Origin: Clostridia bacterium
Lineage (GTDB): Bacteria > Bacillota > Clostridia > TANB77 > CAG-508
Assembly: GCA_017479865.1 (NCBI GenBank)
Contig: JAFVBS010000016.1
Coordinates: forward strand, 1 to 60,658
Direction: 5' to 3'
DNA length: 60,658 nt
Positions 1 through 60,658 of this stretch are shown here, one piece after another (positions within the stretch are counted from its first letter, which is position 1; the number at the start of each line of letters is the position of its first letter). The position numbers were made by a program, and so were the translations under genes. The notes beneath the pieces are model-generated. The model did not search any database and was not told the origin of the DNA. It was given only the letters and a program-made list of their open reading frames with translations.

Positions 1-91
1 ACTTCAACATCCAATAACATTTACATAATAATTATAACAGGAAATATAAGGATATGCATTAAATCTTTCACTAACACCTTAATTTCAGACT

Positions 92-123
92 AAATGCAAC
101 TAATTTTAAAAATAATTGCATTT
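92..123. other. Short perfect inverted repeat upstream of the tRNA promoter
   Basis: AAATGCAA (92-99) and TTGCATTT (116-123) form a perfect 8-bp hairpin with a 16-nt loop. It may be the terminator of a gene left of the window, but the T-run after it is weak. Bases 1-216 hold no recognisable gene. Confidence 0.3.
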
Positions 124-164
124 AACTTTTTATTTCACAAACTGAAAAATTTTTCAAAAAATAG

Positions 165-193
165 TTGACAAACTTTCAATTAGGCATTATAAT
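165..193 (+). promoter_or_regulatory. Sigma-A promoter of tRNA-Gly
   Basis: TTGACA at 165-170 and TATAAT at 188-193 are separated by 17 bp. Both boxes match the consensus exactly, and the -10 box lies about 23 bp before the mature tRNA 5' end. Confidence 0.85.
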
Positions 194-216
194 AATATTT
201 GTTCCAAGCAAAATAT

Positions 217-290
<74 letters not shown>

Positions 291-293
291 ATG

Positions 294-319
294 AAAGTGG
301 TTTTTTAGCCACTTTTTTC
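294..319 (+). terminator. Rho-independent terminator of tRNA-Gly
   Basis: AAGTGG (295-300) pairs with CCACTT (309-314) across a T-rich loop and runs into a six-T tract. It directly follows the encoded CCA of the tRNA. Confidence 0.8.
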
Positions 320-342
320 TTTGTGCAAATATGATAAAATAG

Positions 343-906
343 TTATTGCATATACTCATTATATAACTTTTGTAAATTCTTACGATTTACTACTGGCTTG
401 ACCCCCTCAAGAGAAATATCGGTATATACTCGCGTGAGAAGATTTTTCATTTTATCATCTAATAAAGCTTTATCCTTTGCTTTATTCCAATAGCTTAATT
501 GATATTCCTTTGTCCAATTTTTTCCTTGATAGCTCATTCCAGCTGCTAGTGTATCACATACCATTTCTTTAAAATATTTGAGAGGCATCATAATATAGCA
601 ATCTGATAAGGAAGGGTCATACCAATATTCACAATGATGTTTATTTCTACCTTTATGATGCAACCAGGCAGCACTGTATCCTTTATCTTTCTTGGCATTA
701 CTAATAGGACTACAATCACCAGCATAATACTTTACACTCTCCCAAAATTCAGTGGGACTGTATTTTGATAAGTCATGAATCAAACCTCGTAAAGGAATTC
801 CTGCTTTACAAGATAATCGAAGCACTAAAAATCTATGCTTATTCACCAAATGAAGGTGTAAAAATATTTTCTTAAGAGTAATTTTATATTCGTTTTTTAA
901 ATTCAA
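343..906 (-). CDS. DUF5662 family protein
   Basis: This 187-residue soluble protein matches the DUF5662 pattern, a family of unknown function in Clostridia and their phages. Visible hallmarks are HLHLVNKHR near the N-terminus, GLIHDLSKYSPTEFW, the histidine-rich AAWLHHKGRNKHHCEYW, and a C-terminal KEMVCDTLAAGMSY segment. The paired histidines and HDLSK resemble a metal-dependent HD-type fold, but no activity is established. The start is a TTG at 904-906 placed by a good ribosome binding site (AGGCGGTGA on the minus strand). It is transcribed alone, divergent from the suf operon. Confidence 0.75.
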   Translation of the reverse strand: MNLKNEYKITLKKIFLHLHLVNKHRFLVLRLSCKAGIPLRGLIHDLSKYSPTEFWESVKYYAGDCSPISNAKKDKGYSAAWLHHKGRNKHHCEYWYDPSLSDCYIMMPLKYFKEMVCDTLAAGMSYQGKNWTKEYQLSYWNKAKDKALLDDKMKNLLTRVYTDISLEGVKPVVNRKNLQKLYNEYMQ

Positions 907-1042
907 ATTGTATCACCGCCTAATTGATATAATAACACAAAAAATCAAATTATTCTAGAGTTTTATACAAAATTAGATTTTAATTTCGCTACTATGTTAA
1001 GAATAACCAAAGGAAATTTATGGATGTAAACATGCGCTAGTA

Positions 1043-1071
1043 TTGACTACTACTTAATAACGTGGTATAAT
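1043..1071 (+). promoter_or_regulatory. Sigma-A promoter of the suf operon
   Basis: TTGACT (1043-1048) and TATAAT (1066-1071) have a 17-bp spacer and lie 34 bp before the sufC start codon. I see no iron-sulfur regulator site nearby. Confidence 0.8.
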
Positions 1072-1105
1072 TCCTACTTGAAAGGTATGAATAAGGAGAG
1101 ACAAA

Positions 1106-1840
1106 ATGAAAACATTATTAGAAATGAAAGACTTGCATGCAAATGCAGGAGAAAAAGAAATATTAAAAGGTTTGAATTTAACTATACATGAAGGAGAAGT
1201 TCATGTAGTCATGGGACCAAATGGGGCAGGAAAATCAACACTTGCTAATAGTATTTTCCATAACCCAGAATATACAGTGACGGCGGGAAGCATAGAATTT
1301 GAAGGAGAAAATATTCAAGACTTCACCACTGATAAAATTGCAAAAAAAGGCATTTTTATGTCTTTTCAATTGCCAGAAGAAATTCCAGGAATTTCTACGC
1401 TCAATTTTTTGAAATTTGCCAAAGGAAAAATGACGGACAGGCCTGTCAAAATTTTTGAATTTAAAAAGCAAGTAGAAGAGTATATGCAAGAATTAAATAT
1501 GAATCCAAAGTTAATTGAAAGAAATTTAAATGTTGGTTTCTCAGGTGGAGAAAAAAAGAAAAACGAAATTTTACAAATGCTCGTATTAAATCCAAAACTT
1601 GCCATTCTTGATGAAACAGATTCTGGATTAGATGTTGATGCTATTAAAACGGTTTCAAAGGGAATTGAAATGTTTAAAAATGACAAAAATGCAGTGCTAA
1701 TTATTACTCACAATACTCGCATTTTAAGCCACTTAAAAGTAGACTATGTGCATATTTTAGTTGATGGAAAAATTGTCAAAACAGGTGATAGCCGTTTGGC
1801 GAAAGAAATTGAAGAAAATGGATATGCTAAGTACAAATAG
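1106..1840 (+). CDS. sufC: Fe-S cluster assembly ATPase SufC
   Basis: SufC is the ABC-type ATPase of the cytoplasmic SufBCD scaffold; ATP hydrolysis drives the shape change that lets SufB-SufD assemble a nascent iron-sulfur cluster. The 244 residues carry Walker A GPNGAGKST (37-45), a SufC-type signature SGGEK (146-150) and Walker B LAILDE (165-170), the standard length and layout. AAGGAG lies just before the ATG. It is the first gene of a five-gene SUF operon, followed by sufB after 12 bp. Confidence 0.97.
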   Translation: MKTLLEMKDLHANAGEKEILKGLNLTIHEGEVHVVMGPNGAGKSTLANSIFHNPEYTVTAGSIEFEGENIQDFTTDKIAKKGIFMSFQLPEEIPGISTLNFLKFAKGKMTDRPVKIFEFKKQVEEYMQELNMNPKLIERNLNVGFSGGEKKKNEILQMLVLNPKLAILDETDSGLDVDAIKTVSKGIEMFKNDKNAVLIITHNTRILSHLKVDYVHILVDGKIVKTGDSRLAKEIEENGYAKYK

Positions 1841-1852
1841 AAAGGATCTCAA

Positions 1853-3253
1853 ATGAGTAAAATACAAGTAGAAGATATTAACAGAAATATCTATGATATT
1901 AAAAATGAAGACGAATATGCCTTTAAAATACAAAAGGGGTTAAATCGCGAAATTGTGGAAGAAATTTCAAGGCAAAAAAATGACCCGGAATGGATGAAAG
2001 AAATAAGATTAAAGGCTTTAGAAACCTATAACAGCTTAGAGTTACCAACATGGGGACCTGACTTGTCTGAATTAAAAATGGACGAGATTGCCACCTATGT
2101 GAAGCCAAAATCAAAACTAAATACCAGCTGGGATGACGTTCCAGAAGAAATAAAAAATACCTTTGATACGTTAGGAATTCCAGAAGCGGAAAGAAAGTCT
2201 TTAGCAGGTGTTGGCGCGCAGTACGATTCCGAAGTAGTGTATCATAGTATGAAAGAAGACTTGTTAAAACAAGGTGTCATTTATACCGATATGGAAACTG
2301 CTGTGAGGGAATATCCTGAAATTGTTAAAAATTATTTCATGAAGTGTGTTCCAGTAAATGACCACAAATTTGTTGCACTTCATGCGGCGGTGTGGTCAGG
2401 TGGCTCTTTTGTGTATGTACCAAAAGGCGTAAAAGTAGATATTCCTTTGCAATCATATTTTAGACTTAACTCACCAGAATCGGGGCAATTTGAACATACA
2501 TTAATTATTGTCGATGAAGGAGCAAGCCTGCATTTTATTGAAGGTTGTTCTGCGCCAAAATATAACAAAGTAAATTTACATGCAGGGTGTGTGGAGCTCT
2601 ATGTGAAGGACAACGCTTATTTAAGATATTCTACTATTGAAAACTGGTCAAAGAATATGATGAACTTAAATACCAAAAAAGCAATTGTCGGAAAGAATGC
2701 ACAAATTGATTGGGTAACAGGTTCTTTTGGCTCAAAAGTTTCTATGCTTTATCCAATGAGTATTTTAAATGGTGAAGGAGCAAAAACAGAATATACCGGA
2801 ATCACCTTTGCTGGAAAAGGACAAAACTTAGACACAGGCTTTAAGGTAATTCACAATGCACCAAATACGTCTTCAGTAGTCAATTCAAAATCCATTTCTA
2901 AAGAAGGGGGAGCCTGCACATACAGAGCTTTGGTAAGAATTGCAGAAAATGCCAAACAATCCAAATGTAGTGTGAGTTGTGAATCTTTAATGCTAGACGA
3001 CAATTCTCGTTCTGATACCATTCCAGTTAACGATATTCAAACTGATGAAGTAGAATTCTCCCATGAAGCGAAAATTGGAAAAATTAGTGATAAAGAAATT
3101 TTCTATTTAATGTCAAGGGGACTATCAGAAGAAGATGCTAAGGCCATGATAGTACGCGGCTTTGCATACCCTATTTCTAAAGAACTACCAGTCGAATATG
3201 CAGTAGAAATGAATAATTTAATTAATATGGAGTTAAAAGGAGCAATTGGGTAA
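1853..3253 (+). CDS. sufB: Fe-S cluster scaffold SufB
   Basis: SufB is the scaffold subunit of SufBCD on which sulfide from the SufS/SufU pair and iron are built into a [4Fe-4S] cluster. At 466 residues it has the usual length. It shows the family core VALHAAVWSGGSFVYVPKGV, then IIVDEGASLHFIEGCSAP and the C-terminal EATKIGKISDKEIFYLMSRG-type segment (here EAKIGKISDKEIFYL) shared with SufD. An AAAGGATCTC site precedes the ATG. It lies between sufC and sufD. Confidence 0.97.
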   Translation: MSKIQVEDINRNIYDIKNEDEYAFKIQKGLNREIVEEISRQKNDPEWMKEIRLKALETYNSLELPTWGPDLSELKMDEIATYVKPKSKLNTSWDDVPEEIKNTFDTLGIPEAERKSLAGVGAQYDSEVVYHSMKEDLLKQGVIYTDMETAVREYPEIVKNYFMKCVPVNDHKFVALHAAVWSGGSFVYVPKGVKVDIPLQSYFRLNSPESGQFEHTLIIVDEGASLHFIEGCSAPKYNKVNLHAGCVELYVKDNAYLRYSTIENWSKNMMNLNTKKAIVGKNAQIDWVTGSFGSKVSMLYPMSILNGEGAKTEYTGITFAGKGQNLDTGFKVIHNAPNTSSVVNSKSISKEGGACTYRALVRIAENAKQSKCSVSCESLMLDDNSRSDTIPVNDIQTDEVEFSHEAKIGKISDKEIFYLMSRGLSEEDAKAMIVRGFAYPISKELPVEYAVEMNNLINMELKGAIG

Positions 3254-3275
3254 AAAATAAAGAAAGGATTATACA

Positions 3276-4316
3276 ATGTTAAAAGTAAATCGAACACCAG
3301 TAAGAACATCAAGAAATTTTAAAATTAACAATATCAAATTAGAAGATGTTAATATTCCTGAAAAGGTTTGGTCATTCAAGCCGGCTACAATTACAAGTAG
3401 CAATCTTGTAGAGAATAATGTAGCAGTAAGTGGACTGACATATGGACTTGGTGATAGCTTGCTAAAAAATGTCATGCAATGTGCCAATCATAAGGCAAAA
3501 ATTACGGTTGATAAACAAGATAAAGACATTAAAATGATTTATCATTTTGATGATGAAAACACTAACTTGATTAACTATATCGAAATTGATGCAAAGGAAA
3601 ATGCCAATGTTATTGTTGAGTACAAATCAAACACTGAAAAAGAATGCTTTGTCAATAGTATCATTAAAATTGTGGCATGTCAGCAAGTAATGATTAATGT
3701 ATTTGTAATTAATTTACTAAATGAATCTTCTAACTTTTTTTTAGCAATGGAAAATTCATTAGAAGAAAATAGTAACTTGCAGTATACAGTGATTGATTTA
3801 GGGGCAAAAAATAGTATTCAAAACTATTACGCTAATATGACGGGTGAAAGTGCCAATAACGACTTACAAGCTATTTATTTAGGAAGAAAAAATCAGTTAA
3901 AAGATATTAACTATATTGCAGAGCTAAGAGGACAAAAAACAAATGTTAATATCGATGTGCAAGGCGCTTTAAAAGACAATGCAAAGAAAAATTTTAAAGG
4001 AACCATTGACTTTAAAAAAGGTTGCAAAAAAGCAAAAGGTGACGAAAACGAATATTGCATGTTGCTATCCGACAGAGCAAAATCAATTGCTCTTCCAATG
4101 CTACTATGTACAGAAGATGATGTAGAAGGAAATCATTCAACAGCATCTGGAAAACTAAATGAAAAAGAAATTTTTTACATCATGTCGAGAGGAATTAATA
4201 AGCAAGAGGCAACTAAATTGATTATCAAAGCAAGATTTCAAAAAATATTGGAGCGAATTTGTGACGAAGAAGTTAGAAACGAATTGATGGAAGAAATAGA
4301 TAGGAGATTAGATTAA
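3276..4316 (+). CDS. sufD: Fe-S cluster assembly protein SufD
   Basis: SufD is the SufB paralogue that completes the SufBC2D scaffold and is needed for iron entry. The 346-residue protein has the SufB/D beta-helix style and a C-terminal GKLNEKEIFYIMSRGINKQEA that matches the end of SufB. It is short and poorly conserved over the first 150 residues, as is common for clostridial SufD. AAAGGA precedes the ATG, and the stop codon shares one base with the sufS start, which suggests translational coupling. Confidence 0.9.
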   Translation: MLKVNRTPVRTSRNFKINNIKLEDVNIPEKVWSFKPATITSSNLVENNVAVSGLTYGLGDSLLKNVMQCANHKAKITVDKQDKDIKMIYHFDDENTNLINYIEIDAKENANVIVEYKSNTEKECFVNSIIKIVACQQVMINVFVINLLNESSNFFLAMENSLEENSNLQYTVIDLGAKNSIQNYYANMTGESANNDLQAIYLGRKNQLKDINYIAELRGQKTNVNIDVQGALKDNAKKNFKGTIDFKKGCKKAKGDENEYCMLLSDRAKSIALPMLLCTEDDVEGNHSTASGKLNEKEIFYIMSRGINKQEATKLIIKARFQKILERICDEEVRNELMEEIDRRLD

Positions 4317-5530
4317 TGAATATCAAAGAAGATTTTCCACTATTAAATAATAGAGCGATTAGCTATTTAGACAGTAGCGCAACCACGCAAAAACCAAAGC
4401 AAGTAATAGAAGCGGTACAAAAATTCTATGAGCAATCTAATGCCAACCCTCATAGAGGAGCTTATGAATTAAGTGTCGAGGCAACAGAAATTTATGAAGA
4501 AACAAGAAAAAAGGTAGCTGACTTTATTCATGCAAAACAAGCGGAAGAAATTATTTTTACCAAAAATGCAAGTGAAAGTTTAAATTTGGTGGCTTATTCT
4601 TATGGATTAGAAAACTTGAGGCAAGACGATGAAATTGTGATCTCTATTATGGAACATCATTCTAATTTGGTTCCTTGGCAATATGTGAGCAAAAAAACAG
4701 GTAGCCAATTAAATTATATGTACATCAATGAGGAGTTCGAAATATCAGAAAAAGAATGGAAAGAAAAAATTACAAACAAAACAAAAATTGTGGGAATCAC
4801 GCATTCATCAAATGTACTAGGAACGATTAATCCAATTAAAGAAATTATTCAATATGCTCACGAAAAAGGAGCAATTGTTGTTGTAGACGTTTCACAAAGT
4901 ATTCCTCATATGAAAATTGACGTGCAAGACTTAGATGCAGACTTCTTAGTGTTTTCAGGACATAAAATGCTAGCACCATTGGGAATTGGAGTACTCTATG
5001 GTAAAAAGGAATTACTTGAAAAAATGTCACCATTTTTAATGGGGGGCGAAATGATTGAATATGTCTACGAACAAGAAACAACCTTTGCACCTCTTCCACA
5101 GAAATTTGAGGCAGGAACACAAAATGTGGGGGCGGTAGTAGGACTAGGTGCTGCGATTAACTATCTCCAAACTGTTGGATATGATACCATTCAGTCAATT
5201 GAACAGGAAGTAGTTTCCTATGCTAATGAGCAATTATCAAAATTAGACTATATTACACTTTATGAAACGCCAAATGGAGAACATCATTCTAGTGTGATTT
5301 CTTTTAATATTCAAGGAGTTCACCCACATGATGTGGCAAGCATTTTAGATTCCGAAGGAGTATGCATCAGGTCAGGCAATCACTGTGCACAACCACTCAT
5401 GAGATATTTAGGAATTGATTCTACCTGTAGGGCAAGTTTTTATTTATATAACACAAAGGAAGATGTGGATAGGCTTGTGAAAGCATTGGAAAAAGCTTAT
5501 AAGATGTTTGAAAAATATATCAAAAAATAG
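4316..5530 (+). CDS. sufS: Cysteine desulfurase SufS
   Basis: SufS is a PLP-dependent group II cysteine desulfurase that converts cysteine to alanine and passes the persulfide to SufU. In 404 residues it shows YLDSSATTQKP at the N-terminus, the H-bonding EHHSNLVPW (113-121), the PLP lysine K217 in SGHKMLAP, and the catalytic loop cysteine C357 in RSGNHCAQP, which is the type II arrangement. It overlaps sufD by one base. Downstream, a 183-bp palindromic element separates it from sufU. Confidence 0.97.
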   Translation: MNIKEDFPLLNNRAISYLDSSATTQKPKQVIEAVQKFYEQSNANPHRGAYELSVEATEIYEETRKKVADFIHAKQAEEIIFTKNASESLNLVAYSYGLENLRQDDEIVISIMEHHSNLVPWQYVSKKTGSQLNYMYINEEFEISEKEWKEKITNKTKIVGITHSSNVLGTINPIKEIIQYAHEKGAIVVVDVSQSIPHMKIDVQDLDADFLVFSGHKMLAPLGIGVLYGKKELLEKMSPFLMGGEMIEYVYEQETTFAPLPQKFEAGTQNVGAVVGLGAAINYLQTVGYDTIQSIEQEVVSYANEQLSKLDYITLYETPNGEHHSSVISFNIQGVHPHDVASILDSEGVCIRSGNHCAQPLMRYLGIDSTCRASFYLYNTKEDVDRLVKALEKAYKMFEKYIKK

Positions 5531-5541
5531 ATTATATTTAT

Positions 5542-5724
5542 GGTCAAGAATACTATGATTTATTTCATTCCTCGGCTCATGAAACATTCATTGGTCTTCT
5601 ATGAGAAAACTTGACTGAGCCTCTCCAAGAAACTTGCACCCTCAGTCTACATTTTCTCTAAGAATACCAATTCTCATTTGTTTCAATCGCATTCGTCATT
5701 CCATAAATCATAGTATTCTTGACC
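5542..5724. repeat. Large palindromic intergenic element, family R1, copy 1
   Basis: The ends are a perfect 22-bp inverted repeat (5542-5563 with 5703-5724; core AAGAATACTATGATTTAT). Inside, GAGAAAA (5603-5609) pairs with TTTTCTC (5652-5658), and GACTGAG (5613-5619) pairs with CTCAGTC (5641-5647). Loop sequences such as GAGCCTCTCCAAG and CTTGCACCCTC are almost identical in the copy at 30946-31124, while the arms differ and still pair. A degenerate extra copy of the right end follows at about 5729-5752. It occupies most of the sufS-sufU gap. Confidence 0.85.
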
Positions 5725-5779
5725 TAAAATAAATCCATAATATTCTTGACATAGAATATTCATTAAAAAGGAGAAAAAA

Positions 5780-6223
5780 ATGAGTGAATTAGACGATTTT
5801 TATAATGAGCTAATTATGGAACATAGCATGAATTCCTATCATAAAAAGCAACTGGGGTCTTGTGATTTTTGCGAAAAAGGGCATAATCCTAATTGCGGAG
5901 ATGAAATTGAGCTGCAAGTCAAATTAAATGGAAATGTCATTGAAGATATGGCATTTACAGGACATGGTTGTGCTATTTCTCAAAGTTCTACTTCTATTAT
6001 GATAGAAACTTTAAAAGGAAAGACAATTCAAGAGGCAAAAGAAATCATTCAAACCTTTATTGAAATGATTAAAAGGGAAATAAAAGACGAAGAGAAATTA
6101 GAAAAATTAGAAGATGCCATTGCTTTTAAAAATATTGCCAACATGCCGGCAAGAGTAAAATGTGCTTTACTTGCTTGGCATACGATGGAAGACTTAATTC
6201 AACAAGCAGAAAAGAAAGAGTAA
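5780..6223 (+). CDS. sufU: SufU sulfur-transfer / Fe-S assembly protein
   Basis: SufU is a zinc-dependent sulfurtransferase that accepts the SufS persulfide and passes it to SufBCD. The 147 residues contain the zinc/sulfur ligands C39 and D41 (CGD), C64 in GHGCAISQSSTS, and C128 in ARVKCALLAW, matching the Bacillus-type SufU layout rather than housekeeping IscU. AAAAAGGAG precedes the ATG. It completes the suf gene set but is set apart from sufS by the R1 palindrome, so it may be expressed at a different level. Confidence 0.93.
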   Translation: MSELDDFYNELIMEHSMNSYHKKQLGSCDFCEKGHNPNCGDEIELQVKLNGNVIEDMAFTGHGCAISQSSTSIMIETLKGKTIQEAKEIIQTFIEMIKREIKDEEKLEKLEDAIAFKNIANMPARVKCALLAWHTMEDLIQQAEKKE

Positions 6224-6267
6224 TTTAAAAAAATACTGATATTAAGTTAGAATGAACAAAAGAAAAC

Positions 6268-6296
6268 TTGCTAAATAAATGGAAAAGTGCTATAAT
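6268..6296 (+). promoter_or_regulatory. Sigma-A promoter of the hfq-like gene
   Basis: TTGCTA (6268-6273) and TATAAT (6291-6296) have a 17-bp spacer, about 50 bp before the start codon. Confidence 0.65.
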
Positions 6297-6345
6297 AGCT
6301 ACATAAGGGAACACCTTAAATTAAATAAAAAACGGAGTGAATAAC

Positions 6346-6549
6346 ATGATGAGAGACAGACATTTACTACAAGAATTTCTCGTTGAAATGTACAAGCGGG
6401 ACAAAGAGGTTAAACTAATCATTAAAAATGGATATCAGATGACTGGTAGAATTGTTGCATGGGATGATGAGTTAATTATCGTCGCGGAAGCACACAGGAG
6501 AGAATTTGTATTTCTCTCAGCAATTTCAACTATTGAGGAATGCTCCTAA
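6346..6549 (+). CDS. hfq: Hfq-like Sm-fold RNA-binding protein
   Basis: Hfq forms hexameric Sm rings that bind small RNAs and A/U-rich mRNA. This 67-residue protein has the length and two-part Sm layout of Hfq: LLQEFLVEMYKRDKEVKLIIKNGYQMTG with WDDELIIVA (Sm1), then FVFLSAISTIEE (Sm2). The usual Sm2 YKHA is replaced by FLSA, so the proximal-face uridine-binding Lys-His pair is missing. The start is the ATG at 6346, eight bases after CGGAG; an upstream in-frame GTG lies inside that site. It is monocistronic, with its own promoter and a strong terminator. A divergent Sm-like protein of other function is possible. Confidence 0.68.
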   Translation: MMRDRHLLQEFLVEMYKRDKEVKLIIKNGYQMTGRIVAWDDELIIVAEAHRREFVFLSAISTIEECS

Positions 6550-6615
6550 CCAATTTGGAATACGCGGATACTACTAAATAAAAGTATTGACTTGCGAGAA
6601 GATTGGTAATTTAAG

Positions 6616-6650
6616 ACCCAGATTAACAACATTTTGTTAATCTGGGTTTT
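6616..6650 (+). terminator. Rho-independent terminator after the hfq-like gene
   Basis: A perfect 14-bp stem, ACCCAGATTAACAA (6616-6629) with TTGTTAATCTGGGT (6634-6647), ends in a T tract. It isolates the hfq-like gene from the ribosomal operon. Confidence 0.9.
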
Positions 6651-6688
6651 AAAAATAACTACAGAATGCACAAATTTTACAAAAATAC

Positions 6689-6718
6689 TTGACTTTACCA
6701 ACCAAAACATAGTATAAT
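6689..6718 (+). promoter_or_regulatory. Sigma-A promoter of the S10 ribosomal operon
   Basis: TTGACT (6689-6694) and TATAAT (6713-6718) have an 18-bp spacer. Transcription from here would give a leader of about 225 nt before rpsJ. Confidence 0.8.
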
Positions 6719-6724
6719 AATAAA

Positions 6725-6950
6725 GCATGTATTTGGCGATGAAGTAAGATGTGGCTACAATCCTTGAAAGAGAGGATTGGAGGGAACTCTTATGGAGTAT
6801 GTCGTGGCTTAGACCAAGGCGGTAAGTTAACAACAAACAAGCACTTATCCCAAGCGTATCATGCAAACTTGGGTTTTAATATTGGTTTAAAATGAAACAC
6901 CAGGGTGCGTTATAACTTCCGACCAAAATAAAAAGAGGAGGGAAAATTCA
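6725..6950 (+). promoter_or_regulatory. Structured 5' leader of the S10 operon with possible attenuator
   Basis: The ~225-nt untranslated leader has several hairpins: CAATCCT with AGGATTG (around 6758-6779), ACTC/GAGT (6786-6798), and a terminator-like CCCAAG (6850-6855) with CTTGGG (6868-6873) followed by TTTT. GGTAAGT near 6831 could pair with ACTTATC near 6843 as a competing helix. A terminator-like hairpin inside a ribosomal leader suggests transcription attenuation. I do not recognise a named leader family. GGGTGCGT near 6903 resembles the start of the P-family hairpin at 21971. Confidence 0.5.
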
Positions 6951-7283
6951 ATGGCAACCAAAAAGGAAAATGCAGTAACAAGCGAAAAAATCAGAATAAG
7001 ATTGAAAGCTTATGATCATGTTGTTTTAGAACAGTCTGCTGAAAAGATAGTAGATACTGCTAAAAAAACAGGAGCTAAAGTTTCAGGTCCTATTCCACTA
7101 CCAACACAAAAGGAGATTGTTACAATTTTACGTTCTCCACACAAACACAAAGATTCAAGAGAACAATTCGAAATGAGAACACATAAAAGAGTAATTGATA
7201 TTCTTTACCCAACACAAAAAACAGTTGATAGCTTGATGAAAATTGATTTACCAGCTGGTGTTGATATCGAAATTAAGCTATAA
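6951..7283 (+). CDS. rpsJ: 30S ribosomal protein S10
   Basis: S10 sits in the 30S head and also acts as the NusE antitermination factor. The 110 residues hold [29 protein letters not shown] and [19 protein letters not shown], all diagnostic. The N-terminus is about eight residues longer than the usual 102. GAGGAGG lies before the ATG. It opens the S10-spc-alpha superoperon after the structured leader. Confidence 0.98.
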
Positions 7284-7464
7284 TGTCACATTTAGCTTAT
7301 GCAACTGAACTTAAGTGAAGTTGCAAATCTTAGATAAGAAAGCGAAAGCTTTTCACTAAAATGCTTACAAGCTAGTATACAAATATTAGCCAATATAAGT
7401 TAGCTGTACAAAAAAAGATAAGCACAGATAACTTATACGAAAAATCGTATAGGAGGAAATAAAA
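7284..7464. other. Intergenic spacer rpsJ-rplC with several small hairpins
   Basis: No gene is seen in this 181-bp gap. It holds GCAACT/AGTTGC (around 7300-7323), AAAGC-GAAA-GCTTT (around 7341-7354) and ATACGA-AAAA-TCGTAT (around 7436-7451) directly before the rplC ribosome binding site AGGAGG. The last hairpin sits where it could modulate rplC translation. Confidence 0.4.
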
Positions 7465-8097
7465 ATGAAAAAAGGATTAATCGGAAAGAAAGTCGGAATG
7501 ACTCAAATCTTTGACGAACAAGGAAAAGTAATTCCAGTAACTGTTATTGAAGCAGGTCCTTGCGTAGTAGCACAAGTAAAAACTGTCGAAACAGATGGAT
7601 ACAATGCTATTCAATTAGGATTTGGTGACGTAAAAGAACACAAGGTAACCAAGCCAGTCAAAGGACATTATGCAAAAGTAAATATTACACCTAAAAAACA
7701 TTTAAGAGAATTTAGATTAGATTCAGTTGAAGGAATAACAGTAGGTACTGAATTAAAAGTTGATACTTTTGAAGCGGGAGAAAAATTAGATATTCAAGGA
7801 ACTTCAAAAGGAAAAGGATTCCAAGGTGTTATTAAACGTCATGGACAATCAAGAGGACCTATGGGACATGGTTCTATGTATCATAGAAGACCAGGTTCAA
7901 TGGGACCAACATCAACTCCAGGTAGAGTATTTAAAGGTAAAAAATTACCAGGACATATGGGAGCTCAAACAGTGACTGTTCAAAACCTAGAAGTTGTAAA
8001 AGTAGATTTAGATAAAAATGTGATTTTAGTAAAAGGTAGTGTACCAGGAGCAAATGGAGCTATTCTCAAACTAAAAACAAGTGTAAAAAGTAAATAA
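7465..8097 (+). CDS. rplC: 50S ribosomal protein L3
   Basis: L3 nucleates early 50S assembly near the peptidyl transferase centre. The 210 residues begin [20 protein letters not shown] and carry the conserved central loop [19 protein letters not shown] and [24 protein letters not shown] lies upstream of the ATG. It follows rpsJ after a hairpin-rich spacer and precedes rplD by 17 bp. Confidence 0.98.
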
Positions 8098-8114
8098 TAA
8101 GGAGGGAAAGAGAA

Positions 8115-8738
8115 ATGCCTAACGTAGACGTATATGATATAGAAGGTAAAAAGCTTAAATCAATTGAGCTTAAAGAAGAAGTATTTGGGTTAGCACCAAA
8201 CGAGGCAGTGGTACATAGCGTTTTAGTAAACTACCTAGCTAATCAAAGACAAGGAACTCAAAGTACCAAAACAAGAGCAGAAGTATCTGGTGGTGGAAGA
8301 AAACCATGGAGACAAAAAGGTACAGGTCGTGCAAGACAAGGTAGTATTCGCGCACCACATTGGGTTGGTGGAGGTGTTGCATTAGGACCAAAACCACGTT
8401 CATACAACTATACAGTTAATAAAAAAGAAAAGAAATTAGCAATTAAATCAATGCTAAGTTCTAAAGTATTAGAAAATGAATTAACAGTTGTAGAAAGTTT
8501 ACCATTAAAAGAAATTAAAACAAAAGAAATGGTAAGAATTCTAAACAACTTAAAAGTAGAGGGAAAAACAGTTATTTTAATTCCTGAAAAAGATGATACT
8601 ATTCAAAAATCAGCAAGAAACATTGAAGGAGTAAAAGTACTTCAAGTTGGTACAATTAATGTTTATGATTTGTTAAAACATCAAAACTTAGTTATGACTG
8701 AAGCTACTGTGAAAAAATTAGAGGAGGTGTACGCATAA
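8115..8738 (+). CDS. rplD: 50S ribosomal protein L4
   Basis: L4 lines the exit tunnel and in some bacteria autoregulates the S10 operon. The 207 residues contain [41 protein letters not shown] and [13 protein letters not shown], the extended-loop signature. AAGGAGGGAAAGAGAA precedes the ATG. The stop codon overlaps the rplW start by one base, so the two are translationally coupled. Confidence 0.98.
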
Positions 8739-9085
8739 TGAACGCTGAAGATATTATTATTGCACCAGTTATTACTGAAAAAAGTAATGATGAATTACAA
8801 GCTGGAAAGTATACCTTTAAAGTAAACAAAAAAGCAACCAAAATCGACATTAAAAATGCTGTAGAAAAATTATTTGAAGTAAAAGTATTAAATGTCAACA
8901 CCATTTCAGTTAAAGGAAAAGAAAAAAGAATGGGAAAAACATCAGGAAAAACATCAAGCTGGAAAAAAGCTATTGTTACAATTGATACAAACCCATCTGA
9001 AAAAACTTATTTAGCAAAAGGTGGAAAAGAAGTAAAAGTTTCTAAGAAATATAAAGATTCAATTGAACACTTCATGGGAGCTTAA
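8738..9085 (+). CDS. rplW: 50S ribosomal protein L23
   Basis: L23 lies at the tunnel exit and docks trigger factor and SRP. The 115 residues show [20 protein letters not shown], the family signature, and a [20 protein letters not shown] loop. It is longer than the usual ~95 residues because of a C-terminal tail ([20 protein letters not shown]). It is coupled to rplD. Unusually, the next gene is not rplB but an unknown coiled-coil ORF. Confidence 0.97.
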
Positions 9086-9093
9086 GAATAAAA

Positions 9094-9534
9094 ATGGAAA
9101 TTAAACCAACGGTAAAACAAAAATATGATATGCAACAATATGTAACAGCATTAAAACAAAGGGTTCAAGAAAGAGCTCATCAGTTAGAACAAAACTGCGC
9201 AGATAAACAAAAGTGTGAATTGGCTAAATTGCAAGATGAGGTTACGGCATTGGCAGAAATATATAGACATTATTATTATGACGTATTTACCACAGCCAAT
9301 AATAGTGTTTTAGCGCAAATTGATAATGTTGAGCAGATTGAACAAATCTTAACTACTTCTAAGCAGCAAATGATTGAAGGGCAGATAGATAAAACCAGTT
9401 TAATAGAAGTTTTCAAAATGGCAAAGCAAAATCTATTAAAAATCTGCGAGATAGGAAAAATTAGTCAATATGCTGATATGTTCTTAGAAGAAAAGGAACA
9501 CGAAGAATCTAATGCACCAGAAGAAAGAGAATAA
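9094..9534 (+). CDS. Unknown coiled-coil protein inserted in the S10 operon
   Basis: I do not recognise this 146-residue protein. It is predicted to be mostly helical and acidic, with heptad-like stretches (KQRVQERAHQLEQN, CELAKLQDEVTALAEIYRHY, QIEQILTTSKQQMIEG) and a charged tail EEKEHEESNAPEERE. There is no signal peptide or membrane segment. It starts nine bases after the rplW stop, with only a distant GGGAG (13-nt spacing), so it probably depends on rplW translation, and it ends 49 bp before rplB. rplW and rplB are adjacent in nearly all bacteria, so the position is the notable point. Base composition matches its neighbours, so it does not look recently acquired. Confidence 0.7.
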   Translation: MEIKPTVKQKYDMQQYVTALKQRVQERAHQLEQNCADKQKCELAKLQDEVTALAEIYRHYYYDVFTTANNSVLAQIDNVEQIEQILTTSKQQMIEGQIDKTSLIEVFKMAKQNLLKICEIGKISQYADMFLEEKEHEESNAPEERE

Positions 9535-9583
9535 ATTATCGAGAAATAACTCGGAAAATAAATAATAAAGGAGAGAAAGAACA

Positions 9584-10411
9584 ATGGGAATGAAACACTT
9601 TAAAGCCTATACTCCATCAAGAAGAAACATGACTGTTTCAGACTTTGGAGAAATTACAAAGAAAACACCAGAAAAGACTTTACTTGCAACCAAAAAGAAA
9701 AATGCAGGTAGAAACTCATATGGTAGAATTACTGTAAGACATCAAGGTGGAGGAAATAGACAAAAATATAGAATTATTGATTTTAAAAGAAATAAAGAAG
9801 ATATGCCAGCAACTGTTATTGGAATTGAATACGATCCAAATAGAAGCGCAAACATTGCATTAATTGAATATGAAGATGGAGAAAAGGCGTATATTTTAGC
9901 ACCAGTTGGACTAAAAGATGGAGACAAAGTAATGGCTGGAGAACATAGCGACATTAAACCAGGAAACTGTATGAAAATTGAAAGAATTCCAGTAGGTACA
10001 ATGATTCATAATATTGAAATTCATCCGGGTCAAGGTGGAAAACTAGTAAGAGCAGCAGGTCAAGAAGCTCAATTAATGGCAAAAGAAGGAAAATATGCTC
10101 ATGTTAGATTACCTTCAGGAGAAATGAGATTAATCATGGCTGTATGTAGAGCAACTATTGGAACAGTAGGAAATACAGATCATGAAAATGTAAAAATTGG
10201 TAAAGCAGGAAGAACAAGACATATGGGAATTAGACCAACTGTTAGAGGTTCTGTTATGAACCCAGTAGATCACCCTCATGGTGGTGGTGAAGGTAAAGCT
10301 CCAGTAGGACACGCAGGACCAATGACTCCTTGGGGTAAACCAGCACTTGGATATAAGACAAGAAAGAAAAATAAACAAACCAACAAGTTTATTGTAAAAA
10401 GGAGGAAATAA
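9584..10411 (+). CDS. rplB: 50S ribosomal protein L2
   Basis: L2 is essential for subunit association and peptidyl transfer. The 275 residues include [20 protein letters not shown], the conserved [16 protein letters not shown] core and the C-terminal [20 protein letters not shown] motif with its functionally important histidine. AAAGGAGAG precedes the ATG. It is three bases from rpsS. Confidence 0.98.
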
Positions 10412-10414
10412 GCT

Positions 10415-10693
10415 ATGTCAAGATCAAGCAAAAAAGTTCCATTTGTTGCTCCAGCGTTGATGAAAAGAATTGAAGCAATGAACGAAACTGGTAACAAAGA
10501 AGTACTCAAAACATGGTCAAGAGCTTCTACTATTTACCCACAAATGGTTGGACACACTATTGCTGTTCATGATGGTAGAAAACATGTCCCAGTATATATT
10601 ACTGAAGAAATGATTGGTCATAAATTAGGTGAATTTGCACCTACAAGAACTTTTAAAGGACATTCAGGAGACAAAACAACAACTAAGAAATAG
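10415..10693 (+). CDS. rpsS: 30S ribosomal protein S19
   Basis: S19 binds 16S rRNA with S13 in the 30S head. The 92 residues contain [40 protein letters not shown] and [16 protein letters not shown], all diagnostic. AAAAGGAGGAAATAAGCT precedes the ATG, lying in the 3' end of rplB. Confidence 0.98.
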
Positions 10694-10720
10694 AAAATAG
10701 TCTAAAAGGAGGAAAAAATC

Positions 10721-11077
10721 ATGGAAGAAGAAGTGATCGTTCCATCAGCAGAGGCTACTCTAAGATATGCTAGAATTTCTAGCAGAAAAGTAAAAATTGT
10801 AGCTGACTTGATGAGAGGAAAAGATATTGACGAAGCTTTAGCAATTGCTAAATATGCGCCAAAAGCATCTAGTGAAATTTTAGAAAAATTACTTAAATCA
10901 GCAATTGCCAATGCAGAAAATAACCATCACATGGCACATGAAAAATTATATGTTGCTGAAATTTATGCAAATCAAGGTCCAACATTAAAGAGAATTAGAC
11001 CAGCTGCAAAAGGTTCGGCATCACGAATTAGAAAAAGAACAAGCCATATTACAATCGTGTTAAAAGAAAGAGATTAA
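10721..11077 (+). CDS. rplV: 50S ribosomal protein L22
   Basis: L22 extends a hairpin into the exit tunnel. The 118 residues show [20 protein letters not shown] at the N-terminus and the tunnel hairpin [18 protein letters not shown] followed by [11 protein letters not shown] strong AAAAGGAGGAAAAAATC site precedes the ATG. It sits in the standard position between rpsS and rpsC. Confidence 0.97.
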
Positions 11078-11096
11078 GGAAGGAGGACTTAACAAA

Positions 11097-11756
11097 ATGG
11101 GACAAAAAATGGATCCTAACGGATTAAGAGTAGGTATCATTAAAGATTGGAATTCTAAATGGTATGCAGATAAAAAGAATTTTAGTGATTATCTAGTAGA
11201 AGATCATAAAATCCGCGAATATGTTAAGAAAAAATTATATGTTGCTTGTATTTATAAAGTTGTCATTGAGAGAACTGCAAAATTTGTAAGAGTAAATGTT
11301 TATGCTGCAAAACCAGGCTTAATTATTGGAAAAGGTGGAAATTTAGCAGAAACATTAAAAGTAGAACTTGAAAAAATGATAGGCAAAACAGTTAACCTCA
11401 ATATTGTTGAGGTAAAAAAGACTGATTTAGATGCACAACTAGTTGCTGAAAATATTGCAGGACAACTAGAAAGAAGAATTTCTTTTAGAAGAGCTATGAA
11501 ACAATGTATGCAAAAAACCATGAAAGAAGGAGCTTTAGGTATTAAAACCGCAGTATCTGGAAGACTTGGTGGAGCAGACATGGCTAGAACAGAATTCTAT
11601 AAAGAAGGTACCATTCCACTTCAAACTTTAAGAGCTGATATCGATTATGGATTTGCAGAGGCAAATACAACTTATGGAAAAATTGGCGTAAAAGTTTGGA
11701 TATATAAAGGAGAAATTCTTCCAGCGAAAAAGAAAGTGGAAGGAGGAGACAAATAA
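11097..11756 (+). CDS. rpsC: 30S ribosomal protein S3
   Basis: S3 forms part of the mRNA entry site with helicase activity. The 219 residues start [21 protein letters not shown] and carry the KH motif [15 protein letters not shown] and the C-terminal [17 protein letters not shown] and [21 protein letters not shown]. The AGGAGG is close to the ATG. The last base overlaps the rplP start. Confidence 0.98.
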
Positions 11757-12196
11757 TGCCATTAATGCCAAAAAGAACTAAATATAGAAAACAACAAAAA
11801 GGTAGAGTAAGAGGAAAAGCTACAAGAGGAAATCAAGTAACAGACGGAGAATTTGGTCTACAATCTCAAGAGATTGGATTAATTACTTCTAATCAAATTG
11901 AAGCAGCCCGTGTTGCAATGACACGTTATATCAAAAGAGGTGGAAAGGTTTGGATTAAAATTTTCCCTGACAAACCTATGACAGCAAAACCTATTGGTAC
12001 TCGTATGGGTAAAGGTAAAGGTGCCGTAGAATATTGGGTAGCTGCTGTAAAACCAGGAAGGGTAATGTTTGAAATTGCTGGAGTTCCAGAAGAAACTGCA
12101 AAAGAAGCTCTTCGTTTAGCAGCGAATAAACTATCTGTAAAATGTAAGTTTGTCAAAAGAGAAACTGAAGTAGGTGGTGATAGTGATGAAGATTAA
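11756..12196 (+). CDS. rplP: 50S ribosomal protein L16
   Basis: L16 binds near the A-site tRNA and is the last large protein added to 50S. The 146 residues begin [17 protein letters not shown] and include [20 protein letters not shown], the [20 protein letters not shown] loop and [19 protein letters not shown]. The ATG shares a base with the rpsC stop. Its 3' end overlaps the rpmC start by 11 bp. Confidence 0.98.
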
Positions 12197-12389
12197 TAAA
12201 ATAAAAGAAATGTCTTCACCAGATTTAGAAAAAGAGTTAGCTGAATTAAAGAATGAATTATTCAAATTAAGATTTAGCCTAGCAACTAACGGATTAGATA
12301 ATCCTATGAAAATTAAAGAAGTGAAAAAAGACATTGCAAAAATTAAGACAATATTAAGAGAAAGAGAACTTAATGAAGTTAAGAAATAA
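12186..12389 (+). CDS. rpmC: 50S ribosomal protein L29
   Basis: L29 sits near the tunnel exit beside L23. The 67 residues [20 protein letters not shown] and [20 protein letters not shown] fit the family. I chose the ATG at 12186 because AGGTGG (12172-12177) is eight bases upstream; an in-frame GTG further up would use that same sequence. The start lies within the 3' end of rplP. Confidence 0.93.
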
Positions 12390-12392
12390 AAG

Positions 12393-12460
12393 CCGGTGCG
12401 GGATATACTTTAGCTTTAAAGAAATGACTCTAGAAAAAGGCGTGTATCCGATAGAAAATC
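12393..12460 (+). repeat. P-family intergenic hairpin element, copy A (rpmC-rpsQ)
   Basis: An outer stem GGATATAC (12401-12408) with GTGTATCC (12442-12449) encloses a hairpin CTTTA (12408-12412), loop GCTT, TAAAG (12417-12421), then GAAATGAC, and ends with the tail CCGATAGAAAATC before the rpsQ ribosome binding site. Copies B and C repeat this layout with different stem bases that still pair. It fills the whole rpmC-rpsQ gap. Confidence 0.7.
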
Positions 12461-12477
12461 TAAGAAAGGAGAAGATT

Positions 12478-12741
12478 ATGGAAGAGAGAAATCTTCGTAA
12501 AGTAATGATTGGCAAAGTTGTTTCAGACAAAATGGATAAAACAGTTGTTGTGGCTGTTGAAACAAGTGAAATGAACAAAATGTATGGAAAAATTCAAAAA
12601 AGAACATACAAATTAAAAGCTCATGATGAAAACAATGAATGTCAAACAGGTGATAAAGTAAAAGTAATGGAAACAAGACCACTTTCTAAAGATAAGAGAT
12701 GGAGAGTAGTTGAAGTAATGGAAAAGGCAGTGATTAAATAA
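12478..12741 (+). CDS. rpsQ: 30S ribosomal protein S17
   Basis: S17 is a primary 16S rRNA binder. The 87 residues [38 protein letters not shown] and [20 protein letters not shown] are diagnostic. The reading frame is open upstream through the P-family element, but the ATG at 12478 with AAGGAG just before it matches the family start. It lies between two P-family hairpins. Confidence 0.97.
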
Positions 12742-12750
12742 CTTGAAACC

Positions 12751-12815
12751 AAGCAGGGACATACTTTAACCTTAAGGAAATAACCCTATGAAAAAGCGTG
12801 TACCCAATAGAAAAC
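12751..12815 (+). repeat. P-family intergenic hairpin element, copy B (rpsQ-rplN)
   Basis: The outer strand GGGACATAC (12756-12764) faces GCGTGTACCC (12796-12805). The inner hairpin is CTTTA (12764-12768), loop ACCT, TAAGG (12773-12777), with one T-G pair. The tail CCCAATAGAAAACTAAA matches copies A, C and D. The region is open in frame with rplN and creates a false N-terminal extension. Confidence 0.7.
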
Positions 12816-12847
12816 TAAAAATAGTAGAGAAAAGGAGGATACCTAAA

Positions 12848-13216
12848 ATGGTACAACAACAAAGTATATTAAAAGTTGCTGACAATACTGGAGCAAAAGA
12901 AATTATGTGTATCAGATGCTTAGGCGGTTCATATAGAAAATATGCCGGAGTAGGGGACATTATTGTTGCTTCTGTTAAAACAGCTACACCAGGTGGCGTT
13001 GTAAAAAAAGGTGATGTAGTCAAAGCAGTTGTTGTAAGAACAAAAAAGCCAGTGAGAAGAGCAGATGGTTCTTATGTGAGATTTGACGAAAATGCAGCAG
13101 TTATTATTAAAGATGATAAAACTCCAAAAGGAACTCGTATTTTTGGACCTGTTGCAAGAGAATTAAGAGATGGAGATTATATGAAAATTTTATCTCTAGC
13201 TCCTGAGGTACTCTAG
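12848..13216 (+). CDS. rplN: 50S ribosomal protein L14
   Basis: L14 contacts the 30S subunit at bridge B8. The 122 residues begin [20 protein letters not shown] and contain [17 protein letters not shown] and [20 protein letters not shown], at exact family length. The ATG at 12848 follows AAAAGGAGG; the upstream open frame belongs to a P-family element. The last base of its TAG stop is the first base of the B-family palindrome. Confidence 0.98.
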
Positions 13217-13336
13217 AACAAATGAAAAGCTTCGTCTAACGGTGTTAGCCATCACAAAAATTTTTTCAACATACAACTCGTATAGTTTCAAAAATTTTTG
13301 CTTGGCTGCCTAGTTATACTCGCTTTTGATTTGTTC
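13216..13336. repeat. B-family intergenic palindrome, copy a (rplN-rplX)
   Basis: End repeats GAACAAATGAAAAGC (13216-13230) and GCTTTTGATTTGTTC (13322-13336) pair at 14 of 15 positions, with a central G-G mismatch. Interior AAAAATTTTTT and AAAAATTTTTG arms flank an apical ATAC-AACTC-GTAT hairpin. The left repeat overlaps the rplN stop codon. Loop motifs such as CTGCCTAG recur in the other copies. Confidence 0.8.
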
Positions 13337-13372
13337 AGGAAAGTTTACAAATAAAAGAGGTGAAAATAAAAT

Positions 13373-13681
13373 ATGAAAATAAAAAATGGTGATACTGTTA
13401 AAGTTTTATCTGGAAATGATAAAGGAAAAACTGGAGAAGTTTTAGAAGTAATCCCTAAAACAGAAAAGATCATTGTTAAAGGTGTTAATATCAGAAAAAA
13501 ACATGTTAAACCTAGAAAACAAGGAGAAGAAGGCGGAATTATTCCAGTAGAATGCGCCATCCATAGCAGCAAAGTAAATGTTGTATGTCCAAAATGTGGA
13601 AAAGCAGCAAGAGTGGGATATATCATTGAAAAAGATGAAAAAGTACGTGTTTGTAAGAAATGTGGAAACAAATTAAAATAG
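13373..13681 (+). CDS. rplX: 50S ribosomal protein L24
   Basis: L24 initiates 50S assembly. The 102 residues open MKIKNGDTVKVLSGNDKGKT, a KOW motif, then VKGVNIRKKHVKPRKQGEEG. The C-terminal part holds a four-cysteine zinc-ribbon pair (VCPKCGKAAR and VCKKCGNKLK), seen in a subset of L24 proteins. AAAGAGGTG precedes the ATG. It follows a palindrome and precedes rplE by 21 bp. Confidence 0.97.
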   Translation: MKIKNGDTVKVLSGNDKGKTGEVLEVIPKTEKIIVKGVNIRKKHVKPRKQGEEGGIIPVECAIHSSKVNVVCPKCGKAARVGYIIEKDEKVRVCKKCGNKLK

Positions 13682-13702
13682 GAAGGAGGTCTACAATAGA
13701 CT

Positions 13703-14245
13703 ATGGAAATATTAAAAGAACAATATCAAAAAGAAGTAATACCAGCATTAATGAAAAAATTTAATTATAAGTCAGTGATGGAAGTTCCAAAACTTGAAAA
13801 AATTGTCATTAATATTGGATTAGGAGATATTAAAGATAATCCTAAATCATTAGAAAATGCAATAAATGATTTAACGATTATTACAGGACAAAAACCAATT
13901 GTTACAAAGGCAAAAAAAGCAATTGCTGCCTTCAAAATTAGAGAAGGTGTTAACATGGGATGCAAAGTAACATTAAGAAGTGGAAAAATGTATGATTTTG
14001 CATATAAACTATTTAATAGCGCATTACCAAGAGTAAGAGACTTTAGAGGAGTATCAAATAATTCATTTGATGGAAGAGGAAATTATTCAATGGGAATTAA
14101 AGAACAATTGATTTTCCCTGAAATCGAATATGATAAAATTGATAAAATTAGAGGAATGGATATTATATTCGTTACTACTGCAAAGACTGATGAAGAAGCA
14201 AAAGAATTATTAAGCTTACTTGGAATGCCATTCCAAAATAATTAG
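13703..14245 (+). CDS. rplE: 50S ribosomal protein L5
   Basis: L5 carries 5S rRNA into the central protuberance. The 180 residues contain [40 protein letters not shown] and [20 protein letters not shown], the standard signature, at typical length. AGGAGG lies 10-15 bases before the ATG. The gene order rplX-rplE-rpsN is conserved. Confidence 0.98.
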
Positions 14246-14277
14246 TAAAAAGTAGTAGGAAAGGAAAGGAGAATTTC

Positions 14278-14463
14278 ATGGCTAAAACATCTTTAAAAGT
14301 AAAACAACAAAGAGCGCAAAAATACAAAACAAGAGAATATAACCGTTGCAAAATTTGTGGAAGACCACATGCATATATTAGAAAATATGGAATTTGCCGT
14401 GTATGCTTTAGAGAGCTAGCTCATAAAGGAGAGATTCCGGGAGTGAAAAAGGCAAGCTGGTAG
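14278..14463 (+). CDS. rpsN: 30S ribosomal protein S14, zinc-binding type (type Z)
   Basis: S14 is in the 30S head. The 61-residue short form carries the C+ zinc motif CKICGRPH...CRVCF and ends [16 protein letters not shown], which is the type Z form of Firmicutes. AAAGGAGAATTTC precedes the ATG. A B-family palindrome starts one base after the stop codon. Confidence 0.98.
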
Positions 14464-14464
14464 A

Positions 14465-14589
14465 AAATTTGCTTGAAAATCAGCAGCCTGCGTCGTTGAA
14501 CTACATAAAAATTTATTCGATGTACCAAAGTACTATCTCAAAAATTTTTATTTGTTCGCCTAGCATTCTACTAATTTTGAAGCAAATTT
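14465..14589. repeat. B-family intergenic palindrome, copy b (rpsN-rpsH)
   Basis: End repeats AAATTTGCTTGAAAAT (14465-14480) and ATTTTGAAGCAAATTT (14574-14589) pair at 15 of 16 positions, with the same G-G mismatch as copy a. The apex is GTAC-CAAA-GTAC. Shared motifs CAGCAGCCTGCGTCGTTG and TTCGCCTAGC link it to copies c and d. It fills nearly the whole gap. Confidence 0.82.
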
Positions 14590-14635
14590 AAAGGTAAAAT
14601 TTCAAAAAGAAGAATTGAAAAGAGGAGGTAAGAGA

Positions 14636-15034
14636 ATGAATACAACTGACCCAATTGCAGATATGTTAACAAGAATTAGAAATGCCAATAGTTCAAAACA
14701 TAAAACTGTTGATGTTCCTGCATCTAATATGAAAAGAGCCATTGCTTCAATTCTATTTAGAGAAGGATATATTGCAGCTTATGAAGAATTAAATGATAAT
14801 AGCCAAGTGGTTATTAGAATTACATTAAAATATGACGAAAATGGCGTAAGAGTTATTGATGGTATTAAAAGAATTAGTAAGCCAGGACTAAGAGTATATG
14901 CTACTAAGGATGAACTACCACAAGTTCTAAATGGCTTAGGAATTGCTTTAATTTCTACTTCAAAAGGAATTAAAACAGATAAAGAAGCAAGAGCAGAAGG
15001 ACTTGGAGGAGAAGTTCTAGCCTATGTTTGGTAA
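14636..15034 (+). CDS. rpsH: 30S ribosomal protein S8
   Basis: S8 binds helix 21 of 16S rRNA and often autoregulates the spc operon. The 132 residues [37 protein letters not shown] and [20 protein letters not shown] fit exactly. The ATG at 14636 follows AGAGGAGG; a TTG further up is in frame but lacks a suitable site. It sits between rpsN and rplF. Confidence 0.97.
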
Positions 15035-15083
15035 TATAAAATAAAGATTTTTATTAATTTTGAAAAGGAGGGAAAACAAAACT

Positions 15084-15623
15084 ATGTCAAGAATAGGAAA
15101 TAAACCTATTACTGTACCAGAAGGTGTTGAAGTAAAATTAGACGGAAATCATATTACAGTTAAAGGACCAAAAGGAACTCTAGAAAGAGATCTACATAGA
15201 AATATGAAGATTACCTTAGATGGTAATACAATTACTGTAACAAGACCTAATGATGAAGCAGAAAATAGAAGCTTACATGGATTAACAAGAACTTTAATTA
15301 ATAACATGATTGAAGGAGTTGTTCATGAATTTAAAAGAGAACTAGAAATTAATGGTGTTGGCTATAGAGCACAAAAACAAGGAAACAAATTAGTAATGAA
15401 CTTAGGATACTCTCATTCAGTTGAGATAGATCCACCAGCAGGAGTTACATTTGATTTAACAGACGCTAACCATATTGTTGTAAGAGGAATTGATAAAGAA
15501 GTAGTTGGTCAAACAGCAGCTGTTATTAGAACAAAGAGACCACCTGAGGTTTATAGAGGTAAGGGTATTAAATATGCAGAAGAGCATATTAGACGTAAAG
15601 AAGGTAAAGCCGGTAAGAAGTAA
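15084..15623 (+). CDS. rplF: 50S ribosomal protein L6
   Basis: L6 stabilises the sarcin-ricin region and factor binding. The 179 residues begin MSRIGNKPITVPEGVEVKLD, with GPKGTLERDLH, and end in the signature RPPEVYRGKGIKYAEEHIRR. The ATG at 15084 follows AAGGAGG; an in-frame codon 24 bases upstream overlaps that site. It is followed by the longest palindromic spacer in the operon. Confidence 0.98.
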   Translation: MSRIGNKPITVPEGVEVKLDGNHITVKGPKGTLERDLHRNMKITLDGNTITVTRPNDEAENRSLHGLTRTLINNMIEGVVHEFKRELEINGVGYRAQKQGNKLVMNLGYSHSVEIDPPAGVTFDLTDANHIVVRGIDKEVVGQTAAVIRTKRPPEVYRGKGIKYAEEHIRRKEGKAGKK

Positions 15624-15642
15624 AATTACAGAAACGGAACAT

Positions 15643-15872
15643 AATTTAAATGAAAAACTTCGTCTTGCGTTGTTACACTTCATAAAAATTTTTTCGATGT
15701 ACAGATTGTACTACCTCAAAAATTTTTATTCGTGTGCCTAGCAAAACAACCTAACAAAATTTAAAAACAAAGTTTTAAGATTTTGTAACGGTTGCATAAC
15801 TAATTTCTACGAAAATTGCTTCTTAAAATCGCAATTTTCTAGAACTTAAAGAACTCGTTTTTGATTTAAATT
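15643..15872. repeat. B-family intergenic palindrome, copy c (rplF-rplR), extended
   Basis: End repeats AATTTAAATGAAAAAC (15643-15658) and GTTTTTGATTTAAATT (15857-15872) pair except for the same G-G mismatch as copies a and b. The first half has the family core: AAAAATTTTTT, GTAC-AGATT-GTAC apex, AAAAATTTTTA, GTGTGCCTAGC. The second half adds about 100 bp, including a perfect GAAAATTGC/GCAATTTTC hairpin (15810-15838). At 230 bp it is roughly twice the length of the other copies. Confidence 0.8.
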
Positions 15873-15914
15873 GATAGGGAATATCCTAAATAAATAGGAG
15901 AAAGGAGAAGAACG

Positions 15915-16274
15915 ATGATTAAGAAAACTGACAGAAAAATGGAAAGAGAAAGAAGACATATTAGAGTACGTAGAAAAATTTCTGGAACACCAGAAAGACC
16001 AAGATTATGCGTATATAGAAGTAATAGCAACCTTTATGTTCAAATTATTGATGATGTCGCTGGAAATACGTTAGTTCAAGCTTCTACTTTAGACAAAGAA
16101 GTAGCAACAAAGCATGCTAATCGTGAAGCTGCAAAAGAAGTAGGTACTTTAATTGCGAAAAGAGCTAGTGAAAAAAATATCAAAGAAGTTGTTTTTGATA
16201 GAGGCGGATACATTTATCATGGCGTAGTTAAAGAATTAGCAGAAGCAGCAAGAGAAGGCGGCTTAACATTCTAA
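15915..16274 (+). CDS. rplR: 50S ribosomal protein L18
   Basis: L18 binds 5S rRNA with L5. The 119 residues show [35 protein letters not shown] and the C-terminal [20 protein letters not shown], the family signature. AGAAAGGAGAAGAACG precedes the ATG. It is followed by a short P-family tail and rpsE. Confidence 0.98.
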
Positions 16275-16284
16275 GAGAGTTATG

Positions 16285-16302
16285 AACCCGATAGAAAACT
16301 AA
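16285..16302 (+). repeat. P-family element remnant, copy D (rplR-rpsE)
   Basis: Only the 3' tail AACCCGATAGAAAACTAA of the P-family element is present, identical in layout to copies A and B. The hairpin part is missing. It lies in the rplR-rpsE gap, upstream of the rpsE ribosome binding site. Confidence 0.5.
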
Positions 16303-16330
16303 ATATTATAAAGTAAGGAGGAAAGAAAAA

Positions 16331-16822
16331 GTGCAATCAGAAAATACGACTGAATTAAAAGAAAAAGTAGTTGCAATCAACAGAGTAGCAAAAGTTGTAA
16401 AAGGTGGTAGAACCTTTAGATTTAGTGCTGTTGTTGTTGTTGGAGACGAAAACGGTCATGTTGGTGTAGGAAATGGAAAAGCTTCTGAAGTACCAGATGC
16501 AATAAAAAAAGCAATCGAAGAAGCTAAGAAAAATTTGGTAGAAGTTCCAATTGTTGGAACAACCATTCCACACGAATATGTTGGAAAATTTGGTAGTGCA
16601 AATGTTATGTTAAAGCCAGCAGCAGAAGGTACTGGAGTTATCGCAGGAGGTAGCGTAAGACCAGTATTAGAGCTTGCAGGATACAAAGATATTAGAACAA
16701 AGGTAATTGGAACCAATAATCCAAGAAACGTTGTTTATGCTACTATCGAAGGATTAAAAAGCATGCAAACAATTGAACAAGTAGCTCGTAAAAGAGGAAA
16801 AAAAGTAGAAGAAATCTTGTAA
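16331..16822 (+). CDS. rpsE: 30S ribosomal protein S5
   Basis: S5 shapes decoding accuracy. The 163 residues include [40 protein letters not shown] and [20 protein letters not shown]. The start is a GTG at 16331 with AGGAGG nine bases upstream. The gene normally between rpsE and rplO, rpmD (L30), is absent: only 36 bp separate the two. Confidence 0.98.
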
Positions 16823-16858
16823 TACAATAAATTTAAAAATAGGAGGTGTCATGACAAA

Positions 16859-17293
16859 ATGAAATTAGACGAAATTAAGCCAGCACAAAAAGCAACAAAA
16901 AGAACAAGAGTTGGTCGTGGAGTTGGTTCAGGTCTTGGAAAAACTTCAGGAAGAGGACATAAAGGACAAAAAGCAAGAAGTGGTGGAGGAGTAAGACGTG
17001 GTTTTGAAGGTGGTCAAACTCCATTATATAGAAGATTACCAAAAAGAGGATTTACCAATATTTTTGCTAACAACTATACAGAAGTAACTCTTACTATGTT
17101 AAATAAAAGCTCAAAGGAAGATGTTACAGCTGAAAGTTTAGTAGAAGACGGAATCATCAAAAAAATTAATGACGGTATCGTTGTTCTTGCAACTGGAAAA
17201 TTAGAGAAAAAAGTAAACGTAAAAGCCGTAAGATTTACTAAAGCTGCTAAAGAACAAATCGAAGCTTTAGGAGGAAAGGCTGAGGTGATTTAA
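16859..17293 (+). CDS. rplO: 50S ribosomal protein L15
   Basis: L15 joins late in 50S assembly. The 144 residues contain [40 protein letters not shown] and a C-terminal [17 protein letters not shown] lies upstream of the ATG. Its TAA overlaps the secY ATG by one base. Confidence 0.98.
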
Positions 17294-18618
17294 TGTTTAA
17301 AACAATAAAAAATGCATTGAAGACACCAGATGTTAGAAAAAGAATTTTATATACATTACTTTTAATTGTCATTTTTAGATTTGGCTGTTTTATTACAGTA
17401 CCAGGAGTTAATAGCATTGTATTGAGTGATGCAATGTCACAAAATAGCAATGGACTTGGAGGATTAATCGATTTAATTTCAGGTGGAGCTTTTTCAAGAT
17501 TTTCACTTTTTGCAATTTCGATTAGCCCATATATTACAGCTTCAATCGTAATTCAATTATTAGCAATGGTTATCCCTGCATTAGAAAGACTAACAAAAGA
17601 GGGTGGAGAAGAAGGAAGAAATAAAATTAACCGCTATACAAAACTATTAACAATTGTACTAGCATTCATTCAAGCATTAGCTGTTTACCTAAATTATCGT
17701 TCTTCTGGAATTTTCGTAGATAATAGTTTCTCAACAGGAGCATTAGTAGTTCTTTCACTCATGGCAGGAACAGCACTTCTAATGTGGGTTGGAGAACAAA
17801 TTACAGATAAAGGAATTGGAAATGGTATTTCTATGATTATTTTCGTAGGTATCATTTCAGGACTTCCATCAGCTGTTACTATGATTTGGAATTTAATCAT
17901 GGGTACAGGTTCGTTTAGTACTACAGGATTATTAATTTCATTGGGAATTATTATTGGAACATTGATTTTGATTGCGGGAGTTGTTTTTGTACAACAAGCA
18001 GAAAGAAGAATTCCTGTCCAATATGCAAAAAAAGTTGTGGGAAGAAAAATGGTAGGAGCACAAAATACGCATATCCCATTAAAACTTGCAATGGCAGGTG
18101 TTATGCCAATCATCTTTGCTTCTTCATTTATGACATTCCCAGCGATGTTAATTCAAATGTTTGTACCAAACATTGCAACACAAACTGGATTTTGGTCAGT
18201 AATTTACAAATTTTCAATTGCAACATCAACATCGGCTGTACCAGTAGGCTATACTATTGTTAATGCGATTGTATACTTGCTACTAATTGTTGCATTTACG
18301 TTCTTCTATACATATGCAACCTTTAATCCAGCTGAAGTATCTAACAATATTAAGAAAAACGGAGGCTTTATTCCAGGAATTAGAGCTGGAAAGCCAACGA
18401 CAGAATATTTATCATCAGTCTTATCAAAATTGTTATGGTTTGGAGGATTATTCCTTGCGGTGATTGCAATTTTACCAATGCTCGTGAGATTTATACCAGG
18501 AGTAGATTTAGCATTTGGAGGAACTTCAGTGCTAATTGTAGTAGGAGTTGCATTAGAGTTAGTACAACAATTAGAGTCTTTATTAGTGATGAGACATTAT
18601 AAAGGCTTCTTAGATTAA
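17293..18618 (+). CDS. secY: Protein translocase subunit SecY
   Basis: SecY is the channel of the SecYEG translocon in the cytoplasmic membrane. The 441 residues have ten predicted membrane helices. Hallmarks are the plug region with GLGGLIDLISGGAFSRFSLF, the SISPYITASIVIQLL stretch, GEQITDKGIGNGISMIIFVG and NPAEVSNNIKKNGGFIPGIR. It is translationally coupled to rplO and sits in its usual place before adk. A family C palindrome follows. Confidence 0.98.
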   Translation: MFKTIKNALKTPDVRKRILYTLLLIVIFRFGCFITVPGVNSIVLSDAMSQNSNGLGGLIDLISGGAFSRFSLFAISISPYITASIVIQLLAMVIPALERLTKEGGEEGRNKINRYTKLLTIVLAFIQALAVYLNYRSSGIFVDNSFSTGALVVLSLMAGTALLMWVGEQITDKGIGNGISMIIFVGIISGLPSAVTMIWNLIMGTGSFSTTGLLISLGIIIGTLILIAGVVFVQQAERRIPVQYAKKVVGRKMVGAQNTHIPLKLAMAGVMPIIFASSFMTFPAMLIQMFVPNIATQTGFWSVIYKFSIATSTSAVPVGYTIVNAIVYLLLIVAFTFFYTYATFNPAEVSNNIKKNGGFIPGIRAGKPTTEYLSSVLSKLLWFGGLFLAVIAILPMLVRFIPGVDLAFGGTSVLIVVGVALELVQQLESLLVMRHYKGFLD

Positions 18619-18637
18619 TTCGAAAATTTATTATGCA

Positions 18638-18784
18638 AATAATGTTACAAGAAAGCGTAGCCCGCGTAGGTGTAGCGAAGCGAAACAACTGGAGCATGCC
18701 CTTCTCTAACGAGACAAAATCCGCCATAGGCGTTTTGATGTTCGAGGGAATGCGACAACAAGGGCTAGCGGTTGTAACATTATT
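18638..18784. repeat. C-family intergenic palindrome, copy e (secY-adk)
   Basis: AATAATGTTACAA (18638-18650) and TTGTAACATTATT (18772-18784) form a perfect 13-bp terminal inverted repeat. The GC-rich interior pairs GTAGCCC with GGGCTAGC just inside the ends. CAACTGGAGC and TGCGACA recur in the element at 38151 (as CAACCGGAGC and TGCGACA). It sits 20 bp after the secY stop codon. Confidence 0.72.
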
Positions 18785-18827
18785 GGAATAAAAGATTGAT
18801 ATAAAATACTATAAATTTAGCACTTTC

Positions 18828-18850
18828 GGACGGACAGATTTGCTCCGTCC
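18828..18850 (+). promoter_or_regulatory. Hairpin in the adk leader
   Basis: GGACGGA (18828-18834) and TCCGTCC (18844-18850) form a perfect 7-bp stem about 14 bases before the adk ribosome binding site GGGAGG. No T tract follows, so it is not a terminator; it may set mRNA processing or translation of adk. Confidence 0.4.
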
Positions 18851-18878
18851 AAACTGCGTGAAGGGAGGAAACTAAAAT

Positions 18879-19553
18879 ATGTATATTGTTATGTTTGGCG
18901 CCCCAGGAAGTGGAAAAGGAACAGCTGCTAAAATATTGGCAAAAAGAACCAATCTTCCACATATTTCTACAGGGGACATGTTTAGAGAGCAAATTAAAAA
19001 TCAAACAGAACTAGGAAAATTAGCTGACAGTTATATTTCAAAGGGCAATTTAGTTCCAGACGAAGTAACCATTAATATTGTGGGAGACAGACTATCATGG
19101 AATGATGCCAAAAATGGTATCATTTTAGATGGATTTCCAAGAACGCTCGCACAGGCACAAGCATTAGACAAAATTTTAGAAGGCTTAGGGCAGAAAGTAG
19201 ACATTGTACCAGAAATTAAAATACCAAACGAAGTAATTGTGGAAAGAATTTTAAATAGAGCAACTTGTTCAAATAAAGAATGTGGGGCAATTTATAATAC
19301 AAAGTTTAAAAAACCAAAAGTAGCAGGAATTTGTGATATTTGTGGTTCAACTTTGATGACCAGAACTGATGACAATGCAGAAACTATCAAAAGTAGGCTA
19401 AAAGTTTATGAAGATAATTCAAAAGACTTAAAAGAGTATTATGAGAAAAAAGGTGTATTACTTCCAATTTGCCCAGAAGATCCAACCGCAGAAAATGCTT
19501 CTGAACAAGTAGTAGAAAAAATATTGAGGTGTCCCCTTTGCAAGAAGAGATAG
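18879..19553 (+). CDS. adk: Adenylate kinase
   Basis: Adenylate kinase interconverts ATP and AMP with two ADP in the cytoplasm. The 224 residues have the P-loop GAPGSGKGT (7-15), STGDMFREQ, DGFPRTLAQAQAL and a LID with four zinc-ligand cysteines (CSNKECGAIY and CDICGST), the long zinc-binding Gram-positive form. It ends in an extra CPLCKKR tail. GGGAGG precedes the ATG. It is 25 bp before map. Confidence 0.98.
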   Translation: MYIVMFGAPGSGKGTAAKILAKRTNLPHISTGDMFREQIKNQTELGKLADSYISKGNLVPDEVTINIVGDRLSWNDAKNGIILDGFPRTLAQAQALDKILEGLGQKVDIVPEIKIPNEVIVERILNRATCSNKECGAIYNTKFKKPKVAGICDICGSTLMTRTDDNAETIKSRLKVYEDNSKDLKEYYEKKGVLLPICPEDPTAENASEQVVEKILRCPLCKKR

Positions 19554-19578
19554 CTTAAAAAGAAAGGTTAAAACGAAC

Positions 19579-20349
19579 ATGGTTACAATAAAATCAAAAA
19601 AACAAATAGAGTTAATGAGAGAAGCTTGTAGAATGACAGCAATGACCTATGAAAAGATAGGACAATATATTAAACCAGGGATTACAACAATGGAATTAGA
19701 CAAATATGCAGAGAAGGTCATTAAAGATCTAGGAGGAATTCCGGCACAAAAGGGATATCCAAGTGGAGAAAAAGGCGTGCCACCTTTCCCAGGAACTTTG
19801 TGTATTTCCATTAATGACGAAGTCATTCATGGTATTCCCTCTAGTAGAAGAGTGATTAAAGATGGCGATGTGGTTAGCGTTGATTTAGTGGTATATAAAA
19901 ATGGATTTCATGGAGATGCTGCAAGAACATATATTGTAGGGAAAGAAACTCCAGAAAAGAAAAGACTGGTTGACGTGACAAAACAAGCATTTTTTGAAGG
20001 AATTAGGTATGCTGTTAAAGGAAATCGCATTGGAGATATTTCTCATGCAATTGGTGAATTTGTGACTAAAAATGGTTATGGCGTGGTCAAAGAATTTCAA
20101 GGACATGGTATTGGAGAAGAAATGCATGAAGACCCAGGCATTCCAAACTATGGGAAGGCAGGAAAGGGCATCAGGTTAGAACCTGGTATGACTCTAGCCA
20201 TTGAACCAATGGTAACCGCAGGAAAGCCAAATATTTGTATATTGGATGATGGCTGGACGATTGTAACAGAAGATGAATCTTTGGCGGCACATTATGAAAA
20301 TACAATTTTAATTACAGAAAAAGAGCCAGAGATATTGACATTGTTATAA
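19579..20349 (+). CDS. map: Methionine aminopeptidase type I
   Basis: Removes the initiator methionine from nascent proteins. The 256 residues have the pita-bread fold motifs: KGYPSGEKGVPPFPGTLCIS, metal ligands in DGDVVSVDLVVYKNGFHGDA, the active histidine in QGHGIGEEMHEDPGIPNYG, AIEPMVTAG and HYENTILIT. AAAGG lies upstream of the ATG. It follows adk, the usual Firmicute arrangement. Confidence 0.97.
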   Translation: MVTIKSKKQIELMREACRMTAMTYEKIGQYIKPGITTMELDKYAEKVIKDLGGIPAQKGYPSGEKGVPPFPGTLCISINDEVIHGIPSSRRVIKDGDVVSVDLVVYKNGFHGDAARTYIVGKETPEKKRLVDVTKQAFFEGIRYAVKGNRIGDISHAIGEFVTKNGYGVVKEFQGHGIGEEMHEDPGIPNYGKAGKGIRLEPGMTLAIEPMVTAGKPNICILDDGWTIVTEDESLAAHYENTILITEKEPEILTLL

Positions 20350-20437
20350 AAGTGCAGTATAATATTAAGGATATTGAACTTAAAATAGAGAAATTGTCTT
20401 CTATTTATGTGTAGATAGAATAAATATGGAGGAAAAC

Positions 20438-20656
20438 ATGTCAAAAGAGGATGTTATTGAAGTAGAGGGTACTGTCGTAGAAGCATTACCAAATACTAAT
20501 TTCAAAGTAGAATTGGAAAATGGACATCAAATTTTAGCTCATATTTCTGGAAAATTAAGAATGAACTACATCAAAATTCTTCCAGGAGATAAAGTAAAAG
20601 TAGAATTGTCACCATATGATTTGACAAAGGGACGTATTACATGGAGAGCAAAGTAA
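20438..20656 (+). CDS. infA: Translation initiation factor IF-1
   Basis: IF-1 occupies the A site during initiation. The 72 residues [40 protein letters not shown] and [14 protein letters not shown] are family-defining. The ATG at 20438 follows TGGAGG; an earlier in-frame ATG overlaps that site. The stop codon overlaps the left end of a B-family palindrome. Confidence 0.97.
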
Positions 20657-20780
20657 ATTTCGAAAAAAATCAGCATCTTGCTTCGTTACACTTCATTTAA
20701 AATTTAATTAACGTGCAAAAGCACGCCTCATAAATTTTAAATTCGTGTGACTTGCAATATACCAATTTTTTTCAAAATTT
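20655..20780. repeat. B-family intergenic palindrome, copy d (infA-rpmJ)
   Basis: End repeats AAATTTCGAAAAAAAT (20655-20670) and ATTTTTTTCAAAATTT (20765-20780) pair at 15 of 16 positions. The apical hairpin is CGTGC-AAAA-GCACG, where copies b and c have GTAC/GTAC, and the arms ATTTAAAATTT / AAATTTTAAAT replace the AAAAATTTTT arms. Loops CAGCATCTTGCTTCGTTACACTTCA and TTCGTGTGACTTGC follow the family. It starts inside the infA stop codon. Confidence 0.8.
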
Positions 20781-20821
20781 AAAACTTATATATAATAACA
20801 AAATTCAAAGAGGTGAAAAAA

Positions 20822-20935
20822 ATGAAAGTAAGACCATCAGTAAAACCAATGTGCGAAAAGTGCAAAGTCATTAAAAGAAAAGGTGTTGTTAGAGTAATTT
20901 GCGAAAACCCTAAACACAAACAAAGACAAGGATAA
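20822..20935 (+). CDS. rpmJ: 50S ribosomal protein L36
   Basis: This 37-residue protein, [20 protein letters not shown] then [17 protein letters not shown], is L36 of the zinc-binding type, with the C-x2-C...C...H ligand set. AAAGAGGTG precedes the ATG at 20822. It lies in its standard place between infA and rpsM. Confidence 0.97.
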
Positions 20936-20947
20936 AACTTTGATATT

Positions 20948-21011
20948 AACACAAGTCCTAAATGATTAGCGGCTGTCAATGCAATTTGCATTGATTGATC
21001 GGATTTGTGTT
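20948..21011. repeat. Palindromic hairpin after rpmJ
   Basis: AACACAAGTCC (20948-20958) pairs with GGATTTGTGTT (21001-21011) with one G-T pair, and CAATGCAA pairs with TTGCATTG at the apex. A second imperfect hairpin lies at about 21021-21110 (ATTAACTT/AAGTTAAT inside, TGATTATTGATT facing AATCAATAAC outside). Together they fill the 216-bp rpmJ-rpsM gap. Confidence 0.55.
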
Positions 21012-21151
21012 TATATATATGCCTTTTTTCCTTGATTATTGATTAACTTTTTATTAGAAGTTAATGCATTTCACCAGTAATCGGGAGAGGCGAAAAAATC
21101 AATAACTAACAATTAACAAACTAAAAACAAAAAAACTATGGAGGTGCAAAA

Positions 21152-21493
21152 ATGGCTCGTATTGCAGGAGTAGATTTACCTAGAGAAAAAAGAGTAGAAA
21201 TCGGTTTAACTTATATTTATGGAATTGGTTTATCAAGTTCACAAAAAATTCTAGCAAAAGCAGAAGTTAATCCAGATACTAGAGTAAAAGACTTAACAGA
21301 TGATCAAGTACAAGCAATTAGAAATGCAATGGAAGGTTATGTTGTAGAAGGTGACTTACGTAGAGAAGTTGCTTTGAACATCAAAAGACTAACTGAAATT
21401 GGATGCTACAGAGGAATTAGACATAGAAGAGGTCTTCCAGTAAGAGGACAAAGAACAAAAACAAATGCGCGTACAAGAAAAGGTCCTAGATAA
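21152..21493 (+). CDS. rpsM: 30S ribosomal protein S13
   Basis: S13 makes intersubunit bridges in the 30S head. The 113 residues include [37 protein letters not shown] and [20 protein letters not shown]. The C-terminus is about eight residues shorter than common forms and ends in [20 protein letters not shown] precedes the ATG. Confidence 0.98.
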
Positions 21494-21554
21494 TTAGTAA
21501 GCAAATCAAAAAAATAAATCAAAGAAAGCCTAAATAAGGAGGGAAAACAAAACG

Positions 21555-21956
21555 ATGGCAACAAAAAACGTAACGAAAAAAACAGTTACTAGAAGAAGAG
21601 ACAGAAAAAACATTGAAAAAGGAATGGCTCATATTCATTCTAGTTTTAATAATACAATTGTTACAATTACAGATGTTCAAGGAAATGCAATTTCTTGGGC
21701 AAGTGTAGGAGAACTTGGATTTAAAGGTTCAAGAAAAAGCACACCTTTTGCAGCTGGTGAGGCAGCAGAAACTGCAGCAAAAGCAGCAATGGAACATGGA
21801 TTAAAAACTGTAGAGGTATTTGTAAAAGGACCAGGTTCTGGTCGTGAGGCAGCAATTAGATCATTACAATCAGCAGGATTAGAAATTAGCAGTATTAAAG
21901 ATGTTACTCCAATTCCACATAATGGTTGTAGACCACCAAAAAGACGTAGAGTCTAA
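21555..21956 (+). CDS. rpsK: 30S ribosomal protein S11
   Basis: S11 lies on the 30S platform. The 133 residues have [38 protein letters not shown] and the C-terminal [36 protein letters not shown] precedes the ATG. It follows rpsM by 61 bp and is followed by a P-family hairpin. Confidence 0.98.
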
Positions 21957-21970
21957 TAAAAAAATGGGAC

Positions 21971-22043
21971 TTCCCGGGTGCGTAACATACTTTATTCTTA
22001 AAGAAATGACACGCGGAAAAAGGGCGTTCCCGTTAGAAAACAA
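21971..22043 (+). repeat. P-family intergenic hairpin element, copy C (rpsK-rpsD)
   Basis: CGGGTGCG (21975-21982) faces CGTTCCCG (22025-22032). The inner hairpin is CTTTA (21990-21994), loop TTCT, TAAAG (21999-22003), followed by GAAATGAC. The tail CCCGTTAGAAAACAAAA matches the other copies. It fills the rpsK-rpsD gap. Confidence 0.7.
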
Positions 22044-22069
22044 AAAATGAAAGAAAGGAAAAAAAGAAA

Positions 22070-22696
22070 ATGGCAAGATATAAAGATGAACAATGCCGTA
22101 TTTGCCGTAGAGAAGGACAAAAGTTGTTCTTAAAAGGGGCAAGATGTTATACAGATAAATGCAGTATTTCTAGAAGAAATTATGCACCAGGTCAAAATGG
22201 CCAAAAGAAGAAAAAACTTTCTGAATATGGAACACAACTTAGAGAAAAACAAAAAACAAAGGCTTTCTACGGAGTAGGGGAAAAGCAATTCAGAAAATAT
22301 TTTGATATGGCATCCAATACAAAGGGAAAAACAGGTGAAGTATTACTTCAAATATTAGAAACAAGACTAGATAATGTTGTATACAGATTAGGCTATGGTT
22401 CTTCAAGAACACAAGCAAGAATGCTTGTAACACATGGAGCATTTGAAGTAAATGGTCAAAAAGTAGATATTCCATCTTATCTTGTAAAAGCAGGAGACGT
22501 TGTTGCTGTTCGTGAAATTAGAAAAGATAATGGAACAATCAAATTAAATGTAGAAGCTAATAGTGCAAGACCAGTTGCTGAATGGTTAGAAAGAGATAAT
22601 GAAAAACTAAGTGGTAAAGTAGTAAGATTACCAGCAAGAAGCGATATCGACCTTCCAGTAGAAGAACATTTAATAGTAGAGCTTTACTCTAAATAA
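22070..22696 (+). CDS. rpsD: 30S ribosomal protein S4
   Basis: S4 nucleates 30S assembly. The 208 residues carry an N-terminal zinc motif ([18 protein letters not shown]...C), the [11 protein letters not shown]-type segment ([20 protein letters not shown]) and an S4 RNA-binding domain with [36 protein letters not shown] precedes the ATG. It sits between rpsK and rpoA, as in other Firmicutes. Confidence 0.98.
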
Positions 22697-22755
22697 TAGT
22701 TTGTAAATGAAATAATAGAAAAGGTTTTCTATATATAATTATTAGGAGGTAAAAA

Positions 22756-23703
22756 ATGATAGAATTTGAAAAGCCAAATATTAAATGCTTAGCAATGGAC
22801 CCAGATAATCATTATGCAAAATTTGTATGCGAACCATTAGAAAGAGGGTACGGAATTACAATTGGTAATTCTTTAAGAAGAATATTACTTTCCTCTCTTC
22901 CAGGCTGTGCAATTACAAGCGTTAAAATTGATGGCGTTTTACATGAATTCTCTACAATTCCAAATGTTGTAGAGGATACTCCGGAACTAATTATCAATTT
23001 AAAAAGTGTTAGATTAAAATTTGATAAGAACGAAGAAAAACTATTGCGAATTGATTTTAAAGGCCCAGGAGAAGTAAAAGCTGGTGATATTATTACAGAT
23101 GGAACTGTGGAAATTTTAAACCCTGACTTACATATTGCAACAGTAGCAGAAGGTGGTCATTTAATTATAGAAATGACTGCTGATATGGGTAGAGGATACA
23201 ATAATGCAGAAAAGAATAAAAAGCAAGAGCAAGCTTTAGGCGTACTTCCAATCGATTCTATTTATACACCAGTAAAAAAAGTAAACTATGCAGTTGAAAA
23301 CACCAGAGTAGGACAAATGGTAGATTATGATAAATTAACAATTGAAGTTTGGACAGATGGTTGTTTAACACCTGATGAAGCATTAAGCTTAGCTGCTAAA
23401 GTAATGACAGGTCATTTGGAATTATTCATTGACCTATCAGAGGCAACAAAAAATACACAAATTATGGTTGAAAAAGAAGAATCTAAGAAGGAAAAGGTTC
23501 TAGAGATGTCAATTGAAGACTTAGAATTATCAGTAAGATCCTTCAATTGCTTAAAAAGAGCTAATATTTCTACTGTTGAAGATTTAACTAACAAATCAGA
23601 AGCAGATATGATGAAAGTGAGAAATTTAGGCAAAAAGTCATTAGATGAAGTAACAAACAAATTACATTCATTAGGGCTAGACTTTGCCAAGGAAGAAGAA
23701 TAA
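22756..23703 (+). CDS. rpoA: RNA polymerase subunit alpha
   Basis: The alpha dimer scaffolds RNA polymerase assembly and its C-terminal domain contacts UP elements and activators. The 315 residues hold the N-terminal dimerisation region ([20 protein letters not shown]) and, after an acidic linker, an alpha-CTD with [17 protein letters not shown] and [23 protein letters not shown] precedes the ATG. A palindrome begins directly after its stop codon. Confidence 0.98.
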
Positions 23704-23880
23704 TTAGTTTTGAAATAATTGTCATTTGGCTTTATTGGACTTCATTCGAAATGCGGTAGCTACTGCATACTGACGCTGTAATAGGCAGAGCCTTAACAGC
23801 CTCAGAAACATACAACACGTATGCGCCATTGCCTTTCGAATCAACTCCGCCTTGCCAAATACTAATTCTTTCAAAACTAA
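23704..23880. repeat. Intergenic palindrome, copy h (rpoA-rplQ)
   Basis: TTAGTTTTGAAATAATT (23704-23720) with continuing ATTTGGC faces GCCAAAT and AATTCTTTCAAAACTAA (23864-23880). The two ends pair over about 24 positions with a short internal loop. Further in, TTCGAAA faces TTTCGAA. It begins at the first base after the rpoA stop codon and fills most of the gap. The arms are unrelated to those of other copies. Confidence 0.7.
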
Positions 23881-23917
23881 GAAAGGTAGTTATAAAAGTT
23901 AGAAGGAGGGAAACAAA

Positions 23918-24442
23918 GTGGCTACAAATAGAAAACTAGGTAGAACAACAGATATTAGATTATCAATTTTGAAAACACAAGCAACTGATTTAATATTACA
24001 TGGAAAAATTGAAACAACAGAAGCAAGAGCAAAAGAAGTAAAAGCAATTGTTGATAGTCTTATTGCACTAGCAGTCAGAGAAAAAGATAATTTTGAAATG
24101 GTAGATGCTAAAGTTTCTAAAGCAAAATTAGATAGCAAAGGAAACAAAGAAACAGAGCTTGTAAAAAGCAAAAATGGTAAAGAATACCTAAGAGTGGTAA
24201 AAGAAACAACTACTGAAAAAAGACAAAAAGATATGCCATCAAGATTAAATGCTAGAAGAAAAATGATGAAACACTTAAATAAAGTAAAAGACAGTGAAGG
24301 AAATAACATTGATTTAACTGCAAAACTATTTAATGAAATTGCACCTAAGTATGAAGGAAGAGTTGGAGGATATACAAGAATTCTTAAAACTGGACCAAGA
24401 AGAGGAGATAACGCAGAAATAGTGATTTTGGAACTAGTATAA
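23918..24442 (+). CDS. rplQ: 50S ribosomal protein L17 with internal insertion
   Basis: L17 lies near the tunnel exit. The 174 residues begin [20 protein letters not shown] and end [20 protein letters not shown], with [12 protein letters not shown], the normal family ends. Typical L17 has 112-127 residues; here about 50 lysine-rich residues are inserted after [13 protein letters not shown], before the [13 protein letters not shown] segment. The start is a GTG at 23918 after GGAGGGAAACAAA. It ends the alpha operon segment. Confidence 0.95.
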
Positions 24443-24470
24443 TTATTTTCCAAATAACTGGAGGTAGAAT

Positions 24471-24719
24471 ATGGAAATAGCAAAAAACATTGTATTAGTT
24501 TTATATGTGATTGTGTGTTTAGGACTTATTATTTTGGCGACTATCCAAAATAAAGAAAAATCAGGGGCTTCTGGAACAATCACAGGTTCTTCAACGAATA
24601 ATTTCTATGAGCAAAATAAAGGAAGAACTAAGGAAGGTAAGCTAAAAAGATGGACAATTATTTTTGGAATATTGTTTGTAGTATTAGCAATCATTCTCGG
24701 AATTTTATATATAGTATAG
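24471..24719 (+). CDS. secG: Preprotein translocase subunit SecG
   Basis: SecG is the small SecYEG subunit that boosts translocation. The 82 residues have two membrane helices (about 5-25 and 61-82) joined by a glycine/serine-rich loop (GASGTITGSSTNNFYEQNKG), the family pattern. TGGAGGTAGAAT precedes the ATG. It is followed by a good terminator and then rnr. Confidence 0.92.
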   Translation: MEIAKNIVLVLYVIVCLGLIILATIQNKEKSGASGTITGSSTNNFYEQNKGRTKEGKLKRWTIIFGILFVVLAIILGILYIV

Positions 24720-24730
24720 AAATGAAAAAG

Positions 24731-24768
24731 AAAAAGCGGCAGTAAATTATATTTCTGTTGCTTTTTTA
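24731..24768 (+). terminator. Rho-independent terminator after secG
   Basis: AAAAGCGGCAG (about 24733-24742) faces CTGTTGCTTTT (24755-24765), ending in a six-T run. It probably closes the ribosomal superoperon, with partial read-through to rnr. Confidence 0.8.
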
Positions 24769-24830
24769 TTTGGAACAAAATAATATATCGTAATTTTACA
24801 TAAATTGCAAATATAACAAAAAGGAGAAAT

Positions 24831-26591
24831 ATGAAAAAAGAGTTAATTGAAAATGAAAAAGATACCTTTGTAGGAGTATTTCAAAAAAGTAGAAATTTTG
24901 GATTTGTTGTAGCTGATGACAGAACCATGAAAGAGGATATTTACATTCCAAAAAAGAACCGAATGAAGGCAAAAAATAGGCAAAAAGTCGTTGTAAAAAT
25001 CACAAAATGGTCACAAAAAGGAAAGAAGGCAGAGGGAAAAATTATTGAAATTCTAGGATATCAAGATGAAGCAGGAGTGGACATGCTTTCACTTGTGAAA
25101 GACTATAATTTGCCTAATCAATTTCCACAGCCAGTGATTGAAGAGGCAAAGGCAATCAAGCAGGAAATTAGTAAAAAAGATATTCCTCATCGACTTGATT
25201 TAAGAGGAAAGGAAATTTTTACGATTGATGGAGAAGATGCAAAAGACTTAGATGACGCAGTAGCAGTGGAAAAATTAAAAAATGGAAACTATTTACTAAA
25301 TGTTTCGATTGCAGATGTTAGTTACTATGTGAAAGAAGGTTCTCTTTTGGATAAAGAGGCCATTATTCGTGGAACAAGCATTTATATGCTAGATAGAGTT
25401 ATTCCTATGCTTCCAAAAGAGCTTTCTAATGGAATTTGTAGTTTAAATCAAAAAGAAGATAGATTTGCCATTACTGTTTTGATGGAAATTAATGATCAGG
25501 GCAAGGTCGTTTCTTCTGATATTCATAAAAGCATTATCAATGTAACGAGAAGAATGAGTTACAAAGAGGTGCAAACTATTTTAAAGTCGGAACAAAGTGA
25601 CGAAAAGCAAAAATTATTCAAAGAATGTTCTCCATATTTCTCTCATTTCAAACGAATGGAGGAGCTTGCCAATATTTTAAAGAAAAGAAGACAAGAGGCA
25701 GGAAGCTTAGAACTAAACGTTCCAGAAAGTAAAATTATATTAGACGAACAAGGAAAAGCAATTGACGTACAAAAATATGAGCATTATTTTGCTCATGAAA
25801 TCATTGAACAATTCATGTTAACAGCCAATGAAACAGTGGCAGAAAAATTTTACTGGTTAGAAGCGCCATTCATTTATCGTGTCCATGAACAGCCAGAGTT
25901 AGAAAAGGTACAAGAACTGAATAAATTTTTATTCAACTTAGGCTATCGTATTAAGGTGAGTCAAGATACCATTCATCCAAAAGCATTTGCTAGGGTGCTA
26001 GAAGAGGTACAAGGAAAACCAGAAGAAAGGGTTATCTCTAACCTTGTTTTACGAACACTAAAAATGGCAAGGTATGAAGCAGAGAATAAAGGACATTTTG
26101 GAATTGCAAGTTCATATTACTGTCACTTTACTTCACCAATTCGTCGTTACCCAGATCTTTTTATTCACCGTGTCATTTCACAATACTTAGAACACAACTA
26201 TCAGGTCAAAGAAGAAAAACTAGAAGAATACAGAGAAAGAGCAGAAAAATATGCAAGAACTTCTTCTGAATGTGAAAAAAGGGCACAACAGGTTGAACGT
26301 GATGCCGACGACATGAAAAAGGCAGAATTTATGCAAGAAAAAATTGGAGAAGAATATGAAGGAATCATCTCTGGAATTACTTCCTTTGGAGTATTTGTAG
26401 AATTAGAAAACACTGTAGAAGGACTTATTCGTTTTGACAACTTAGGAGACGAGTATTTTATCTATGATGAAGACAAAAAAACACTCCTAGGAGAAAAAAC
26501 GAAAGCCATGTATCATATAGGTGATGCCATAAAAATTGTCGTTATTGGAGCTGATAAGAATTTAAGGAGAATTGATTTCGCAAAAGTCTAA
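24831..26591 (+). CDS. rnr: Ribonuclease R-type 3'-5' exoribonuclease
   Basis: RNase R/II enzymes degrade structured RNA 3' to 5'. The 586 residues have a cold-shock-like N-terminus (GVFQKSRNFGFVVADDR), the RNB catalytic motif TIDGEDAKDLDDAVAVE with its aspartates, SNGICSLNQKEDRFAITVLM, YCHFTSPIRRYPDLFIHR, and a C-terminal S1 domain (YEGIISGITSFGVFVELENT). It lacks the N-terminal winged helix and basic tail of long RNase R, which usually has 700-800 residues. AAAAAGGAGAAAT precedes the ATG. smpB does not follow, unlike in many Firmicutes. Confidence 0.93.
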   Translation: MKKELIENEKDTFVGVFQKSRNFGFVVADDRTMKEDIYIPKKNRMKAKNRQKVVVKITKWSQKGKKAEGKIIEILGYQDEAGVDMLSLVKDYNLPNQFPQPVIEEAKAIKQEISKKDIPHRLDLRGKEIFTIDGEDAKDLDDAVAVEKLKNGNYLLNVSIADVSYYVKEGSLLDKEAIIRGTSIYMLDRVIPMLPKELSNGICSLNQKEDRFAITVLMEINDQGKVVSSDIHKSIINVTRRMSYKEVQTILKSEQSDEKQKLFKECSPYFSHFKRMEELANILKKRRQEAGSLELNVPESKIILDEQGKAIDVQKYEHYFAHEIIEQFMLTANETVAEKFYWLEAPFIYRVHEQPELEKVQELNKFLFNLGYRIKVSQDTIHPKAFARVLEEVQGKPEERVISNLVLRTLKMARYEAENKGHFGIASSYYCHFTSPIRRYPDLFIHRVISQYLEHNYQVKEEKLEEYRERAEKYARTSSECEKRAQQVERDADDMKKAEFMQEKIGEEYEGIISGITSFGVFVELENTVEGLIRFDNLGDEYFIYDEDKKTLLGEKTKAMYHIGDAIKIVVIGADKNLRRIDFAKV

Positions 26592-26758
26592 AACAAAAAG
26601 TATGATACAATAGGGAGAATCAATCCAGCAAGGGAAAGAAGAATCAAAATAATTCCTCCGGATTTATTTTGATTCACTTTTATTTCATAGATTGCATATG
26701 CAAAACTTTCAACAGAAGCATAAATTGAAAATAATACTACTAAAATAGAAGTCAACAT
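26588..26758 (-). CDS. Small two-helix membrane protein downstream of gerAC
   Basis: This 56-residue ORF starts MLTSILVVLFSIYASVESFA and ends GLILPIVSYFLF. Two hydrophobic helices (about 2-24 and 36-56) flank a short polar segment KVNQNKSGG. AAAGGAAAAA lies before the ATG, 16 bp after the gerAC stop, so it is the likely last gene of the germinant receptor operon. Its stop overlaps the rnr stop from the other strand. It could be a small accessory subunit, but I know no family match. Confidence 0.6.
   Translation of the reverse strand: MLTSILVVLFSIYASVESFAYAIYEIKVNQNKSGGIILILLSLAGLILPIVSYFLF
26641..26675. terminator. Hairpin inside the small ORF, possible rnr terminator
   Basis: GAATCAAAATAA (26641-26652) and TTATTTTGATTC (26664-26675) form a perfect 12-bp stem, followed on the plus strand by ACTTTTATTT. 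It lies within the small membrane-protein ORF on the other strand and is the best candidate end for rnr transcripts. Confidence 0.5.
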
Positions 26759-26774
26759 GATATGTTTTTCCTTT

Positions 26775-27987
26775 CTATGACCCAGTTAATAAAAAGCCAG
26801 ATCGAATACTTACATCTACATTTACATCAAAAAAAGCATCTTGATAATTATTTTTCCATTGATATTCCTCAAATTCAGGAAAGGTTTTAAAATTGGTTAA
26901 AGAGTACTTCCCTAGCTCACTGATATCAGAATGAAATTCTTTTGCAGTTCTATAAAGATAATTTTCCATTTGTGTTTTTAAATAATAGGAAGTGGCATCT
27001 TTAATTTTTTGCATTTTTTCTTCATTCCCACCCTCTGTCACATCTTCAATAGAAGAAATTCTAGCATTTGTTTGCAAATTAATGCGAACATATGGGGAAC
27101 CATTAATAATAGAAACCTTAATTTTAGGCTTGCTGTTTGGGGTTAAAAATAAATCAACTACCTTATTTTCATCCTCAGGATTACGAACCGGAATATTACA
27201 ACTTTTTAATTGATTGGTAAGCATTAAGTAATTTAATGTTTCAGTGGCATTGAGCTTTCCTACCATCGTATCATCTTTAAAAACTGCTAAACCAATGTTT
27301 TTAATGCCACCCTCTATATCAAATGTACTCTTATTCTTTTGTTGCAATTCTTCATCTCCGGGAGAACTGGAAGTAGAGATGCTTCCTAAAATAGCAACTG
27401 GTTCAGAGGTTTTGCTAATTAACCTATTAAAAAAATTCACAAGATCTACGTTTGCAGTATACCCTGTATAGTCGGCAGAATTAGGAAGAATTTCATAAAA
27501 TTTTGCTACCAAATTTTCTAAACTTGGTGAAACATTCTTAAGATATTCTTCAGCAGAACAAGTGCTAATAATAATATTGCTATCTGGTCTTATTTGTACA
27601 TTGTTAATTAAAGTAGAAACCTCTTTACGAATGCCCCTTTTAGCAATTTCTTCCGAAAATACAATTACTTTACAATGCGACAAATTAATTTCTTTACTCA
27701 TAAAGGTATTCATCAAATTAAGTGCATTATCAATAGAAACAGCATTAACACTATCCACAATGGTCGGAGCGCTTTCGGAGGAACTATTTTCTCCGACTGG
27801 AACTAGGAATATTAAATTGAAATGTTACTTTTAAATCATCGTTTTCGCCAATATCAATTCCAAGTGCAACTGCGTACGATAAATCATCTACACTTTGAAC
27901 GTGATGTGAATGAGTAAAGGTAATAGTAAAAATAATAACAACGATTAACACAATTAAATATTTATAGCTACGTTTTATCAATTGCAA
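26775..27987 (-). pseudogene. gerAC: Germinant receptor subunit C (GerAC), frameshifted
   Basis: GerAC is the third subunit of the GerA-type receptor in the spore inner membrane. The N-terminal part (27784-27987) reads hydrophobic leader, then VDDLSYAVALGIDIGENDDL and VTFQFNIPSS. The rest (to 26775) continues in the +1 frame with VGENSSSESAPTIVDSVNAV and LSHCKVIVFSEEIAKRGIR, the normal order. The shift lies near 27795-27810, outside any long homopolymer. The leader lacks the lipobox cysteine typical of GerAC. The gene start overlaps the end of gerAB by 20 bp. A sequencing error is the alternative. Confidence 0.85.
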
Positions 27988-29087
27988 TAGCTCCTTTCTT
28001 TTTTTGAATGAAATAATATTTCAAATTTGCCAAAATGAGTAATAATAAGCTAATGGAAAATACCAAAACTAAAATCGTATATTGATAAACATGATTTTCT
28101 AAAAGTCCAAGTTCTTGTAAATTTTTAGGTAATAGTCCAAAGGCAAATACTAAAATAGCAAACAAAGAAGAAAACCATTTGTTATATTGAAGATTTGTTA
28201 TCTTTTGAAAAATAGTAGTAGATAAATATAGCGTAATACTCAAATGCGATACAAAGGAGATAATCCAAATCAGTAAGAAGATGGCATCTAATCTTTGAAA
28301 AAACCTACCAAACTGAACATAGCGAGAGGCAAGATAAAGCGGAAAAACCTCTTCTGAGGTAGCTGCTAATGGAAAAAGGCATAAAAGTGTCATAACGCTA
28401 AGAATTAAAAAAATTGCAGAAATTCCCATAGAGGCAAGGGAAATTTTTTGAAATTTCTTTTGTTCTTTTAAATAAGGTGGCAAAAGGTATAAAAAGCTGA
28501 TACCAGAAAAAGCAAATAAATTTGAAAGTCCACTAAAAAAAGTAGTAGCACATCCATTTCCAAACAAAGGTAACATTCTTTCAAAGGTGAAATTTCCTAA
28601 ATTAGCAATAAAAACAAACAAAATGCTAAATAAAATAAGTGGCATAAAAAATAAATTTGCTTGAATTAGAGAGTTAATGCCTAATTTGTTGGTAATCATC
28701 ATTGTAATTAAAAATAAAAGCATAATAGTAGGCACTGTTGTTTTGGGAAAGAAAATAATTTTTAAGCCTTCTGAAAAACCTCTTAAAAGCACACTAACAG
28801 TAAACATAAAGTACAGTAAAAAGGAAATACCGTAAAAGAATTTTTAGCCATTTTCCTCCCAAGAATTTTGCAATGTCAAAAATATCTAGTTGAGGAAAAT
28901 TTTGAAACAATTTGCCGATTAAAAAGGTAATTCCCAAAATAATAAAACTAATAAAAACAGTATTCAAAACGGCACCAGAGGAAGTAGAACGAATAATTTC
29001 TTTGGGCAAATTTAAAAGAATATGATTAATCATCACTGTTAAAACAAAGGCAATTGCTTCAACATTTCCTATTTTTCTCTCTGTCAT
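27968..29087 (-). pseudogene. gerAB: Germinant receptor subunit B (GerAB), frameshifted
   Basis: GerAB is the APC-type transporter-like subunit that binds germinant. The first 97 residues (28794-29087) begin MTERKIGNVEAIAFVLTVMI. The next 279 (27968-28807) follow in another frame from MFTVSVLLRGFSEGLKIIFF and hold the remaining membrane helices. Removing one base from the four-T run (minus strand, 28834-28837) restores a continuous KILYGISFLLYFMFTVSVLL. The defect is one extra T in a short homopolymer, so replication slippage or an assembly error could both explain it. Confidence 0.87.
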
Positions 29088-29100
29088 CTTTTTATCTCCT

Positions 29101-30831
29101 TTACTTATATTTCCACTTCATACTGATATGCTCTTGAGAAATTTCTTTTTTGGTATTTAAAAAGTCAGGTCTTTTTTCTCTTTTCCAAGTAGGCTCTACA
29201 AAATATCCACCATGATTCAAATTGGTTACAGGACCATAAGGTACCATGTAAGGAACACCAAAGGAATTTAAGCTAAATAACACACATAAATAAACAAACA
29301 TGCCGAGGGCAATTCCAAAAAATCCAGCAATATACCCCAATAAAATAAAAACAAAACGCAAAATTCTTAAATGAAAGCCAAACGAAAAGTCAGGAATGGA
29401 GAAAGAGGCAATTCCCGTAATGGCAACAATAATAATTAAAATAGGACTTACAATTCCTGCACTAACAGCGGCCTGACCTAATACCAAAGCGCCCACAATT
29501 CCTATGGTAGGACCAATAGGGGATGGAACCCTTAAACCTGCTTCACGTATTAGTTCAAAGGAAATTTCCATAATTAAAATTTCAAAAATAATCGGAAAGG
29601 GAACATTTTCACGAGAAGCTAAAATTGAAAAAAGCAACTCTGTTTGCAATAATTCTTGGTGAAAAGTAGCGATTGCCACATATAAACCAGGGAGAAATAG
29701 TGTAATAAAAATGGAGAGCAAACGCAAGAATTTCACAAAATTTGCAAATTGAAACTTTAAGTTGGTATCTTCTGGAGAGGAGATAAAGTCAAAGAATGTT
29801 GCTGGCATAATTAAGGCATAGGGGTTTCCATTTACCAAAACAACTACTCTACCACTATACAAGTATTTCGAAGATTTATCAGGTCTTTCTGTTGATATAA
29901 TTTGAGGAACGCTATACTTGTGGCTCTCTTCGATTAACTGTTCTAATTCTCCTGAAGAAAGCAAAGAATCAATTTCCAAATTATTGAGACGATATTTTAC
30001 TTCTGCCACCAAATCATCGTTAGCAATATTTTTCATATAGCAAATAGCACATTTTGTTTTACTAATTTTTCCCACATCAATGCTTTCAATTACTAAGTTT
30101 TCATTATTGACAGTTCTTCTTAGCTGAGAGGTATTCGTTCTAATATTTTCCACAAAAGCCTCTTGAGGTCCTTTGATAATTACTTCGTTATTGGGAGTGT
30201 TTACTTCTCTTTGCTTAAAGCCTTTTACATCAATGTCGAAAGCAAGGGCGAGAGTGTCAACAAAGAGTAAGCAATTTCCCATATTCACACTACGAAAGGC
30301 TGAATCGAAATCAGTTACTTTTTTGACATTGTTTTGAGGAAGTAAGCAGTCAAACACATAATTTTCTAAATCAAATTTCTTTACCCTGCGTACGGTGATA
30401 TTATTTGTTTTAGCCTCTGATACGATTTGATTTTGATCACCATCAAAAATATTGGCTCTGTTGCGTAGCATAAGGGCTTGTAATACATTATTATTAATCA
30501 GTTGAGAATCTACCATACCATCAATGAAAAAAAGTAAAGCCTTGTACTGTCTGTTTCTAGCACTCAAAGTAAACTCACGGAGAATAATATCACTATTAAT
30601 CATTGCATTATACTTTACTTTTAAATATTCTATTGTGACAGTAAGACTAGAAAAAATCTCTTTTGCTTCGAAAATTTTTTGATTTTCCTGCAACTGATTG
30701 GTATTCAAAGAATTAGTATCTTTACTTTCTTCGTAGGGGCTAGCAAGGGTAAAGCTATCTTCTATTTGATTTGAACGATTAAAAAATTGTTTCAACTTCT
30801 CAATGAATTTGCTTTGCTTTTCTTGTTCCAT
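29101..30831 (-). CDS. gerAA: Germinant receptor subunit A (GerAA)
   Basis: GerAA oligomerises into the germinant-gated ion channel of spores. The 576-residue protein has a soluble N-terminal region with FSSLTVTIEYLKVKYN and IIRGPQEAFVENIRTNTSQL (here VIIKGPQEAFVENIRTNTSQ), then SGRVVVLVNGNPYALIMPAT and about five C-terminal membrane helices with GLRVPSPIGPTIGIVGALVL. I start at the ATG at 30831, preceded by GGAG at 9-nt spacing; an upstream in-frame start adds 21 residues without a good site. It is intact, unlike its partners. Confidence 0.94.
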   Translation of the reverse strand: MEQEKQSKFIEKLKQFFNRSNQIEDSFTLASPYEESKDTNSLNTNQLQENQKIFEAKEIFSSLTVTIEYLKVKYNAMINSDIILREFTLSARNRQYKALLFFIDGMVDSQLINNNVLQALMLRNRANIFDGDQNQIVSEAKTNNITVRRVKKFDLENYVFDCLLPQNNVKKVTDFDSAFRSVNMGNCLLFVDTLALAFDIDVKGFKQREVNTPNNEVIIKGPQEAFVENIRTNTSQLRRTVNNENLVIESIDVGKISKTKCAICYMKNIANDDLVAEVKYRLNNLEIDSLLSSGELEQLIEESHKYSVPQIISTERPDKSSKYLYSGRVVVLVNGNPYALIMPATFFDFISSPEDTNLKFQFANFVKFLRLLSIFITLFLPGLYVAIATFHQELLQTELLFSILASRENVPFPIIFEILIMEISFELIREAGLRVPSPIGPTIGIVGALVLGQAAVSAGIVSPILIIIVAITGIASFSIPDFSFGFHLRILRFVFILLGYIAGFFGIALGMFVYLCVLFSLNSFGVPYMVPYGPVTNLNHGGYFVEPTWKREKRPDFLNTKKEISQEHISMKWKYK

Positions 30832-30945
30832 AAACAATAACTCCATAAAAATAAATTTAATGTTATTGTTTTCTAAAAAAGAAAAAATATTCAAAAATAA
30901 GTAATTTTGTCATTATGAATAACTAATTCAAAATCATGTTACAGA

Positions 30946-31124
30946 CAAGAGTATCTATGATTTATTTCATTTCTCGGCTCATGAAACGTTCATTGGTCTT
31001 CTAGGCAAAAACGTGCATGAGCCTCTCCAAGGAACTTGCACCCTCGTGCTACGTTTTTGCTAAGAATACCAATTCTCATTTGTTTCAATCGCATTCGTCA
31101 TTTTATAAATCATAGATACTCTTG
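30946..31124. repeat. Large palindromic intergenic element, family R1, copy 2
   Basis: A perfect 20-bp terminal inverted repeat joins 30946-30965 (CAAGAGTATCTATGATTTAT) to 31105-31124. Inner stems are GCAAAAACG (31005-31013) with CGTTTTTGC (31052-31060), and GCATGAG (31015-31021) with CTCGTGC (31043-31049). Loops match copy 1 at 5542 almost base for base, in the same orientation. It fills most of the 310-bp gap between the DUF2752 gene and gerAA, where I see no gene. Confidence 0.85.
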
Positions 31125-31141
31125 GTTTTAATAATAAAAAA

Positions 31142-31498
31142 TTATTTTAAGTTATTAATTACAAAACTTAAGAAAAGTAAAAGTAAAATCATCCCATAAT
31201 GCTTTTCAAAAAAACGAAGAAGTTTTGGAATCAATTCAAATTGATTACGCCATATTTCGTGACATAAAGTAAGAATAAAAAATATCAGAAATAAAAATAG
31301 GGGAATGCTTAAAATATTTTGATGAAAGGCTTCTAAAAAATCAAAATGCAAGATTGCTTTAAAAGCTCTTGTCATTCCACAGGCAGGACAAAAAATACCA
31401 GTAAATGAGTAAAAAACACAAGTTACTGGTATTTCTGCAACAGAGAGTAAAAATATTATTAAAATTATTAAAACAGTAATATTTTTTACTCTGTTCAT
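31142..31498 (-). CDS. DUF2752 membrane protein
   Basis: This 118-residue protein has the DUF2752 signature FTGIFCPACGMTRAFKAIL, then a short FDFLEAFHQN, between predicted helices at about 6-26, 60-80 and 97-117. The family's function is not established. The start lies two bases after the TM2 gene stop, so it is probably translationally coupled to it. In other genomes DUF2752 and TM2 proteins are also often neighbours. Confidence 0.85.
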   Translation of the reverse strand: MNRVKNITVLIILIIFLLSVAEIPVTCVFYSFTGIFCPACGMTRAFKAILHFDFLEAFHQNILSIPLFLFLIFFILTLCHEIWRNQFELIPKLLRFFEKHYGMILLLLFLSFVINNLK

Positions 31499-31500
31499 GT

Positions 31501-31878
31501 TTAGTCTCTTAATGGATTACCATCAGCATCAGTATTAACACTACCTGTTAAAATTAATATAGCGTCAATAAATGGCCAAATAGCACCAATACCGCATGTT
31601 AACCAAGTTACTAATATTTGAGCAACTCCAATACCTGTATATCCTAAGTAAAATCTACCAACACCAAAACTTCCTAAGAATAACTGAAGTAATCCAGCTG
31701 CAATTTTAGATTTTGCATTTGGATTAACAGTAGATCCGCTAGAAGGTTGAGCGGTTTCATTTACTGATGAGCTTTCATTTGTTGTATTTTCACTTGCTTT
31801 TGCATTTTCAGAAGCTTTGCAATCTTCACAAAGTTCTTCACCATCATTAATTGGTTTTCCGCATTGTTTACAAAACAT
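31501..31878 (-). CDS. TM2 domain protein with N-terminal zinc ribbon
   Basis: The 125 residues begin with a zinc ribbon, MFCKQCGKPINDGEELCEDC, then a Ser/Asn-rich linker (about 25-55), and a C-terminal TM2 domain with LLQLFLGSFGVGRFYLGYTG and IWPFIDAILILTG, i.e. two helices joined by a short turn. TM2 proteins lack a clear role. AGGAGGAACGATT precedes the ATG. It is the first gene of a two-gene unit with DUF2752. Confidence 0.9.
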   Translation of the reverse strand: MFCKQCGKPINDGEELCEDCKASENAKASENTTNESSSVNETAQPSSGSTVNPNAKSKIAAGLLQLFLGSFGVGRFYLGYTGIGVAQILVTWLTCGIGAIWPFIDAILILTGSVNTDADGNPLRD

Positions 31879-31909
31879 AATCGTTCCTCCTTTTATTTAC
31901 TATACCTTA

Positions 31910-31937
31910 ATTATACAATATTCTACATTTTTTGCAA
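31910..31937 (-). promoter_or_regulatory. Sigma-A promoter of the TM2-DUF2752 unit
   Basis: On the minus strand, TTGCAA (31932-31937) and TATAAT (31910-31915) have a 16-bp spacer, about 32 bp before the TM2 start codon. Confidence 0.65.
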
Positions 31938-32069
31938 TACTTTTAAGAAATTTTTTCTTTTAAAAGATATGCGAATCAAAGTAATAATATGACAAATTCA
32001 TGGAACAATGATGGAACTTATTACTAATATTACAATTTCATGACATTTTAATAATTTTTTCGATTTTAA

Positions 32070-32098
32070 TTGACGGAAAAATACAGGAATGATATACT
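32070..32098 (+). promoter_or_regulatory. Sigma-A promoter of the glucosaminidase gene
   Basis: TTGACG (32070-32075) and TATACT (32093-32098) have a 17-bp spacer, 56 bp before the ATG. Confidence 0.6.
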
Positions 32099-32153
32099 TT
32101 ATGTGTGAAAAATGACACCAAGATTTTCTACATATTATTAATAAGGAGGAAAA

Positions 32154-34394
32154 ATGTTAAAGCACATGAGATTTTACGAAAGGGGAGCAGGAAAGCAGTT
32201 TTTGGGTATTTTACTATTGATTATCCTTTTATCATATATCATTTTAGAGATTTTTCCTGTAGAGTCAAAAGCTTCATATACCAGTAAATTTAAAGACTAT
32301 CCAGGATATGAAATGTTAATCAAAGACTTACAAGTGGCTCATCCAAATTGGGAGTTTGAAATTTTAGAAACTGGACTTGACTGGGCAGATGTTATCAAAA
32401 ACGAAACTACGGCAAAGCATGGCCGCAACGTTACCAATAAGAATTATGGAGAATGGTATTGCAGAACTTGCGGAAATAAAAAACAATATGAAAAAGGATG
32501 GTACTGTGCTTCTGAAACAACGGTTGCTTACTATATGGACCCACGAAATTCATTATTTGAAGACTATATTTTTCAATTTGAACAATTAACTTATGATGAT
32601 ACCATTCAAACGAAGGCAGGAGTAGAGACAATTATTTCAGATTGCAATTATTTACAAGGAAATATAAAATATTATGATCCTGTATCTAAAACAACTAAAA
32701 CAATGGAAAAAACATATGCAGATGCAATTATGGAGGCAGCAAAAAAATGGAATATTAGCCCTTACCATTTAGCTTCTAGAATGAGGCAAGAGCAAGGGCC
32801 AGGGAAAGAAACTTCATTAATTAGTGGCACATGGGAAGGTGAGAAGGGAGAATATAAAGGACTATATAACTATTTTAATGTCAATGCTTATGGAGAAACA
32901 ACAACAGATATTATTGTAAATGGCCTTAAATGGGCACAGAAAAAAGGATGGACAAACCCACAAGCAGCAATTTATGGAGGAGCTGAATTATTAGCAAACG
33001 ATTACATCAAAGGAGGGCAAGATACACTTTATCTTCAAAAATTTGATGTGGTTGATGGTGGAGATGGCTATTATTCATGGCAGTATATGACAAATGTATC
33101 TGCCACAAAATCAGAGGCAGAAAAAATTAGAGAAGCATATCGCAACATGGGAATGTTAAGCAAAGAGTCCAAAATTAAATTTAAAATACCGGTATACAAA
33201 AATATGCCAACGGATAGATGCCCTTTGCCAGGACTTAGCACAATTGTCACAGAAAATGTAGAAGTTAACGCAGATAAGGCTATTGTGCGAGGAGGAAAAG
33301 GTACAACTTATTCAGAAATTGCCAACCTGACAAAAGGAACGAAAATTTTAAGAATTGAATTAGACAGCCAAAAAGATAAAGACGGAATTTACTGGGACAA
33401 AGTAGTAGTTGGTAATCATGAAAAAACCAAAATTGGATATCTTTCTCGTGAGTTAATTACTAAAATTACAGACATAACAAACAGTAATGAAAAATATATT
33501 GTATCAAGTAATACTAATTTTAGAAATGGACCTGGAACACAAAATACAACTATTATCAAACTATTATCTGCAGGGCAAGTGGTAACTGTAATTGAAAAGG
33601 ACCAATACAAAAATGTTAATAAAGAAGACTGGTATCGTGTTAAACTTTCGGATGGTACACAGGGGTATGTTGGAGCGGGATATATTGAACCGTATAATGA
33701 AAATAGCAATACTTATGATAGAGTAAAAGTGGTATGCAGTGATGGAATTAATATTCGTAAGGAACCTGGTAAAAATGCTATTATTTTAAAAGCAGTAGCC
33801 CAAGGAACTATTCTTACAAGAACGCAGAAAGAATCCTCCACAAAGGACGATTATACTTGGGATAAAGTAACAACCTCAAGTGGAATTGTTGGCTATGTGG
33901 TAAGAGAGGATCCTAAAACAAAAAAACAATGGATAGAGTCATTGACGAGTGCAAGTACAACAACCAACAATACTAAGCCGAATACACCTAATAGTACAGC
34001 AGAAACTACTACTATTATAGGAACAGGCTTCAAAACAAATGAAACACAACTAGTGTGTCAGCCAAATATTACAGTAGAAAATATTCAAAAAGTTGCCAAA
34101 GATGCTGTAATAAAAAAAGACAAAGAAACAATTGTAGCAGGGAATGTGGGTACAGGATACACTGTTACATACAATGGAAAAACCTATACGATTGTTGTAA
34201 AAGGTGATGTCACAGGCACAGGAACAGTTACAACATTGGATGCAGCAAGAGTACTAAAAAATGCGGCAGGCAAATATAGCTTGGAAAACGAATATTTATT
34301 GGCAGCTGATGTAACAGAAGATGGAAAAGTTACAACATTGGATGCAGCAAGAATATTAAAAATTGCAGCCGGAAAGCTCAAATTGGAAGTATAA
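32154..34394 (+). CDS. Secreted N-acetylglucosaminidase with SH3 and dockerin-like domains
   Basis: The 746-residue protein is a predicted peptidoglycan hydrolase. Residues about 15-36 form a signal-anchor helix. The region to about 360 is a glucosaminidase domain with PYHLASRMRQEQGPGKETSL, including the likely catalytic glutamate, and GLYNYFNVNAYG. Three SH3-type repeats follow (FRNGPGTQNTTIIK, NIRKEPGKNAIILK). The C-terminus has two dockerin-type repeats at 684-707 and 717-741 (TTLDAARVLKNAAGK, TTLDAARILKIAAGK), with several calcium ligands replaced. AAGGAGG precedes the ATG. The next gene encodes a cohesin-like protein, so the pair may assemble on the cell surface. Confidence 0.85.
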   Translation: MLKHMRFYERGAGKQFLGILLLIILLSYIILEIFPVESKASYTSKFKDYPGYEMLIKDLQVAHPNWEFEILETGLDWADVIKNETTAKHGRNVTNKNYGEWYCRTCGNKKQYEKGWYCASETTVAYYMDPRNSLFEDYIFQFEQLTYDDTIQTKAGVETIISDCNYLQGNIKYYDPVSKTTKTMEKTYADAIMEAAKKWNISPYHLASRMRQEQGPGKETSLISGTWEGEKGEYKGLYNYFNVNAYGETTTDIIVNGLKWAQKKGWTNPQAAIYGGAELLANDYIKGGQDTLYLQKFDVVDGGDGYYSWQYMTNVSATKSEAEKIREAYRNMGMLSKESKIKFKIPVYKNMPTDRCPLPGLSTIVTENVEVNADKAIVRGGKGTTYSEIANLTKGTKILRIELDSQKDKDGIYWDKVVVGNHEKTKIGYLSRELITKITDITNSNEKYIVSSNTNFRNGPGTQNTTIIKLLSAGQVVTVIEKDQYKNVNKEDWYRVKLSDGTQGYVGAGYIEPYNENSNTYDRVKVVCSDGINIRKEPGKNAIILKAVAQGTILTRTQKESSTKDDYTWDKVTTSSGIVGYVVREDPKTKKQWIESLTSASTTTNNTKPNTPNSTAETTTIIGTGFKTNETQLVCQPNITVENIQKVAKDAVIKKDKETIVAGNVGTGYTVTYNGKTYTIVVKGDVTGTGTVTTLDAARVLKNAAGKYSLENEYLLAADVTEDGKVTTLDAARILKIAAGKLKLEV

Positions 34395-34431
34395 TAAAAT
34401 AAAAAAGTATAAATTAAGAGAGGAAAATATT

Positions 34432-36009
34432 ATGAGAATATATAAGAAAATTGGAATATTACTTTTAATTTTAACATTGATACTTACTATATTTTATTCA
34501 AGACCAACGATGGCGGTCAGCACAACATTAAGTGCTAGTAGCACTAGTGCAACATCGGGAGAAAATTTTTCTATAACGGTAAGCTCTTCGGTAAAATTAT
34601 CTGGTTGGACAGTTTCAGTATCTAATAATGGAGGCTGTGAAGTTGTAAGTGCTTCAGGGGGAGAGGTAACTGGTAGCAAGGTTTATGGTACAAACTTAAA
34701 TGGCGCTACAACACTTGCTACATATACTTTTAAAGCACCAATAGTTGATAAAGATACTAAATATACAATTAATTTTATAGGAACTGCTATGGGAGATGCT
34801 ACAGATAAAGTGAATGCAGTCAATGATGCTTCTTGTAGCACAATAGTAACTGTAAAAGCAAAAATTACAACTCCTTCTAATAAAGGCAATAATGGAGAAA
34901 ATACAACTACTGGCACAAAAACAGGAAATAATACTGCTAGCAATAACACAGCAACAGAATACAAACCAACCTTTACTTCTGTAAATGAAACAGTTTATGC
35001 AACAAATGAGGTAAATGTTAGAGAAAGCTATTCTACTACTAGTAAAAAATTAGGAGCCTTAAAAAAGGGAGATAGCATTACAAGAACAGGAAAAAGTACA
35101 GACGGAAAATGGAGCAAGGTGACGTATCAAGGAAAAACAGCATACATATCTAGTGCCTATTTAACAACAACAAAACCAGAAGTGAAAAAATCTGGTAATA
35201 AAAATTTAGCTTCTCTTACCATAAAAGGAGTAGAACTTGGTCCAGCTTTTAATAAAGAAACAACACAATATACAGCAACAGTATCAAATGAAATTACAAA
35301 GTTAGAGATTGATGCAATACCAGAGGATAGCAAAGCAAAAGTAGAAATTACAGATAATAATGAACTGAAAACAGGAGATAACATTATCAAAATAAAAGTA
35401 ACAGCAGAGGATGATACTGTAAGAACTTACATGCTAACTGTTACCAAAAATGAAAACAAAGAGACTATAGAAAATAACAAGTCAACTAATAGTGATGAAT
35501 TACAATTAACTAACTTGAAAATTAAAGGAGTTGACTTTGAACAAGGATTTAATCCTTCTATCTATACTTATGAATTAACGCTCAATAATGCAAAGGTTAA
35601 GCGCTTAGAAATTACTGCTACACCAAATCAGGAAAATGCACAAGTTGAAATTATTGGAAATGAAAACTTTAAAGCGGGAGAAAATATTATTACTATTCTC
35701 TTAACTTCGGCAGATGGAACAAAAACAACAAACTATCAAATTAAGGCCAATCTTCCAGAGGGTACAGCGGAGACAAAAAGAGAAAATGAAACAACGCAAA
35801 CGATGTTTTATGTCATTATTGGTATTGTAGTTGCTACAATTATTATTGCAATTGCTTTATTAATTAGTCGTCATCGCAAAAATATGGATATGGATACAGA
35901 AGATGACGATAATGAAATGATAATAGAAGAAAATAGGGCAGACGAAATACTTGGTATTTCGGATACAGAAGAGACTAAAAAACGTTCAAAAGGAAAGCAT
36001 TCTAAATAA
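34432..36009 (+). CDS. Membrane-anchored cohesin-like surface protein with SH3 and cadherin-like domains
   Basis: The 525-residue protein starts MRIYKKIGILLLILTLILTI, a signal peptide. Then come a cohesin-like beta domain (SATSGENFSITVSSSVKLSG, then VSASGGEVTG), a Thr/Asn linker, an SH3-type domain (NEVNVRESYSTTSKKLGALK) and two cadherin-like beta-sandwich repeats (LASLTIKGVELGPAFNKET and LTNLKIKGVDFEQGFNPS). A C-terminal helix (MFYVIIGIVVATIIIAIALL) and a basic/acidic tail anchor it. The start is the ATG at 34432 after GAGAGG; the frame is open further up into the preceding gene. The cohesin assignment is moderate; it could be another Ig-like domain. Confidence 0.75.
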   Translation: MRIYKKIGILLLILTLILTIFYSRPTMAVSTTLSASSTSATSGENFSITVSSSVKLSGWTVSVSNNGGCEVVSASGGEVTGSKVYGTNLNGATTLATYTFKAPIVDKDTKYTINFIGTAMGDATDKVNAVNDASCSTIVTVKAKITTPSNKGNNGENTTTGTKTGNNTASNNTATEYKPTFTSVNETVYATNEVNVRESYSTTSKKLGALKKGDSITRTGKSTDGKWSKVTYQGKTAYISSAYLTTTKPEVKKSGNKNLASLTIKGVELGPAFNKETTQYTATVSNEITKLEIDAIPEDSKAKVEITDNNELKTGDNIIKIKVTAEDDTVRTYMLTVTKNENKETIENNKSTNSDELQLTNLKIKGVDFEQGFNPSIYTYELTLNNAKVKRLEITATPNQENAQVEIIGNENFKAGENIITILLTSADGTKTTNYQIKANLPEGTAETKRENETTQTMFYVIIGIVVATIIIAIALLISRHRKNMDMDTEDDDNEMIIEENRADEILGISDTEETKKRSKGKHSK

Positions 36010-36050
36010 TACTACTCAAACGAGAACATTGAGATAAAAAAGAAAATGAA

Positions 36051-36089
36051 AAAATTCAATCAATTACTTGCAATTGATTGAATTTTTTT
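36051..36089 (+). terminator. Rho-independent terminator after the surface-protein pair
   Basis: AAAATTCAATCAATT (36051-36065) and AATTGATTGAATTTT (36072-36086) form a perfect 15-bp stem with loop ACTTGC, then more T. It lies 25 bp before tRNA-Thr. Confidence 0.9.
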
Positions 36090-36113
36090 ATATAATTATA
36101 AAGGTTCAGGTAT

Positions 36114-36189
36114 GGCACAATAGCTCAGTTGGTAGAGCAACAGATTCGTAACCTGTAGGTCGGCAGTTCGATTCTGCCTTGTGCCTCCA
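36114..36189 (+). tRNA. tRNA-Thr (anticodon CGT)
   Basis: The 76-nt cloverleaf has acceptor GGCACAA/TTGTGCC, D-arm GCTCAGTTGGTAGAGC, anticodon loop TTCGTAA (CGT, reading ACG), T-arm GGCAG-TTCGATT-CTGCC, discriminator T and encoded CCA. The anticodon stem ACAGA/CCTGT has one A-C mismatch next to the loop. The body resembles other Thr(CGT) tRNAs (loop and flanking AGGTCG). Confidence 0.93.
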
Positions 36190-36269
36190 ATACGCGTTTT
36201 TACAGAACTCGCTAAAAGCATTGATGTAAGTGAATTTGAAGGAAAAAAGTGAATATCATTTCACACTAT

Positions 36270-36298
36270 ATAAGTCGATTTAGTCGACTTATTTTTTT
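36270..36298 (+). terminator. Rho-independent terminator upstream of hrcA
   Basis: ATAAGTCGA (36270-36278) pairs with TCGACTTAT (36284-36292), followed by seven T. The 376-bp gap between tRNA-Thr and hrcA holds this terminator, the heat-shock promoter and two CIRCE-type repeats, and no gene that I can see. Confidence 0.85.
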
Positions 36299-36393
36299 AC
36301 CTCAAATTTCAAACTATCGCAAATACAGAAACCTATTGATATACTATTTGTAGATAAATAGTAATTCCTTTCACACAAAATTCACACAATTTT

Positions 36394-36420
36394 TTAGCAA
36401 TTACTATTGACAATTGCTAA
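36394..36420. promoter_or_regulatory. Second CIRCE-like inverted repeat over the -35 box
   Basis: TTAGCAATT (36394-36402), nine bases, AATTGCTAA (36412-36420): a perfect inverted repeat with exactly the CIRCE spacing, differing from the TTAGCACTC/GAGTGCTAA consensus in the inner bases. It covers the TTGACA box at 36407-36412, so HrcA binding here would block polymerase directly. Confidence 0.6.
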
Positions 36421-36435
36421 AAATGGATATAATAT
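36407..36435 (+). promoter_or_regulatory. Sigma-A promoter of the heat-shock operon
   Basis: TTGACA (36407-36412) is followed by TATAAT at 36428-36433 (15-bp spacing) or TAATAT at 36430-36435 (17-bp spacing). It lies between and partly under the two CIRCE-type repeats. Confidence 0.7.
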
Positions 36436-36444
36436 ATAAGCAGT

Positions 36445-36471
36445 TTAGCAATCGAACATAAAGAGTGCTAA
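36445..36471. promoter_or_regulatory. CIRCE operator (HrcA binding site)
   Basis: TTAGCAATC (36445-36453), nine bases, GAGTGCTAA (36463-36471) matches the CIRCE consensus at 17 of 18 positions. It lies just after the -10 box, the classical position for HrcA repression of hrcA-grpE-dnaK. Confidence 0.93.
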
Positions 36472-36565
36472 ATTAAACAATATTTGGACGGTTTTCTTGT
36501 TGGACATCGTCTCAATTATTTTCAAAACTGATTGGTGACTAAGAACCAAAAAGAAGGTGAGAAAC

Positions 36566-37570
36566 GTGTTAGATGAAAGAAAAAAGAAAATTCTACAAGC
36601 AATTATTGACGAATATATTAGCACGGCAGAACCAGTTAGTTCTGGAATGCTCACTCAAAAAGATGGGCTAAATTGTAGTAGTGCCACCATTCGAAATGAG
36701 ATGGTAGAGCTAGAAAAAATAGGGTATTTAGATAAACCACACACCTCTAGTGGAAGAGTGCCTTCTGCAAAAGGCTATCGCTTTTATGTTGATGAACTAC
36801 TCAAAGATGATGACATTAGTTTAGAGGAAATTCGATATATTCAATCTAAGTTAGAAACAAGAGTTAATGCCATTGAAGAACTTACAAAAATTGCAACTAA
36901 CACTCTTTCAGAAATTACGCATTATACCTCAGTAGCTATTGGACCAAAAACTACTATGCAAAATATTGAAGAAGTTAAATTTGTTTTATTAGGTAGCAGA
37001 ATGCTCATGGCAGTTATCTTAACGGATTCAGGAATTATTAAAGAGACCATCATTAAATTTGATGAAGACATTACTGAAGAACAAGTAAGTACCTTAAACT
37101 TTATTTTCAACAATAAGCTAAAAGGAAAGCCAATTGATGAAATTGATAAGCCTTTAGAAGAATACATATTTTCAGAAATGAATTATAGTTTAGGGGTTAT
37201 CAAGCCAGTGATGGAGCAGCTCAATAAAGCAATTAATGAAGAAGCGAAGGTTTATTTAGAAGGCGCTAATAAAGCATTTGAGCTTCCTGAGTTTAAAAGC
37301 TTAGAAGTTGCTAAAAACTTTATCAACCTCATTGACACAAAAGAAGTAGTACTAGACTTAATGAATACAGGATTTGCCAATGATATTAATGTATATATTG
37401 GTGAAGAAACTGACAATGAAGCACTAAAAGACTTTAGCATTGTTACTTTTAAACACCGTTATCAAGATAAAGAATTAGGAACCATAGGAATTATTGGACC
37501 TAAAAGAATGGACTATTCAAAAGTAATTTCAGTGATGAAATATATTAGTAAAAAATTAAATGGAAAGTGA
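36566..37570 (+). CDS. hrcA: Heat-shock repressor HrcA
   Basis: HrcA binds CIRCE and represses chaperone genes; it needs GroEL to stay active. The 334 residues have the winged-helix N-terminus (LDERKKKILQAIIDEYISTA, SSATIRNEMVELEKIGYL, HTSSGRVPSAKGYRFYVDEL) and the C-terminal YIGEETDNEALKDFSIVTFK, typical of the family. I use the GTG at 36566 with AGAAGGTGAG upstream. The stop is TGA, which matters for the dnaJ question. It heads the heat-shock operon. Confidence 0.96.
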   Translation: MLDERKKKILQAIIDEYISTAEPVSSGMLTQKDGLNCSSATIRNEMVELEKIGYLDKPHTSSGRVPSAKGYRFYVDELLKDDDISLEEIRYIQSKLETRVNAIEELTKIATNTLSEITHYTSVAIGPKTTMQNIEEVKFVLLGSRMLMAVILTDSGIIKETIIKFDEDITEEQVSTLNFIFNNKLKGKPIDEIDKPLEEYIFSEMNYSLGVIKPVMEQLNKAINEEAKVYLEGANKAFELPEFKSLEVAKNFINLIDTKEVVLDLMNTGFANDINVYIGEETDNEALKDFSIVTFKHRYQDKELGTIGIIGPKRMDYSKVISVMKYISKKLNGK

Positions 37571-37581
37571 GGAGAAGAAAC

Positions 37582-38109
37582 TTGGCGAAAGAAGAAGTAG
37601 AAAAGAAAGAAAATATAACAGAAGAACCAGTTCAAGAACAAACTGGCACAGATGAAATGATAGAACTCAAAAAACAAATTGAAACACTCAAAATTGAAAA
37701 AAACGAAACAGAAGACAGACTTAAAAGAGTGGCAGCAGAATTTGATAACTACAAAAAAAGAAGTAGCAAAGAAAAAGAAGGAATGTATGCTTCTTTAATG
37801 GGAGATGTCGTTTCAAACTTTTTACCAGTTTTAGATAACTTAGAAAAGGCGGTAGAAAGTAATACAGAAGACGAAAGCTACAAGCAAGGGGTAGAACTGG
37901 TGTTAAAACAATTTAAAGATGTTTTGCAAGCCAATGGAGTGAAAGAGATTGAAGCAGTAGGAAAAACATTTGACCCAGAACTTCATGAAGCAGTTAGCTT
38001 GGTAACTGATGAAAATTTAGGAGAAAAAGAAATCAAAGAAGAATACCGCAAAGGCTACATGATAGGCAATAAAGTCATTCGCCACTCAATGGTGGTCGTA
38101 GCAAATTAG
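37582..38109 (+). CDS. grpE: Nucleotide exchange factor GrpE
   Basis: GrpE releases ADP from DnaK. The 175 residues have an acidic N-terminus, a long coiled coil (LKKQIETLKIEKNETEDRLK, AAEFDNYKKRSSKEKEGMYA) and the C-terminal beta domain (FDPELHEAVSLVTDENLGEK, YRKGYMIGNKVIRHSMVVVA). A TTG at 37582 is the likely start, with GAGGAG seven bases upstream. It is 11 bp from hrcA, in an operon with it. Confidence 0.96.
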   Translation: MAKEEVEKKENITEEPVQEQTGTDEMIELKKQIETLKIEKNETEDRLKRVAAEFDNYKKRSSKEKEGMYASLMGDVVSNFLPVLDNLEKAVESNTEDESYKQGVELVLKQFKDVLQANGVKEIEAVGKTFDPELHEAVSLVTDENLGEKEIKEEYRKGYMIGNKVIRHSMVVVAN

Positions 38110-38150
38110 ATTTTAATTTTTTATTTTTTATATAATTTAAATATTTCATG

Positions 38151-40166
<2,016 letters not shown>

Positions 40167-40213
40167 GAATAGCTAAACAAATTTTAGAATATGATAGACC
40201 ATGCAAATGGCAA

Positions 40214-40242
40214 CAAAATAGTTACAGAAAGTAACTATTTTG
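40214..40242 (+). terminator. Strong hairpin between dnaK and dnaJ
   Basis: CAAAATAGTTAC (40214-40225) and GTAACTATTTTG (40231-40242) form a perfect 12-bp stem with loop AGAAA. The T tract is short (TTTTGCTT), so it is probably a partial terminator or mRNA-stabilising hairpin that lowers dnaJ relative to dnaK. Confidence 0.55.
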
Positions 40243-40279
40243 CTTGCCTATGTGGGGTTATTCTAAGGAGAATACAAAA

Positions 40280-41443
40280 ATGGCAAAACGAGATTATTAT
40301 GAAGTGCTAGGTGTTAATAAAAATGCAACAGACGAAGAACTAAAAAAAGCTTATCGAAAACTAGCAAAACAATACCATCCAGATGCGAATCCGGACAATA
40401 AGCAAGAAGCAGAAGCAAAATTCAAAGAAGTCAATGAGGCCTATGAAACTCTATCAAATCCACAAAAACGACAAATGTATGACCAATTTGGGCCAGAAGG
40501 CCCACAAGGGTTCGGCGGAGGAGCAGGAGGACCATTTGGAGGAGGCAATGGATATTATTCATATTCTTCTTCAGGCTTCGATGGATTCTCTGATTTTGGC
40601 GATTTAGGAGACATTTTCTTTTCTTTTTTCGGAGGAGGTTTTGGAGGTTCTAGATCTTCTAGAAGTAATGGACCTAAAAAAGGAGCAGACTTACGCTATG
40701 ATTTAGAAATTAGTTTTGAAGAATCCTTTTTAGGAACAGAACGATATGTTAATTTCAATCGTAATGAAGTATGCGATACTTGCCATGGAGAAGGTAGTAA
40801 GCCAGGCACGCATCCAGAAACCTGCACGGTATGCCATGGAACAGGACAAATTAAACAAGTTCAAACTACCATTTTAGGACAAATGCAAACCATGAGAACT
40901 TGTAGCAATTGTCATGGAACAGGAAAAGTCATTAAAGAGCCATGCGAAAAATGTAAAGGAAAAGGAACAGTCAGAAAACCGGTCAAACTCAGTGTGAAAA
41001 TACCAAAAGGCATTGATGATAATCAAACCATTGTCTTAAGAGGTGAAGGAGAACCAGGAGAACAAGGAGGAGCAAAAGGAGACCTATACATTACGGTTCA
41101 TGTAAAAAAACATAGTATTTATACAAGAAAAGGAAACAATGTTCTTTGTGATATTCCAATTACATTTACACAAGCAACACTATGAGCAAACTTAAAAATT
41201 CCAATGGTAGATGGAACAATAGAAACCTATCAAATTCCGGATGGAACACAGCCAGGAGCAAAATTTATTATACGCAATAAAGGGTTCAAAAATTTAAATA
41301 TTAATAGCCAAGGAGACTTTGTGTTTACCGTACAAGTGCAGGTGCCTAAAAAACTTACTTCAGAACAAAAAGAACTATTGATGCAACTTGCTAAAACGAT
41401 GAACGAGCAACCACCAATCAAGAAAAAAGGAATATTTGGATAA
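40280..41443 (+). pseudogene. dnaJ: Co-chaperone DnaJ (Hsp40) with in-frame TGA
   Basis: DnaJ stimulates DnaK ATP hydrolysis and delivers substrates. The J domain with HPD ([31 protein letters not shown]), Gly/Phe region and four CxxCxGxG zinc repeats ([32 protein letters not shown]) are intact. Translation meets TGA at 41183-41185, right after [11 protein letters not shown], where the family has glycine (ALGAEIEVP-type). It then continues in frame with ANLKIPMVDGTIETYQIPDG to 41443. One G-to-T change of GGA would explain it. The truncated 301-residue product keeps J and zinc domains but loses the dimerising C-terminus. Confidence 0.88.
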
Positions 41444-41539
41444 ACCTTTTGAGAACACCTTCCTTCTTTTAGGGACACCTTCCAAAAGCAGGTTAAAAAA
41501 GCAGGTTAATAAAAAACATTGTTATAAGACATTGTATTA

Positions 41540-41575
41540 ATATGGTATGCGAATTAAAGCATACCATATTTTTTG
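41540..41575 (+). terminator. Rho-independent terminator after dnaJ
   Basis: ATATGGTATGC (from 41540) and GCATACCATAT (to about 41569) form an 11-bp stem followed by TTTTTTG. It closes the heat-shock operon. Confidence 0.88.
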
Positions 41576-41659
41576 TGCTCAAAAGGAGAAAGAAAGCCAA
41601 TCATCACATTATCAGTTAAAGAAAGAGAAAAGACAATATGAAAAAATTTTCTTCACCTC

Positions 41660-41689
41660 TTGACACAAAACACAAAATATCGATATAAT
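41660..41689 (+). promoter_or_regulatory. Sigma-A promoter of the MFS transporter
   Basis: TTGACA (41660-41665) and TATAAT (41684-41689) have an 18-bp spacer. Expected initiation at about 41696 leaves almost no 5' untranslated region before the start codon. Confidence 0.8.
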
Positions 41690-41697
41690 TCTATTAG

Positions 41698-42978
41698 GTG
41701 ATAAGTTTGGAAATTACAGAAGAAAAGCAAAAAAGAAATATATATTTATATCCCATTTATAAAATGCTTTCATGGGATTTATTATTTTACTATTCAATTA
41801 TCTTTTTATTCTTAACCCAGGTCAAAGGTATTAGTGCAGCAGATGTGCTACTTGGTGAGGCATTATACCCAGCTTTTAAAGTTATCTTTTTAGTTCCTTT
41901 AACGGCATTATCAAATAAAATAGGAAAAAGAAACAGCATGATTTTTGGCAACTTTGTCAATATTTTTTCTATTCTTTGCTATATGATTGCACAAAATTTT
42001 ACTTATGTTGTTATAGGACAATTTTTATCCGCCATTGCCTTTAGTATTAAGAGCATTACAGAGTCTAATTTTTTATATGACACATTACCCAAAGGAGAAA
42101 AAAGGGGGCATACTTTTGCAAAAATAGATGGCAAGGGAACATCATGGTATTATTATTTAGATGCTATTTCTTCCTTTATTTCTGGTTTTTTATATATTAT
42201 TAATGGTTATCTACCAATGCTACTATGCCTTGTGTCCTGTATCGTTTCTACGATTCTCTGTTTCTTATTTCAAGAGACTACTAAAATGGAAGAAGATACA
42301 ATTTCCGTGAGAAAGTATATGAAAGATTTAAAATTTTCTTTCCAATATATTTTTCAGTCAAACAGATTGAGATATCTAATTGTCTTTGGAGCAATCTTAT
42401 CTGGTTTTATGGGAATATTGATTAGCTTGAGAAGTGCAACACTAGAGCAAATACAATTTCCAGAACAATACTTTGGCATTGTGTTTGCAGTATTAGGTAT
42501 TATATCGGGAATTTCTTCTAGAAATCAGCATCATTTGCATAATTACTTTCATAATAAAACATTAGCAGTATTGGCACTTCCTACAACAATTTCTTGCATT
42601 GTAATAGGCTTAACAGTTTTAGGAAAACTTTCTTATCAATTAACAGTCAGTATTATTTTATGGATGTTTTTCTTCCAATTTTTAGCGAAGGGACCATTCA
42701 ATACTTTAATTAAACGCTATCTAAATAATTTTACTAATACAGCATTACGTGAAAAAATAGCTTCATGCTATAATTTAGTAGAAAGCATATCAAAAGCGAT
42801 TATTGGCTTTTTGGTTTCTTGGTTATTAAGAGGAACCACTGCTTCTAATACAATGCTTGTTATTGGCTGTATTTTCACCATTGTGGTGGTATTACTATTA
42901 GATAAAATGCGTAGTAGAGTAGGCTTAAAGCCAGAGGAATATTCAAAAAAAGAAATTGAATTTACTGAACTAAAATGA
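41698..42978 (+). CDS. Major facilitator superfamily transporter
   Basis: The 426-residue protein has about 12 hydrophobic helices and the MFS pattern: FLVPLTALSNKIGKRNSMIF between helices 2 and 3, FLSAIAFSIKSITESNFLYD, and a central cytoplasmic loop near 200. Its substrate cannot be told; such proteins are often drug efflux pumps. The GTG at 41698 opens the frame almost at the transcription start; a TTG at 41707, after AGGTGAT, is the alternative. The stop is TGA. Confidence 0.8.
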   Translation: MISLEITEEKQKRNIYLYPIYKMLSWDLLFYYSIIFLFLTQVKGISAADVLLGEALYPAFKVIFLVPLTALSNKIGKRNSMIFGNFVNIFSILCYMIAQNFTYVVIGQFLSAIAFSIKSITESNFLYDTLPKGEKRGHTFAKIDGKGTSWYYYLDAISSFISGFLYIINGYLPMLLCLVSCIVSTILCFLFQETTKMEEDTISVRKYMKDLKFSFQYIFQSNRLRYLIVFGAILSGFMGILISLRSATLEQIQFPEQYFGIVFAVLGIISGISSRNQHHLHNYFHNKTLAVLALPTTISCIVIGLTVLGKLSYQLTVSIILWMFFFQFLAKGPFNTLIKRYLNNFTNTALREKIASCYNLVESISKAIIGFLVSWLLRGTTASNTMLVIGCIFTIVVVLLLDKMRSRVGLKPEEYSKKEIEFTELK

Positions 42979-43007
42979 TTGACAAATGTAGCAAGTTAAT
43001 AGATAAT
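42979..43007 (+). promoter_or_regulatory. Sigma-A promoter of glgP
   Basis: TTGACA (42979-42984) and GATAAT (43002-43007) have a 17-bp spacer. The -35 box directly follows the MFS gene stop codon, and the start codon is 47 bp further. Confidence 0.65.
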
Positions 43008-43054
43008 ATGTTTGACAAATGAGATAAGTCTCTAAAAAACTAAGGAGGAAAAAC

Positions 43055-45619
43055 ATGTACGTTTTTAATCACATTATTGTGAATCCACAATTACCAAAAA
43101 GAATTGAAAAGCTATCAGAAATTTCCTACAATTTATGGTGGGATTGGAATACAGAATTTTTAAGACTTTTTAAACAAATTGATATTGATTTATGGGAAAG
43201 AGTAGACAAAAATCCTGTGAAATTTTTAAAACAAGTTTCCCAAGAAAAATTAGAAGAAGCATCACAAAATATAGAATTTTTAAAAAATTATGACGAAATA
43301 GTAGAAAACTTTGAAGACTATATGAAAAGCAAAAATACTTGGTTTTCTAAAAAATATGCGAATAATAAAAATGACCTAATTGCTTATTTTTCAGCTGAAT
43401 ATGGCCTTGATCAAATTCTTCCAATTTATTCAGGAGGATTGGGAATTTTATCAGGAGACCATCTAAAATCTGCTAGTGATTTAGGCGTTCCAATTGTGGG
43501 AGTAGGTTTATTATATAAAAATGGATATTTTCAGCAAACCATCAATGGGAATGGTGTTCAAGAAACAGAGTACCATGAAATTGAAGTAGAAAATTTGCCA
43601 TTAAAAAGAGTAAAAGATTGTGATAATCAGGATATATTAGTGGCATTGCGACTACCAAGGAAAAAGCTTTATTTAAAAGCATGCAAAGTCCAGGTGGGAA
43701 GAATTGAACTTTATTTATTAGACTCCGATATTGATGAAAATCCACCAGAGTATAGAAAAATTACCAAAACACTATATGGTGGAGACCAGGAAATGAGAAT
43801 TCAGCAAGAAATTGTATTAGGACAAGGTGGGGTGGCACTTTTAAAAGCCTTAGGCTTCAATCCTACCATATATCATATGAATGAGGGGCATTCTTCTTTC
43901 CTGATTATCGAGTTGATTCATGACTTGATGAAAGAAAAAAAGGTATCGTTTGAAATTGCAAGAGATATTGTATCTGCAAAAACAGTGTTTACTACTCATA
44001 CACCAGTGCCAGCAGGAAATGATATTTTTCCATTGCCTTTAGTGGAAAAATACTTTAAAGATTATTTGGATAAACTGGGAATTACTAAGCAGGAATTTTT
44101 TCAAATGGGAATGAAACCAGATGCACCATTAGATAGTGGCTTTAATATGGGAATTTTGGCATTAAAAGTAGCAGGAAAGAAAAATGGAGTAAGCAAACTT
44201 CATGGAGCAGTTTCGAGAGAATTATTTGGAGAAGTGTGGCCCAATATTGCAGCCAATGAATCACCTATTACTTATGTTACAAACGGAATTCATACTTGCT
44301 CATGGTTAGCACCAAAATTAAAAAATTTATATAACCAATATTTAATTCCATATTGGCAAGACCATATTTATAACGATGAAGTATGGAAAAAGATACACGA
44401 AATTCCAGATGAAAAGCTATGGCAAGCCCACCAAGACAGAAAAGAAAAATTATTAGATGTAGTCAAACAAAATACTATTGCGAGATTAAGAAGGTGCGGC
44501 TATCCTTATGAAGAAATTATGCAAATTGTATCTGGATTAGATAAAAATGCTTTAACGATAGGATTTGCAAGGAGATTTGCAACCTATAAACGAGCAACAC
44601 TTATTTTTAAAGATTTAGAAAGAATTACACAAATTTTAAACCATAGTGATCAAAAAGTACAAATCATTTTTGCTGGAAAAGCACACCCTGCAGACAAAGA
44701 GGGGCAAGATTTGATTAAATATATTCATGAAATTTCAATGAAACCACAATTTAAAGGAAAAATCTTTTTATTGGAGAATTACAATATTGCTATGTCACGT
44801 TATTTAGTAAGTGGAGTTGATGTTTGGCTAAATACACCAAGACGTCCAATGGAGGCTTCTGGAACAAGTGGACAAAAAGCTTCTGTCAATGGCGTAGTGA
44901 ATTTTAGTGTGTTAGATGGCTGGTGGGCTGAAGGCTATAATAGTAAAAATGGATGGACGATTGGAACAAATCAAGAATATCCAAATTATGAGGCACAAGA
45001 TAGTGCAGACAGCCAAAGCATTTATGATACTTTGGAAAACAAAATTGTTCCTATCTATTACGAAAAAAACGAAAATGGCATTTCAAAACGCTGGATGCAA
45101 TATATGAAAAATTCAATTAGTTCCACAGGCGGAAAATATAGTACTTCCAGAATGTTAACAGACTATGTGGACCAACTATACATTCCTTTATGTAATTTAT
45201 ATAACGAATATTATAGTGATTTAGAAAAAGTAGGAGGATTAGATAGTTGGAAGGAAAGTTTAAAACACAGTTGGGAGAAAATTGAAATTACCCAAGAAAA
45301 CAATATTAATAATATTACGATTGATGCCGGAAACAATATTGAAGTAAGATGCAAAGTAAAACTTCCTAATATTAATCAGAAGAATATTGAGGCACAGGTA
45401 TATTATGGAAAAATCGAAGAAAATGGGGTAGTCGATGACATTAACATTATTCCAATGATGCTAGAAGAAGCAAACGAAGAAACGAGAGAATACACTTACT
45501 ATGCAAAAATTAATTTAATCAATGGCGGAAGCTATGGTTATACTTTTAGGGTAATGCCAAAACATGAAATGATACTTGATAGTGCTAATTTAAACTTAGT
45601 GAAGTGGATTACGCAGTAA
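43055..45619 (+). CDS. glgP: Alpha-glucan (glycogen) phosphorylase, DUF3417 type
   Basis: This GT35 enzyme releases glucose 1-phosphate from glycogen or maltodextrin. The 854 residues start with the DUF3417 helical module (ISYNLWWDWNTEFLRLFKQI), then AYFSAEYGLDQILPIYSGGL, HMNEGHSSFLIIELIHDL, VFTTHTPVPAGNDIFP, and the PLP-lysine region EASGTSGQKASVNGVVNFSV with DGWWAEGY. This is the Thermotoga-like branch, which is regulated differently from the classical GlgP. A C-terminal beta domain ends it. AAGGAGGAAAAAC precedes the ATG. No other glycogen genes are in the window. Confidence 0.95.
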   Translation: MYVFNHIIVNPQLPKRIEKLSEISYNLWWDWNTEFLRLFKQIDIDLWERVDKNPVKFLKQVSQEKLEEASQNIEFLKNYDEIVENFEDYMKSKNTWFSKKYANNKNDLIAYFSAEYGLDQILPIYSGGLGILSGDHLKSASDLGVPIVGVGLLYKNGYFQQTINGNGVQETEYHEIEVENLPLKRVKDCDNQDILVALRLPRKKLYLKACKVQVGRIELYLLDSDIDENPPEYRKITKTLYGGDQEMRIQQEIVLGQGGVALLKALGFNPTIYHMNEGHSSFLIIELIHDLMKEKKVSFEIARDIVSAKTVFTTHTPVPAGNDIFPLPLVEKYFKDYLDKLGITKQEFFQMGMKPDAPLDSGFNMGILALKVAGKKNGVSKLHGAVSRELFGEVWPNIAANESPITYVTNGIHTCSWLAPKLKNLYNQYLIPYWQDHIYNDEVWKKIHEIPDEKLWQAHQDRKEKLLDVVKQNTIARLRRCGYPYEEIMQIVSGLDKNALTIGFARRFATYKRATLIFKDLERITQILNHSDQKVQIIFAGKAHPADKEGQDLIKYIHEISMKPQFKGKIFLLENYNIAMSRYLVSGVDVWLNTPRRPMEASGTSGQKASVNGVVNFSVLDGWWAEGYNSKNGWTIGTNQEYPNYEAQDSADSQSIYDTLENKIVPIYYEKNENGISKRWMQYMKNSISSTGGKYSTSRMLTDYVDQLYIPLCNLYNEYYSDLEKVGGLDSWKESLKHSWEKIEITQENNINNITIDAGNNIEVRCKVKLPNINQKNIEAQVYYGKIEENGVVDDINIIPMMLEEANEETREYTYYAKINLINGGSYGYTFRVMPKHEMILDSANLNLVKWITQ

Positions 45620-45632
45620 GCTATTTATATGA

Positions 45633-45791
45633 GTTCCACTAAGATATTGTTTTCCAGCTCCCCCCAACTGCGAAGAAACCGCAATCGGATTGCATCCTAT
45701 AACTCTAATGGGGGCGAAGCAATCCTTTAGCGGTTTCTACCTTGTCGGTCCCCACCTTAAGTCGCTTTGAAAACAATATCTTAGCTGGAAC
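45633..45791. repeat. Intergenic palindrome, copy g (after glgP)
   Basis: CTAAGATATTGTTTTC (45639-45654) and GAAAACAATATCTTAG (45769-45784) are a perfect 16-bp inverted repeat, extended by GTTCCA/TGGAAC. Inside, AGAAACCGC pairs with GCGGTTTCT and GGATTGC with GCAATCC. The copy-specific arms do not match other elements. It occupies most of the 297-bp gap after glgP and may act as its terminator, though no T tract follows. Confidence 0.7.
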
Positions 45792-45855
45792 AAATAATCT
45801 AGAACACGGAAATATTACAAACATATTAAATTTATATGACATTTCTGTAACATTG

Positions 45856-45884
45856 TTGAAATATGGTATTTTTTGACATATAAT
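45856..45884 (+). promoter_or_regulatory. Sigma-A promoter of the 45917 gene
   Basis: TTGAAA (45856-45861) and TATAAT (45879-45884) have a 17-bp spacer, 33 bp before the ATG. Confidence 0.6.
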
Positions 45885-45916
45885 TTGCTTAAGAAAAATC
45901 CATAGGGGGAAAAAAT

Positions 45917-46456
45917 ATGGAAACTTTTGCAGATTACATTTTGTCCGAAAAAGATTGGGTAAAAAAGATGGAAATCATGCATTATTTGAAAATGAAAACC
46001 GGCATTTTTTTTGATAATTCGGTCATTTTTAAAACAATGTTAATGAAATTATTTTTAGAAAATACAGACTTGGGTCTAGATAAAAATGAACTCATTACGG
46101 CTTGTCTATTATGTAATTGTAAAAAAGTAAATAATGCACAGAATTTAGATAAAATTAAATCTTATGCCAAAGATGGTGCAGAATATTTAAGCGAGCTTGG
46201 CTTTTCTGACCACTTTTGCAAGATTTGCGAAGAAGTAAATCGTTATAGCGGAAGTTTTCCAAGAGAGAAAGAAGGAGACGTTTTAGAGCTAATTGATCAA
46301 TTTGGCGGAATGTTATTAGATAGACCAGAAAGAATTGCTTTTCAGCCAGATGAAGCATTGGTATTATTAGAATATCGAAATTTAAAGGATAAACATAATC
46401 GTTATTTACCGCAATTTAAAGAGTTTGTAAATGAAATGGAGGAGGTACTCGTATGA
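45917..46456 (+). CDS. Conserved hypothetical protein, HD-like
   Basis: I do not recognise a named family in this 179-residue soluble protein. It is rich in helices, with LITACLLCNCKKVNNAQNLD, YLSELGFSDHFCKICEEVNR and LELIDQFGGMLLDRPERIAF. The order and spacing recall degenerate HD phosphohydrolase-like domains, but the HD pair itself is not seen. GGGGG lies before the ATG. It overlaps the next gene by four bases, so the two are co-translated. Confidence 0.55.
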   Translation: METFADYILSEKDWVKKMEIMHYLKMKTGIFFDNSVIFKTMLMKLFLENTDLGLDKNELITACLLCNCKKVNNAQNLDKIKSYAKDGAEYLSELGFSDHFCKICEEVNRYSGSFPREKEGDVLELIDQFGGMLLDRPERIAFQPDEALVLLEYRNLKDKHNRYLPQFKEFVNEMEEVLV

Positions 46457-46725
46457 GCAATAAAAATGTTTTAAGAAACATGCAAGATACTTTTAATTCT
46501 CCTAACTTACCGGCAAATGATACTATTGGAGGAATGAAAGTCGCGGTGGCTACTATATCAGCAACAAGAAGAGCAATTGAACGATATTTGACTGAAAAAG
46601 ACCAAATTAGTACTAATACTAAAAAGGCTACACTGGTAACAGGAGCAGAATTAAGGGATTATTTCGATAGAAATGCCGAACCAAAAACTGAAACAAAAGA
46701 GGATGCATTTGAGCAAGAAAGATAA
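46453..46725 (+). CDS. Hypothetical small protein
   Basis: A 90-residue protein of unknown function: MSNKNVLRNMQDTFNSPNLP, GMKVAVATISATRRAIERYL and an acidic tail. No membrane segment or known motif is seen. It overlaps the stop of the preceding gene by four bases, with GGAGGTACTCGT as its site, so its role is probably linked to that protein. A terminator follows. Confidence 0.6.
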   Translation: MSNKNVLRNMQDTFNSPNLPANDTIGGMKVAVATISATRRAIERYLTEKDQISTNTKKATLVTGAELRDYFDRNAEPKTETKEDAFEQER

Positions 46726-46774
46726 ATACAATAAGTGCTAATATTATAAAAAATGAAGAAGAATTGTGTACATA

Positions 46775-46808
46775 AAAAAGATTGGCTCTTACAAGACCAA
46801 TCTTTTTC
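46775..46808 (+). terminator. Rho-independent terminator after the 46453 gene
   Basis: AAAAAGATTGG (46775-46785) and CCAATCTTTTT (46797-46807) form a perfect 11-bp stem. Confidence 0.85.
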
Positions 46809-46891
46809 TATTGTAAAAATTTTTAGAAAATATAGCCATAAAGAAGTATATTTTCTTCAATTTATTTTAGCCACGGGAAAGGAAAATAGTC

Positions 46892-48085
46892 ATGAAAGAA
46901 ATGTTTGCGGATTTACATGTTCATATTGGACGTAGTGAAAATGGAAAGCCAATCAAAATTACAGCAGCGAGGTCACTTAATTTTGCTAACATTGCAAAGG
47001 AGTGTGCTGATAGAAAAGGAATTAATATTGTTGGCATTATTGATTGTGCTTCACCTTATGTCATTGAAGACATTGAGAACTTTTTAAAAACGGGAGAAGC
47101 TTATGAAATTAAAGATGGAGGCATTATTTATAAAGATAAGGTTTGCATTATTTTAGGAAGCGAAATTGAAACATCAGAAGTCAACGACCAAGGTAAAACA
47201 GGTAGTGCTCACAATTTATGTTATTTTCCAACTTTGGCAGACATCAAAGCCTTTTCAAAAGAAATGTCAAACTATATTCACAATATTACCTTAAGTTCTC
47301 AAAGAGCCTGCATTTCAGCTTATCAATTAGTGGATATTGTAGAAAAATATAACGGCATTTTAATTCCCGCACATACTTTTACACCACATAAAAGTTTTTA
47401 TGGCAATTGTACGGATCGACTATCAAAAATTTTTAAAGAGAAATTTGATAAAATTTTCGCCATTGAATTGGGGTTAAGTGCTGATACTTATTTAGCTGAC
47501 GAAATATCGGAATTAGAAACAAGAACCTTTATTACCGACTCAGATGCACATTCTCTTCCTAAAATTGCAAGAGAATATAACAAGGTATTACTAGAAGATA
47601 TTTCTTTTAAAGAATTATTAATGGCACTCAAAAATGAAAATGGAAGAAAAATTGTTGCCAATTATGGGTTAGATCCAAAACTAGGAAAATACCATAGAAC
47701 CTATTGCGAAAACTGTGACAAGCCAATTGAAGGGGAGCCCCCTATTACAGAGTGCCCTTATTGCCATGGCAATAAAATTACCATGGGAGTGTTTGACAGA
47801 ATTGTAACAATTCGCGACAAGCAAGAAAGCAAAAGCCCTTGTAATCGTCCACCATATGTTTACCAGGTGCCATTGACTTTTGTCCCTGGACTAGGGGGGA
47901 AAACAATTGATAAATTATTAAATCACTTTGATACAGAAATGACAATCTTGCATAAAGTTTCACAGGATGATATTGAAGCAGTAGTAGGAGAAAAAATTGC
48001 TAAAACGATTATCGCTGCAAGGGAAGGAAAAGTAAACATTCAAGCTGGTGGTGGTGGCGTTTATGGCAAATTAACAGTAGGATAA
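46892..48085 (+). CDS. Endonuclease Q family protein (PHP domain)
   Basis: EndoQ-type enzymes nick DNA 5' of deaminated bases or abasic sites. The 397 residues start with a PHP metal site FADLHVHIGRSENGKPIKIT, then LGSEIETSEVNDQGKTGSAH, PAHTFTPHKSFYGN and TDSDAHSLPKIAREYN. A zinc ribbon (CENCDKPI...CPYCHGN) and a C-terminal helix-hairpin-helix segment (FVPGLGGKTIDKLLNHF) complete the family layout. AAAGGAAAATAGTC precedes the ATG. It stands alone before spoIIM. Confidence 0.85.
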   Translation: MKEMFADLHVHIGRSENGKPIKITAARSLNFANIAKECADRKGINIVGIIDCASPYVIEDIENFLKTGEAYEIKDGGIIYKDKVCIILGSEIETSEVNDQGKTGSAHNLCYFPTLADIKAFSKEMSNYIHNITLSSQRACISAYQLVDIVEKYNGILIPAHTFTPHKSFYGNCTDRLSKIFKEKFDKIFAIELGLSADTYLADEISELETRTFITDSDAHSLPKIAREYNKVLLEDISFKELLMALKNENGRKIVANYGLDPKLGKYHRTYCENCDKPIEGEPPITECPYCHGNKITMGVFDRIVTIRDKQESKSPCNRPPYVYQVPLTFVPGLGGKTIDKLLNHFDTEMTILHKVSQDDIEAVVGEKIAKTIIAAREGKVNIQAGGGGVYGKLTVG

Positions 48086-48169
48086 ATTCCTACATTATAA
48101 AAGTTCTAAAACTCATTTTATTGAATAGACATTATGTATAAGACTATCAATCAACCTTGGAGGAATAAA

Positions 48170-48815
48170 ATGAGGGTCACAAGAAAGCCAAAACATCAAT
48201 CCATTCATTTAATTGTTAATCATGTTAAAGACAATTTAAAAGAATATATTATTGTATCCATTCTTCTTTTAATTCGGCATTGTGTTAGGAGTTATTTTGA
48301 TTAACCAGATGGGGGAATCACAAAGCGGAGAAATACAAAATTATCTAACTCAATTTGCTAACAATTTAAAGGAGGGAAAAAATATTGACACGGTTGCATT
48401 ATTAAAAAAAGCAATACAAAGAAACTTATTAGTAGCACTTTTAATGTGGTTTGCTGGTTCTACTGTCATTGGAATTCCAATTGTATTAGGAATGGTGGCG
48501 TACAGAGGTTTTTGCCTAGGATTTAGCATTTCTTCAGCAATTGCCGTGTGGGGAACAGCAAAAGGTACAATGTTTTTTTTCACAAGTATGTTATTACAAA
48601 ACTTGCTTTTTATTCCTTGCATTCTAGCACTAGCTGTGAGTGGAATGAAACTATATCAATCCATTATGAAAGATAAAAGAAGGGAAAACTTAAAACTAGC
48701 TATTGCAAGGCATACGGTATTTTCATTGATAATGCTCATTTTACTTTTGGTATCAGCTTTGATAGAAACATATCTTTCAAGCAACCTAGTAAAATTGTAT
48801 GTGCCATATATGTAA
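48170..48815 (+). pseudogene. spoIIM: Stage II sporulation protein M (SpoIIM), frameshifted
   Basis: SpoIIM acts with SpoIID and SpoIIP in septal peptidoglycan removal during engulfment. The N-terminus (from ATG 48170, TGGAGGAATAAA upstream) reads VNHVKDNLKEYIIVSILLLI. One extra C at 48275 then shifts the frame; removing it gives IGIVLGVILINQMGESQSGE and the remaining membrane helices to 48815 (GVGIPIVLGMVAYRGF-type segment, here IGIPIVLGMVAYRGFCLGFS). As written the first frame stops after 45 codons. spoIIM beside xerD is a common Clostridia order. Confidence 0.85.
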
Positions 48816-48949
48816 AAAAAATTCTAAATTTTTTATAAAATCTATTTACAATTTGTTTTTAATTTGATATAACATATATAGTTTATGTAAATTGACAAAA
48901 CAATGTCAAAAGATTATATGAAAAAGAAAAAAGGAGTAGGAGAGCTAAA

Positions 48950-49831
48950 ATGGAAAAACAAATCAAACTATTTTTGGAATTTCTTCAAGATGAAAAAAAA
49001 GTATCAGACAACACTTTACAATCATACAAAAGAGACATTTTACAATTAAAAGATTATGTAGAAGAAAATCGCATGAATTATGCAAAAATAAACCAAGAAG
49101 ATGTCAAGGATTATTTAAAACATCTACAAGAAATTGGAAAAAAGCCTTCTACTATTTCTCGTAATTTAGCTTCAATTAGATCTTTTTATCAATTTTTGAT
49201 TAGAAATAAAAAAGTAAAACATGATCCAACGGAAAATATTCAATCTCCAAAGGTTGAAAAAAGGGTTCCTAGTGTTTTAACATCACAAGAAGTAGAACTG
49301 TTACTAGAACAGCCAAAAGATGTTGACTTGAAAGGAACCAGAGATAAAGCAATGCTTGAATTTGCTTATGCAACAGGAATGAGAGTAACAGAGATCATCT
49401 CATTGAATATAGACAATGTCAATTTGGAAGAAGGATTTGTCATTTGTACGAATGGTTCAAAGCAAAGAAACATTCCTTTAGGTTCTATGTCATTAAAAGC
49501 CTTAAAAGAATATATAGAACAAGCAAGACCTGTTCTTATTCGCAATGAAAAAGAAAAAGCATTATTTGTTAATGTCAATGGACAACGTTTAACAAGACAA
49601 GGGTTTTGGAAAATAGTTAAATTCTATAAAGAACAAGCGCATATTAACAAAGACATTACGCCACATGTGCTAAGACATTCTTTTGCTACGCACTTGTTAC
49701 AAAACGGAGCAGATTTAAAAGCAATTCAAACCATGTTAGGACATTCCGATATTTCATCAACACAGGTATATATGCAATTCCAAGACTCAGGATTAAAAGA
49801 TGTATATCAAAAAGCACATCCAAGAGCTTAA
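48950..49831 (+). CDS. xerD: Tyrosine recombinase XerD
   Basis: XerD with XerC resolves chromosome dimers at dif. The 293 residues contain the N-terminal SAM-like domain (FLEFLQDEKKVSDNTLQSYK) and the catalytic set: Arg in ATGMRVTEIISL, Lys near NGSKQRNIPLG, HVLRHSFATHLLQNGADL, LGHSDISSTQVYMQF with the nucleophile Tyr. The C-terminal tail is typical. The gene is intact, unlike neighbouring spoIIM. GGAGAGCTAAA precedes the ATG. Confidence 0.93.
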   Translation: MEKQIKLFLEFLQDEKKVSDNTLQSYKRDILQLKDYVEENRMNYAKINQEDVKDYLKHLQEIGKKPSTISRNLASIRSFYQFLIRNKKVKHDPTENIQSPKVEKRVPSVLTSQEVELLLEQPKDVDLKGTRDKAMLEFAYATGMRVTEIISLNIDNVNLEEGFVICTNGSKQRNIPLGSMSLKALKEYIEQARPVLIRNEKEKALFVNVNGQRLTRQGFWKIVKFYKEQAHINKDITPHVLRHSFATHLLQNGADLKAIQTMLGHSDISSTQVYMQFQDSGLKDVYQKAHPRA

Positions 49832-49839
49832 AATATGAG

Positions 49840-49873
49840 AAAATGGCTTAGATTTTTTCAGGCCATTTTTTTG
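49840..49873 (+). terminator. Rho-independent terminator after xerD
   Basis: AAATGGC (49841-49847) faces GCCATTT (49862-49868), followed by TTTTTG. The loop is T-rich and the stem short. Confidence 0.65.
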
Positions 49874-49996
49874 TTATATTCTCCACAACCAAATAAAAAT
49901 AGAATTTTGGAGATAATAAAGTATGGTTTGAAACAGCACTAGTTGTAACAAATGGAATAACGAAAGATTGAAGAATAATTAGTATAGGAGGAAGAA

Positions 49997-50860
49997 ATGC
50001 ACTATGTAAAAGCAAAAACATTACTAACAAAATGGAATGGTATGAACATATATCGTGGTTGCACACACGGTTGTATTTATTGTGATAGCAGAAGTAATTG
50101 TTATAATTTTGATCATAAATTTGAAGATATTGAAGTAAAGGAAAATGCACCAGAATTACTAGAAAATATATTAAAATCAAAAAGAAACAAGTGTATGATA
50201 AGTACAGGCTCAATGAGTGATCCATATATGCCAATAGAAATGAAACTACAATTAACTAGAAAATGCTTAGAAATTATCGAAAAGTATGGATTTGGAGCAA
50301 CAGTAATTACAAAATCTGATTTAATTTTAAGAGATTTAGATGTATTGAAAAGTATCAATAAAAAAGCAAAATGTGTAGTACAAATGACATTAACAACTTA
50401 TGATGAAGAACTATGTAAAAAGTTAGAGCCTCATGTTTGTACTACGAAAAGAAGATTTGAAGTTTTAAAGATACTAAATGAAAATAACATTCCAACAATA
50501 GTATGGTTTACACCGATTCTTCCTTATATAAATGATACAAAGGAAAATATGCAAGGCATTTTAGATGATTGTATTAAATCAAATGTAAAGGGAATTATAT
50601 GTTTTAATGCAGGAATGACCCTTCGAGAGGGAGATAGAGAATATTATTATTCGCAGTTGGATAAATTATTTCCTAATTTATCCCAAAAATATATAAAAAA
50701 TTATGGAAATAGTTATCATGTAGTAAGCAAAAATAATGATGAACTTATGGACATATTTAATAGGACTTGTGAAGAGCATCATATTATTTGTAATCCAGAT
50801 GAATGTTTTCGATATACAAGTGAATATGTTGAAGAAGATAATCAGATAAAATTATTTTAA
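49997..50860 (+). CDS. Radical SAM protein, SPL-like
   Basis: The 287-residue protein has the radical-SAM cluster motif CTHGCIYC (C-x3-C-x2-C) in NIYRGCTHGCIYCDSR. The GSMSDPYMPIEMKL, TKSDLILRD and QMTLTTYDEELCKKLEPH segments fit the spore photoproduct lyase-like subgroup with no assigned substrate. It lacks the long N-terminal part of true SplB. GGAGGAAGAA precedes the ATG. A weak hairpin with a T run follows at about 50893-50929. Function is uncertain. Confidence 0.8.
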   Translation: MHYVKAKTLLTKWNGMNIYRGCTHGCIYCDSRSNCYNFDHKFEDIEVKENAPELLENILKSKRNKCMISTGSMSDPYMPIEMKLQLTRKCLEIIEKYGFGATVITKSDLILRDLDVLKSINKKAKCVVQMTLTTYDEELCKKLEPHVCTTKRRFEVLKILNENNIPTIVWFTPILPYINDTKENMQGILDDCIKSNVKGIICFNAGMTLREGDREYYYSQLDKLFPNLSQKYIKNYGNSYHVVSKNNDELMDIFNRTCEEHHIICNPDECFRYTSEYVEEDNQIKLF

Positions 50861-50945
50861 CGGTAATTGACAATTTATATAACTAAAAATAAAGTAGGGG
50901 TTTGAAATATAATTCCTATTTTTTTATATTTTTTTGCAAATCTTG

Positions 50946-50974
50946 TTGACAATATAAAAATAGAGTAGTATTAT
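50946..50974 (+). promoter_or_regulatory. Sigma-A promoter of the ytr-type operon
   Basis: TTGACA (50946-50951) and TATTAT (50969-50974) have a 17-bp spacer. The -10 box lies inside the left arm of the operator palindrome. Confidence 0.75.
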
Positions 50975-51000
50975 TGTATTATGCAAGTGATACAATAATA
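50969..51000. promoter_or_regulatory. Operator palindrome of the YtrA-type regulator
   Basis: TATTATTGTAT (50969-50979) and ATACAATAATA (50990-51000) form a perfect 11-bp inverted repeat with a 10-base spacer. It overlaps the -10 box and transcription start, so a bound repressor would block initiation. YtrA-family GntR regulators bind similar GTAT...ATAC sites, so autoregulation is likely. Confidence 0.7.
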
Positions 51001-51015
51001 GAAAGGAAGAAAGTT

Positions 51016-51378
51016 GTGGATTATATTTTTGATAATGAAAGACCAATTTATATTCAATTAGTTGAGCAATTAGAACTTGAAATTGTTTCGGGAAAATTAA
51101 AACCAGGAGAAAGGATTGCTTCGGTAAGAGAGCTAGCACTTGCCACAAAAGTTAATCCTAATACAATGCAAAAGGCATTATCAGAATTAGAAAAGATGGG
51201 TTTGATTTATACAGAAAGAACAAATGGAAAATTTGTAACAGAAAACAAAGAACTAATTGAAAAGAGGAAAAAGGAATTGGCTAAAAATAAAATACAAAAT
51301 TTTATAGCAGATATGAACAATATGGGAATAACTTTTGAAGAATCTATAAAATACTTGCAAGAAATGGGAGGAAAGTAA
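51016..51378 (+). CDS. GntR-family regulator, YtrA subfamily
   Basis: The 120-residue regulator has the GntR winged helix (ERPIYIQLVEQLELEIVSGK, LKPGERIASVRELALATKVN, ALSELEKMGLIYTERTNGKF) and only a short C-terminal dimerising helix pair, which defines the YtrA subfamily. The GTG at 51016 follows AAAGGAAGAAA; the frame is open upstream through the operator. It heads an operon with an ABC ATPase and permease, and probably represses it. Confidence 0.88.
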   Translation: MDYIFDNERPIYIQLVEQLELEIVSGKLKPGERIASVRELALATKVNPNTMQKALSELEKMGLIYTERTNGKFVTENKELIEKRKKELAKNKIQNFIADMNNMGITFEESIKYLQEMGGK

Positions 51379-51379
51379 A

Positions 51380-52075
51380 ATGGAATTATTGGAATGTAAA
51401 AATCTATCTAAAAGATTTGATAAAAGAGAAGTTTTACAAGATATAAATATAAAGATTCCACAAGGCAAGATAATAGGTTTATTAGGAAAAAATGGCGCTG
51501 GTAAAAGCACACTAATAAAACTTATCAATGATTTATTAACTCCATCAAATGGTGAGATTTTATTCAAAGGTAAACCTATTGGAGTATATTCAAAAGAACA
51601 TATTTCATATTTGCCAGAAAGAACTTATTTAGATAAGGGAATGAAAGTATCAGAAGTCTTAACTTTTTTTAATGCATTTTATAAAGATTTTAATTTGGAT
51701 AAAGCACATAAATTATTAAAAGATTTAGATTTAAACGAAGAACAAAAAATATCAAAAATGTCTAAAGGTATGCAAGAAAAATTGCAATTAGTATTAGTAA
51801 TGTCAAGAGATGCTTCTCTTTATATTTTAGATGAACCATTAGGTGGTGTTGATCCTGCAACTCGTGATTATATTTTAGACACAATACTTACTAACTTTAA
51901 AGAGGATGCAAGTATTATAATTTCCACACATTTAATTTCTGATATTGAGAGAGTTCTTGATGAAGTAATCTTTATTGATAAAGGAAAGATAATTTTACAA
52001 GATTCTAGCGATAACATTAGAGAAAAAGAAGGAATGTCTATAGATGAAGTATTTAGGAGGTGGTTTAAATGCTAA
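51380..52075 (+). CDS. ABC transporter ATP-binding protein (YtrB-like)
   Basis: The 231-residue ATPase has Walker A GLLGKNGAGKSTLIKLI, a signature MSKGMQEKLQLVLVM and Walker B LYILDEPLGGVDPATRDYIL. It starts one base after the regulator stop and overlaps the permease by seven bases. With the YtrA-type regulator, the operon resembles systems induced by cell-wall antibiotics and bacteriocins; the substrate is unknown. Confidence 0.9.
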   Translation: MELLECKNLSKRFDKREVLQDINIKIPQGKIIGLLGKNGAGKSTLIKLINDLLTPSNGEILFKGKPIGVYSKEHISYLPERTYLDKGMKVSEVLTFFNAFYKDFNLDKAHKLLKDLDLNEEQKISKMSKGMQEKLQLVLVMSRDASLYILDEPLGGVDPATRDYILDTILTNFKEDASIIISTHLISDIERVLDEVIFIDKGKIILQDSSDNIREKEGMSIDEVFRRWFKC

Positions 52076-52860
52076 AAAAGATGATTAAGTACGATTTAAT
52101 ATGGATAAATAAATATATGGTTTATTATTTTATATTGACTTTTTGTTTTGCTTGTATTTGTAGAATAACAAATGGCCATGCAGAAACAACAGTTGGACTA
52201 ATTATTGATAAAATATGTTCTAGCATTGAGATAGCTTGTTTAGTATCTTGTGTTATAAACTGTATAATGAGAGTATGGGTAAGATTTAAGAATAACATAT
52301 ATAAAGATGAAAGCTATTTAACACACACACTTCCGGTTAATAAAAATCAAATTTGGAATAGTAAAGTAATATCCGGGATTATATCATTGCTATTAGCGGC
52401 AATAGTTATATTTATTTGTATATTGATAGTATATTTGAATAACGAAACAATATATTCAATAAAAAGTGCATTTGAAAATATGACAGAAATATTTGGATAT
52501 GGAAATACAATCTTAATGTGTATAGCAGTAGTATTTTTAGTTATATTTGAAATTTCATTTTTAATGTTTTCTGGGCTGTTTGGAATTATAATAGGATTTA
52601 AAAGTAATAATAGTAAAGTAATAAAATCTGTTTTAGTTGGAATTATGATGTATGGTTTCTTATCATCAGCTTTATTGATAATTATGTATATAATTAGTAA
52701 ATATAATCCAACGTTTATGGAATTATATACATCTGGAATGCCAAGTCCAAGCGCTTTAAAAATGTTAATTTATATCAGTTTAATCATATATGGAATTTAT
52801 AATATTGGATACTATTTTATTTGTAAAAAAATACTTAATAAAGGTGTAAATGTAGATTAA
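52069..52860 (+). CDS. ABC transporter permease of the ytr-type operon
   Basis: The 263-residue membrane protein has about six hydrophobic helices (near 18-37, 50-66, 104-127, 154-184, 190-215 and 235-254). It starts MLKKMIKYDLIWINKYMVYY and has no close named match. Its start overlaps the ATPase stop by seven bases, so translational coupling is expected. A strong terminator follows. Confidence 0.75.
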   Translation: MLKKMIKYDLIWINKYMVYYFILTFCFACICRITNGHAETTVGLIIDKICSSIEIACLVSCVINCIMRVWVRFKNNIYKDESYLTHTLPVNKNQIWNSKVISGIISLLLAAIVIFICILIVYLNNETIYSIKSAFENMTEIFGYGNTILMCIAVVFLVIFEISFLMFSGLFGIIIGFKSNNSKVIKSVLVGIMMYGFLSSALLIIMYIISKYNPTFMELYTSGMPSPSALKMLIYISLIIYGIYNIGYYFICKKILNKGVNVD

Positions 52861-52903
52861 ATAGAAACGATAATAAACGAGTCATACAAATTTATTAATA
52901 TGC

Positions 52904-52934
52904 ATAGAGATTAGCAATAATCTCTATATTTTTT
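52904..52934 (+). terminator. Rho-independent terminator after the ABC operon
   Basis: ATAGAGATTA (52904-52913) and TAATCTCTAT (52918-52927) form a perfect 10-bp stem with loop GCAA and a following T6 run. Confidence 0.92.
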
Positions 52935-52952
52935 GTAAAATTTCAAAAAAGT

Positions 52953-52990
52953 TGTAACCTTTTTCAAAAATTTGTTATTATGTATGTGAA
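52953..52990 (+). promoter_or_regulatory. Possible ECF-type autoregulated promoter
   Basis: TGTAACCTTTTT (from 52953) recalls the AACC -35 core of ECF sigma promoters, with TATTATGTATG about 16 bp later as -10. The match is weak, since no clear CGT box is present. Confidence 0.3.
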
Positions 52991-53026
52991 AGATATTTTA
53001 AAAAGACAAGGAGATTTAGATCTAAA

Positions 53027-53581
53027 TTGAAAAAAGAAGAAATATTAAAAGACTATATGGGAAAAAATGGTCTTGATATTGATGAACTAATCAATGCTTA
53101 TTATGGCTATGTCTATATTATTGTAAAAAATTCAAAGGGGATTAGCATATCAAATGAAGATATGGAGGAAATAATTTCAGATACCTTCTTTGCTATATGG
53201 AAAAATAGCAAAAGAATAGGCGTAAATGTTCCAATCAAACCATATTTAATAGGAATTATTAGAAATGTCATGAACAACAAATATAGAGAAATCAATATTA
53301 ATGATTCCATCAGTGACTATGAGGACAGAATACCTGATACAATGGACTTTGAAACTATCATACAAGAAAAAGAACAAAATGAAATGATACAAAAGGCTTT
53401 AAAACAAATGAAACAAGAAGAATACAATGTTTTTATGATGTTCTATTATGAGGCGAAAACTATTAAAGAAATTGCTCATAAAATGCAGTTTTCTGAAAGC
53501 AAAGTAAAAGTCATGCTACATAGAATACGAAAAGAAATTAAGAAAAATTTAAGAAATGGAGGATATGGCTATGGAAAATGA
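53027..53581 (+). CDS. ECF-type RNA polymerase sigma factor
   Basis: The 184 residues have sigma region 2 (DIDELINAYYGYVYIIVKNS, EDMEEIISDTFFAIWKN, KPYLIGIIRNVMNNKYRE) and region 4 (EYNVFMMFYYEAKTIKEIAH and FSESKVKVMLHRIRKEIKK). Start is a TTG at 53027; the AAGGAG site is about 12 bases away, a long spacing. It overlaps the next gene by 11 bp, so the anti-sigma partner is made in step with it. Confidence 0.88.
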   Translation: MKKEEILKDYMGKNGLDIDELINAYYGYVYIIVKNSKGISISNEDMEEIISDTFFAIWKNSKRIGVNVPIKPYLIGIIRNVMNNKYREININDSISDYEDRIPDTMDFETIIQEKEQNEMIQKALKQMKQEEYNVFMMFYYEAKTIKEIAHKMQFSESKVKVMLHRIRKEIKKNLRNGGYGYGK

Positions 53582-54302
53582 AAAATTAAAAAATCAAATA
53601 CGAAAAAGTGTGAAAGAAAAAATAGCTGTATCAAACATGAGAGAGAAAATTGATATGGAGAAAAGAAATTCTAAAAAAGTCATTTATAGTGTACTTTCAA
53701 CTTGTGCTATATTGATGCTTTGCGTGGGTATCATTGTAGAAACTGGAAAAAATAAAAAAGAAGAAAATCAGAGTGATTTGAATCATCAGTATGCATCAGT
53801 GGAAGATATATCAAGGGAAAAGAAAGAGATAGAAATCAATATTAATCAACTAGGTAGTATGGGAGCAACAAAGTTAGATATTGATGTCAAAACAGTTGAA
53901 AATTATTATATGATACCATATTTTGAGGTTCTATCGAATCTAAAAATTCCTAGTGATTTTGATAACACAAAATACTATAAAAGGTTTGGTAGAAGTGATC
54001 GTTCTAAAGATGAGTATGATAAATTCATTGATTATGAATTTATTTATAGTAACACATCTAATGGAAGAAACATTGTTATTGCATTTTCTGATACAAATGA
54101 GCCCCTAAGAGATTATTTCTTTAAGGATGAGGGCAAAGTATCTACAATCAATGGCATAGAACTTACAATTTATCAATATAAAGATATGTATATGACAAAA
54201 TTCAGCTATTCTGGCTATCATTTTGATATTGAAACAAAAGAAATTCAAGAAGCAGAACTAGTTGATTTATTACAATCAATTATCAAAGATTTCATCAAAT
54301 AG
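53571..54302 (+). CDS. Probable membrane-anchored anti-sigma factor
   Basis: The 243-residue protein has a short cytoplasmic N-terminus (ENEKLKNQIRKSVKEKIAVS), one membrane helix at about 36-55 (VIYSVLSTCAILMLCVGIIV) and an extracytoplasmic domain of about 180 residues. This is the layout of ECF anti-sigma proteins, here with a DUF4367-like outer part, though I cannot assign it firmly. The ATG at 53571 has GGAGG eight bases upstream, and the start overlaps the sigma gene. Confidence 0.7.
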   Translation: MENEKLKNQIRKSVKEKIAVSNMREKIDMEKRNSKKVIYSVLSTCAILMLCVGIIVETGKNKKEENQSDLNHQYASVEDISREKKEIEININQLGSMGATKLDIDVKTVENYYMIPYFEVLSNLKIPSDFDNTKYYKRFGRSDRSKDEYDKFIDYEFIYSNTSNGRNIVIAFSDTNEPLRDYFFKDEGKVSTINGIELTIYQYKDMYMTKFSYSGYHFDIETKEIQEAELVDLLQSIIKDFIK

Positions 54303-54392
54303 TATTTTATTTGTTACCGCACTTTACAAACATGGGTTTGTGTGATATATTATATATACTAATAAGAATTCTAGTATGGAGAGTGAAGTTGG

Positions 54393-54882
54393 ATGGAAAA
54401 ATCTAATCATAACAATATTACACTTCGTTCAAGTGCTGCGGAGTATTTAACATATATTGCCGCTAGTGGAGAGAGCGGAGTTGAGATAAGATACGAGGAT
54501 GAAAATATATGGCTTACTCAAAAAATGCTAGCTACTGTTTATGGAGTCTCAACTTCTGCAATATATCAACACATAAAAAATATATGAAGATAGCGAATTA
54601 GAAGCAAATTCAACTATTAAGAATTTCTTAATAGTTCAAAAAGAAGGAAATAGAGAGGTTTCAAGAGAGGTTGCTCATTATAACTTACAAATGGTAATAG
54701 CAGTTGGGTTCAAAGTAAATAATGAAAAAGCGGTTCAATTTAGAAAATGGGTAAATCAAATAGTGAAGGATTACACTATTAAAGGTTGGGTTATGGATGA
54801 TGAAAGGCTCAAAAGTGGTGGCTCAATATTGACCGAAAAATATTTTGAAGAACAGCTAGAATGCTGTTTAGGAGGAACATAG
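54393..54882 (+). pseudogene. RhuM-family protein, frameshifted and truncated
   Basis: RhuM proteins occur in restriction, defence and mobile contexts; function unknown. The N-terminus reads VEIRYEDENIWLTQKMLATV and YGVSTSAIYQHIKNI, then stops. In another frame the match continues with YEDSELEANSTIKNFLIVQK, VGFKVNNEKAVQFRKWVNQI and SGGSILTEKYFEEQLE, then ends in CCLGGT. Loss of TA from a short (TA)n run at about 54582-54586 explains the frameshift. The normal C-terminal two-fifths is absent, removed where the methyltransferase begins. Confidence 0.85.
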
Positions 54883-54883
54883 T

Positions 54884-55651
54884 GTGAAAAACGAGTTAAG
54901 ATTTTATGATGATATAAAAGATTGGGACTTTAGTATGATTGAATACACAGAAGAAAATTTAACAGATTGGAATTTATATAAGTTATTAAATGATTGTGCA
55001 TCACCAAAATGTAAAATTCTTGATTTAGGAACAGGTGGAGGCGAAAAAGTATTAAAAAACTTTCCAATTGTTAAAGAGATAATTGCAACAGATTTTTCAA
55101 AAGAGATGATAAACACTGCTAATGAGAATTTAGCAAAAACAGAAAGAAAAGATATTACATTTAAACAAATGGACAATTTAAATATGACTACACCTAATAA
55201 TTATTTTGATATAGTTGTTGCAAGACATACTTGTATAGATGCAAATGGTATATATAAAACATTAAAAATTGGAGGTAAACTTCTTTTAAGAGGAGTTGAT
55301 AAATTGGATTGTTGGCAACTAAAAAAGCTATATGGTAAAGGTCAAGCGTTTAAAGATGATAAACCAATAAGCTTAATTGATTATGAAGCAATTTTAGATG
55401 CAGGGTTTAAAAAAGTTGAATTAGTTCCAATTCATATTAGAGAGTATTATAAAACAAAAGAGGATTTATTAGCACTTCTATTAAAAACACCAATATTAAG
55501 TAATTTCTCAGAATCAGAAATAGAAGAAAATAAGTACGACGATAATGATGAAATAAATATGAATTTGCTAGATAAATATATAGAAGAAAACACAAGCAAA
55601 AAGGGAATTTTACTAATCAGAAGATATTATGGTATAACAGCTGTAAAATAG
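54884..55651 (+). CDS. Class I SAM-dependent methyltransferase
   Basis: The 255 residues have motif I CKILDLGTGGGEKVLKNFP, the acidic motif II IIATDFSKEMINTANEN, and YFDIVVARHTCIDANGIYKT. These mark a Rossmann methyltransferase; the substrate is unclear, since class I enzymes in such loci include rRNA, drug and small-molecule methylases. The GTG start follows GGAGGAACATA. It directly follows the truncated rhuM, perhaps after a deletion or insertion. Confidence 0.85.
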   Translation: MKNELRFYDDIKDWDFSMIEYTEENLTDWNLYKLLNDCASPKCKILDLGTGGGEKVLKNFPIVKEIIATDFSKEMINTANENLAKTERKDITFKQMDNLNMTTPNNYFDIVVARHTCIDANGIYKTLKIGGKLLLRGVDKLDCWQLKKLYGKGQAFKDDKPISLIDYEAILDAGFKKVELVPIHIREYYKTKEDLLALLLKTPILSNFSESEIEENKYDDNDEINMNLLDKYIEENTSKKGILLIRRYYGITAVK

Positions 55652-55725
55652 TGTAAATTACTAAATTCTAATCAAAAAAATTATTGAAAATTATTCTTGT
55701 ATGGTGAAGAATATACTATAAATAA

Positions 55726-55752
55726 TTCGTAGAGGAGCACTAAAGTGCTCCA
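55726..55752. repeat. REP hairpin, left copy
   Basis: GGAGCACT-AA-AGTGCTCC is a perfect palindrome within TTCGTAGAGGAGCACTAAAG, running to TGCTCCA at 55752. The full 27-nt unit recurs inverted at 56234-56260 with two mismatches. It lies immediately upstream of the transposase gene. Confidence 0.85.
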
Positions 55753-55774
55753 TAAAGAAAGGATAACATATATA

Positions 55775-56233
55775 TTGGAAAGTAAATATTTTGTAAGAAA
55801 AAATTCAAGATTAGCACACTTTGATTATACGATGGAAGGATTTTATTTTATAACAATATGTACAAAAGATAAAATTCATTATTTTGGAGAAATTTTAAAT
55901 GAAGAAAAAATGCAATTTAGTGAAATTGGAAAAACTGCATATAAAAATATAGAAAAGTTAAAAGATACATATAAAACAATAAAGATAGACAAATTTGTAA
56001 TAATGCCAAATCATATACATTTAATATTAATAATAGATAAGGAAACAAGCTTATCAGTTTCTAATATCATTAAGAAATATAAAGAGTGGGTAACAAAACA
56101 AATAGGAGAATCCATTTGGCAAAAATCTTATTACGACCACATAATACGAAATGAGAAAGACTATCTTAGAATATGGAAATATATGGATGAGAATATTTTA
56201 AAATGGAGTTTAGATAAATATTATAGTGAGTAA
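55775..56233 (+). mobile_element. REP-associated tyrosine transposase (RAYT)
   Basis: RAYTs are domesticated IS200/IS605-type Y1 transposases that act on REP hairpins. The 152 residues have YFITICTKDKIHYFGEI at the N-terminus, the HUH metal motif MPNHIHLILI and the catalytic tyrosine in QKSYYDHIIRNEKDYLRIW. A TTG at 55775 with AAAGGAT upstream is the likeliest start; an earlier in-frame GTG lies inside the left REP. The stop codon abuts the right REP. This arrangement suggests a small mobile cassette. Confidence 0.9.
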
Positions 56234-56260
56234 TGGAGCACATTAGTGCTCCGCTACGAA
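56234..56260. repeat. REP hairpin, right copy (inverted)
   Basis: TGGAGCACATTAGTGCTCCG with CTACGAA is the reverse complement of the left REP at 25 of 27 positions. It starts at the base after the transposase stop. The sequence from 56261 to 56455 holds no recognisable gene. Confidence 0.85.
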
Positions 56261-56455
56261 AGTATATTAATTATAAAATGTTAAATTTTTTTTATTTATC
56301 AATCTGAAGGAAATTCTATTTACACAACTTTTATGATAGTCTCGAAGAAGTTAAATAATGCTCAACTCCTTTGTCATTCTAGATTATGATTTAAACTAAA
56401 AAAAGATAACTTTCTAATCTTACTCTACATCATCAAACAATAGATCGTCTATTTT

Positions 56456-56986
56456 TTATTTTCTTAGCAAACTAAACCATTTCAAGTATACTGACTCAAT
56501 CATGTGAAACGTGCTATTTTTCTTAACAGTATTTTCAGCAACAATATTCACACTGGCAATTTCTTTTCCATCTAAAGTGTAAGTGATTTTTCCTAACACT
56601 TCGCCCTGCTGTACTGGTGCAGTAATATGGTCTACTAAGTCAATGGATTGCGAAATATCTTTATCTTGCCTTTTGGAAAGTAGTACGCCACTATCCGCTT
56701 CTAAAACAGCATTTACGCTATCAGCTGTTCCTTTATCAATTTGAACCTGCCCAATCAAATCTCTTTGATTGGCAATTTTTTTGAATTCAAAATTACTAAA
56801 GCCATAATCCAATAATTTTTGTGCTTCAGCAAAACGAACTTTAGTAGAGGGAGCTTTCATGACAACTGCAATTAACGATAGATCATTTCTCGTGGCATTG
56901 GTATTCATTTTCTGCACAAAAGCCTCTTCTGATCCTGCTAAATATTCTTCCATTGCAACAGTACAATCATCGACTATGCAAAACAA
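56456..56986 (-). pseudogene. D-alanyl-D-alanine carboxypeptidase remnant (DacA-like)
   Basis: PBP5-type enzymes trim peptidoglycan pentapeptides. This 176-residue fragment keeps AGSEEAFVQKMNTNATRNDL and the AVVMKAPSTKVRFAEAQKLL segment through the C-terminal domain ending ESVYLKWFSLLRK. The N-terminal catalytic part with the SxxK motif is missing, and an internal deletion joins QKMNTNA to TRNDLSLI, skipping the KTG region. The reading frame is open but inactive. The same C-terminus with few changes is at 60519-60658, so this is a decayed duplicate. Confidence 0.85.
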
Positions 56987-57096
56987 ACACGTTTTGAAAG
57001 TGTTGAAAAATGAGAAATTTTGATTATAAACACCTTATAAAAGTAAGCAAGTACAAGTTGTGAGAATTGGAAACAAAAAAAGAATTAATATCTAAC

Positions 57097-57124
57097 TTGC
57101 ATATTTTCTATAGAGTGATATAAT
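57097..57124 (+). promoter_or_regulatory. Sigma-A promoter of the 57151 gene
   Basis: TTGCAT (57097-57102) and TATAAT (57119-57124) have a 16-bp spacer, 26 bp before the start codon. Confidence 0.65.
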
Positions 57125-57150
57125 GAAGTAAATTTAAAAAGGAGGAATTT

Positions 57151-57591
57151 ATGATGAACAGAGATGAAATGAAAGCCAAAATGGCAGAATTAAATGCAAA
57201 AATGAAAGATTCGTTAGATACCGCTAAAATTATAGGGTTAGAAGCACAAGATAAACTAAAAGTTGCAATGGATGAAACTAAAAGCAATGTGAATGCATTA
57301 AAAGAAAGTTATCAAATTTATTCTAAAAGAGTGAAAGGAAAGGCATCTTCTGAATTGATTAAAGCTCAAATGAATTTAGAAGTAGCCAAAGAAGAATTAG
57401 CAGCGAGAAAAGAAGCTCATGATAAAGAAAAATTAGAAAAATATATAGAAGATATGCTTGAATATGCAGAAGGATGCGTAATGCTTTCTGCAATAGCTGC
57501 AAAAGAAGCTGAACTTGCAAAGCTTGAAGCAATGGATGCTCAAAAAGAATATGACGAAAAATATGGAGAAGAAAAGAAATCAGAAGAATAG
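57151..57591 (+). CDS. Helical hypothetical protein
   Basis: The 146 residues are almost entirely amphipathic helix (MKAKMAELNAKMKDSLDTAK, ELIKAQMNLEVAKEELAARK, LSAIAAKEAELAKLEAMDAQ) with heptad-like spacing and an acidic end. No signal or membrane segment is seen. It may form a coiled-coil rod, but no family is clear. AAAAGGAGGAATTT precedes ATG-ATG. It is 15 bp before the DUF1653 gene. Confidence 0.65.
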   Translation: MMNRDEMKAKMAELNAKMKDSLDTAKIIGLEAQDKLKVAMDETKSNVNALKESYQIYSKRVKGKASSELIKAQMNLEVAKEELAARKEAHDKEKLEKYIEDMLEYAEGCVMLSAIAAKEAELAKLEAMDAQKEYDEKYGEEKKSEE

Positions 57592-57606
57592 AGAAGAGGG
57601 TTCATC

Positions 57607-57864
57607 ATGAGAGAATTAAAAATTCACGGAATTTACAAACATTTTAAAGGGGATTTCTATATTGTTGAAGATATTGCTAGAGACTCAGAAACGAAGGAAC
57701 AATGCGTCGTATATAGGCGCTTATACGGAGACGGAAGTTTATGGATTAGACCAATAGAGATGTTTTTAAGCGAAGTTGACCATGAAAAATATCCTAATGT
57801 GAAACAAAAATATAGATTCGAATTGCAAGAAATTGAAAGCGTAGCTAGCCAATTTAAAGCATAA
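57607..57864 (+). CDS. DUF1653 protein
   Basis: The 85 residues have the DUF1653 pattern: [40 protein letters not shown] and [18 protein letters not shown]. The family is a small beta-rich domain of unknown function. GAGGGTTCATC precedes the ATG. It follows the helical protein in the same transcript. Confidence 0.88.
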
Positions 57865-57923
57865 CAATGGTTATCACAAGCAAAGAAAGCTTTTATGTTA
57901 GTATAGAAGCTAAACTTAAAAAC

Positions 57924-57953
57924 TTAACATAATACAAAACACTCCCATATAAT
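57924..57953 (+). promoter_or_regulatory. Promoter of the glycosyltransferase gene, with -10 inside a hairpin
   Basis: TTAACA (57924-57929) and TATAAT (57948-57953) have an 18-bp spacer. CACTCCC (57940-57946) and GGGAGTG (57960-57966) form a 7-bp inverted repeat around the -10 box; its right arm also provides the ribosome binding site. Confidence 0.5.
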
Positions 57954-57976
57954 AGAAGAGGGAGTGAAAACAAATT

Positions 57977-59956
57977 ATGAAAAAATTATTATTTATTACA
58001 TGGAGTATTTCTTATGGTTATGGAACAGAAAAGTCTTTAGCAGATATCTTAAATAGAATGGATTACACGGAATATAGCATTGATGTGTTACCACTATTTA
58101 AAAATTCTGAAAGCAATATATTAAACAGCAATATCAAGGTATTAGACTCATTAATTGATTATGAAAAAGAAAACTTCGATGAGCAAAAAGCATTAAAACA
58201 CTATTATGACATTCTTGCTAATCCATTAAAATTTAACAAGCTACTAAAAAATCGATATGATTGTGTTATTGCATGTAATCACAATGCACCATCTTATTTT
58301 GCATCTTATATGAACAATACACCAAAAGTAGTATGGATTCGTGGAGATATGAATGAACTAAATTATCACCAATTTAGTCCTACTACAGTTGAATATTCTG
58401 GAATTAAGCAAGAATACAATATGCAAAAAAATGTATTAAAAACTTTCGACAACATTGTAGTTATATCAGAAGCGGTTAAAAAAGCATTAAAGGAAAAATT
58501 CGAAATTACAGAAAATATTCACGAGATTCCAAATTCGGTAGATATAGAAAAAGTAAAACAACTGAGTCAAGAAAAAATAGAGATTCCTAAAAAAACTTTA
58601 TTTACAACATTAGGAAGACTTGATGAAAATAAAAATCAAATTCTGTTATTAAAAGCAGCAAAAATAGTAAAAGAAACGAGAGATGATTTCGAAATTTATT
58701 TATTAGGGGATGGAGAAGAGAGAAACAAACTAGAAAAATACATTGAGGAGAATGATTTAAAGAATAATGTGAAAATACTAGGATTTCAAGAGAACCCATA
58801 CCCTTATATCAAGGCAAGTACAGCCACCGTGTTAACATCTTTGAGTGAAGGATTTAGTTTAGCGTTAGCAGAAAGTGCAATACTCGATACTCCAATCATT
58901 TCAACGGATGTCGGAATTGCAAAAGAACTAATTCAAAAGTATGATTGTGGAACTCTTATAGGCTATGATGAAAAAGAATTAGCAGATGCTATTTTGAAAT
59001 ATATAGAGCAAAGCGAAAAAAGTGCAGAAAAAGAAAATTTCCATATCGGAAATGAATTTGATATTCAAACAGAACTAGAAAGAACTGTACAGGTAATTGA
59101 AGATACTATAGATAAGGCAGAAAAGAAGAAAAAAATGAAAAGGCTACCCTATCCGGTTGAAAAAATTGATTATTATGACCTAGAGAATTACCAAATAAAA
59201 GAAGAGCTACTTTATATATTAGAAGTAAAAAAAGATAATGTGAAATATGAATATTTAATTAACAGAAAAAAGGATAACAATAAATTAATTGTATTTAACA
59301 ATGGTGCAATAGCGGGAGGCAATGTAAAAGTTCCAGTATTCCAAAGGCATAGCTGGGCCAGTATTTTAAAAACTTCATCTGTATTTTGTATGGATCCTAC
59401 TTTATATGTCAATGACTTATCTGTAGGATGGGGAGTAGGAAAAAACGAAAATTATTATTTAGAAAATAGTAGTCTCATACTAAAAACAATTATTCAAAAG
59501 ATGAAGATAGCATTAGAAGACACTGTTATTTATGGTACTTCAGCCGGTGGATTTTTATCAATTATCATGGGAACTTATCTAAAAGGTGCAAAAGTTGTGG
59601 CAGATAATACGCAACTAGATGTATCTAACTGGGCATTTATTAGCGCAGTCGACTATGTCATGGGATATTGCTTCGATAATATAGGAACAGCATTAAAATA
59701 CCCAGAGAGATTTAATGTAGTAGATACCTTTATCAAACACAATTATGTCCCTAAAATTTACCTTCATGTCAATTTATGTTCAAAGGTGGATAATTCAATG
59801 CAACTAGCACCATTTTTGGAAAGAATAGAAACCATGAAAAACATTAAAGAATACAACAATATTGAAATTACTTTACACTATGAAGAAAAGAAGGGACATG
59901 ATGGATTAAGTCAAGAAGAAGCATTAGAGACCATATACAAAATATTAGATGTTTAA
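57977..59956 (+). CDS. GT4 glycosyltransferase fused to a C-terminal hydrolase-like domain
   Basis: The 659 residues start with a GT4 (GT-B) transferase: TLGRLDENKNQILLLKAAKI, YLLGDGEERNKLEKYI and the E-x7-E motif EGFSLALAE, ending near 370. The last ~270 residues form a second domain with a GTSAGGF nucleophile-elbow-like motif, DNTQLDVSNWAF and KKGHDGLSQEEALETIYK, resembling alpha/beta hydrolases or esterases. It may build a glycan and modify it, e.g. by acyl removal or transfer, but this is inference. No signal peptide is present. It has its own promoter. Confidence 0.85.
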   Translation: MKKLLFITWSISYGYGTEKSLADILNRMDYTEYSIDVLPLFKNSESNILNSNIKVLDSLIDYEKENFDEQKALKHYYDILANPLKFNKLLKNRYDCVIACNHNAPSYFASYMNNTPKVVWIRGDMNELNYHQFSPTTVEYSGIKQEYNMQKNVLKTFDNIVVISEAVKKALKEKFEITENIHEIPNSVDIEKVKQLSQEKIEIPKKTLFTTLGRLDENKNQILLLKAAKIVKETRDDFEIYLLGDGEERNKLEKYIEENDLKNNVKILGFQENPYPYIKASTATVLTSLSEGFSLALAESAILDTPIISTDVGIAKELIQKYDCGTLIGYDEKELADAILKYIEQSEKSAEKENFHIGNEFDIQTELERTVQVIEDTIDKAEKKKKMKRLPYPVEKIDYYDLENYQIKEELLYILEVKKDNVKYEYLINRKKDNNKLIVFNNGAIAGGNVKVPVFQRHSWASILKTSSVFCMDPTLYVNDLSVGWGVGKNENYYLENSSLILKTIIQKMKIALEDTVIYGTSAGGFLSIIMGTYLKGAKVVADNTQLDVSNWAFISAVDYVMGYCFDNIGTALKYPERFNVVDTFIKHNYVPKIYLHVNLCSKVDNSMQLAPFLERIETMKNIKEYNNIEITLHYEEKKGHDGLSQEEALETIYKILDV

Positions 59957-60118
59957 ACAACACATCATAAGAGCTAGGAGAATTAAAATGAGAAAAGTAA
60001 TAATTATGATAAGAAATATAAAGGATAACTCTAAGTAGAAAAGATGGGCAAAATATGAGGAAAATATAAATTTAATTAATCCTTAAAACACTTGAAAATA
60101 CGGCAATGTTAATTTGAG

Positions 60119-60412
60119 TTGCTAAATTTCCAACTTAAAATTATATTCTTTTTGGTAATGTTTTTAGTCGGATCTCTAAGAGGTGGCTTTAGCTTCAGAA
60201 ATGGATTCATCAGTATTGGCTCTAAAAGTAAAAATGTGGTTTTTGATAAAACGTTTGAAATGGAAGATATAAAAAACATAGAAATCAAACAAGATGCTGG
60301 AGATGTCATTTTCAAAGAAACAACAAATGATAATATACAAGTTGTTCTTTATGGTGAAGATATTAATGATGTTGAGGTTAAGGTGAATGAAGGCAATCTA
60401 AATATAGATTAA
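60119..60412 (+). CDS. DUF4097-like putative adhesin, short or truncated
   Basis: The 97 residues begin MLNFQLKIIFFLVMFLVGSL, a hydrophobic leader, and continue with a beta-strand repeat-like region FDKTFEMEDIKNIEIKQDAG and DDVEVKVNEGNLNID-type sequence (here DVEVKVNEGNLNID), like the first third of a DUF4097 domain. The stop comes where the family continues, so this is probably a truncated gene. The TTG start is weakly supported. Between 59957 and 60118 a 16-codon ORF with an AGGAG site (59989-60039) is the only other open frame. Confidence 0.5.
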   Translation: MLNFQLKIIFFLVMFLVGSLRGGFSFRNGFISIGSKSKNVVFDKTFEMEDIKNIEIKQDAGDVIFKETTNDNIQVVLYGEDINDVEVKVNEGNLNID

Positions 60413-60475
60413 TTATCATATTTTGATAAACTAATAGAGATTTCTAAAAGATATGATAAAGGTAATGGAAAATAG

Positions 60476-60516
60476 AAAACAAGGAAAATCCAAATCGAGA
60501 GGATTTTCCTTGTTTT
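60476..60516. terminator. Bidirectional Rho-independent terminator
   Basis: AAAACAAGGAAAATCC (60476-60491) and GGATTTTCCTTGTTTT (60501-60516) form a perfect 16-bp stem with T runs on both strands. It ends the carboxypeptidase gene on the minus strand and would stop plus-strand transcripts. Confidence 0.92.
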
Positions 60517-60518
60517 GT

Positions 60519-60658
60519 TTATTCCCTCAGCAAACTAAACCACTTCAAATACACCGCCTCAATCATGTGAAATGTGCTATTTTTTTCTACCGTAGTTTCA
60601 GCAATAATATTCACACTGGCAATTTCCTTTCCATCCAAAGTGTAGGTGATTTTTCCTA
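60519..60658 (-). CDS. D-alanyl-D-alanine carboxypeptidase (DacA-like), C-terminal end only
   Basis: The right edge of the window cuts this gene. The visible 45 codons read GKITYTLDGKEIASVNIIAE, then VEKNSTFHMIEAVYLKWFSL and LRE stop, the C-terminal beta domain end of PBP5-type carboxypeptidase. It is nearly identical to the remnant at 56456-56986. A strong terminator follows. The catalytic domain lies beyond the window. Confidence 0.85.
   Translation of the reverse strand, partial: GKITYTLDGKEIASVNIIAETTVEKNSTFHMIEAVYLKWFSLLRE

Follow-up and report, generated by a model that had tools for sequence, protein, structure and literature searches.

Cohesin-dockerin pairs are known for the assembly of polysaccharide-degrading enzymes. 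In the DNA analysed here, a window of 60,658 nucleotides from a Clostridia bacterium, a gene for a glucosaminidase ending in a dockerin is followed closely by a gene for a membrane protein. We asked whether the two products form a partnership that holds a cell-wall hydrolase at the surface of the cell that makes it, or whether the dockerin serves another partner or another purpose. Taken together, the evidence makes it highly probable that gene 1 and gene 2 encode a tether, in which the dockerin of a peptidoglycan glucosaminidase is predicted to bind the cohesin of its own membrane receptor.

Layout of the locus

The two open reading frames of an earlier, sequence-only reading were confirmed in place. 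Gene 2 most likely starts at ATG 34432, downstream of an AGAGAGG ribosome-binding site and 37 nt after gene 1; an alternative longer start at 34363 overlaps gene 1. The features of this operon-like unit, all on the + strand, are as follows.

32154..34394, +: gene 1 (746 aa, secreted or membrane-anchored), predicted glucosaminidase of the GH73/SagB-like type, carrying SH3b domains, an X-like module and a dockerin at the C terminus
32187..32273, +: hydrophobic stretch near the N terminus (residues ~12-40, by hydropathy and sequence), either a signal peptide or a signal anchor
32298..33203, +: GH73-like catalytic domain, residues 49-350
32790..32792, +: predicted catalytic Glu213 (AtlE alignment)
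33267..33920, +: three SH3b domains, residues 372-437, 450-513 and 528-589
34035..34196, +: X-like module adjoining the dockerin, residues 628-681
34200..34385, +: dockerin, residues 683-744
34206..34271, +: dockerin repeat 1, DVTGTGTVTTLDAARVLKNAAG, residues 685-706, with a degenerate calcium loop (positions 3 and 5)
34308..34373, +: dockerin repeat 2, DVTEDGKVTTLDAARILKIAAG, residues 719-740; recognition residues almost those of repeat 1
34432..36009, +: gene 2 (525 aa, counted from ATG 34432), predicted cohesin receptor with a membrane anchor
34513..34863, +: cohesin-fold domain of gene 2 by predicted structure, no Pfam match
35008..35166, +: SH3b domain of gene 2
35206..35751, +: two cadherin-like beta-sandwich domains
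35803..35866, +: membrane helix near the C terminus; the cytosolic tail after it is charged (hydropathy, sequence)
36046..36091, +: inverted repeat with 20-nt arms and a T run, a terminator-like end of the two-gene unit

A terminator scan requiring G-C stem pairs found none between the genes or directly after gene 2. The inverted repeat, AT-rich and recognized in a separate look at the region 3' of gene 2, was missed because that scan demands G-C pairs in the stem.

Sequence searches matched gene 1 to the AtlE/AtlA/SagB glucosaminidases (AtlE, phmmer E 1.2e-11). Glu213 aligns with the catalytic Glu of AtlE, which is Ala in PDB 4pi8, and is invariant in an 18-sequence alignment. The SagB model scored 54.8 bits, far under its cut-off of 425, and Pfam Glucosaminidase (PF01832) did not match the catalytic domain at E<=1; its activity as a GH73/SagB-like glucosaminidase is therefore predicted from homology. 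Pfam also matched SH3_3 in gene 1, and the X-like module is folded in the model of an orthologue from the same genus (L151).

Gene 2 and its modelled cohesin domain

Pfam, hydropathy and AlphaFold2 agree with the domain order first proposed for gene 2, a cohesin-like domain, an SH3 domain, two cadherin-like repeats and a C-terminal membrane helix, and add a signal peptide. Pfam matched SH3_3 and two Cadherin-like domains; the cohesin family PF00963 did not match the N-terminal domain, and searches of gene 2 with Pfam and NCBIfam found no cohesin. Weak matches from these searches (TMEM51, DUF4064 and others) were taken as noise.

Structure prediction, suggested earlier as a check on the fold, gave a cohesin. 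The AlphaFold2 model of the N-terminal domain (pLDDT 93.9, pTM 0.85) was compared with the PDB by VIA-align; each of its best 26 alignments was to a cohesin (Z 9.8-11.6), 2w1n, 2jh2 and 1g1k scoring highest, and cohesins likewise ranked first for the L151 domain. As modelled, the domain is a cohesin beta-sandwich. Profile comparison gave links of no more than moderate strength, with 89% probability to the family's sortase-anchored cohesins and 7% to cadherin-linked ones. Iterated HMMs also connected it with other cohesins of the family, but drift is possible in such searches, so we rely on the structure instead.

Both the window domain and that of the orthologue have their nearest structural matches in Clostridium perfringens: 2w1n, 2jh2 and 2vo8, which from their PDB titles we take to be cohesin modules of family 84 and 33 glycoside hydrolases. 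These too are single cohesins outside any scaffold; they sit on secreted glycoside hydrolases, whereas the window cohesin sits on a membrane protein, the predicted receptor for a peptidoglycan hydrolase.

Dockerin repeats and calcium loops

Pfam placed Dockerin_1 (PF00404) at residues 683-734 of gene 1 (E 1.4e-9; 38.4 bits, cut-off 22.9), bearing out the two dockerin-like repeats read at its end, at 685-706 and 719-740. A type I dockerin is expected to keep its calcium ligands in each of the two EF-hand-like loops, and the window dockerin departs from this. Loop 1, DVTGTG..D (ligands D-T-T-D), lacks the usual N3 and D5, and loop 2, DVTEDG..D (ligands D-T-D-D), lacks N3 only. The degeneracy noted earlier is thus real in repeat 1 and only mild in repeat 2. 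Calcium-independent binding, also suggested, loses ground as a trait of the whole system, since the loops are canonical in the L151 orthologue (DINGDG and DVNGDG), and both are canonical in 33 of 56 relatives.

The recognition residues of the two window repeats are 82% identical. Across the family, mean recognition-residue similarity is 0.80 between repeats of one protein vs 0.26 between proteins, and for loop residues 0.49 vs 0.34. Gene conversion (concerted evolution) is an unlikely source of this likeness, because the loop residues are far less similar than the recognition residues. The sequence symmetry, shared with type I cellulosomal dockerins, suggests that the window dockerin could have a two-fold symmetric recognition surface and bind in dual fashion: with two near-identical faces, either orientation would be possible.

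Predicted complex

A structure prediction of the complex had also been proposed. It was run on one matched pair, that of the same-genus relative L151, as a read-through fusion in which the stop codon was read as Gln and the signal peptide served as linker. X-dockerin and cohesin were predicted as a single assembly (pLDDT 91.4, pTM 0.81); by our own estimate, two parts unrelated in orientation would give a pTM of ~0.5.

Genome content and conservation

Searches of the host genome (~1.0 Mb, 93% complete) recovered two dockerins, both on GH73 hydrolases. The one outside the window, found in the proposed search for further dockerins, is on a GH73-like glucosaminidase in a second cohesin-containing cluster (C23), together with a wall-anchored cohesin (sorting signal MPKTG) and a sortase. 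PF00963 detected one weak cohesin genome-wide. Clusters of both types are found again across the family.

The window arrangement is kept in all 20 orthologous clusters examined and in 53 clusters of a separate genome collection, whose genomes are partly the same as those of the other set. A cadherin-type membrane gene adjoins 53 of 58 dockerin-bearing GH73 genes and none of 20 GH73 genes lacking a dockerin in the same ORF, three of which are split genes. The pairing of gene 1 and gene 2 recurs in orthologous clusters and is not due to chance.

This content bears on the idea that the pair forms a minimal cell-wall 'cellulosome'. The partnership is supported by co-variation (below) and modelling; the 'cellulosome' is not, because this genome shows neither a multi-cohesin scaffoldin nor a CBM or an enzyme set, only two dockerins, both on GH73 proteins. 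The system is a cohesin-dockerin pair on peptidoglycan hydrolases, with binding predicted, and not a cellulosome.

Co-variation of dockerin and receptor domain

Across 56 orthologous clusters, distances between dockerins correlate with those between gene 2 N-terminal domains (Mantel r 0.62; partial r 0.615 with GH73 and cadherin distances controlled). The highest r among 2000 permutations was 0.18, although permutation p-values are optimistic because close relatives share history. Dockerin and its own GH73 domain gave r 0.10. Within a 31-cluster subset that has flanking modules as controls, dockerin and N-terminal domain reached r 0.75, against 0.32 for X module and dockerin and 0.20 for N-terminal domain and SH3b. 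Piece by piece, 27-residue segments of the N-terminal domain tracked the dockerin at a mean r of 0.62 and GH73 pieces at 0.19, a signal that persists after thinning to distant relatives. Dockerin and receptor classes agreed with an ARI of 0.95 at one cluster number and 0.13 to 0.61 at others. Judged from these sequences, dockerin and receptor domain appear to have diverged jointly, species to species.

Since the two domains are neighbours on the DNA, some of the co-variation could stem from linkage. That it stems from nothing else, the pair having been moved jointly by recombination with no need of binding, is very improbable. The dockerin and the N-terminal domain are indeed the nearest domains across the gene border, and intergenic gaps are mostly short; yet the signal peptide lying between them follows the dockerin at a background-like r of 0.24, vs 0.62 for the receptor pieces, and the flanking X module and SH3b do not track either. 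Signal peptides are short and saturating, which makes this an imperfect test; the symmetric repeats and the fusion model also favour binding.

A second alternative is that the window dockerin binds other cohesins, chiefly the wall-anchored one of C23, leaving the gene 2 domain as a spacer or a binder of something else. The same genome does hold that second cohesin, with its sortase-like signal and sortase gene, and the gene 2 domain escapes Pfam. We consider this improbable, as the recognition residues differ (VTTLDAARxLK in the window vs INSTDLLVLQRHIL in C23) and the dockerin co-varies with the gene 2 domain but with no other part of the locus.

Proposed tether and relation to known systems

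In the tether that we propose, the two-gene unit would supply a glucosaminidase for peptidoglycan together with a membrane receptor dedicated to it. The enzyme would be exported, its SH3b domains probably gripping the wall, and its C-terminal X-dockerin, possibly either way round, would dock into the cohesin-fold domain, raised on SH3b and two cadherin-like domains over a single membrane helix. The glucosaminidase would thereby be retained on the producer cell and set on the membrane side of the wall, the place at which new glycan strands emerge, with a possible role in wall growth. Joint divergence would give a private fit to each lineage, and to each cluster within one genome.

The tether could also be real and the enzyme an offensive or scavenging lysin against the peptidoglycan of other bacteria, rather than a housekeeping wall enzyme. 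A private fit recalls systems that retain secreted goods on the producer, and the relatives come mostly from animal gut assemblies. We regard this as unlikely: remodelling of the cell's own wall better suits a family-wide, near-universal presence, a SagB-like catalytic domain, and SH3b domains on both proteins with a membrane receptor.

In cellulosome surface anchoring, a dockerin binds the cohesin of an anchoring scaffoldin, as with ScaE or SLH anchors (PMC12484212). The window likewise has the dockerin on the enzyme side and the cohesin on a surface-anchored protein; it differs in its enzyme, a predicted peptidoglycan glucosaminidase, and in a receptor with one cohesin and a transmembrane anchor. 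The Limousia mucinolysome (PMC12997984) and the R. bromii amylosome (PMC5814915) assemble many glycan-degrading enzymes for feeding. They share with the window genome the use of cohesin-dockerin pairs beyond cellulose, sortase-anchored cohesins and gut bacteria as hosts, whereas the window genome would use them for cell-wall hydrolases only, one enzyme per receptor.

Staphylococcal SagB-SpdC, a peptidoglycan release complex (PMC10581084), offers a parallel: there too a membrane protein holds and orients a glucosaminidase whose catalytic type is that of gene 1, as predicted for the window pair. SpdC is a CAAX-protease-like membrane protein, and its contact with SagB involves neither cohesin nor dockerin; gene 2 has no Pfam match to such a multi-pass partner and, besides its signal peptide, one C-terminal helix. 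A search of the openly readable literature for dockerins on peptidoglycan hydrolases or autolysins found no such system described.

In a family of uncultured gut Clostridia with small genomes, the pair appears to place peptidoglycan hydrolases on the envelope of the cell that makes them, a possible and testable answer to how these cells confine a dangerous wall enzyme. A further thought, which we hold doubtful, is that the private, fast-changing fit is a self-recognition code: a hydrolase would return solely to its producer and kin, foreign hydrolases would be barred, and the receptors would have spread from cohesin towards a bacterial Ig-like look in many members, each matched by a dockerin type of its own. 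With their symmetric dockerins and widely differing recognition classes, the 56 natural matched pairs form a data set on the switching of interface specificity; protein engineers could also draw on them for pairs that may be insulated from one another.

A dockerin-bearing glucosaminidase lies beside a membrane protein with a predicted cohesin fold

The unit consists of two ORFs on the same strand, separated by 37 nt and followed, 3′ of gene 2, by an inverted repeat with a T run.

32154-34394, + strand: gene 1, ORF for the dockerin-bearing glucosaminidase
34432-36009, + strand: gene 2, ORF for the membrane protein, its ATG at 34432 preceded by a ribosome-binding site

Gene 1 encodes a protein that begins with a hydrophobic segment and a catalytic domain, continues with three SH3b domains and ends in an X-like module and the dockerin. 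Its catalytic domain matches the solved glucosaminidases AtlE, AtlA and SagB (best 1.2e-11), and Glu213, conserved in all 18 sequences aligned, corresponds to the AtlE glutamate replaced by alanine in PDB 4pi8. In the gene 2 product, a signal peptide precedes the N-terminal domain, which is followed by one SH3b domain and a pair of cadherin-like domains; a membrane helix and charged tail complete the protein. Domain matches and a cohesin-fold model thus bear out the sequence-only reading, which had placed a dockerin-tagged glucosaminidase beside a membrane protein with cohesin-like, SH3 and two cadherin-like domains.

The gene 2 N-terminal domain falls short of the usual cohesin length, and a Pfam scan of it, including PF00963, returned no match. 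AlphaFold2 (window 34501-34881), given an alignment of 41 sequences comprising the window and syntenic orthologues, produced a model with pLDDT 93.9 and pTM 0.85. Foldseek placed the cohesins 2xdh and 2vn5 first; TM-scores were modest, between 0.57 and 0.63. On VIA realignment the best 26 rows were all cohesins (Z 11.6 to 9.8), led by Clostridium perfringens modules, with unrelated beta-sandwiches appearing only below them, from Z 9.6 downward. As modelled, the domain is a cohesin by fold, the outcome that the earlier proposal had anticipated from structure prediction.

The gene pair is conserved across the family

Among 98 genomes of the same family, 94 carry a gene 2 relative, 92 carry dockerins and 80 carry cohesins above the Pfam cut-off. 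The dockerin gene lies immediately upstream of the membrane gene in all 20 window-type orthologous clusters. Across 80 loci drawn from species genomes, of which almost all are assemblies from uncultured organisms, the membrane gene adjoins 53 of 58 dockerin-bearing GH73 genes and none of the 20 GH73 genes whose own ORF lacks a dockerin; three of these 20 (L151, L201, L215) are split genes with the dockerin in a second ORF. These proportions are biased because the loci were retrieved with a dockerin-bearing query, a bias that does not account for the association. The hydrolase or dockerin frame is in two parts at L096/L151, L106, L111, L118, L201 and L215, which may reflect assembly error, decay or phase variation.

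Dockerin and receptor domain co-vary

Among species, the gene 2 N-terminal domain ranges from cohesin-like to forms resembling bacterial Ig-like domains, and the dockerin changes alongside. The motif VTTxDAARxLK pairs with the window-type domain, DARDSxRILK with L143, L154 and L166, SxDYVxIKNYIM with Ig-like forms, and SADLLAIQRHLL with the SWDL form. By sequence, the receptor N-terminus appears closer to Ig-like domains than to cohesin at L137-L142, L145-L147, L155, L156, L165 and others; each Ig-like class has a separate dockerin motif.

Over 56 clusters, dockerin and N-terminal-domain distances correlate at r 0.62, and at 0.615 with GH73 and cadherin distances partialled out (permutation maximum 0.18). 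The dockerin is correlated with its own catalytic domain at only 0.10, and the N-terminal domain is hardly related to its own cadherin domains (0.20). Genomic linkage, here of adjoining genes, is a minor rival explanation of this co-variation, on which comparisons with still closer neighbors bear. Among 31 clusters with all modules, the dockerin correlates at 0.75 with the N-terminal domain and at 0.32 with the X module it touches, and the N-terminal domain at 0.20 with the next SH3b. The intervening signal peptide correlates with the dockerin at 0.24; pieces of signal-peptide length gave a mean r of 0.62 for the N-terminal domain and 0.19 for GH73. The signal persists after thinning to distantly related hydrolases (0.68, n=17; 0.52, n=10). 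Unsupervised dockerin and N-terminal-domain classes agree at ARI 0.95 with eight clusters and 0.13 to 0.61 at other numbers, and dockerin and GH73 or cadherin classes at ≤0.08 at every number. We read the co-variation as selection for a matched dockerin-receptor interface. Such a private fit may serve to insulate paralogous pairs alone, or also to retain the enzyme on kin cells.

Dockerin symmetry, calcium loops and a model of the complex

Recognition residues agree at 0.80 between the two repeats of one dockerin versus 0.26 between proteins; for non-ligand loop residues the values are 0.49 and 0.34. Such repeat symmetry would be expected if the dockerin had two equivalent binding faces, like the type I dockerins of cellulosomes (PMC12484212). 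The calcium loops, previously called degenerate, are so only in part: the usual ligands are missing from positions 3 and 5 in loop 1 and from position 3 alone in loop 2. L151 and 33 of 56 relatives have canonical ligands in both loops, so calcium binding is probably ancestral, and the loss in the window dockerin appears partial and local.

At L151, a locus from another member of the genus, the two genes share one frame with a single TAG between them. Reading this TAG as Gln, a modelling device that makes no claim of read-through, yields a 275-residue chain of X-dockerin, linker including the signal peptide, and cohesin. AlphaFold2 modelled it at pLDDT 91.4 and pTM 0.81. We estimate a pTM of ~0.5 for two ~120-residue domains without fixed relation, so a definite mutual arrangement of X-dockerin and cohesin is predicted.

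A second cluster and a proposed mechanism

The window's genome (~1.0 Mb, 28 contigs, 93% complete) contains two dockerins. The second, found by the genome search that the sequence-only reading had suggested, is likewise on a GH73 hydrolase, on contig C23. Its four-gene cluster (L004:5465-9720) encodes a cohesin-like protein with an MPKTG sorting signal, a sortase, the hydrolase itself (GH73-SH3b-dockerin) and a membrane protein with two cadherin domains. The last lacks a cohesin, which most relatives keep and L116 and L119 also lack. All dockerins found in this genome thus sit on glucosaminidases, and each of the two clusters contains a cohesin. The same ~1.0 Mb genome carries GerA/GerC-kind spore germination genes (window 26775-30894, − strand), whose transporter-like middle gene appears as two overlapping pieces (27968-28807 and 28794-29087).

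We propose that the exported glucosaminidase would dock onto the membrane receptor and so be held at the wall's inner face, where SH3b domains on both proteins may grip peptidoglycan; the wall-anchored cohesin of the C23 cluster would offer a further docking site. By analogy with Staphylococcus aureus SagB-SpdC, cohesin-dockerin binding would take SpdC's part toward SagB (PMC10581084).

Cohesin-dockerin pairing beyond cellulose is already known, C. perfringens enzymes being one case. Others are the amylosome (PMC5814915) and the mucinolysome (PMC12997984). Our search of open papers found no description of such a system serving peptidoglycan hydrolases, and this proposed use is what is new here.

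Other genus members carry NPCBM, F5/8, LRR, CAP or transglutaminase dockerin proteins adjoining cohesins, so the wider system extends beyond the wall hydrolases to which it is limited in the window's genome. At L216:1678-15100 (same genus, G054 C9), five consecutive dockerin genes with six dockerin modules, whose partner domains are Big_2, LRR with transglutaminase, and LRR with CAP, lie next to one PF00963 cohesin protein. L134, L135, L222 and L223 encode proteins of ~1450-1620 aa with a terminal dockerin, each adjoining a small, mostly LPXTG-anchored cohesin protein; all three scanned (L134, L135, L223) contain NPCBM and F5/8 type C domains.
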